From a virus, in the IMG/VR virus record IMGVR_UViG_3300009790_002093, positions 1 through 28,362 of that record: a stretch of DNA of 28,362 nucleotides, one strand, 5' to 3'. A program made the translations under genes and the position numbers. Under the pieces are notes generated by a model. The model was not told the DNA's origin and searched no databases. It worked only from the letters and a program-made list of their open reading frames with translations. This document shows, in pieces, positions 1 through 28,362 of this stretch (within the stretch, counting starts at the first letter, position 1; every line of letters starts with the position of its first letter).

Positions 1-463
1 ATAACATATCAGGTCTGGACTTAGGACCATACACAGTATGAAATCTTAATCCTAATGCCTGATGCGGTTTAACGTATTCGCTAGACTTAGTTAACTCTTC
101 GTTAATCTTCTTAGTAGTGGCGTAAGGAGATTTCCACCATTCGTAAATGCTAGAGCTACTTGCATAAATTAAATTTGTATGTCCGTATCCAGACATATGC
201 CACATGTATCTCAGAACAGCTTGGAATCCATCCACGTTGTTTTCATAATATAGTTCTGGATTCTCATGGGATCTCCTTACGCCGGCTTCTGCACCTAGAT
301 GCAAAACAAAATCATAATGTTCTCTTGGTATAGGTAGTTTATTCGTATTACCACCAAATATATGGATCCTATACTTGTGTCGATACTTATCAATGAATCT
401 ACTAGCAATGAATCCGTTAGGTCCAGTGATTAGTATTTTCTTATTTAAACGTATCGCATTCAT
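1..463 (-). CDS. NAD-dependent nucleotide-sugar epimerase/dehydratase, C-terminus outside the window
   Basis: The first 154 codons of an extended short-chain dehydrogenase are present; the 3' part lies beyond position 1. Translation from the ATG at 463 shows a nucleotide-binding loop variant (ITGPNGFIAS), a segment like those of UDP-glucuronate 4-epimerases (HLGAEAGVRRSHENP), the SSSSIY strand-end motif, the catalytic YATTK, and GLRFHTVYGP followed by RPDM. The last two are typical of CapI/WbnF-type UDP-glucuronate epimerases, so the likely reaction is interconversion or dehydration of a nucleotide sugar for surface glycans. The start forms an ATGA overlap with the stop of the endolysin gene, so the two are probably translationally coupled. 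The Gly-rich loop has Pro instead of the usual Gly (GPNGF for GxxGF), but the rest is intact. Substrate is inferred from motif resemblance only. Confidence 0.88.
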   Translation of the reverse strand, partial: MNAIRLNKKILITGPNGFIASRFIDKYRHKYRIHIFGGNTNKLPIPREHYDFVLHLGAEAGVRRSHENPELYYENNVDGFQAVLRYMWHMSGYGHTNLIYASSSSIYEWWKSPYATTKKINEELTKSSEYVKPHQALGLRFHTVYGPKSRPDML

Positions 464-996
464 TTGTAAAATACATGATCCTCAATAGTTACTACGTGTT
501 CTAAATGGTCTGCCCAATATGGCCAAGCCCAATCGGCATGATACCACATTGCTCCATCAGTGAAATCGTATACGTCGAATGTTAATAGGTCATCAGCAAT
601 CTTAATAGATTCCATCCATGTTGTAGAATCTTTAGGTTCATCAGACTTACCATCGCAATACCAACTGAATTGACATTGGTGTAGTCTAGGCATCTCATTG
701 CCTTTCCAGTTAGTATACATCTTAGCTTGATACACTACATCACAAACAGTATCAGGAAATTGTACGTCGTTCATTCTATTCAATGTCACTAGTCCAACTG
801 CTATCCTACCTGCTAGTGGTTGATTACCAGCTTCGAAATATATGTTCTGTGCTAGACAGAATCTTTCATTGTTCTCATCATATGCTGCTACGCTAGTTGA
901 GCTTAGCAACAACATTATACCTAAAATAATATAGCCAACGACCAATAGTGGTGTATCGCTAGGCTTCATCTTACGTAATCTCTCATCTATATTCAT
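460..996 (-). CDS. SleB-type cell wall hydrolase (probable endolysin)
   Basis: A 178-residue protein with a hydrophobic segment at about residues 16-38 followed by a Hydrolase_2/SleB domain. The domain shows the catalytic-Glu region (YFEAGNQPLAGRIAVGLVTL), the NR after it, QCQFSWYCDG in the middle and WYHADWAWPYWADH with a final HVFYK at the end, so it covers the whole family domain. SleB proteins cleave peptidoglycan glycan strands. The N-terminal hydrophobic stretch suggests export by the host Sec system, as a signal-anchor or cleaved signal (a possible site is SVAA/YDEN), in which case holin would not be needed to export it. The gene has ATGA overlaps at both ends. The spanin-like genes lie about 24 kb away, so lysis functions are split across the genome. 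The role as main endolysin is inferred. Confidence 0.85.
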   Translation of the reverse strand: MNIDERLRKMKPSDTPLLVVGYIILGIMLLLSSTSVAAYDENNERFCLAQNIYFEAGNQPLAGRIAVGLVTLNRMNDVQFPDTVCDVVYQAKMYTNWKGNEMPRLHQCQFSWYCDGKSDEPKDSTTWMESIKIADDLLTFDVYDFTDGAMWYHADWAWPYWADHLEHVVTIEDHVFYK

Positions 997-1496
997 CCTT
1001 CGTCTCCTAAGTTGGGAAATGTATTATACAAAAACTCATACCAGAAGAATACTTCTTCGTGTTGAGTACTGAATAGGTTTACATCTTCTATGAAATAAAG
1101 ATCCTCAAGTTTACCTGTTGGGATATTTATATCACTAAATGTAACATCTATATCAGCTGCTTCCGCAAATTTCTCTATCTCATCTTGTGAGATTGGTGTA
1201 GAGTTTAATATTAATATGGGAATCCTCTTACCTTGTTTGTTCTGTACTTCACCAGCGTCCCTAAGGTATGGCTTAATTTCTACAAACTCTTTAAACTCGC
1301 ATATAATCGCGTCTAATGGCGTATATAATGCTGTTTTCGGTGTTATTCCCATTAATGATTTATCAACTGATGCTGCAGCTCCTGGGAAATCTCTACTGTC
1401 ACCAGGCGAGATTCTGTGATCACCTTCTAGGCATTGCCACATAGCGTATGCTGTCTTATTAGCACATCCATAAATTGCTATGTTAAGCTTCTTCAT
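993..1496 (-). CDS. hypothetical protein, Rossmann-like start
   Basis: A 167-residue protein of unknown family. It begins with a beta strand and loop (LNIAIYGCANKTAYAM) that resembles the start of a nucleotide-binding Rossmann fold, and a later strand (RIPILILNSTP) is also alpha/beta-like. There is no transmembrane segment or recognisable catalytic motif. It starts with ATG at 1496, overlaps the end of the metallopeptidase gene by 14 bases, and its stop makes an ATGA overlap with the endolysin start. The position suggests co-expression with the endolysin but gives no function. Real-gene confidence is high because of the tight coupling and lack of a better competing frame. Confidence 0.75.
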   Translation of the reverse strand: MKKLNIAIYGCANKTAYAMWQCLEGDHRISPGDSRDFPGAAASVDKSLMGITPKTALYTPLDAIICEFKEFVEIKPYLRDAGEVQNKQGKRIPILILNSTPISQDEIEKFAEAADIDVTFSDINIPTGKLEDLYFIEDVNLFSTQHEEVFFWYEFLYNTFPNLGDEG

Positions 1497-1959
1497 CTTG
1501 CCAAGGCCTCTCCCAATACATTTCTAATAATAAATCTTCTGTCTTGTATGCTTCTACTTCCCATGGGAGATTGTGATATCCTGTCCTGGCGCAATTGAAT
1601 GTGTATCCTTTGCTTCTCCATTTGTCTAGTCTACTTGTTATCTCTCCACGAATAAATTGTTTAGCATGAACTAACTCATGTGCTAGAGTATGAACCATCT
1701 CTGTATGAGTAAATGGTCTTCGAACTCTATTCTTCCTCGAATCCCAACTCCACGTTCTAGCAAGTTCAATAACAATTTCATTTTTGTCTCCGTAGCAATA
1801 GCCTGCTACTTGGCCTTCCTCTAGATCGCGACGCATTATTATATCTAAATCTATGTTACGTCTTAATCGTTTACCGAAGTAATGTCCCATTACATCGTTG
1901 ACGAAGTTCTTAATTCTTTTCTTCTGTGCGATCCTACCTGTTATGGTAATGTCGAACAT
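1483..1959 (-). CDS. SprT-like zinc metallopeptidase
   Basis: A 158-residue protein with the zincin signature HELVH at residues 94-98, in which two His bind zinc and the Glu is the general base, preceded by a helix (HTEMVHTLA). Length and layout fit SprT-like/Spartan-core proteases, which in cells act on DNA-protein crosslinks. Small relatives of unknown substrate are known in phages. The N-terminal part is basic (AQKKRIKNF, GKRLRRN), which could help nucleic-acid binding. I do not see a clear SprT zinc ribbon. The start codon overlaps the upstream stop as TAATG. The protease fold is well supported; the substrate and role in infection are unknown. Confidence 0.75.
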   Translation of the reverse strand: MFDITITGRIAQKKRIKNFVNDVMGHYFGKRLRRNIDLDIIMRRDLEEGQVAGYCYGDKNEIVIELARTWSWDSRKNRVRRPFTHTEMVHTLAHELVHAKQFIRGEITSRLDKWRSKGYTFNCARTGYHNLPWEVEAYKTEDLLLEMYWERPWQDEEA

Positions 1960-2222
1960 TAGTCACTATTCCTTTTTGTTAGTCCTAGACGATCTCTAAC
2001 CATATCAGCTTCCTGTTCTTCTGCTGTTAGACTTAGGATCAATCTACTTGATAAATTATCTTCTACTGCTCTCTGAGCGAAATCAGATAATTGTTTAGCA
2101 TTCATTCTACGAATATATTCTAACGCGCCTGATGCTAAATCTATATTCTGATAATCTTTTGCTGGAGGAGTAACTCCTTCAGGTTCTGGATCATCGTAAC
2201 CTGGCGTTGGGTATCTAGACAT
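1959..2222 (-). CDS. hypothetical small acidic protein
   Basis: An 87-residue protein with a Pro-rich, probably disordered N-terminus (SRYPTPGYDDPEPEGVTPP) and a helical C-terminal two thirds. I recognise no family. It starts at ATG 2222 in an AATAATG context, overlaps the upstream nuclease end by 8 bases and shares TAATG with the downstream metallopeptidase start, so it sits firmly in the operon. Function unknown. Confidence 0.65.
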   Translation of the reverse strand: MSRYPTPGYDDPEPEGVTPPAKDYQNIDLASGALEYIRRMNAKQLSDFAQRAVEDNLSSRLILSLTAEEQEADMVRDRLGLTKRNSD

Positions 2223-2886
2223 TATTCTCCATCCTATACTGTTCTCTTAATTTCTGAAACTCACCAATCCAATCATCTCTCTTCTCGATGAATTGCCAAG
2301 CTTCGCCTTCTTCACTAGCTCCTAATATCACTAACTGCGATACAGGTTGCTCTGTGACCTCTTCAAACATTACAGCATATGCAGCAGCCTGCATAAAATA
2401 CTGATAACAATGTGATCTAACTTTTGGTTTCTTAGCTGTCTTCCAATCTATAACAGATAGCTTACCGTTATACTCAGCGACTACGTCTACTGTTCCAGCT
2501 ACTTTCAAATACTCTGACATCATCTGAGCTTCAATAGCTTTGATAGTTCCTAATCCTTCATCAGCTTGTTTCTTTAATTGTAAGAATAAATCTAATGTTA
2601 ATGGAGTATGACCTTCTACAGGTTCATCCCAGATATAAGATTCAATAAGTTTATGTGCTGATGTACCTCTACGATTTGCAGCTGTTGTGATGGCATCCGC
2701 CTTCTCCTTACCTACTCTAGATCTCCAAGCTTTAATTGCTTCTCTAGATTTAAGCGATGTGATAGTTGTAACTGAAGGATAACCTTGATTAGCATCCAAG
2801 CCTTCTTTAATGTAGACACGCTTACCGTCATCATTAGTTACTCGTTTTAGTTTTGGGAAATCTATTAATTCTCTATTAAAAGCCAT
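2215..2886 (-). CDS. PD-(D/E)XK exonuclease, RecB/MGME1-like
   Basis: A 223-residue nuclease. Visible motifs are RGTSAH (residues 73-78), GTVDVVAEYNGKLSVIDWKTAK (about 131-152), which holds the Asp and the D-x-K catalytic core (Asp134, Asp147, Lys149), and the following QYFMQAAAYA (about 162-171), the Q-x-x-x-Y element of RecB-family nucleases. Similar proteins in marine T4-like phages are usually called exonucleases and presumably act on DNA ends during replication, recombination or host DNA breakdown. It begins at ATG 2886, overlapping the FmdB-like gene by 11 bases. The fold is secure; polarity and substrate cannot be read from sequence. Confidence 0.85.
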   Translation of the reverse strand: MAFNRELIDFPKLKRVTNDDGKRVYIKEGLDANQGYPSVTTITSLKSREAIKAWRSRVGKEKADAITTAANRRGTSAHKLIESYIWDEPVEGHTPLTLDLFLQLKKQADEGLGTIKAIEAQMMSEYLKVAGTVDVVAEYNGKLSVIDWKTAKKPKVRSHCYQYFMQAAAYAVMFEEVTEQPVSQLVILGASEEGEAWQFIEKRDDWIGEFQKLREQYRMENNV

Positions 2887-3169
2887 GTTTCTTTTTCACC
2901 TGATCAATCTTAACGTCTTTGATTGATTTCTTTTTATATTTGTTAGCCACGTCTGACCCTGGATTCGCATCCGCCATTTTAGACATTAGCTCATTCCAGC
3001 CGCCATCCTTATTGTTCTTCGCACTCTGACTGTTATACATCAGGTTAACGCCAGTAATGATTTGTTTCATCTCTGGATTGTTCTTTTTAAAATCGTCAAG
3101 CTCACTCATACGCATTTGAAGCTCTGTTACTTCGCCCGTGTCTTGATTTTCAAATACGTATGTTGGCAT
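2876..3169 (-). CDS. FmdB-like small protein lacking the zinc cysteines
   Basis: A 97-residue protein opening with MPTYVFENQDTGEV, the pattern of FmdB-type putative regulatory proteins (MPTYEYxCxxCG), but without any cysteine, so the zinc ribbon cannot form. It continues with MSELDDFKKNNPEMKQIITG, which keeps the spacing of the FmdB core, and ends in a Lys-rich tail (NKYKKKSIKD, QVKKKHGF). Comparable cysteine-free versions occur in T4-like marine phages. Function is unknown. ATG 3169 follows the coiled-coil gene with a TAATAATG-type junction. Confidence 0.7.
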   Translation of the reverse strand: MPTYVFENQDTGEVTELQMRMSELDDFKKNNPEMKQIITGVNLMYNSQSAKNNKDGGWNELMSKMADANPGSDVANKYKKKSIKDVKIDQVKKKHGF

Positions 3170-3432
3170 TATTCTATTCTACTTCCAATATCGGATATCT
3201 CGGATCCTAAATTAGATATGTCTGACTCTAAGCTAGACATGTTTGACTCTAATGTTGATGACAAGCTCTCGATCTCTCCAGACTTAGACATTAACTCGTC
3301 TATTTTATCATCTACTAAAGTTATTTGTGACGAAATCTTTTCGATCTGCTCACTAGCTTTCACGATCTCTTTCGACAATTTCTCTACGCGTTTAATCGCT
3401 GCATAGATAGCGCTTCTTGTTGGTTCTGTCAT
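3169..3432 (-). CDS. small coiled-coil protein
   Basis: An 87-residue, almost entirely helical protein rich in Ser, Glu, Ile and Leu, with heptad-like spacing throughout (for example SLSSTLESNMSSLESDISNL). It has no membrane segment and no cysteine. The start ATG at 3432 overlaps the TAA of the preceding frame (TAATG). I know no function; the repeated xxIxxLxS heptads suggest a parallel oligomer or a scaffold-like helper. Confidence 0.65.
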   Translation of the reverse strand: MTEPTRSAIYAAIKRVEKLSKEIVKASEQIEKISSQITLVDDKIDELMSKSGEIESLSSTLESNMSSLESDISNLGSEISDIGSRIE

Positions 3433-3644
3433 TATTCCTTATCCCCTTTCTTCTTAGATTGGTGGAGCGAGAGGGAATCGAACCCACGACCTTCTGGATG
3501 CAAACCAGACGCTCTCCCTACTGAGCTACCGCCCCTCTTTCTCTTGTTCTTTTCATCTACCATAAGAGTAGTTTCCCAAGCAAACCAACCTGCAAAGATT
3601 GTGATGACCAAAGGTATGATACAATTATTTAAAATCTCTATCAC
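3432..3644 (-). CDS. small membrane protein frame that runs through the tRNA-Ala gene
   Basis: An open frame from a likely GTG at 3644 (GGAGG lies 11 bases upstream; a TTG at 3671 is also in frame) to TAA at 3432. The first part looks like a real one-pass membrane protein: PLVITIFAGWFAWETTL and then a basic stop-transfer stretch (DEKNKRKR). The rest (GGSSVGRASGLHPEGRGFDS) is simply tRNA-Ala read as protein, a familiar annotation artefact. No stop codon separates the membrane segment from the tRNA, so either translation continues through the tRNA region on unprocessed RNA or the message becomes nonstop once the tRNA is cut out. A TAATG junction with the next gene keeps coupling possible. The membrane part is moderately likely to be expressed; the C-terminus is doubtful. 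Confidence 0.4.
   Translation of the reverse strand: MIEILNNCIIPLVITIFAGWFAWETTLMVDEKNKRKRGGSSVGRASGLHPEGRGFDSLSLHQSKKKGDKE
3460..3535 (-). tRNA. tRNA-Ala, anticodon UGC
   Basis: A complete 76-nt cloverleaf can be folded by eye. The acceptor stem GGGGCGG pairs with TCGCTCC, the D stem is GCTC/GAGC, and the anticodon stem TCTGG/CCAGA encloses the loop TTTGCAT with anticodon TGC. The T arm is GTGGG-TTCGATT-CCCTC with one U-U mismatch, the discriminator is A, and CCA is encoded. The acceptor stem carries a G3:U70 wobble, the classic alanine identity element, which agrees with the anticodon. The gene lies inside an open protein frame rather than in a gap. It presumably supports translation of GCA/GCG-containing phage genes. 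Confidence 0.95.
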
Positions 3645-3777
3645 TGATCTTAGGTCCTCCGTTATGTCCAATCATGGACTTTTCTTTAAGCTCTTTTCTC
3701 CATCTAAGAAAATCTAGAGCCACCTCTCTTGTTGAATGAGTTAACGTACTCACTGGACGTTTTAATGCATTGGCCAT
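3625..3777 (-). CDS. 50-residue protein with IGHNGGP motif
   Basis: A short frame from ATG 3777 to TAA 3625, overlapping the end of the upstream 79-residue gene by 16 bases. The product is basic and helical (REVALDFLRWRKELKEK) and then carries MIGHNGGPKISDRDF. From memory, an IGHNGGP element recurs in small alphaproteobacterial and alphaproteobacterial-phage proteins of unknown function, so it may be a host-range clue. It covers the otherwise empty interval before the membrane-protein frame and supplies the GGAGG that would serve as that gene's ribosome binding site. No function is proposed. Confidence 0.6.
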   Translation of the reverse strand: MANALKRPVSTLTHSTREVALDFLRWRKELKEKSMIGHNGGPKISDRDFK

Positions 3778-4001
3778 GTTTTACCCTCCACAGTCATACT
3801 TATTAATTGATAATTACCGATTATCTCGATACCTGTTCTTGATCTAATACTATCGCAAGCCATTGCCCATGACTTATTAACTGTAACAGCATTCTTATCC
3901 ATTGCTAATTGACATTCTTTAGCATTAAGAGGTATATCCATTTCATAGAATGAACCACCATTCGCTCTTACTTTTAAACTATTCACCTGTTGCGATTTCA
4001 T
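3762..4001 (-). CDS. hypothetical small protein
   Basis: A 79-residue protein of unrecognised family with no membrane segment. It reads as a compact alpha/beta protein (SLKVRANGGSFYEMDIPL, IEIIGNYQLISMTVEGKTW). It starts at ATG 4001 inside the last 23 bases of the HAD phosphatase gene and ends after the start of the IGHNGGP protein, which places it in the promoter-led operon beginning at 4606. Function unknown. Confidence 0.6.
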   Translation of the reverse strand: MKSQQVNSLKVRANGGSFYEMDIPLNAKECQLAMDKNAVTVNKSWAMACDSIRSRTGIEIIGNYQLISMTVEGKTWPMH

Positions 4002-4581
4002 ATATCTCTCTCCAGTTAGAAACTCTTCTTACTCCATCATTGTCTTCACCTTTGTTGTAAGGTTGATCCATTAATAGAGGTGTTAGACCCATTCTACCGC
4101 CTAACGATGCATTGTCAGGTCTATCTTCGACCCATAGAAGCTCTGAATCTCTCCACTCTTCTAACATCTCATCTTTGTCAGCTCCAGTATCTAAGAATAT
4201 GATTCTATCAATAGCATCACCATAGATAGACTTCAGATTCCTTCTTCTCAATCTCTGAGTCTCTGGATCCAAACTTAAAGATGTTATCACATCGATAGTG
4301 ATACCATGCTCTTCGTATAATTTCTTAACGTATTTTACTGAATCTCTAAGAGGTTTTAGAGATGCTATTCTACTAGAATTGCAGAATATTCTAGGAAGAT
4401 AAAATAGATTTTCACCTTCTTTCTTATCTAGTAGATCCCAATCTACTTGATATCTTTCACCAACATCATACTTAGTATAATCTTGAACCTCGATTCCGAA
4501 ATGGAATTTCATCCATTTATCAAACGAATAAGCCCAATCGAGTAGGACTCCATCGCAATCACTTAATATTTTCTTATTCAT
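3979..4581 (-). CDS. HAD-superfamily phosphatase, deoxyribonucleotidase-like
   Basis: A 200-residue HAD protein. Motif I is DCDGVLLDW (residues 8-16; nucleophile Asp8, acid Asp10), motif II is the TSLS near residue 100, and motif IV is WVEDRPDNA near 151. The order and length resemble 5'(3')-deoxyribonucleotidases and related phage HAD proteins, so a nucleotide monophosphate or another small phosphate ester is the probable substrate. It is the first gene behind a sigma70-type promoter at 4614-4642 and starts at ATG 4581. Family assignment is firm; substrate is inferred. Confidence 0.82.
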   Translation of the reverse strand: MNKKILSDCDGVLLDWAYSFDKWMKFHFGIEVQDYTKYDVGERYQVDWDLLDKKEGENLFYLPRIFCNSSRIASLKPLRDSVKYVKKLYEEHGITIDVITSLSLDPETQRLRRRNLKSIYGDAIDRIIFLDTGADKDEMLEEWRDSELLWVEDRPDNASLGGRMGLTPLLMDQPYNKGEDNDGVRRVSNWREIYEIATGE

Positions 4582-4613
4582 AATATAATACCTAATTCTC
4601 TAATATATTATAT

Positions 4614-4642
4614 ATTATAGCGCAAAACCGCGTAAAAGGCAA
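4614..4642 (-). promoter_or_regulatory. sigma70-type promoter upstream of the HAD gene
   Basis: On the minus strand a -35 TTGCCT (4637-4642) and a perfect -10 TATAAT (4614-4619) are separated by exactly 17 bases, with an AT-rich start region before ATG 4581. It would drive the 4581-to-1 gene block. The -35 sits inside a hairpin at the end of the preceding glycosyltransferase unit. Confidence 0.75.
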
Positions 4643-4654
4643 CCCTTTTCTGCG
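4629..4654 (-). terminator. possible weak terminator hairpin after the glycosyltransferase gene
   Basis: Just after the stop at 4665 the minus strand can form AAAAGG-GTTG-CCTTTT, extended by CGC/GCG after a two-base internal mismatch, followed by GGTTTTGCG. The U run is only four, so termination would be weak. The same bases carry the -35 of the next promoter, a compact terminator-promoter arrangement. Confidence 0.4.
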
Positions 4655-4664
4655 ATTATTTTAC

Positions 4665-5483
4665 TCATCTAACCTGTTGATATTCAACGTTTTTCCAACG
4701 TTTTTTCCTTTCTTTTTCATTAGTCCAAACGAAATCCTGGAGATCTTCTTTGTTCCTATAACCATATCCTGCGTCTTCTAGCATCTTCATATGGTTATGG
4801 AATTTCTTAATTTCATTCAATCTATCCTTATCGTCAGGATCCATAACGTCTTCTGCTATCCTAGCAAATCTAAAGAAATCACTATGATTGTATTCCTTAC
4901 CAAATCTATGCATGCTATAGTCGTTACCATGATATCCTACGAAGCATTGATCGTAACCACCTCGTTTCCAATACTCTTCGAAGGTAATAAGATAACTATT
5001 CCTACCAACTCCATAACCGAAGTTGCCAGGATAATACATTACTGTGGGATCTAAATTGTGAATGACTTGGAATATGCGCATTAGATTATTAGTTGTAATA
5101 ACCCAATCAGAATCTAGGTTAAGATTCCATCTATTGTCTGTGTGTCTCATGAGACAATTCTTAGCACCTTCATTGTTCCATCCTAAGTCTTCATCAATTC
5201 TTAGGATATCCCATTGCTCAGGTATATCGTCTATGAAATTAGTTATTGGGGCTATTTGACTACCGTCATCGATAACGGAGTAGTCGAAGAGAATACCACC
5301 TGGATCTATCTTTTCATACCATTGAACTATCCTAGCAAATAGCTCATAGCTATTATAATAGGTATAGTTAATTCTAATACGAGATTGGTGGTGTTGTTTA
5401 TAATAACCATGTAGGCCTGCAGCCCAATTCTGCTGGCCTGTATAGTCTTGAAAGTATTCTATGTCAGATTGTTGCTCTGCCAA
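4665..5483 (-). CDS. GT-A fold glycosyltransferase (family 2-like)
   Basis: A 272-residue protein with features of GT-A glycosyltransferases: SVIDDGSQ (about 69-76) at the nucleotide-binding strand, the D-x-D element NLDSDW (Asp124-Ser-Asp126) for metal and nucleotide sugar, and GGYDQCFVGYHGNDYSM (175-191), which corresponds to the acceptor-side GGxDExFxGxGxED segment of GT27/GT2-like enzymes. It probably transfers a sugar to a phage or host surface acceptor. No ATG fits the N-terminus; TTG at 5483, with GAGG about 12 bases upstream in the end of the previous gene, is the best start. It is last in the unit led by the promoter at 6848-6876. Confidence 0.78.
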   Translation of the reverse strand: MAEQQSDIEYFQDYTGQQNWAAGLHGYYKQHHQSRIRINYTYYNSYELFARIVQWYEKIDPGGILFDYSVIDDGSQIAPITNFIDDIPEQWDILRIDEDLGWNNEGAKNCLMRHTDNRWNLNLDSDWVITTNNLMRIFQVIHNLDPTVMYYPGNFGYGVGRNSYLITFEEYWKRGGYDQCFVGYHGNDYSMHRFGKEYNHSDFFRFARIAEDVMDPDDKDRLNEIKKFHNHMKMLEDAGYGYRNKEDLQDFVWTNEKERKKRWKNVEYQQVR

Positions 5484-5489
5484 AACAAT

Positions 5490-5972
5490 TTAGCCCTCGG
5501 CTTTTTTAGTTGATTTTTTAGCTTTAGGTTTTGCTTTAGGTTTCTCAGGTAGAAGATCTGGGAATGCTGCTCTTACTACTGCTTCAGTAGTTCCTTTATA
5601 GGGATCTTTCTTTGCAATCATATTCAATAGGATCTTAGCATCTTCAGGATGAACTGATTCTAACAGTTCAATGAAGAGCATTTCTCTCTTAGTTTGCGTA
5701 GATGTAGCTCTGCCGCCTTCAACAAAGATGTCGAAACGTTTTACCATACTATGCAATCTAGTCTCTACTTGGATACCATCGGCTTCACCGTAAGGAGGTA
5801 TTGAATCCGGAAGTAAGAACTTTACTGCTGGATGATAACAACCTTGTAATACTGATCTAATAGCAAAACAATCATACTCTATGAGTTTCTCTGCTTTAGC
5901 TTTAGCTGTTTTTTCTTCACTGACTGCTTTGAATATTTCAAATACGCCTAGTGTTAGTGGGTTTATTGCCAT
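5490..5972 (-). CDS. DUF6433-like conserved phage protein
   Basis: A 160-residue protein that resembles, from memory, the DUF6433 family of T4-like marine phages. Characteristic parts are LIEYDCFAIRSVLQGCYHPAV, LLPDSIPPYG and TKREMLFIELLESVHPEDA. The tail is Lys/Ala/Pro-rich (PKAKPKAKKSTKKAEG) and probably disordered. ATG 5972 is chosen because GGAG lies 9 bases upstream and it avoids overlap with the RNase H stop; a TTG at 5987 is in frame but less likely. It follows RNase H directly. Its function is not established; the neighbourhood suggests replication or nucleotide metabolism. Confidence 0.7.
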   Translation of the reverse strand: MAINPLTLGVFEIFKAVSEEKTAKAKAEKLIEYDCFAIRSVLQGCYHPAVKFLLPDSIPPYGEADGIQVETRLHSMVKRFDIFVEGGRATSTQTKREMLFIELLESVHPEDAKILLNMIAKKDPYKGTTEAVVRAAFPDLLPEKPKAKPKAKKSTKKAEG

Positions 5973-5973
5973 T

Positions 5974-6822
5974 TTAAAAGTCTCCAATATTGTCCATAAG
6001 ACCTTTCAGTCTCTTGTCAATAAAATAATTAAATAACCCAGATCTATCTCTAGTCTCTGTGTTAAACTGTTCTAGTATATTTATACGGATGTTAGAAGGC
6101 ACATGTGTAAGGTCTACTAGTTGTTCGTTACGTTTATAATTACGTACGAAGTCCTCATCAAATGCTTCTGGGCCTTCAGCGATACACTTTTCAATAACTG
6201 TCTTACGTAATGGTCTTTGTCTACCATTAATAAAGCAATCATCTAAAGATAAGACATTAGGAACTCCATCACTCTTATCTCCTCTAAGTATATGCTCTGT
6301 TAAGAATCTCTCAGGATTATCAGTCTTAAGGAATTTCTTTCTCACTGGACAATATTGTCTTACATTACCGTATTTCTGTAATTGAATAAAGTCTTTATCA
6401 CCAGACAGAATCAATATAGGTTCACCTGTATTCATTATCTGTCCATGTTCATCACAAATAGTACCGATGATATCATCAGCTTCAGCACCATCTACCATAA
6501 TATATTTGTATGGGAAATTGTCTCTTAACTCGTCTCTGATTTTATTTAAAGATTCAAAGATTGTAGGCCAATCTAATCCAGACTGTTCTCTCCAATTCTT
6601 TCTTTGTGCTTTGTAGTATGGGAATACATCACGTCTCCAATAGGATCTATCGTCAACAGCTATGGTTAGTTCACCATACTCATCGTGGAATTTACTTCTT
6701 AGGGATCTGATGCTATTAAGAATCATGTGTCTTAATAGATCTTCTTGAACGTCAACATTCTTGCCGCCGATCTGGGCCATCATGTTGCTTATCATTACCT
6801 GATTTAAATCTAGTATTATCAT
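5974..6822 (-). CDS. rnh: T4-type RNase H / 5'-3' flap exonuclease
   Basis: A 282-residue FEN-family nuclease. The acidic clusters are visible in order: DLNQ with Asp5, AVDDRS with Asp57-Asp58, the Arg/Lys-rich clamp after it, DGAEADDIIG (111-120), SGDKDF (140-145) and the helix-hairpin motif LRGDKSDGVPN (179-189). Length and layout match T4 RNase H, which removes RNA primers and flaps on the lagging strand. It starts at ATG 6822 directly behind a consensus promoter and is probably expressed early or middle. Confidence 0.93.
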   Translation of the reverse strand: MIILDLNQVMISNMMAQIGGKNVDVQEDLLRHMILNSIRSLRSKFHDEYGELTIAVDDRSYWRRDVFPYYKAQRKNWREQSGLDWPTIFESLNKIRDELRDNFPYKYIMVDGAEADDIIGTICDEHGQIMNTGEPILILSGDKDFIQLQKYGNVRQYCPVRKKFLKTDNPERFLTEHILRGDKSDGVPNVLSLDDCFINGRQRPLRKTVIEKCIAEGPEAFDEDFVRNYKRNEQLVDLTHVPSNIRINILEQFNTETRDRSGLFNYFIDKRLKGLMDNIGDF

Positions 6823-6847
6823 AACAAAGTTCTCAAGTTAATATAAT

Positions 6848-6876
6848 ATTATAACAAATGGTTACCGCAATGTCAA
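6848..6876 (-). promoter_or_regulatory. consensus sigma70-type promoter upstream of rnh
   Basis: A perfect TTGACA (6871-6876) and a perfect TATAAT (6848-6853) are spaced by 17 bases on the minus strand, ahead of ATG 6822. The TGA stop of the iscU gene lies inside the TTGACA hexamer, so the two functions share bases. Confidence 0.88.
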
Positions 6877-7292
6877 CCGGAATTGTGTCGTCTATGTGCT
6901 ACTTTCTCTTCCCAATTCTCTATTGCTTTCCTTATCCCTTCCTCAGCAAGCACAGAGCAGTGTAATTTAATAGGTGGTAGTTCGAGAGCATCAGCGATGT
7001 CCTTGTCTTTAATAAGTTTCGCTTCTTCAATGGTTCTTCCTTTGAGCATTTCAACAAACATTGTTGAGGATGCGATTGCGGATCCACATCCATATGTCTT
7101 GAACTTGACATCTTCTATTACATCTCCTTCTGTGAGTTTAAGGTCTAGCTTCATAACATCGCCACAAGCTGGTGCTCCGACCATACCTGTCGCGACATTA
7201 GGATCATTAGGGTCAAATCGTCCCACAGAATGCTTCTGTGGATTCTCTAACACGTCGTTAAATCTTTTTACTACTTTCTCTGAGTATGCCAT
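6873..7292 (-). CDS. iscU: IscU-type Fe-S cluster scaffold
   Basis: A 139-residue full-length IscU/NifU-N protein. The three cluster cysteines are present with their contexts: GAPACGDVMKL (Cys43, with the regulatory Asp45), YGCGSAIAS (Cys69) and LHCSVLAEEGI (His111, Cys112). The chaperone-recognition element LPPIK (105-109), equivalent to LPPVK bound by HscA, is retained, so the protein could plug into host Fe-S assembly. It is the last gene of its unit and its stop overlaps the next promoter. An A-type carrier lies 400 bases upstream. This is a complete, apparently functional host-like metabolic gene. Confidence 0.94.
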   Translation of the reverse strand: MAYSEKVVKRFNDVLENPQKHSVGRFDPNDPNVATGMVGAPACGDVMKLDLKLTEGDVIEDVKFKTYGCGSAIASSTMFVEMLKGRTIEEAKLIKDKDIADALELPPIKLHCSVLAEEGIRKAIENWEEKVAHRRHNSG

Positions 7293-7432
7293 TATTCCTG
7301 ATTATGTCTTGGATCTTGTTGTTGCTTGATCCATTCTTGTATCAACTTCTGTTGTTCTGCAATCTTTTGTGATTGATCTTTAATTGTCTTTTGTTGGAAT
7401 CTTAGTCGATCCTGTTGCTGTTGTTGTTGCAT
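7292..7432 (-). CDS. 46-residue Gln-rich helical protein
   Basis: A short frame from ATG 7432 to TAA 7292, which overlaps the iscU start as TAATG. The product begins with six Gln and continues as a helix rich in Gln, Lys and Ile (RLRFQQKTIKDQSQKIAEQQ), coiled-coil-like, with no cysteine. It fills the interval between the 86-residue gene (53-base overlap) and iscU. No family is recognised. The start is not certain because the CAA/CAG run could also come from expansion. Confidence 0.5.
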   Translation of the reverse strand: MQQQQQQDRLRFQQKTIKDQSQKIAEQQKLIQEWIKQQQDPRHNQE

Positions 7433-7640
7433 TTAGTTTTGCCTCTTCATTATGAATGTATTCTTTCATGTCTACTAACCAGGATTTTAATCTCCTAACT
7501 TGTTTAGCATGAAACTCCTTTTCATCATCAGAACGATGATACATCTCCATGTGGTAGTCCATAATATGTAACACGACAGCTATCGCGTCCTGATATGGTT
7601 TGCGTACCAAACTGGTAAATGTTCTTTTCGACTGTGTCAT
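7380..7640 (-). CDS. hypothetical helical protein
   Basis: An 86-residue protein, mostly helical, His- and Met-containing in the middle (HIMDYHMEMYHRSDDEKEF), with a Thr-rich tail. It has a good ribosome binding site (GAGGAG, then TT and ATG 7640) and a late-promoter-like CATAAATA 21 bases upstream. Family and function unknown; it lies between the two Fe-S assembly genes. Confidence 0.65.
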   Translation of the reverse strand: MTQSKRTFTSLVRKPYQDAIAVVLHIMDYHMEMYHRSDDEKEFHAKQVRRLKSWLVDMKEYIHNEEAKLNATTTATGSTKIPTKDN

Positions 7641-7661
7641 AACTCCTCATAAACATATTCC

Positions 7662-7669
7662 TATTTATG
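7662..7669 (-). promoter_or_regulatory. T4-type late promoter candidate
   Basis: The minus strand reads CATAAATAGG in the short gap between iscA and the 86-residue gene. T4-like phages use TATAAATA-type late -10 elements without a -35 box, and the first base is variable in marine relatives. The position 21 bases before ATG 7640 is suitable, and GAGGAG follows it. Confidence 0.45.
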
Positions 7670-7678
7670 GGATTGACA

Positions 7679-7993
7679 CTAAAATCCTACTGATACCCCG
7701 CAACCACAACTGGATACTTCATTCGGATTAATAAAATTAAACGATTCATTTAAACCGCTCTTTACAAAATCTATAACTGTCCCTTCTAGGTATGGCTTAG
7801 ACATCTCGTCTATAACTATCTTAAACTTACCGAAGTCTACCACGTGATCGCCATCCAACTTATTATCATATTTAAAAATATACTCGTAACCGTTACAACC
7901 ACCACCATTGATACCAATACGAATAGTATCTCTGCCTTCATTCTCTGTTCTCTCAACCGCTTTAAGTATTGCTGCATCTGTAAAATCTACCAT
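7679..7993 (-). CDS. iscA: A-type Fe-S cluster carrier (IscA/HesB/ErpA family)
   Basis: A 104-residue protein starting at ATG 7993 (MVDFTDAAILKAV). The three ligand cysteines of A-type carriers are in place: GGGCNGYEY (Cys33) and SSCGCGVSVGF (Cys96 and Cys98), and the length matches bacterial IscA. Such proteins pass Fe-S clusters from a scaffold to apo-enzymes. A longer reading from 8077 is possible but the extra residues do not belong to the family and coincide with the 39-residue membrane-protein gene, so I chose the inner start. IscU lies just downstream, so this phage encodes both scaffold and carrier. Confidence 0.9.
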   Translation of the reverse strand: MVDFTDAAILKAVERTENEGRDTIRIGINGGGCNGYEYIFKYDNKLDGDHVVDFGKFKIVIDEMSKPYLEGTVIDFVKSGLNESFNFINPNEVSSCGCGVSVGF

Positions 7994-8106
7994 AATAGGC
8001 TCGAACGCGTTGCTAACCACATTAATAGAAAAGGTAGTAGAATAGGTCCACCAACAAAGAGCACTAGCTCTAACCAAGCTTTAACTTCTGTGCCAATTTC
8101 TTTCAT
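7987..8106 (-). CDS. 39-residue single-pass membrane protein
   Basis: A short frame from ATG 8106, preceded by a purine-rich AAGAGAAGAG, to TAG 7987, overlapping the iscA start by 7 bases. After a short charged N-terminus (MKEIGTEVKAW) nearly the whole protein is one hydrophobic helix (LVLFVGGPILLPFLLMWLA) with Gly-Gly-Pro in the middle, ending ATRSSLLW. It resembles phage small inner-membrane proteins. No function can be assigned; a holin- or channel-like role is conceivable but unsupported. Confidence 0.55.
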   Translation of the reverse strand: MKEIGTEVKAWLELVLFVGGPILLPFLLMWLATRSSLLW

Positions 8107-8155
8107 CTCTTCTCTTTATGTTTAAATATTCCCATTTAGAATATCGTTCTGAACC

Positions 8156-8163
8156 TATTTATT
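8156..8163 (-). promoter_or_regulatory. T4-type late promoter candidate
   Basis: The minus strand reads AATAAATAGG about 50 bases before ATG 8106, in the only non-coding gap of this region. It matches seven of eight bases of TATAAATA. With the element at 7662 it suggests that iscA and its neighbours are expressed late as well as by read-through. Confidence 0.4.
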
Positions 8164-8175
8164 AAACCTTGGTCA

Positions 8176-8361
8176 TTACACCGTATAACTAACTTGATAA
8201 TTGTTAGTATATGTTTGTATTTTCCCAGACTTATCATACACCATTACGTTATATACCGTTTCTACTATGTTCTTGGTACCAGGATCAGAGCCTTCGTAGA
8301 CTTTAAAATTGGTATATCTTTGAACGTATGTAACAGGTGTTACTGGTGCTATCTCAGTCAA
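8176..8361 (-). CDS. hypothetical small beta-rich protein
   Basis: The frame is open from 8442, but most of the extra N-terminus lies within the preceding gene. A TTG at 8361, next to the upstream TGA (CTTGACTGA), gives a 61-residue product: VTPVTYVQRYTNFKVYEG and then VYNVMVYDKSGKIQTYT, which read as beta strands. Family not recognised. Start uncertain (TTG 8361 or ATG 8442). Confidence 0.5.
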   Translation of the reverse strand: MTEIAPVTPVTYVQRYTNFKVYEGSDPGTKNIVETVYNVMVYDKSGKIQTYTNNYQVSYTV

Positions 8362-8710
8362 GTTCTGGGATCCATTGAATATCTGATTTACTAATATCAA
8401 TAGACTTCTCAGCGAACCCTTGCATCTCATGTTTAAGCCCATAGCGTCTAGCTATTGCTGACTTAATGGCTTCATGAATTAATACAAAGTCCTTTTGCAT
8501 ATCTGGATCCATTGGATCGTGATATGGCATTCGTGTTTCAATCTCATTAAACAATCCCATTGACATCTCTAGAGATATATCAACTATGTGATCAAATACG
8601 TTCTCTAATAGTGCTTTAGACTCTAACTTAGATTGCTGTAGAGCCTCTTTAGTATACAAGTCAGGATTGACAATTGGAAATTGCACAACATTATTCTTTT
8701 TGTTGCTCAT
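8354..8710 (-). CDS. conserved hypothetical phage protein
   Basis: A 118-residue helical protein: KKNNVVQFPIVNPDLYTK, then an acidic helix (LLENVFDHIVDISLEM), a Pro- and Asp-rich loop (YHDPMDPDMQKDF) and IHEAIKSAIARRYGL. Similar small proteins occur in T4-like marine phages, but I know no function. ATG 8710 is 8 bases after the end of the upstream gene. No membrane segment or cysteine. Confidence 0.65.
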   Translation of the reverse strand: MSNKKNNVVQFPIVNPDLYTKEALQQSKLESKALLENVFDHIVDISLEMSMGLFNEIETRMPYHDPMDPDMQKDFVLIHEAIKSAIARRYGLKHEMQGFAEKSIDISKSDIQWIPELD

Positions 8711-8718
8711 GAGAATAT

Positions 8719-9267
8719 TTATGCTTTTTTCTTCTTAGTCTTACGCTTTTTCGGCTTGTAAACCTTTTCCTTTACACCATAGGCCTTACGTTCTGTCTCT
8801 TCCATTTCGTAAGTCCATTCTGCCCCACAATCTGGGTACCAAACACCTATAGTCCTTTTAGGTTTACCTTTCCAAATAGAATCTTGAGTATGATAAGCCA
8901 TTGCTACACATTTGTATTTGACTTTCTTCTCCATATTCTCTCCTTGAAACAAGGATATCCATTCACCACCTCTTAAATACGCTTCACACTGTGATGCATA
9001 ACTAGCCCAAGTAGTTGATCTAGCTAATGCGCCTTTAGTTTTATTATGATTCCAGTCTCGTCTTTCAGACTGAGCTCGTGATTTAGCATTCTTTAGCCAA
9101 CCTCTGACTTTGTTAAATGCTAGAGGATGATCCTCCGGCAGATTAACTACGTCCTGGTGGTATTGTGCATACTTAGGTGGACTTTTTGCGGCTCTTGCCT
9201 TTTCGAGCCTTTTTGTTAGTACTTTCTTTTGCTTTGTACTTAGCTTCCGCTTCGCTTTCATTACCAT
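8719..9267 (-). CDS. conserved hypothetical basic protein
   Basis: A 182-residue protein with Lys/Arg-rich ends and a conserved-looking middle (YAQYHQDVVNLPEDHPLAFN, VRGWLKNAKS, SLFQGENMEKKVKYKCVAMAY, TIGVWYPDCGAEWTYEM). The middle resembles small proteins of marine T4-like phages, from memory. The C-terminus is nearly all Lys (KPKKRKTKKKKA). ATG 9267 requires a 95-base overlap with the glycosyltransferase gene; no later start would keep the conserved part. Function unknown; nucleic-acid binding is only suggested by charge. Confidence 0.65.
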   Translation of the reverse strand: MVMKAKRKLSTKQKKVLTKRLEKARAAKSPPKYAQYHQDVVNLPEDHPLAFNKVRGWLKNAKSRAQSERRDWNHNKTKGALARSTTWASYASQCEAYLRGGEWISLFQGENMEKKVKYKCVAMAYHTQDSIWKGKPKRTIGVWYPDCGAEWTYEMEETERKAYGVKEKVYKPKKRKTKKKKA

Positions 9268-10297
9268 TACGATTGCCCTCGATGATGGAGTTTAACAATC
9301 CCCTCCACTCAACTTCTCTAGAGTCCCAACTGTAGAAGCTATCTGCATAGACCTTCTGCATTTGTAATCTCTGAGCTAGTAGAGGAGCCCTTTCTTTATT
9401 TAAGTATAACTCAATTGCTTCAATAAGGCAACTCCCAAATGTATTAATGTGTGTTTGAGGGTTCTCAGCAAACTGATACATGTAAGTCCAATTTGCAGCT
9501 GTTTCATATAAAGCAGCTAAGTTACTATGCACATTCATCACTCCAGCCGACATAGCTTCCATAAGAGCTATACAACTAGTCTCTTGCCATATAGATGGAT
9601 ATGCGAATATGTGTGCTTTCTCTAATGCTTCTCTAACTTTCTCATTAGGTTGGAACCCATGATAAGTCATCTTAGGATGTTTATCAATAGCATCAAATAA
9701 TGGCTTGTATGGCTCATCTCTCTCAGGCCATCCATAAGCATTAAACGATGAGAACACATCTAAGTGTGCATTAGGATACATTTCAGATACTCTTTCGAAT
9801 ACAGGAATTAGTAATTCTAATCCTCTGTGTGGAGTAGTATGGTATATAATATTTAATTGTTCGTGTGGGTCTGGTTTCTTGACATCACTAGGGGATGGAT
9901 TCATACAGTTCTTCAATACGACTCCAGCTTCAAATGGAACACCTAAGAATGCATTATACATTTGTTGTTGCCAATTTGATACAAATACTAACTTATCAAA
10001 CTTCTGCCATCCTCCATCTTTAAGATGTTGTGACTCTGGATCCATAGGTAAATCATGTAGCCATAAGACTTTATACTTATCGTCTTCAAGTTCTCTTACT
10101 CTTGATGGTATGATTTGAAATTGGTCTAGTAGTTCTTTATCTAAACGCTTATAGAGTTCTTCTTTCATTAACTCTGTTCCGCCTTTAGCGTTTTTATCTA
10201 CCTCGTTGGTAGATGGGATTGGTCGACCTGATGGGTCAATGATTTTAGTCTCTTTTGTCAGCTTTTGTCCAGCTGAATCAACTATTTTTAGTTCCAT
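9173..10297 (-). CDS. GT-B glycosyltransferase (family 4/group 1-like)
   Basis: A 374-residue GT-B protein. The N-terminal domain contains KGGTELMKEEL and VLWLHDLPMD. The C-terminal nucleotide-sugar domain has NIIYHTTPHRGLELLIPVF and the signature FAYPSIWQETSCIALMEAMS near residues 243-262, the E-x7-E region of retaining family 4 enzymes. The likely role is transfer of a sugar to phage DNA bases, virion glycoproteins or host surface glycans. The last 40 residues are a Lys-rich, probably disordered tail that overlaps the next gene in another frame. ATG 10297 follows AGGATATATT. It lies directly downstream of glutaredoxin. Confidence 0.85.
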   Translation of the reverse strand: MELKIVDSAGQKLTKETKIIDPSGRPIPSTNEVDKNAKGGTELMKEELYKRLDKELLDQFQIIPSRVRELEDDKYKVLWLHDLPMDPESQHLKDGGWQKFDKLVFVSNWQQQMYNAFLGVPFEAGVVLKNCMNPSPSDVKKPDPHEQLNIIYHTTPHRGLELLIPVFERVSEMYPNAHLDVFSSFNAYGWPERDEPYKPLFDAIDKHPKMTYHGFQPNEKVREALEKAHIFAYPSIWQETSCIALMEAMSAGVMNVHSNLAALYETAANWTYMYQFAENPQTHINTFGSCLIEAIELYLNKERAPLLAQRLQMQKVYADSFYSWDSREVEWRGLLNSIIEGNRNGNESEAEAKYKAKESTNKKARKGKSRKKST

Positions 10298-10305
10298 AAT
10301 ATATC

Positions 10306-10563
10306 CTAGTCTAAGAAGTATTCAGGGTGGTCATCAACTAGCTTCTTCAATTCAGTGAAGCCACCAATGTTTTCTCCTTGTATAAAAATTTGGGGGAAAG
10401 TTCTTGCGGTTGGAGCTATCTCTAGCAACTTCTGTCTATCAAAGTCGACATCTAACATCAACTTTGTATATGAGTGTTCTGTTCCTTCAATCTGCTTCTT
10501 GATTAAGAAGTCGGCCTGGTCACAGAAGGGACAAGCCGTTTTGCTATACATTTCAATATTCAT
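10306..10563 (-). CDS. glutaredoxin
   Basis: An 85-residue dithiol glutaredoxin with the active site CPFC (residues 11-14), the cis-Pro loop TFPQIFI and the glutathione-binding GGFTEL. It would reduce disulfides, and by family precedent can regenerate class Ia ribonucleotide reductase, which this phage encodes at 17454-21732; the T4 counterpart is NrdC. ATG 10563 lies 8 bases after the upstream stop. Confidence 0.92.
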   Translation of the reverse strand: MNIEMYSKTACPFCDQADFLIKKQIEGTEHSYTKLMLDVDFDRQKLLEIAPTARTFPQIFIQGENIGGFTELKKLVDDHPEYFLD

Positions 10564-10570
10564 AATTTAA

Positions 10571-10942
10571 TTATTCTTCAAAGTTATTAACTGCAGAGCT
10601 AGTGGTCCATCCATGGTTCTTTAACATGTTCTTATATTCTGTTCTATCTAATGCTAGAAAAGTATTCATTGCTGCTTCATCTTTAAATATATAATGAATC
10701 GTAGCAGTGTTATCAGTCATATCAACATGTTGAACGTCTGTTATATCTCCACTCTTCCAAGCTGTAAAAACATCAGTTGTTAAAGTTCCACTTGATACTT
10801 TATCATTTAAACCTGGTCTATCTGATAACATTTGAAAATATTGTTCCCTTAGAACATCTCTTCTGTCTGTATCAGAACTACCTGTCCAAACTGTAGATGA
10901 ATTACCACTTAGAGTCTGAGTTATTCTGTAAACTGTAGCCAT
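10571..10942 (-). CDS. hypothetical protein
   Basis: A 123-residue soluble protein with a beta-type N-terminus (ATVYRITQTLSGNSSTVW), a central helical part and VDMTDNTATIHYIFKDEAAM, ending NHGWTTSSAVNNF. The Ser/Thr-rich strands recall virion or adaptor proteins, but I recognise no family. It starts at ATG 10942 in a TAATAATG context. Confidence 0.6.
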   Translation of the reverse strand: MATVYRITQTLSGNSSTVWTGSSDTDRRDVLREQYFQMLSDRPGLNDKVSSGTLTTDVFTAWKSGDITDVQHVDMTDNTATIHYIFKDEAAMNTFLALDRTEYKNMLKNHGWTTSSAVNNFEE

Positions 10943-10958
10943 TATTATAACCTATATT

Positions 10959-11297
10959 TTATTTTAAGTCAACCCTTTTCTTTTCTAGGATCTTAATTCG
11001 TTCGTCTAAGGCATCAATAGTTTCGCAATAACCATCGAACTCTTCGATACCACATTTAGGATGTGAGTCTTTCTCTAGTCTCAGTATCCTCTCAGCCAAT
11101 TTAGGGTATTGACTTAACCACTTTTCTTCTCTTTTAGCTAGATCTATATCATATTTATCAGCCACGTATTCCATGAAGTCATCAATCTTATCCTGGAACC
11201 AAACACCAAATTGAGTGTTCTTAAACCATTGATAAAACGAACTTCCGATTACAGATGATAATATAGATCTAATGGCTAATAGCATCAGCGTATACAT
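10959..11297 (-). CDS. hypothetical protein with membrane-associated N-terminus and coiled-coil C-terminus
   Basis: A 112-residue protein. The first 25 residues are hydrophobic (MYTLMLLAIRSILSSVIGSS) and could be a membrane anchor. The middle is Trp/Phe-rich (FYQWFKNTQFGVWFQDK), and the C-terminal half is a charged helix (ETIDALDERIKILEKKR) likely to form a coiled coil. GGAG is 5 bases before ATG 11297, inside the end of the methyltransferase gene. Family not recognised. Confidence 0.6.
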   Translation of the reverse strand: MYTLMLLAIRSILSSVIGSSFYQWFKNTQFGVWFQDKIDDFMEYVADKYDIDLAKREEKWLSQYPKLAERILRLEKDSHPKCGIEEFDGYCETIDALDERIKILEKKRVDLK

Positions 11298-11814
11298 GTT
11301 TTCTCCATTCAGAATATATACGACTGCCGGTATCCCATCTCAAATCTACAACATCACAACCAACTTCATTTGCTATAGCGATATTATCACCAAACGTCCA
11401 GGGATAGAATTGTATTTCATCTACACCTTTCCAAGGATGATCCCCTATTCCGGGATTCTGTCTCCAATAAATTCTACCACCAGGTTTTAAATATTGGACT
11501 GCACATTGCACTTGTATTAGGACTTCTTCCCTTTCACCGAAGTTTAAGGATCCTAAACAGAATAATACATCCCACTGTTTATCCATTTCAAAGTCTTCTA
11601 TGGAAACTATCTGATCTGCTTCTTCATTTGCAGGATCAATACCATAGAGACGATCGCCGAAGATTGGTTTGAATAAATTGTAACCACAACCAACGTCGAG
11701 TATTGTTTCAGTTTCTTTAATCTTATTTATGAGATTCCAGCCTGATAATTCAAATTTATTATAATTCGGTTTCCAGCTGTCTCTAAAATAATTTATCACT
11801 CTTCGTTTGGCCAT
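11269..11814 (-). CDS. class I SAM-dependent methyltransferase
   Basis: A 181-residue Rossmann-fold methyltransferase. Motif I is ILDVGCGYN (38-46), the acidic ribose-binding residue is in YGIDPANEE, motif post-II is QWDVLFCLGSLNF, and motif III follows LKPGGRIYWRQNPG. Short length and lack of a substrate domain suggest a small-molecule or sugar substrate. Its start overlaps the sulfotransferase-like gene by 19 bases, so the two may act on a common product, for example capping glycans. Specificity cannot be read. Confidence 0.82.
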   Translation of the reverse strand: MAKRRVINYFRDSWKPNYNKFELSGWNLINKIKETETILDVGCGYNLFKPIFGDRLYGIDPANEEADQIVSIEDFEMDKQWDVLFCLGSLNFGEREEVLIQVQCAVQYLKPGGRIYWRQNPGIGDHPWKGVDEIQFYPWTFGDNIAIANEVGCDVVDLRWDTGSRIYSEWRKHVYADAISH

Positions 11815-12485
11815 GTGTTCCCTGAGGCATTAAGATCAGTTAATTCTAGTTGTGTATTCACAAAATCTTTAGCTCCGATTCCATTAACAGAATCAGTAAT
11901 AGCAGCTTTTACCATTTCATCAGTAGCTGTTCCTTTCGCGGGTTTAATATATTTTTGGTTAGTATTAATTTCTATGTGTTCGTGTGATGCTTCTATATCT
12001 ATTGGTAACTCTAATTGTTTACTGAGCTGGTTCAAGTATTTCTCCTTATATAAGAATAATAGTTCGGTAGATATGAAATGATCTACATTCACTTCTTTTA
12101 ATATTTCTAAGAATACTGTTGTTGTGAATTGGGATCTAACTCTTGTTTGCTGTTGTAATAATATATTTTCATCACGTCCAATAACTATAAATTCAACATC
12201 GATGTTAAGGTCTTTTGCTTCTTGAATAAGTCTTTCATAATCTGGGATCCTATTAACACCTTGCCACACATACGGACAAGATATACTTGTTACATTATAT
12301 TGTTTTAGTGGGAGATCATTAAGGCTTTGTTCGCCTGTCCAGACTTTCGCGAAAGGTTCTTTATGATGACCTTCCCAATAGTCTTCCATCTCCCATCCAA
12401 ATACATCTTCATGTGCTGATAGAATCTTAGCCCACAAATGATTTCCTGATCCTTGGGGGCCTGTGATTATGTAGAGCTTTTTCAT
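11796..12485 (-). CDS. P-loop protein, sulfotransferase-like
   Basis: A 229-residue protein beginning KKLYIITGPQGSGNHLWAKI, a nucleotide-binding loop followed by HLWxxI as in sulfotransferases, where this loop holds the 5'-phosphosulfate of PAPS. A later VEFIVIGRDENILLQQQT could correspond to the 3'-phosphate-binding Arg strand. No kinase Walker B is evident. If it is a sulfotransferase, it would add sulfate to a sugar or small molecule. It has a 4-base ATGA overlap with the symporter gene and a 19-base overlap with the methyltransferase gene. A general P-loop kinase is the alternative. Confidence 0.65.
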   Translation of the reverse strand: MKKLYIITGPQGSGNHLWAKILSAHEDVFGWEMEDYWEGHHKEPFAKVWTGEQSLNDLPLKQYNVTSISCPYVWQGVNRIPDYERLIQEAKDLNIDVEFIVIGRDENILLQQQTRVRSQFTTTVFLEILKEVNVDHFISTELLFLYKEKYLNQLSKQLELPIDIEASHEHIEINTNQKYIKPAKGTATDEMVKAAITDSVNGIGAKDFVNTQLELTDLNASGNTWPNEE

Positions 12486-13861
12486 CTCTTACTTATTAAC
12501 ATTCCTATTGTTGGTGGCGCTATTAACGCTGTTAAAGAAGCATAGAATATTGATCCCATTGCATAGAATGGCATAGCACATAGGAATCCAAGACCTATAC
12601 CATAGAATAAACCGTTACCGGAATATAAACCTGGTCGTGCTATAGCTGTCAATGTTGGGATGAATAAACATGTCCCCATAATACTAAAGAATAAGAAGAT
12701 ATCTCCCATGGATACCTTATACATTGCAACTGCTAATCCAAGACACGCTAAGGCAACCATGCCATGTCTAGCGTTCTTAACGGATGTTTCTGGTTCAGAG
12801 AAATCATTTCCAATTATGTTACTTATTGAAGATAATTGACTATCAATGATTGATACTAAGCCAGCCATAATCGCAAATGTAAATAGTGCTGCTACCCAAG
12901 AAGGTAATAACGTTCCTATTGTAATAATATTAACATTATATATGTTATCGGGCTCTACAAGAATATTTGAGCCTGCACCGATGAATCCTATGTATCCCAT
13001 AGCTAATGGAATGCATATAAAGATGCATGCTGCTAATACAAATGCTGGTATGATGTGGTTCTTCTTGATAGCAAATGCTCTCTGATAGAAGTTATTGTCT
13101 CTCCATGGTCCAGCCAAGTGACCTAGGAATGCTGCTATACCAAAGGAGGTAAAGACACCCCAGCCAAAAGATCCAATAATGCTACTGCCATCACCATCGC
13201 CCACCCCATCAAAACGAGGAGTAATCCCAGCACCCATATCAGGATGGCTAAGAAAAAGGGCCAGAATACCAATAACAGTAGTCCAAACAACACCAATTTT
13301 AATAATTTCCGTAACAACTGTAGCCTTTAGTCCATTTAATAAAACATACGATAATGCAATCAATGTCATTATCCCTATAGCTATATTATAACTCATTCCG
13401 GTCAAGATGGCAACCGTTGTTCCACCTGCAATCAAATTAATAGCAAATGCACATACAGTTAAAGCAAGCATTTCTACTTGATATATCCTATGTGCTTGTC
13501 CACCATAGTTCTCTTGAATAAATCCAGAAATCGTAAATCCTTCAGGCGATTGTGTGCGTAGTTTATACGCGTAACCTGCAAAGAACATTAGTGTTAAGAA
13601 ATTACCTAGACAGAACCAAAATAGCCCTGCTATACCGTTCATATACGCTTGTTGTGCGCTGATAAACAGTCCCGGCGCCCATAACCATGCCGCAGCAATA
13701 GAAAGCGCACCAGACGCGAAATTAAGCTCTCTACGAGCCAATAAAAACGATGGTTTATCGTTATTATACCCGCTAGAAAAGAGGTATACTCCAGCGAAAG
13801 AAATCGCTGCATATGCGGCTAATAACCCATAACCGACAATGGGATCAAATAAAGGAAACAT
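12482..13861 (-). CDS. sodium/solute symporter (SSS family)
   Basis: A 459-residue polytopic membrane protein with about twelve to thirteen hydrophobic helices. It shows SSS-family hallmarks: an N-terminal helix followed by DKPSFLLARRELNFASGAL, the TM1-like SIAAAWLWAPGLFI, FTISGFIQENYG, PWRDNNFYQRAFAIKKN in the middle, and IMAGLVSIIDSQLSSISNII, the sodium-site helix with adjacent Ser residues. The family couples sodium entry to uptake of sugars, amino acids, urea or similar solutes; substrate is not predictable here. The frame is intact and full length. The start (ATG 13861) follows the oxygenase-like stop as TAATATG. Complete solute transporters are unusual in phage genomes. Confidence 0.9.
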   Translation of the reverse strand: MFPLFDPIVGYGLLAAYAAISFAGVYLFSSGYNNDKPSFLLARRELNFASGALSIAAAWLWAPGLFISAQQAYMNGIAGLFWFCLGNFLTLMFFAGYAYKLRTQSPEGFTISGFIQENYGGQAHRIYQVEMLALTVCAFAINLIAGGTTVAILTGMSYNIAIGIMTLIALSYVLLNGLKATVVTEIIKIGVVWTTVIGILALFLSHPDMGAGITPRFDGVGDGDGSSIIGSFGWGVFTSFGIAAFLGHLAGPWRDNNFYQRAFAIKKNHIIPAFVLAACIFICIPLAMGYIGFIGAGSNILVEPDNIYNVNIITIGTLLPSWVAALFTFAIMAGLVSIIDSQLSSISNIIGNDFSEPETSVKNARHGMVALACLGLAVAMYKVSMGDIFLFFSIMGTCLFIPTLTAIARPGLYSGNGLFYGIGLGFLCAMPFYAMGSIFYASLTALIAPPTIGMLISKR

Positions 13862-13862
13862 A

Positions 13863-14357
13863 TTAAAATCTCACAAAAAAGCTCAATGTTAATCGAGCGT
13901 CATCTATACTATTGCCAAAAGTATTCTCAATGGCATGCCTAATTCCGGCGTTCCATAAAACATATCTATTCCAGACATTTTCTATGGTATGCTTACCCTC
14001 TTCAAAATCTGTACCAGACCGTTCTGGTATTGGATCCTTAGAAAGATAAACAACGCCTGCATAACTATATTCGTCATCTGTGTGGTATTTGTTTAACCAA
14101 TTAGGATGTTTCATATCCTCTTCAGATGTGTAATGGTAATAGCAATCAATATCAGATATTGACTTACCTTCATTGCCCAACGCACGATAAGTTTGTGCTT
14201 TTAAATATTCAACATTTATAGATCTTGGCAATCTTTCGGTTCTATGACCGATCCATGAAACTCCAGGCACCTCTGAATGGTGTCTAAAATCACATGATAG
14301 AGCCTCTTCGCGAACGTCAAGGCTTCTATCGAAAAACCCATCTATAATGTGAATCAT
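13863..14357 (-). CDS. 2OG-Fe(II) oxygenase-like protein (DUF6445-like)
   Basis: A 164-residue protein with the layout of a double-stranded beta-helix dioxygenase. It has His92-x-Asp94 in KYHTDDEYSYAGVVYLS, a GTDF strand, a distal His141 in YVLWNAGIRHAIENTFG, and Arg155 in DARLTLSFFVRF, where 2-oxoglutarate would bind. The pattern resembles DUF6445 and prolyl-hydroxylase-like proteins, which are often found near flavin halogenases in bacteria (from memory). The product would hydroxylate a peptide or small molecule. It starts at ATG 14357 right after the beta-barrel stop (TAAAATG). Fold well supported; activity inferred. Confidence 0.72.
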   Translation of the reverse strand: MIHIIDGFFDRSLDVREEALSCDFRHHSEVPGVSWIGHRTERLPRSINVEYLKAQTYRALGNEGKSISDIDCYYHYTSEEDMKHPNWLNKYHTDDEYSYAGVVYLSKDPIPERSGTDFEEGKHTIENVWNRYVLWNAGIRHAIENTFGNSIDDARLTLSFFVRF

Positions 14358-14358
14358 T

Positions 14359-14979
14359 TTAGAACTTTACAGTCCACATGACTGTATATTCTACTATTTT
14401 ATCAAAATCACCCTTTGCACCATATGCTAGAGCTCCAACATGTAATGTAGACTTATTGCCTACAGGGATGTCAAATGTCATTCTGGACTTGTGTCCAATA
14501 TATACATCTTCACCGCCTTTGTATTGCCATCTTGGTTCATAAAAGCTAGACAAATATAAACGATCTTCCCAGATTGTTAATTTGTTAGCTAAACGTAAAT
14601 GCAAACCTGCTGAACCTGGTGTAGGTCCGGCTGATCCGCCATCAATGAATGTTATCTTAGGTTGAACCCACCATTGCCATACATTTCCAACTTTAGGAGA
14701 TGTATAGATAAATTGATTCCATCTAAGAGTTCCATTACCTCTTTTCTGGTATATGAGACCATATTGCCAATTCGGATTTTTATTGAATTTATTGTAGTAT
14801 TCAAAATGATAATCTGAATCGAATTGATCCATTCCAGGTCTTAACTGTAGATACTGATCTCCGTCAGTTAAGTTAAGATTGTATTCGGGATTTTCCCATT
14901 CTTCCGCTGCATTAGTAGTCGGGGCTAATAAGAGCCCTACGCTCACTAATGATGCCATCATTAAGTGTTTTATATTCAT
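14359..14979 (-). CDS. secreted outer-membrane beta-barrel candidate
   Basis: A 206-residue protein from ATG 14979 (AGAGG lies just upstream; an earlier in-frame start at 15003 is less likely). It has a clear signal peptide (MNIKHLMMASLVSVGLLLAP, cleavage near TNA/AEEW). The mature part is rich in aromatic, alternating-polarity strands (WQYGLIYQKRGNGTLRWNQF, LYLSSFYEPRWQYKGG, STLHVGALAYGAKGD) and ends in MWTVKF with a C-terminal Phe, the signal recognised by the BAM complex. This points to a small 8- to 10-strand barrel in the host outer membrane, unusual for a phage. The first 68 bases of coding sequence overlap the previous gene in another frame. Confidence 0.75.
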   Translation of the reverse strand: MNIKHLMMASLVSVGLLLAPTTNAAEEWENPEYNLNLTDGDQYLQLRPGMDQFDSDYHFEYYNKFNKNPNWQYGLIYQKRGNGTLRWNQFIYTSPKVGNVWQWWVQPKITFIDGGSAGPTPGSAGLHLRLANKLTIWEDRLYLSSFYEPRWQYKGGEDVYIGHKSRMTFDIPVGNKSTLHVGALAYGAKGDFDKIVEYTVMWTVKF

Positions 14980-15496
14980 ATACCTCTGTACTCCATCTTT
15001 CACTTAGTTTATCTAGAACACTATTGTAGGTATGATTCTCTACATTAAATGCTCTCTCCATATATCCAGCTATATTCACTTCGTGAGCTTTAACTGCATC
15101 TATGATCTTATTAAAAATACGATTACTCTGTTCGAACGATCTATCACCAAACACTTTGTGCCAGAATAATAATCTCACTTCTTCAGAAGTATCGTAGATA
15201 TTTATAACATTTCTAACACCTGCTTTATAGAGTCTAGCTATAAGCGGATTGTTAAGATAATGCGTTGTTAATGTAGGTTCATCCCAACATATCATATCCT
15301 TTATATCCTCTGCATGCTTATCTTTATTCCATGGATAAGCATAGTCAGGCATTGTTAAGGCCATCACAGGATACTCAATAGGTGGATATTTATATCTATT
15401 ATTTTCATCATGTTCTAATGGAAAATTTCCATTTAACAGATTAGCTACGAAGTCCCCTCCGCAACCAGGAACAAACTTTATTAGTGTTTTATCCAT
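14912..15496 (-). CDS. P-loop-like protein of unknown function
   Basis: A 194-residue protein beginning KTLIKFVPGCGGDFVANLL, which could be a degenerate nucleotide- or PAPS-binding loop as in phage sulfotransferase-like proteins. A second strand (GVRNVINIYDTSEEVRLLFW) fits an alpha/beta fold. There are no other secure motifs. It is the first gene behind the promoter at 15502-15530 and overlaps the beta-barrel gene by 68 bases, which suggests coupled expression of the two. Confidence 0.6.
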   Translation of the reverse strand: MDKTLIKFVPGCGGDFVANLLNGNFPLEHDENNRYKYPPIEYPVMALTMPDYAYPWNKDKHAEDIKDMICWDEPTLTTHYLNNPLIARLYKAGVRNVINIYDTSEEVRLLFWHKVFGDRSFEQSNRIFNKIIDAVKAHEVNIAGYMERAFNVENHTYNSVLDKLSERWSTEVYEYKTLNDGIISERRALISPDY

Positions 15497-15501
15497 ACTT
15501 T

Positions 15502-15530
15502 ATTATAACACATTGTTTCTGTCAATTCAA
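15502..15530 (-). promoter_or_regulatory. sigma70-type promoter downstream of the halogenase gene
   Basis: A -35 TTGAAT (15525-15530) and a perfect TATAAT (15502-15507) are 17 bases apart on the minus strand, only 6 bases from ATG 15496, so the transcript would be nearly leaderless or start close to the gene. The -35 lies within the last codons of the halogenase gene. A TTGACA also occurs, but with only 12 bases to TATAAT. Confidence 0.6.
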
Positions 15531-16763
15531 CTCGTGTTTGTAATTAGGTGCAGTAGGATCCAAGCCTAGATTAGCCATATTCAATTTTAATTGAACAGTA
15601 TTCCATGGTCCTACTTTTCTCATTATATCTCTTTGAAATTGTTTTGTTGGTCTCTTAGAACCTTCTTCATGATATATCCATTCTGATTTCCTGAGTATAT
15701 CAGAGCGTCTTCTATCTTTTCTAGCCTCTTCAAGGCATTTGATTCCTCTTTCCTGGGCAAATTCCCAGAAAGGAGTTTTGTATTTAGAACCTGCAGCATA
15801 GTGTATCATTATAATCATCTCTGCATCTTTCATAAAGATATGCATCTTCTCATTAGCATGTTCTTCATCATCGCTACTTCTATCTGCTTGGATTATTCTC
15901 AACATGGTATCAATACTAGTAGCTTCCATTGGCTCTAAAAAGAATCCTGCATTGCCATTATATACTACTTTACCATCAAAGAATTTCTTTCTATAATAGT
16001 TATTAAATTCAATATTATTAACACTATTATAATCTGGATCTAACTTATGTATTCCCCAAAGTTTAACTACATCTTGTCTAACTTCGTCCGCAGTATTTAT
16101 GTCTTTATTATATAGATATCCTACGCTGCATCTATTAGCTAACGGAACCATAAACACCCAACCAAAAGGCATTGCTATTGTTTTTGTATGTCTAAATTTA
16201 GGAGCATCCCATGGACATTGCGTAATGTGAGCTGCGTTCACAGGAATATAATCTGGTATGATACAATCTTCTAAGTCTGGCTTACCAGCACAATATATTA
16301 TTTTATCATGTGGTCCTTCATGCTCTTCTACATCTAAAGGTCTAGGTATAAATGCGGCATGTGTTCGTATCTGTGGATGTTTTTCTAATCTATTAAATAC
16401 CATGTGTTGAAATTTTTTAGCGTTGAAGTGGGCACCTGCGGTACCAATAGGAAAGGTATGCATGAAATCAGTCTTACCCCAATTCTGATAATAGATACCT
16501 TCTTTAACTTGATAATCGACTTGATCTAATCCACAATAACTTGCACCTAATTTTCTATTCCATAAGTCTGGAAATGTTATTGTAGTTCCTTCACCGACTG
16601 GGGCTGTAGGTATAGTTGGATCATAATACCAATCGACATGCTCTATGTTATCATACAGTTTATCTTTTGCATTATGATAATGAAATCTATCTTCTAATAG
16701 ATGTAGCATCGATATACAACCAGCCGTTCCTCTTCCTACGACTGCGAGTCTTCTTTTTTTCAT
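15522..16763 (-). CDS. flavin-dependent tryptophan halogenase family protein
   Basis: A 413-residue FAD protein of the tryptophan halogenase family. The dinucleotide fold is VVGRGTAG (8-15), PVGEGT occurs at 55-60, and the catalytic-Lys region VKEGIYYQNWG carries Lys87, equivalent to Lys79 of PrnA. FLEPMEATSI (275-284) matches the family FLEPLESTSI. The W-x-W-x-I-P halogenase motif is altered to GWVFMVP (201-207), so true halogenation is uncertain; the enzyme may hydroxylate or act on another substrate. The start at ATG 16763 follows a TAATATG junction with the 20-residue microprotein. Two starts up to 30 bases upstream exist but lie in that small gene. It is the last gene of the primase-nrd unit. 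Confidence 0.86.
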   Translation of the reverse strand: MKKRRLAVVGRGTAGCISMLHLLEDRFHYHNAKDKLYDNIEHVDWYYDPTIPTAPVGEGTTITFPDLWNRKLGASYCGLDQVDYQVKEGIYYQNWGKTDFMHTFPIGTAGAHFNAKKFQHMVFNRLEKHPQIRTHAAFIPRPLDVEEHEGPHDKIIYCAGKPDLEDCIIPDYIPVNAAHITQCPWDAPKFRHTKTIAMPFGWVFMVPLANRCSVGYLYNKDINTADEVRQDVVKLWGIHKLDPDYNSVNNIEFNNYYRKKFFDGKVVYNGNAGFFLEPMEATSIDTMLRIIQADRSSDDEEHANEKMHIFMKDAEMIIMIHYAAGSKYKTPFWEFAQERGIKCLEEARKDRRRSDILRKSEWIYHEEGSKRPTKQFQRDIMRKVGPWNTVQLKLNMANLGLDPTAPNYKHELN

Positions 16764-16764
16764 A

Positions 16765-16827
16765 TTAATATAACGCCCATATTGTAGCAACAACTACAGC
16801 TAATACTAACCACTGTTCTACTTCCAT
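16765..16827 (-). CDS. 20-residue hydrophobic microprotein
   Basis: A 21-codon frame (ATG 16827, TAA 16765) with the product MEVEQWLVLAVVVATIWALY: an acidic tip followed by one membrane-spanning helix. It sits between two TAATATG junctions, one with the 55-residue gene upstream and one with the halogenase gene downstream, and fills the gap exactly. This regular packing, rather than length, argues that it is translated. Function unknown. Confidence 0.5.
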   Translation of the reverse strand: MEVEQWLVLAVVVATIWALY

Positions 16828-16828
16828 A

Positions 16829-16996
16829 TTACCAATTATGTATTATATTAGACATAATAGCTATTGCACACACTACATTAACCAATAATATGATTGTTCT
16901 AATAACACCAACGGTATTATCATTTGTAGGATCATAACCATCTTGTTCGCTATATGATCCTAATGCGTGTTTCCATATTGTCCAAAGTTTATTCAT
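16829..16996 (-). CDS. 55-residue membrane protein conserved in T4-like marine phages
   Basis: A small protein from ATG 16996 to TAA 16829, overlapping the nuclease gene by 8 bases. The N-terminus is soluble and Trp/Lys-rich (MNKLWTIWKHALGSYSEQDG), then one hydrophobic helix follows (RTIILLVNVVCAIAIMSNII). From memory, similar MKxLWxIWKxALGS proteins are common near nrd genes in T4-like cyanophages. No function known; an inner-membrane location is likely. Confidence 0.68.
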   Translation of the reverse strand: MNKLWTIWKHALGSYSEQDGYDPTNDNTVGVIRTIILLVNVVCAIAIMSNIIHNW

Positions 16997-17324
16997 CATT
17001 AAATAAATTCACAAAGTGTTCTGCATCAACCACTACTAATGGTTTTACATTATTACGTTTAATTACAACTAAAGGTTCATAGTCGCCACAATTAGATTGT
17101 GCTTGTTTATATGCTTCCCATACATTAAGCTTTTCTTGATTCTTAGCTTCTATACTATATGGGAATTTTTTTCTGGCTGCTCTAGCCATAATAAGGTCTT
17201 CGCCACCAGCGCCCATAGATCTTGATTCTATATCTTCTGGATGTATGTCTAGATCTTCTACTAATAAATCTCTAAACCATTGCTGTAAACGTCTACCTTT
17301 AGCTTTCGCTGACTGGGTCTTCAT
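16989..17324 (-). CDS. small PD-(D/E)XK-type nuclease, resolvase-like
   Basis: A 111-residue protein from ATG 17324, with GAGG 9 bases upstream. The catalytic pattern is SMGAGGEDLIM (Asp43) and SIEAKNQEKLNVWEAY, with Glu59-x-Lys61 as the E-x-K pair. The N-terminus is basic (KAKGRRLQQWF). Size and order resemble Holliday-junction resolvases and VRR-type nucleases, suggesting branched or recombination-intermediate DNA as substrate. A longer frame begins upstream, but its added residues belong to the zinc-ribbon gene. Fold likely; substrate inferred. Confidence 0.72.
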   Translation of the reverse strand: MKTQSAKAKGRRLQQWFRDLLVEDLDIHPEDIESRSMGAGGEDLIMARAARKKFPYSIEAKNQEKLNVWEAYKQAQSNCGDYEPLVVIKRNNVKPLVVVDAEHFVNLFNDE

Positions 17325-17457
17325 AATCATCATCCTCATCATACGTGAGTGCTTCACCACAAGCAGGGCAATATAAGATTTCAAACGTGGGATCGTTTGC
17401 TATTGCCTCTCCTTCAAAATCACACTCCATGCATAATATTCTTTTCTTTATACTCAA
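17299..17457 (-). CDS. 52-residue zinc-ribbon protein
   Basis: A short frame from TTG 17457, embedded in the nrdB stop (CTTTGA), to TAA 17299. The product carries CMEC (residues 9-12) and CPAC (30-33), a Cys4 zinc ribbon, and ends in an acidic tail (YDEDDDYEDPVSES). Similar tiny zinc ribbons lie near nrd genes in T4-like marine phages. It overlaps the nuclease gene start by 26 bases. Function unknown; protein or nucleic-acid binding is typical. Confidence 0.68.
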   Translation of the reverse strand: MSIKKRILCMECDFEGEAIANDPTFEILYCPACGEALTYDEDDDYEDPVSES

Positions 17458-18500
17458 AGTTTAAATCCTTTAAATGTGTTCTCATCGACGTCTTTATTTA
17501 CGCCACCTGTAATATAGCTACTAATCTCAGTTTCCTGTGGAGCTACTTGAACAGAGGATCCGGAGATCCATTTCTGAGTCCAAGGTAATGGATTAGAGCC
17601 ACCCTTAAAATTATGCTTCATTCTAATTGCACTACATCTTTTAGCTGCAATCCATTCAACATAAGTTTTTAATATCTCTGCATTAAGTCCAATCATAGAA
17701 CCATCTTTAAATAGGTATTCAGCCCATTGTTTTTCTTGTTCTACAACCTTTTCCATTATATCTAATACTTCCTCTTCACATTCATTTCGAATTTTAACAA
17801 ACTCTTTATCATCAATTGGTAATGCTTTAATCATAGCTGTTGTAAATGCTAAATGAACGTTTTCATCTCTACATATAAACTTAATAATCTTAGCGTTACC
17901 TTCCATTTTCTTTAACTCCGCGAATGCCCAACTGCAGGCGAAGGATACATAAAATCTAATTCCTTCTAAGGCATTCACAGCGTTAAGACATAACCATAAA
18001 TTCTTTTTAGTCGGATTCTCAATCAAATCATCGTAATACTTACTAATGTCTGCTGCACATTCCGTTATTTGTGGTATGTTTAACAATTCATCAAAAACTA
18101 CACTAGGATCCGAATAAACATTTCTAATAATATGTGTATAGGATCTACTATGTATGGTTTCAACAAATGTCCATGTTTCTATAAAATTTTCTATTTCTGG
18201 TAATGATACAATAGGTAGCAATGCAATATTAGGTGCTCTACCTTGTACACTATCTAATAGTATTTGTCTTTTTAAATTACTTGTGAATATATGTTGTTCT
18301 GTTTCTGTTAAATCTTTAAAGTCTTTTGAATCTCTTAGTATATCTACTTCTTCAGGTCTCCAAAAGAAACCTAATTGTCTATCTGTCATCTTATCAAACT
18401 GTGGATATTTTATATCATCGAACCTAGCGATATCACAAGGCCCATCAAAAAACATTTTTCTTGCTTTATTCTTCTTCTTATTTACCTTAAAAACTGACAC
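17454..18500 (-). CDS. nrdB: ribonucleotide reductase class Ia, beta subunit
   Basis: A 348-residue NrdB. Diiron ligands are present: Asp83 (ILLDSVQGRAP), Glu114 and His117 (FVETIHSRSYTHI), Glu179 (NALEGIRFY), Glu213 and His216 (RDENVHLAF). The radical Tyr121 lies in SRSYTH. It generates the tyrosyl radical used by NrdA to make deoxynucleotides. The start is GTG 18500 with GAGG 7 bases upstream, and it overlaps the PRMT-like gene by 19 bases. All residues needed for activity are seen. Confidence 0.95.
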   Translation of the reverse strand: MSVFKVNKKKNKARKMFFDGPCDIARFDDIKYPQFDKMTDRQLGFFWRPEEVDILRDSKDFKDLTETEQHIFTSNLKRQILLDSVQGRAPNIALLPIVSLPEIENFIETWTFVETIHSRSYTHIIRNVYSDPSVVFDELLNIPQITECAADISKYYDDLIENPTKKNLWLCLNAVNALEGIRFYVSFACSWAFAELKKMEGNAKIIKFICRDENVHLAFTTAMIKALPIDDKEFVKIRNECEEEVLDIMEKVVEQEKQWAEYLFKDGSMIGLNAEILKTYVEWIAAKRCSAIRMKHNFKGGSNPLPWTQKWISGSSVQVAPQETEISSYITGGVNKDVDENTFKGFKL

Positions 18501-19438
18501 GATTCTTCCTCAAATGGATTATTATAATAATCCTTTATATAATTATACAATCTCTCCTTTTTGTATTCAGGGGCTTGATGTGGAGCTGCCCAATTATTTA
18601 AATCTCTAGGTATATTCTCATATGAATAATCACCCAACCATGCTCTCCACCCTAATGAATTGTATTCTTTCTTTGTTACTCTTTCAATTACCTTTTCTTC
18701 CATATTATACATTATTGCATTATCACAATAATTTATTTTATCGCCTCTATTACTTAGATCCCAAGTCCAAATAGGCTCACCTATCTTTTCTATATCACAC
18801 CTGGCACCACACATCCCTCTTATTTGTTTATCTGTCCAATCTTCTATTGTTTCTTTATAGTCAAAATGAAAATCTCTTATAGCTTTTCTAAACATTAAAG
18901 GATCATATTCTACATCATCTGGTACATGCCAATTTGATGCTTTATATGGAAAGAACTCGACTTTATTGGGATATACAGTATTAATATCAAATCCTTGTTT
19001 AGCTATATTCCATATTGTCTTAAATATAAATTCATCAAAGACAATATGACCAAACATTTCATGAATGAATATATCAGTATCTCTAAAATCATCTAGATTC
19101 ATTTCATTTGTAGCGGCTTTAGCAACGGTTAATCTTGGATCATTACCACACATCCTTGCAGTAGCTTGACATGCACCTTCCCAATGATCGATTGCATATA
19201 CTTTCTTAGCACCATACTTTAAACATAGCCATGCTAATATACCAGATCCACAACCCATATCCATAACAACTTTACCTTCAACATTAGCTTCAATAAAGTC
19301 ATGATATGCATTTGTTCTTTCAGGATCCAAAGCACATCTAAACTCAGAGACTTCTCCTAGTGCTTCGCCAGATAATCTGGGAACTGTAAATCTAGGGACT
19401 TCTCCAAATGTTGCTATATTCTTATCTAAATTGTACAT
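18482..19438 (-). CDS. PRMT-like class I methyltransferase
   Basis: A 318-residue protein with motif I VVMDMGCGSGILAW (57-70), the acidic strand VYAIDHWEGA, and IFIHEMFGHIVFDEF (123-137). In the last, Glu127 and Glu136 are nine residues apart exactly as in the double-E loop of protein arginine methyltransferases. The C-terminal half looks beta-rich, as in PRMTs, but I cannot find the THW loop. It may methylate arginine on a protein, or a related guanidino substrate. It lies between nrdA (13-base overlap) and nrdB (19-base overlap), which is unusual. Family resemblance is good; substrate unknown. Confidence 0.75.
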   Translation of the reverse strand: MYNLDKNIATFGEVPRFTVPRLSGEALGEVSEFRCALDPERTNAYHDFIEANVEGKVVMDMGCGSGILAWLCLKYGAKKVYAIDHWEGACQATARMCGNDPRLTVAKAATNEMNLDDFRDTDIFIHEMFGHIVFDEFIFKTIWNIAKQGFDINTVYPNKVEFFPYKASNWHVPDDVEYDPLMFRKAIRDFHFDYKETIEDWTDKQIRGMCGARCDIEKIGEPIWTWDLSNRGDKINYCDNAIMYNMEEKVIERVTKKEYNSLGWRAWLGDYSYENIPRDLNNWAAPHQAPEYKKERLYNYIKDYYNNPFEEESCQFLR

Positions 19439-21732
19439 GACTCACATTCTTCATCATCATATAAAGGATCATCTTGACCTACAAATGGATGTGATGGCTC
19501 TTCTACTTCGTCTGTTGCTCCGTCATAAGTATTGAAGTAATATAATTGTTTACCACCATACTTATAAAACGATAATACATCTTGTATCATTGTTGATAGT
19601 GGAATCTTTTCATCTTCATAATGTGCTGGATTATAAGAAGTATTAACACTAATACCTTGGTCAACATACTTCTGTAATATAGCACATATCTTTAAATAAC
19701 CTTCTGGAGATTTCTGATCCCATAGTAGTTCATATTTGTTTTTAAGATGGAATATATTAGGAACTACTTGCTTCAATACACCATCTTTACTTTGTTTAAC
19801 TGATACTAATGCTCTAGGAGGTTCAATACCATTTGTTGCATTAGATATTTGACTAGAAGTCTCACTAGGCATTAATGCCATTAGTGTAGAATTTCTAATA
19901 CCTGTTTTCTTTAATGTCTCTCTTAAACTATTCCAATCTAATCTTTCTTTATGTGGAACTAATTCATCCACATCTTTTTTATAAGTTTGATTAGGTGTAA
20001 TACCTTGGCCATATCTTGTTTCATTACTCTTAGGACAAGCACCTTTTTCTGCTGCTAATTCTGCTGATGCTTTAATGAGATAATAAGACCAGGCTTCTGC
20101 CCACTCATCTATCATCTCTAAATTAGGATCTGTATAAGTCATATCATTCTTAGCCATCCAATAAGCAAAGTTAATAATACCAATACCTAAAGGTCTTCTA
20201 TTATTTGTACTATTCTCTGCTGCTAATACTGGATACGTTTGATATGATAATAACTCATCTAAAGCCCTAACAATTATACGAGATAATTTCTTAAATTGTT
20301 TTGGTGATTTAACTGTTCCCCAATTAACTGCAGCTAATGTGCATAAAGATATTTCTCCATCAGGATCATTAATATCTTCTAAAGGTTTGGTGGGTAAATT
20401 AATTTCACAACATAAATTACTCATACGTATTGGTGCTTCCTCAGGTAGAAAAGCACCATGATCATTTGCATGGTCTACATTCATTAAATATACTCTGCCT
20501 GTATCTTTTCTTTCAGTCATAAATGAAGAGAAGAGTTCAATTGCAGGTACCTTTTTCTTATCGATACTGGTTTTGCGTTCTGCTATTTCATAAAGTTCTT
20601 TAAATTTATCTACATCATTAAAGAAGCAGTCCCATAACTCAGGAACATCAGATGGAGAGAATAAAGTAATATCTTCTCCAGCTAATAGTCTTTCATAGAA
20701 GACTTTATTAAATTGAACACCGTAATCTAGGTGTCTGATTCTATTGTCTTCGGTTCCTTTGTTATTTTTAAGGACAAGCAAGTCTTCGACTTCTCTGTGC
20801 CAAATGGGGTAATACAAAGTCGCTGCTCCTCCTCTAACTCCTCCTTGAGAACAGCTTCGCACTGCACTTTGGAAGTGTTTAAAGAATGGGATAACTCCCG
20901 TGTGAGTTGCATGACCTCCATTGATACTACTACCAAGGGCACGTATAGCGCCAGCGCCAATACCAATACCAGCCCTCTTACTAACATATTTTACTATCGC
21001 TCCTGCTGTCGCATTTATAGAATCTAGACTATCTCCAGATTCGATTAAAACACATGAGCTGAACTGTTTCACATTAGTTCTCACTCCTGCCATTACTGGG
21101 GTTGGTAAAGAGATTTCAAAATTACTGACAGCTTCGTAAAAGTCTCTTATTAGATCCAACCTCGTTGAATTATCGTACTTATGAAACAACGTAGCACCTA
21201 TTAACATATAAGCCATTTGTGGTGTCTCATATATTCTACCGGTAGCTCTATTCTTAACTAGATACTTACCTCTTAGTTGTTCCATTGCGGCATAAGTAAG
21301 ATATTCGTCTTTAGAATGATTAATCCAAGTATCCATAATTTCGAATTCTTGTTTTGTATACCATTCCTTTAATTCAGGTTCATATAAAGAAGTTTCATTT
21401 ATCACTCTACAGACATGTTCATATAGAGATGGTGGTTCAAAGGATCCATAAACAGTTTTTCTTAAATCATAAGATATAAGTCTACCTGCAACTAATTGAT
21501 AGTTAGGTGACTGTTCTGTTATAAGATCTGCCGCAGCTTTGATTAAAGTTTCTTGGATTTCAGGTGCTGTAATATTATTATAAAATTGAATGTGTGATTT
21601 CAATTCTACTTCTGATGATGATACACCAGATATATCTTTACAGGCATGCTCAACTACCCTATGAAACTTATCTAAGTCTAGGTTTTCTTTTGTTCCATCT
21701 CTTTTAATGACGGTTATATCTGTCAACGACAT
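19426..21732 (-). CDS. nrdA: ribonucleotide reductase class Ia, alpha subunit
   Basis: A 768-residue NrdA. An ATP-cone-like N-terminus (TVIKRDGTKENLDLDKF) is followed by the active-site cysteines: Cys227 (SSCVLIESGDS), the thiyl Cys441 in SNLCCEI with Glu443 and Asn439, and Cys464 (LCTLAAVNWG). The radical-transfer Tyr pair is in GGKQLYYFN, and the C-terminal redox pair is CESCTI. It reduces ribonucleoside diphosphates with NrdB. The start is ATG 21732 behind AAAGGAG. The intact allosteric cone suggests dATP control. Confidence 0.96.
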   Translation of the reverse strand: MSLTDITVIKRDGTKENLDLDKFHRVVEHACKDISGVSSSEVELKSHIQFYNNITAPEIQETLIKAAADLITEQSPNYQLVAGRLISYDLRKTVYGSFEPPSLYEHVCRVINETSLYEPELKEWYTKQEFEIMDTWINHSKDEYLTYAAMEQLRGKYLVKNRATGRIYETPQMAYMLIGATLFHKYDNSTRLDLIRDFYEAVSNFEISLPTPVMAGVRTNVKQFSSCVLIESGDSLDSINATAGAIVKYVSKRAGIGIGAGAIRALGSSINGGHATHTGVIPFFKHFQSAVRSCSQGGVRGGAATLYYPIWHREVEDLLVLKNNKGTEDNRIRHLDYGVQFNKVFYERLLAGEDITLFSPSDVPELWDCFFNDVDKFKELYEIAERKTSIDKKKVPAIELFSSFMTERKDTGRVYLMNVDHANDHGAFLPEEAPIRMSNLCCEINLPTKPLEDINDPDGEISLCTLAAVNWGTVKSPKQFKKLSRIIVRALDELLSYQTYPVLAAENSTNNRRPLGIGIINFAYWMAKNDMTYTDPNLEMIDEWAEAWSYYLIKASAELAAEKGACPKSNETRYGQGITPNQTYKKDVDELVPHKERLDWNSLRETLKKTGIRNSTLMALMPSETSSQISNATNGIEPPRALVSVKQSKDGVLKQVVPNIFHLKNKYELLWDQKSPEGYLKICAILQKYVDQGISVNTSYNPAHYEDEKIPLSTMIQDVLSFYKYGGKQLYYFNTYDGATDEVEEPSHPFVGQDDPLYDDEECESCTI

Positions 21733-21746
21733 TTTACTCCTTTAGG

Positions 21747-22226
21747 TTATTTGGCCATTTTAAGAACTGCTTTATCATAATCTTCTTGTGACACTATACC
21801 TTCACTTAATAATCTTTCACGATTAGCTAAATGAGCAGCTTGTGTGTCTTCTTTAGATCCACCAGAATAAGGCACACAATGTCCTTCTTCCGCTAATATT
21901 TCAGTTACTAATTTCATTTCACCATTTAATTCTACTTTAAAGTCACCAAGGATACGACCAAACTTACCCTTCATGTCTTCGCCTTTCTTATCCTCTGTTG
22001 TGATAAGTTTTCCACCGTTATGCATCAGCGCTTTCAATCTAGCTTTGGCTGCTTCACCAAACAGATCTTCCACTTTATCTGATGTTCTAGATTCCGGTGT
22101 ATCTATGCCCATAATACGGACACGTTCGTCTGTTAAAGTAACACCGAAACCCAAATCGATATCTACATCGACTGTGTCCCCATCTACTACTTTAATAACT
22201 TTAACATCATATTCATTAATATTCAT
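21747..22226 (-). CDS. staphylococcal nuclease-like (thermonuclease) protein
   Basis: A 159-residue SNase-fold protein: VVDGDTVDVDIDLGFGV holds the metal-binding Asp residues, RVRIMGIDTPES is the family signature with the catalytic Arg, and GKFGRILGDFKVELNG fits the second Arg region. No signal peptide, so it acts inside the cell, probably breaking down host DNA or RNA. GGAG precedes ATG 22226. Similar genes occur beside nrd genes in marine T4-like phages. Confidence 0.88.
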   Translation of the reverse strand: MNINEYDVKVIKVVDGDTVDVDIDLGFGVTLTDERVRIMGIDTPESRTSDKVEDLFGEAAKARLKALMHNGGKLITTEDKKGEDMKGKFGRILGDFKVELNGEMKLVTEILAEEGHCVPYSGGSKEDTQAAHLANRERLLSEGIVSQEDYDKAVLKMAK

Positions 22227-22278
22227 CTTTTACTCCAGACCACCTAAGATTGGAGAAGAATTCCTCCATTAATATATA

Positions 22279-23298
22279 TCATTTCTTATACGCTTGAAAC
22301 GCCATCTTAGCTGATAATCCGGAGTAAGTATTTTCCTCGATGAATAATTTAATATTTGCCATATTATTACGCGCTAAAACTAAGTCATTTAAGTCTTTTT
22401 CTATGACATTATTTGGCCAAATAAAGACATTATAACCTAAGTCTATCGCTTTATGTATTTTGCTATTAATAATTTCAGATCTAGGTTCATTATCATATAT
22501 GATCGTTACTTCTTTTCTATCGATCCATGGTAATTGTTCTAATACTGGAACTAAATCTGAACCACATGCTGCTATTGAATTGTCTAAAAACATACTATCA
22601 AATGGGCCTTCAAAAGCATATATGGGTTTCTTTTTGTCTATTCTATCTAATCCAAATACTCTAGGCTTATCTGGATTTATTATAATAGTAACATATCTTA
22701 TTGTATCACTAGGATCCAAAGATCTTCCTTGGAATCCAAACATGTTACCATATTCGTCCAATAGAGGTATTATAATCCTTCTATCAGGTAATTTTTTAGG
22801 GGGGAGTTTATCTGGTAAGATGGAATTGGTCCACTCTACGAAGTCATCGCAGTATCTCAATATAGCATGAAAAGGATTTGGTATGGATCTCCCTTTAATG
22901 TATTTGTTTGCTCTATGATGTATAGGCAGCTGAGATATTTTCTTCAGTTTTTTGAGTGGACCAATCCCGTGGATGGCGAGTTTGCTTTCTTCTTGGGCAA
23001 AAGTTTCTACATTAGATGTATCGCCTTTCATCTTTTCTAGCATGTATTCCTTATATAATACAGGACCATGCTTCTGTAGAAAGAAATCGAAAGCAGCACT
23101 CCATCCGCAATTATGACACTTATAAAAGTATTGACCTTTATGTTGCATCATATAACCGCGTGCCTTGAATTTGTTCTTCTGAGAATCACCACATTCAGGG
23201 CATCGGAAATTGTATAACTTATCTGTCTTCCGCTTGAATTGCTCAAGCTGATTAGACATTAAATTAATATACTTTTGTTGTAGCCAAAAGTCGGCCAT
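22279..23298 (-). CDS. 61: T4 gp61-type DNA primase
   Basis: A 339-residue primase. The zinc module is RCPECGDS (Cys33, Cys36) and YKCHNCGW (Cys61, Cys64). The TOPRIM domain has YAFEGPFDSMF near residue 230 and VTIIYDNEPRS near residue 270. It makes RNA primers together with the phage helicase (gp41, not in this window). It is the first gene behind a consensus promoter and starts at ATG 23298. Length matches T4 gp61. Confidence 0.92.
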   Translation of the reverse strand: MADFWLQQKYINLMSNQLEQFKRKTDKLYNFRCPECGDSQKNKFKARGYMMQHKGQYFYKCHNCGWSAAFDFFLQKHGPVLYKEYMLEKMKGDTSNVETFAQEESKLAIHGIGPLKKLKKISQLPIHHRANKYIKGRSIPNPFHAILRYCDDFVEWTNSILPDKLPPKKLPDRRIIIPLLDEYGNMFGFQGRSLDPSDTIRYVTIIINPDKPRVFGLDRIDKKKPIYAFEGPFDSMFLDNSIAACGSDLVPVLEQLPWIDRKEVTIIYDNEPRSEIINSKIHKAIDLGYNVFIWPNNVIEKDLNDLVLARNNMANIKLFIEENTYSGLSAKMAFQAYKK

Positions 23299-23324
23299 AC
23301 CACGACTCCATAATATAAAATATT

Positions 23325-23353
23325 ATTATAACTTAAAAATTGGGGGATGTCAA
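23325..23353 (-). promoter_or_regulatory. consensus sigma70-type promoter upstream of primase
   Basis: A perfect TTGACA (23348-23353), 17-base spacer and perfect TATAAT (23325-23330) on the minus strand, 27 bases before ATG 23298. It lies in the 62-base gap after the coiled-coil gene and would drive the replication and nucleotide unit down to the halogenase gene. Confidence 0.88.
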
Positions 23354-23360
23354 CTAGTTT

Positions 23361-23726
23361 TTAATGAAACATGAAATCTAGTATCATAGGTGCTACAAAC
23401 GCGACTAACGTTATTGCACCCATCATATACCATTTCCATTGCTCTAGTGACTTCACTGAATTCATAACTTCTGTATGTGATTTGATTTGCTCTCTTCTAA
23501 GAGCTTCTATATCTTCATGATTATGTTGTAATGCACTCATCATCTGAGTCATTCTTTCATCAAATACATCTTGTCTAGCTTTTAATTGATAACTAACTTC
23601 GGCGAGTTCGGACAATAAGGTTTCGTTACGGAGAATGATGTTCTCATTAAAACGCATCTCGGCTGCGACCGAGTCAACTCTACGTTCTAAATCATTCAGC
23701 TTCTGTACTTGTGTTGGTCCCGCCAT
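23361..23726 (-). CDS. coiled-coil protein with C-terminal membrane anchor (XhlA/holin-like)
   Basis: A 121-residue protein: about 90 residues of charged coiled coil (LERRVDSVAAEMRFNENIIL, IEALRREQIKSHTEVM), then SLEQWKWYMMGAITLVAFVA as a single tail-anchor helix. The layout, with a W-x-W before the anchor, resembles XhlA-type haemolysin/holin proteins. It lies two genes downstream of the lipase and spanins, so a role in lysis is plausible, but it could be an unrelated tail-anchored protein. AAGGAAATTAA precedes ATG 23726. Confidence 0.65.
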   Translation of the reverse strand: MAGPTQVQKLNDLERRVDSVAAEMRFNENIILRNETLLSELAEVSYQLKARQDVFDERMTQMMSALQHNHEDIEALRREQIKSHTEVMNSVKSLEQWKWYMMGAITLVAFVAPMILDFMFH

Positions 23727-23922
23727 TTAATTTCCTTCTTAAAGAATTTACTTCATCAACCAATTCTGCTTGACGCTTATAGCTATCATACAATTGTTCT
23801 TGTATTTCGGCAATAGTCGCCTTTAATTGTCTGGTATCTGATTCATGACGACTAGATGCCTGGAGCATCATTCTTCGATACTCTTCGGCTTGACCTCCAA
23901 GGGTTTCTCGGTGTCCTTTCAC
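23692..23922 (-). CDS. small coiled-coil protein
   Basis: A 76-residue helical protein (RQLKATIAEIQEQLYDSYKR, VDEVNSLRRKLNGG) with no membrane segment. The start is uncertain: GTG 23922 lacks a good ribosome binding site, and two adjacent ATG codons (about residues 18-19) are alternatives. It overlaps the tail-anchored coiled-coil gene by 35 bases; their coiled coils might interact. Family unknown. Confidence 0.5.
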   Translation of the reverse strand: MKGHRETLGGQAEEYRRMMLQASSRHESDTRQLKATIAEIQEQLYDSYKRQAELVDEVNSLRRKLNGGTNTSTEAE

Positions 23923-23943
23923 TTAAGGTTATTCTCTTATTAC

Positions 23944-24723
23944 TTAGTTATCTATTAACGAATTGTCTACTAGTTCCACATATTTATCAATACTATGATC
24001 TGCAACGAAATCAAAGAAATTACCTTTCTTTATTGCATGCCATGTTCCTGTCCAGAAGCACTCTGTCTTCTTCCAAAAACCAGGATTTTGATAACAATTA
24101 TCCAAGTGGTCGTAGTATACACATTCCCCAGTGTGACTATAGAATGCCCATGATGGTGGGATCCTAGTCACTACGTCATTGTTGTTCACAAATCGGTAAT
24201 GTTTAATATTATTATCTAATAAAGTCTGGAACTTTGCACCCCCAACTCTTGGAGATCCATAAGTAAATAAACCATCTACTTTATCAGAACCTAATCTAGA
24301 AGCAAATACTGTTGCCATAGCGGCACCTAATGAATGACCTGTTAGAATATACTTCTTATATAAAGACTTATATTTTATTTTCTTCATCCATGCTTCTATA
24401 TCGTCTTGAACTTTATCAACTTCAGTTTGAAATCCTTCATGGACCTGAGCTTTATTTGAAGCTTCAGATTGGTCTTTCCAGAATTTTAAATCTGCAGTTA
24501 TGTCATTCAACTTATCAGGTTGTGTTCCTCTAAATGCGATATAAGCATTTTTATCTTTTGTTGCGCACACTACTTGAGCTCCATTGTCATCAATGAACTT
24601 AACGTTTTTGAATCCTTCGGATCTAAGTAATCTTGCACATGAATCATTATATACTACTTTGGATAACTTTACAGTGACTAGAGCGTCTTCATAAACTTCT
24701 TTATCAATTATAAATCTACTCAT
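23944..24723 (-). CDS. class 3 lipase (alpha/beta hydrolase)
   Basis: A 259-residue lipase. The oxyanion strand is YIAFRGTQP (64-67 FRGT), the nucleophile elbow is GHSLGAA with Ser131, the acid is Asp183 in NNNDVVTRIPP, and the His is His243 in FVADHSIDKYV, giving a complete Ser-Asp-His triad. No signal peptide is present. The family cleaves lipid esters such as triglycerides and phospholipids. It shares an ATGA overlap with the o-spanin gene, so expression with lysis proteins is likely; it may attack host membrane lipid. Triad positions are read from sequence, substrate inferred. Confidence 0.88.
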   Translation of the reverse strand: MSRFIIDKEVYEDALVTVKLSKVVYNDSCARLLRSEGFKNVKFIDDNGAQVVCATKDKNAYIAFRGTQPDKLNDITADLKFWKDQSEASNKAQVHEGFQTEVDKVQDDIEAWMKKIKYKSLYKKYILTGHSLGAAMATVFASRLGSDKVDGLFTYGSPRVGGAKFQTLLDNNIKHYRFVNNNDVVTRIPPSWAFYSHTGECVYYDHLDNCYQNPGFWKKTECFWTGTWHAIKKGNFFDFVADHSIDKYVELVDNSLIDN

Positions 24724-25232
24724 TTCTTTATCTCTGCACCAATGGCTGGTTCGCCATTGATAGTTACTGTTCTATAATAAACTACAACTTCTTGAACTTC
24801 TCTAATATACCTTCTAAGTTCTTGCATATTGAAAGCCATTAGTTCATAGTCTTCAACGGATATAGCCATAAAGACTACATCACCATTATTTTTCTTTTGT
24901 ACATCTTCTAGAAACCTATCTAGATATGTATAGCCTTCTGGCCAATCATTTTCTTTACCAAGATCACATACCCAAACTCCATCAATTTTTTGTCTAGGTC
25001 TTTTACCTTCCTCATTCTTTACACAAGGATTAGGGATCTTAGCAGAAGAGACAACATGCCAGTAAGGATCTTTAAGATCAATAGCCCTAGGCATTGTAGG
25101 GTGTATAATATCGATCTGTATTGGTTTAGAAGATACTTCTATCTTCTTTTCACCTAATATCGAACAACCACTAATTGTTAGGGTTAATATCGGCGCTAGG
25201 ATTATCCAGCGAATCCAATTCTTTGCTATCAT
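24720..25232 (-). CDS. outer-membrane lipoprotein, o-spanin (Rz1-like) candidate
   Basis: A 170-residue protein with a lipoprotein signal: basic start, hydrophobic stretch and lipobox ISGC with Cys23 (residues 20-23). The body has YWHVVSSAKIPNP and a helical end (YELMAFNMQELRRYIREV). Its first 62 bases overlap the N-terminal-anchor coiled-coil gene, the classic overlap of i-spanin and o-spanin genes. It is longer than typical Rz1, so a two-component spanin is probable but unproven. The stop forms ATGA with the lipase gene. Confidence 0.7.
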   Translation of the reverse strand: MIAKNWIRWIILAPILTLTISGCSILGEKKIEVSSKPIQIDIIHPTMPRAIDLKDPYWHVVSSAKIPNPCVKNEEGKRPRQKIDGVWVCDLGKENDWPEGYTYLDRFLEDVQKKNNGDVVFMAISVEDYELMAFNMQELRRYIREVQEVVVYYRTVTINGEPAIGAEIKK

Positions 25233-25566
25233 TTTCTATACTCTCAAATACGGCTGATGTTTGTTCATTAGCCCTTGTCTCTATCATACCTGGTTTTGCT
25301 ATAGCTAATTTATTTAAATTATGCCTTCTGAATATATCCAAGTATCCATTCATCTCAGCTTCTATCTGAGCATTTTTGGATGCTAATTGATTCAAGGCTT
25401 TACCTTGATTCTCATAGCTTTCTTTCATTACTGCTATAGCTTCTTCTTGTTGAACAATTGAAGTCTCTAGCTTAATATTATTTTGTTTAAGTGTTTCATT
25501 TTCAGAATATAACCAGAAACACGCTAAACCTAAAATTAACGTAATACCTATTAATATTTGCTGCAT
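25171..25566 (-). CDS. inner-membrane coiled-coil protein, i-spanin (Rz-like) candidate
   Basis: A 131-residue protein with one N-terminal membrane helix (MQQILIGITLILGLACFWLY) and a long periplasmic coiled coil (ETSIVQQEEAIAVMKESYEN, NQLASKNAQIEAEM), ending in an Asn/Asp-rich tail. This is the layout of i-spanins, which bridge the periplasm to an outer-membrane lipoprotein to fuse the membranes at lysis. It starts at ATG 25566 through TAATG and overlaps the lipoprotein gene by 62 bases. Confidence 0.72.
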   Translation of the reverse strand: MQQILIGITLILGLACFWLYSENETLKQNNIKLETSIVQQEEAIAVMKESYENQGKALNQLASKNAQIEAEMNGYLDIFRRHNLNKLAIAKPGMIETRANEQTSAVFESIENDSKELDSLDNPSADINPNN

Positions 25567-25826
25567 TAGTCTATTTCCTCCAACATATAATCCATAGGTG
25601 TTGCTGTTCTAAGTTCGACTTTTCTACCATTCATTTGTTTAAATTTCATATGTTTGGGACCAATCTTATAGAACTTTCTCACCTCAAATTTCTTTTCAAG
25701 CACATCTATTATCTCACCTTCATGATTATATTGATTGTGAGACACGTATAGATACTGATGCTTCTCAAACCAGCTCAGTATCCAACGCCAGAAATTACTT
25801 AGTTGTAGTTTTAGCTTTGCTAGCAT
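25566..25826 (-). CDS. conserved hypothetical protein
   Basis: An 86-residue protein with a Trp-rich amphipathic N-terminus (LQLSNFWRWILSWFEKHQYL) and a beta-like body (LEKKFEVRKFYKIGPKHMKF, RKVELRTATPMDYML). No family is recognised. AGGA lies 4 bases before ATG 25826, which is 11 bases after the stop of the 184-residue gene; the AT-hook frame overlaps its start by 32 bases. Confidence 0.65.
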   Translation of the reverse strand: MLAKLKLQLSNFWRWILSWFEKHQYLYVSHNQYNHEGEIIDVLEKKFEVRKFYKIGPKHMKFKQMNGRKVELRTATPMDYMLEEID

Positions 25827-26070
25827 TCTTCCTAGGTCTACCCCTTCCGCGCTTCGGCTGCTTCTTGCCAGATGCGCTGGAACTCTTCGAAGCCGATGAT
25901 TTTCCTCGGGGCTTCGCTTTGGTTTTGCTCTTTGTACTTCTTGGCTTTCTTTTTGGTGACTTTGACGTCGTCGCTGCCACGGACTCCGAAGCCGGCGATG
26001 TCGCCTGAGCCTGCTGTGTTGACGATGGCTGATTCAACCAATTCCAACACTTCTTTATCCATGATATCAT
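25795..26070 (-). CDS. AT-hook, Lys/Arg/Ser-rich basic protein encoded inside another gene
   Basis: A 91-residue frame from ATG 26070 (AGGAG lies 8 bases upstream; an ATG at 26088 is also in frame) to TAA 25795, almost wholly inside the 184-residue gene in another frame. The N-terminus is an amphipathic helix (MISWIKKCWNWLNQ), then a Ser/Ala/Lys-rich linker, and a near-perfect AT-hook KRGRGRPRK, so it would bind AT-rich DNA in the minor groove. The region is GC-rich compared with the rest of the window, and the host gene's codons become C- or G-ending just here, as expected if two frames are constrained. Still not proven to be translated. Confidence 0.5.
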   Translation of the reverse strand: MISWIKKCWNWLNQPSSTQQAQATSPASESVAATTSKSPKRKPRSTKSKTKAKPRGKSSASKSSSASGKKQPKRGRGRPRKNASKAKTTTK

Positions 26071-26392
26071 TTTCAATCTCCTCTTCATGATATTGTTGCC
26101 AGTCCTCTTTTATCAAATACAAAGCCGCAGCGTAACTGGCTATTCTGCTTCTTCCGCCTGGTATTTTTTCTAGTAATTTTTTTAATTTTAAGACCAATAA
26201 ATCAAATTTGCCGAATGCATTTCTTTGGGATACTTTTGTACGATCTCTTGCTTTGATTAGGATCTTACCTTTATCGTCGATAACCCCTTCTGCATAAGCT
26301 GGCCATGAAGAAAATGGCATTGCCAATCTCTTTAAAAATTGGTAAACCATGAACAGGTTTACTATTTGGCCTTCTTGTAATTCTTGTTTCAT
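25838..26392 (-). CDS. conserved T4-like phage protein
   Basis: A 184-residue protein with segments that recall conserved proteins of T4-like marine phages: FLKRLAMPFSSWPAYAEGVI, KIPGGRSRIASYAAALYLIK and VNTAGSGDIAGFGVRGSD. I do not know its function; genes of this type lie near virion genes. The start at ATG 26392 has an ATGA overlap with the preceding stop. Codon use is A/T-ending in the first two thirds and C/G-ending in the last third, where the AT-hook frame overlaps. Confidence 0.72.
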   Translation of the reverse strand: MKQELQEGQIVNLFMVYQFLKRLAMPFSSWPAYAEGVIDDKGKILIKARDRTKVSQRNAFGKFDLLVLKLKKLLEKIPGGRSRIASYAAALYLIKEDWQQYHEEEIENDIMDKEVLELVESAIVNTAGSGDIAGFGVRGSDDVKVTKKKAKKYKEQNQSEAPRKIIGFEEFQRIWQEAAEARKG

Positions 26393-26781
26393 TTCAGATC
26401 TCTTAATCTATCTACTATTATTCTATCCGGAACTATTTCAGCTGTAAATACATCCTCACAAGGTAATCCTATTTGATATACCCTTTCAGGTAAACAATTA
26501 AGGATTTCTAAGAAAGGTAGTATTTCAGGATAATACTCTTGAAGTTTCAAAAATATTAACCGTGTTCCAGCCTCTTGACCAAAAACATTGTATATGAGAA
26601 TTATGTGATTTAATATTAAACGTTCTTTTAATACACCAGTATCTCTATACTTGTTTATAAGTCTTTTAATATACTTGAATCTTTTTAAATCATCATAAAA
26701 TTCGACAACGTCTGAACAACCAGGATTGTCATAGTGCTTTGCTGCATAGAGCATTGCGTTCGCTTCGTTTAATTGATCCAT
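26389..26781 (-). CDS. conserved hypothetical T4-like phage protein
   Basis: A 130-residue helical protein (NAMLYAAKHYDNPGCSDVVE, RFKYIKRLINKYRDTGVLKE, RLILNHIILIYNVFGQEAGT) that resembles, from memory, a family widespread near structural genes of T4-like marine phages. No enzymatic motif. GGAGAT lies 8 bases before ATG 26781, but it can be sequestered by an upstream ATCTCC (see the regulatory feature), so expression may be limited to late transcripts. Confidence 0.7.
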   Translation of the reverse strand: MDQLNEANAMLYAAKHYDNPGCSDVVEFYDDLKRFKYIKRLINKYRDTGVLKERLILNHIILIYNVFGQEAGTRLIFLKLQEYYPEILPFLEILNCLPERVYQIGLPCEDVFTAEIVPDRIIVDRLRDLK

Positions 26782-26789
26782 AATATATT

Positions 26790-26819
26790 ATCTCCTTTTA
26801 TATATTTAGGAGATTTATA
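26790..26819 (-). promoter_or_regulatory. late promoter candidate with Shine-Dalgarno-sequestering hairpin
   Basis: On the minus strand TATAAATC (26812-26819) overlaps ATCTCC (26809-26814), which can pair perfectly with the ribosome binding site GGAGAT (26790-26795) across a 13-base loop. A transcript starting a few bases after the TATAAATC element would lack the ATCTCC arm and leave the site free, while read-through RNA would be blocked. T4 gene e is an established example of this logic. Confidence 0.55.
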
Positions 26820-26822
26820 AAG

Positions 26823-27437
26823 TTAGATAGCACTTAATGCTACTTTCTTAATTTCTGTATTGGATACCGCTATATAGACATTGTTTGAATCATACCAAGA
26901 ATCACCCTGCACATAAGCAAAGGTGCTATTCACATAGCTACTATTTGATGGAGTAGCTTGAGTTGTATAGTTGAGTTTTAATACTCGAACAGTATTAAAA
27001 GCCGGGTTTTGTAATTTCGCTTCATTGGTTGATAATGATATAATCGGTTCCCCGTTTCCGTTTAATGCAACGTTAGCTAATAAAGATCCACCTACACTTA
27101 AATTTAAAGTGTGACCATTAGCTGTAACATTAGCATCAGTTGATGAAGTAGCAATAGTATTAGCATAAGGGGCAGCGTTACTCTGAGTAGTAATTCTCTC
27201 GTTTTCTACCTTATATGTTTTTACTGATGGTGCTTCTAATGATATAGTTAAAGTATTACCAGCTATACTGGCTGAAACCCCGTTACTAACACTTGTGCCA
27301 AGAGATCCAAAAAAGTTATTTACTGTAACCTTTTTGGACTCTATGGAAGATGTGTTTGCAGGATTATCTACTACTAATAATAGGTCATCACCAGTAACTG
27401 TAGTTGTGGCTGTTAGCTCACTAATCTTAGTTGCCAT
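26823..27437 (-). CDS. virion structural protein, tail-fibre/adaptor-like
   Basis: A 204-residue, beta-rich, Ser/Thr/Asn-rich protein beginning MATKISELTATTTVTGDDLL and VVDNP, a common opening of marine T4-like fibre or adaptor proteins, with repeats of short strands such as VSASIAGNTLTISLEAP and LNLSVGGSLLANVALNGNGE. The C-terminal region (YVQGDSWYDSNNVYIAVSN) resembles a head-like end of fibre proteins. Precise virion location is unknown. ATG 27437. Confidence 0.7.
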   Translation of the reverse strand: MATKISELTATTTVTGDDLLLVVDNPANTSSIESKKVTVNNFFGSLGTSVSNGVSASIAGNTLTISLEAPSVKTYKVENERITTQSNAAPYANTIATSSTDANVTANGHTLNLSVGGSLLANVALNGNGEPIISLSTNEAKLQNPAFNTVRVLKLNYTTQATPSNSSYVNSTFAYVQGDSWYDSNNVYIAVSNTEIKKVALSAI

Positions 27438-27455
27438 TATTTATTTCCTATTGTA

Positions 27456-27929
27456 TTAACTATCTGCAAATTCTGTATCGTCACCAGCATCGCCTGATAT
27501 TGAAGATCCAGCAACAAGTACTTCATATTGTACTCGTCCTGATCTACCACCTGAACCGGCTGTTCGTCTAACCCAACCTGCATGTCCTGCACCTTGTGTT
27601 ACTCCGGCTTCAGTAGTGTCGACACCAAATACGTTATTTGCGTCGGCTCCAACTTCAGAAGCTGAGACTGATATAGGCTTTTCAGATATGGTGTAGTTAT
27701 TCCCTGCTCCAACAGCTGTAATTGTAGCTCCTAGTGTTCCTGCAACAACTTTACAAGCAGTATTAGAAGTAATAGAAATAATTCTATGCTCCTTATTATT
27801 TGCTTTTATATAATCTCCAATTTTAGATTCTGTCTGAAACTTTGTTGAAGATCCTGTTACATTCCCATTAGCAACTATTGTCACAGTACCTGTGGAAGTC
27901 TTGTCGTCTTTGTTACCCCATAAGGCCAT
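27456..27929 (-). CDS. conserved virion structural protein (MALWGNKD family)
   Basis: A 157-residue protein that starts MALWGNKDDKTSTGTVTIVA and continues with an SH3-like strand run (KIGDYIKANNKEHRIISITS), ISEKPISVSASEVGA and a C-terminal HAGWVRRTAGSGGRSGRVQY, EVLVAGSSISGDAGDDTEF. This pattern is common, often in several copies, in marine T4-like phages and is usually classed as virion structural. Function not specified. AGGAG lies a few bases before ATG 27929. Confidence 0.75.
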   Translation of the reverse strand: MALWGNKDDKTSTGTVTIVANGNVTGSSTKFQTESKIGDYIKANNKEHRIISITSNTACKVVAGTLGATITAVGAGNNYTISEKPISVSASEVGADANNVFGVDTTEAGVTQGAGHAGWVRRTAGSGGRSGRVQYEVLVAGSSISGDAGDDTEFADS

Positions 27930-27960
27930 GATACGTCTCCTAAATTAATTCTGTATACTA

Positions 27961-27968
27961 TATTTATC
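27961..27968 (-). promoter_or_regulatory. T4-type late promoter candidate
   Basis: The minus strand reads GATAAATATAG 32 bases before ATG 27929 and matches seven of eight bases of TATAAATA. It overlaps the stop of the upstream gene by one base and precedes a virion gene, as expected for a late element. Confidence 0.5.
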
Positions 27969-28351
27969 TAATCTTTTATTTGGTCCGCCACACGCTTCAA
28001 ATGATTGTGTGACTTCGAAATAGCAACTCTCAATTTCCTTTTATGAATAGGTTTCATACTAGGATGATCGTGTGCCTTTAAGATCTTACCTATGTGCTTC
28101 GGATGTACTTTTGAAGTATGGCTTCGGAATTTAATATCCTTATTGCCTTTCAAATCCTGTGCACTTCTTAATTGCATAATAATATGACCTTCAGAATCGG
28201 TTCCATGTCCTTTCTTAGGTCTTCCTCTATCTCCAGCAACTTCTTGTATATCAAAGTCACTAAACGATTTCAATTCTATTTTTTCTGGGGTGTAATCCAT
28301 AGATTGCTTTACTACTTTATTGAGTAGAGCAGCTCTAGCCATTTCACCCAT
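27968..28351 (-). CDS. hypothetical basic protein, possibly truncated at the window edge
   Basis: A 127-residue reading from ATG 28351 (a second ATG at 28342 gives MARAALLNKVVKQ). The frame stays open to the window edge, so the true start may lie outside. The product is basic and His-rich (KAHDHPSMKPIHKRKLRVAI, SKSHNHLKRVADQIKD) with an EGHIIMQLRSAQDL strand. I recognise no family. Its position before virion genes suggests a structural or assembly role. Confidence 0.6.
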   Translation of the reverse strand: MGEMARAALLNKVVKQSMDYTPEKIELKSFSDFDIQEVAGDRGRPKKGHGTDSEGHIIMQLRSAQDLKGNKDIKFRSHTSKVHPKHIGKILKAHDHPSMKPIHKRKLRVAISKSHNHLKRVADQIKD

Positions 28352-28362
28352 ATATTTTTTTG

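Follow-up and report, generated by a model that had tools for sequence, protein, structure and literature searches.

Which genes in the densely packed block at 11269–16763 of this phage DNA belong together, and what could they do for the phage? The window analysed here, the whole 28,362-base IMG/VR virus record IMGVR_UViG_3300009790_002093, carries in 5.5 kb a run of tailoring, transport and envelope genes. The original prediction saw in it a possible undescribed phage system of seven genes, which could import or modify a small molecule or glycan, or remodel the host envelope. We find that uncultured aquatic phages, including this one, repeatedly carry a membrane importer, a protein with a predicted sulfotransferase fold and a methyltransferase-like protein, in this phage together with a predicted outer-membrane pore. 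This suggests that they import an outside molecule during infection and chemically modify it.

The block and its annotation

All genes in and around the block lie on the minus strand, and the seven genes of the original prediction do exist as it described them. The features are:

11269–11814 (minus strand), MT, a small class I SAM-methyltransferase-like protein of 181 aa
11796–12485 (minus strand), ST, a protein of 229 aa with a predicted sulfotransferase fold
12482–13861 (minus strand), SYM, an SSS-family (SLC5-like) symporter of 459 aa
13863–14357 (minus strand), a 2OG-Fe(II) oxygenase-like protein of 164 aa
14359–14979 (minus strand; stop at 14359, ATG at 14979), OMP, a predicted outer-membrane beta-barrel with signal peptide and KdgM/NanC-like fold
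14912–15496 (minus strand), a PGCGG glycine-loop protein of 194 aa, called P-loop-like in the original prediction
15502–15530 (minus strand), a promoter-like site just upstream of the ATG at 15496
15522–16763 (minus strand), a flavin halogenase-family protein of 413 aa

MT overlaps ST by 19 bp and ST overlaps SYM by 4 bp. Gaps of 1 bp separate SYM from the 2OG-like gene and this from OMP, OMP overlaps the PGCGG gene, and the halogenase lies 25 bp further upstream. Such compactness alone is ordinary for a phage; it is the conservation across phages that is not chance. In Pfam, the halogenase (PF04820, 97.9 bits, cut-off 21) and SYM (PF00474, 39.2 bits, cut-off 22.8, residues 39–354) pass the cut-offs. 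MT matches methyltransferase models only below cut-off (0.007–0.1), but shows the motif DVGCGYN...GIDP, and D40, G42, C43, G44, N46, A66, D67 and N120 are invariant in 26 aligned relatives. The 2OG-like protein is below cut-off as well (PF13640, 0.055), but possesses H92-x-D94, H141 and R155. DUF6445, which the original prediction had connected with this block, was not hit at E≤1. ST, OMP and the PGCGG protein match no Pfam family, and the latter lacks a Walker A motif; the identity of ST and OMP comes from the alignments and models made here.

The promoter-like site (TTGAAT-17-TATAAT with TG before the second hexamer) would fit a separate transcription unit beginning with the PGCGG gene. However, it is only a consensus match (10 of 12), and promoter-like sites in the region are not above shuffles (48 against 44.2). 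The late-promoter motif TATAAATA was not found above chance either. At the DNA level, the region has no match among 50,697 phage records.

Conservation of the cassette

A scan of 2.9 million viral contigs of IMG/VR returned 55 relatives of SYM at 42–61% identity. As in all our scans, loci were found by exact short patterns and the best 80 kept, therefore the counts describe close relatives, and all of these loci are on metagenomic contigs without known hosts. When the proteins of the window were searched against these loci, ST and MT returned in nearly all of them, although most of the contigs share little else with the window. With profiles, ST is found in 51 of 55 loci and MT in 50 of 55 (52 at a looser threshold). 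The four loci without ST, among them L054 (L-numbers denote individual loci), end inside SYM at a contig end, and of the loci with room on both sides only one lacks MT. Clustering of all neighbours yielded no other real gene family in every group.

The 46 complete loci fall into 11 SYM clusters below 75% identity, with six arrangements (SYM-ST-MT, MT-SYM-ST, divergent and spaced forms). Across clusters the distances of SYM and MT are uncorrelated (rho -0.07, p 0.64) and those of SYM and ST only weakly correlated, so the genes have been recombined and still stay together; ST starts within -60 to +20 bp of the SYM end in 36 of 46. As a control, 80 loci from related phages, anchored on the window's own NrdB, a neighbour of the block, carry none of nine profiles. 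Fisher's test gives 6.5e-33 for ST, which is only indicative, as it ignores relatedness and the NrdB loci are shorter (mean 11.9 kb against 15.1 kb). The contrast of 51 of 51 uncut loci against 0 of 80 is, however, not in doubt. Thus, the original prediction's own criterion for refutation, genes scattered with no co-occurrence above chance, came out the other way, and that the cassette is a real module is near certain.

Its membership differs, however, from the one first proposed. In the T4-like relatives L003, L004, L007 and L047 the order is PGCGG protein, OMP, SYM, ST, MT, the same as in the window, and L054 shows the first three before its contig ends. The PGCGG relatives upstream of OMP (L004, L047/L186, L054, L007/L164 and L003) share 23–27% identity. 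The 2OG-like gene is inserted between OMP and SYM in the window only and has no relative in any SYM, ST, MT or TctA locus fetched; an unrelated 2OG-type family sits in 22 of 55 SYM loci. The halogenase, placed by the original prediction in the preceding transcription unit, has no relative in any SYM locus, and a distant relative appears only on three TctA contigs, about 6.5 kb from TctA. Its best match among isolates is Cyanophage S-RIM4 at 40.5%. Scans of IMG/VR with each of these two proteins found no relative by exact pattern. Therefore, the halogenase is probably a neighbour and not a part, and membership of the halogenase and of the DUF6445/2OG-like gene is not supported.

ST and MT are larger families than SYM; more than 590 viral contigs match the ST loop. 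Around ST without SYM we found a TctA permease (PF01970, 6.6e-91), TctC-type binding proteins (PF03401, 3e-18 for one type, 0.005 and below cut-off for the other), a second sulfotransferase-like family (ST2, invariant G-x-P-G-S-x-W), a 2OG-type oxygenase family (invariant H125-x-D127, H180, R190) and a kinase-nucleotidyltransferase fusion with an APS kinase match above cut-off (PF01583, 1.2e-11). The latter scores below the equivalog cut-offs of NCBIfam, its second domain resembles NMN adenylyltransferase (NMNAT), and it is rare beside SYM (5 of 55), so that a supply of PAPS is plausible rather than shown. A profile comparison of ST and ST2 gave 27% probability over 29 columns, hence homology is not shown. 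No TctB was recognised beside TctA in the loci read, by inspection and not with a TctB model. Small outer-membrane barrels also sit between TctA and TctC in four loci (L234, L237, L244, L258). Of 100 non-redundant ST loci, 42 have SYM, 30 have TctA or TctC and 28 neither; 26 of 80 MT loci also have neither transporter, so ST and MT have other roles too.

To test this association independently, a scan was anchored on TctA alone. Of 79 further loci, 66 have MT, 45 ST2, 42 the 2OG family, 28 ST and 14 the APS-kinase-like family. The MT and ST profiles came from SYM loci, so this is not circular for them, whereas those for ST2, 2OG, TctC and APS kinase came from ST loci, which the TctA set overlaps in part. 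Two unrelated importers therefore share one tailoring set.

A search for a cellular ancestor found no close cellular SYM in a pattern scan of 84,980 species. Profile hits in 29 of 398 genomes of the phylum of Massilia are weak, and the neighbours of the best ones were uninformative except for one distant relative of SYM, which sits between genes that read, judged by eye, as a CoA-transferase and a CitE-like lyase, a carboxylate-use context. ST was found in five bacterial loci only, two of them in Massilia and Janthinobacterium, and in 1 of 398 genomes, the one on which the search was centred. ST and MT relatives have no match in the 50,697 phage records, and ST, MT, ST2, the 2OG family, TctA, TctC and the porins tested have no PHROG at 1e-3; SYM belongs to PHROG 20720 (3e-72), of unknown function. 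Nine proteins gave no match to PADLOC models of known anti-phage defence systems at 1e-3.

Predicted folds and comparison with known systems

The AlphaFold2 model of ST, built from 24 viral sequences, has a pLDDT of 90.6. The best Foldseek hits are sulfotransferases, and a second structural comparison ranks PAPS sulfotransferases first (4gox, olefin-synthase ST domain, Z 11.8; 4gbm 11.7; tyrosylprotein sulfotransferases 10.6–11.3), ahead of kinases at about 10. With the olefin synthase and curacin ST domains and the tyrosylprotein sulfotransferases the model shares the fold (Z 11–12 over about 160 residues, 2.8–3.3 Å), the glycine-rich 5' loop and an invariant Arg assigned to the 3' motif, at only 12–18% identity. 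GPQG-GNH, K20, R104 and S139-x-E141 are invariant. However, the usual Ser of the 3'-phosphate motif, its position assigned by spacing, is Gln112 in 23 of 24, and sulfate transfer is inferred from the fold.

The model of OMP shows a signal helix and 11 strands, against the 12-stranded monomeric barrel of KdgM/NanC porins, at a pLDDT of 79.4. Foldseek alone gives no hit below 0.001, but in the second comparison the top five matches are all KdgM/NanC-family acidic-oligosaccharide porins, with KdgM, NanC and the Vibrio galacturonate porin first (4fqe Z 14.9, 2wjr 14.5, 8xua 13.6), at 4–8% identity and without a sequence-family match. Since barrels resemble one another, this is a moderate inference, and a shared fold does not show the same substrate.

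For SYM the closest solved relatives are DUR3 urea-proton symporters (9vim, 9j7c), with a profile match near whole length at 2e-31. Of the urea-site residues mapped in UreA (PMC9783183), both stacking Trp (W82, W84) and D286 are kept in all 24 members (W59, W61, D255), but the other five are replaced in every one: N279 to H248, T282 to G/A251, Y106 to F83, A110 to N87 and Y289 to F258. Together with H248, the nearby Q260 and R261 are invariant. Therefore the substrate is probably not urea and possibly anionic, the latter by fold and residue analogy only. At the canonical Na2 site, which marks Na+-coupled members, the positions aligned to SLC5A7 are S or A337 and I or V338 in 24 of 24, so the second Ser is missing; the H+-coupled DUR3 also lacks it. 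Membership of the SSS family stands, but Na+ coupling does not follow.

A viral tctA was already listed as an auxiliary metabolic gene in SUP05 viruses, in the same survey as a viral 2OG oxygenase (PMC4164917), but singly and with its role unknown, and we found no linkage to MT, ST or TctC reported there. An analogy may also be drawn to rhizobial Nod-factor tailoring, in which NodPQ supply PAPS and the sulfotransferase NodH and the methyltransferase NodS act on one small molecule. These are not homologous as a set, and nod clusters export their product whereas this cassette has importers. Among open-licence papers we found none on the combination. Each part is of a type already known; the combination appears undescribed.

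A proposed import and tailoring cassette

In our best explanation, which we hold with moderate confidence only, the OMP barrel would let a small, probably anionic solute through the outer membrane during infection and SYM would carry it into the cytoplasm. ST would transfer sulfate from PAPS to it, or to something made from it, MT would methylate it, and in many phages a 2OG oxygenase, by hydroxylation, and a second sulfotransferase-like enzyme would act too. As other phages keep ST, MT and the oxygenase but swap SYM for an unrelated tripartite tricarboxylate (TctA/TctC) importer, the common element is import plus sulfo/methyl tailoring, not one transporter. Our analysis establishes the conserved linkage, the reshuffled gene orders, the exchange of transporter families, the sulfotransferase fold of the ST model and the KdgM/NanC-like model of OMP. 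The direction of transport, sulfate transfer with PAPS as donor, the action of the enzymes on the imported solute and its anionic nature are inferred, without biochemistry, and the porin is kept only in the T4-like relatives of the window. The interpretation of the original prediction is thus partly supported: a conserved system with an outer-membrane barrel and an inner-membrane importer fits import and modification, while envelope remodelling is not excluded but has no direct evidence.

Other explanations appear less likely. Plain nutrient uptake, in which the transporters with the porin simply feed the infected cell, as phage PstS or Amt are thought to do, and ST and MT merely live in the same accessory region, would agree with the complete and intact transporters, with the earlier listing of phage tctA and with the carboxylate-use context of the one cellular relative. 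However, it does not explain why two unrelated transporter families both travel with the same MT and sulfotransferases in reshuffled order, nor their absence from all 80 control loci, and we consider it unlikely. Somewhat less likely still is a remodelling of the surface, in which ST, MT and oxygenase decorate host lipopolysaccharide or capsule and block superinfection, while porin and transporter alter the envelope or supply the precursor. Sulfation and O-methylation are common decorations of surface glycans, some ST loci have glycosyltransferase-like neighbours, and the window has a group 1 glycosyltransferase at 9173–10297, but no glycosyltransferase family is common to the SYM groups and a cytoplasmic importer is not needed for it.

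A modification of virion proteins or DNA by ST, ST2, MT and 2OG enzymes, such as tyrosine sulfation or hydroxylation, with the transporter independent or supplying a cofactor, is improbable. The nearest solved folds of ST include tyrosylprotein sulfotransferases and some ST loci lie next to genes that look structural, but the transporter linkage remains unexplained and no structural gene is common to the SYM groups. Mere hitch-hiking by chance proximity in a hyperplastic region, although such regions hold many tailoring genes, is already contradicted by the control, by the presence of ST in all 51 uncut SYM loci and by six orders in 11 clusters.

A farther-reaching and doubtful possibility is that uncultivated phages run their own small-molecule pathway. 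They would import a precursor by interchangeable transporters (SSS or TctA/TctC, with an outer-membrane porin in some) and convert it by viral sulfotransferases, a methyltransferase and oxygenases into a sulfated, methylated metabolite, in some with a viral PAPS supply. This would be a viral secondary-metabolism module rather than nutrient support.

Phage transporters are usually reported one at a time as nutrient genes. Here, two unrelated importer families are repeatedly tied to the same sulfotransferase and methyltransferase families, in phages missing from the collection of known phage records. This turns a set of unknown phage genes into one testable question, namely what the phage imports and sulfates, and gives a first hypothesis for viral tctA (PMC4164917) and for phage sulfotransferases, whose function was called unclear in a 2023 paper (PMC10580990).

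Other genes of the window

Outside the cassette, the window holds several further genes, which were identified mostly by their matches to Pfam families:

3460-3535, a single tRNA-Ala(TGC) gene
6873-7292, NifU/IscU-type iron-sulfur cluster scaffold (PF01592, 1.5e-38)
7679-8077, A-type iron-sulfur cluster carrier (PF01521, 4.8e-14)
18482-19438, methyltransferase of 318 aa (PrmA, PF06325, 1e-7)
23944-24723, class 3 lipase (PF01764, 1.8e-26)

The two iron-sulfur cluster genes lie close together. The methyltransferase gene is located between the two ribonucleotide reductase genes and, judged by eye, its sequence looks like that of a protein-arginine methyltransferase; a relative at 31% is found in the same place in L007, one of the T4-like viral loci. 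The lipase gene stands next to small membrane proteins; in a phage, a role in lysis or at the envelope is possible.

Other contexts of the ST and MT families

The family of ST, the protein with a predicted sulfotransferase fold, also occurs in other surroundings. In L289 and L290 (about 8.4-10.7 kb), two loci from Janthinobacterium and Massilia genomes, it stands beside a ferritin-like protein and a cupin-like protein, and the same ferritin-like family recurs beside ST in phage loci. ST was also found with phage-like neighbours on three contigs (L286-L288) binned into a Nitrosopumilaceae, a Rhodospirillaceae and a Rhodobacteraceae MAG; these look like viral contigs in MAGs. A second context, without transporters, was seen in about 14 loci (within L058-L078), in which ST is located beside a glycosyltransferase-like gene and a larger methyltransferase-like gene. 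Furthermore, expanded arrays are found beside the TctA permease gene: in the locus L240 (12899-19342) several copies of the 2OG family, of the small methyltransferase-like MT and of the second sulfotransferase-like family ST2 follow in a row, like a multi-step tailoring pathway.
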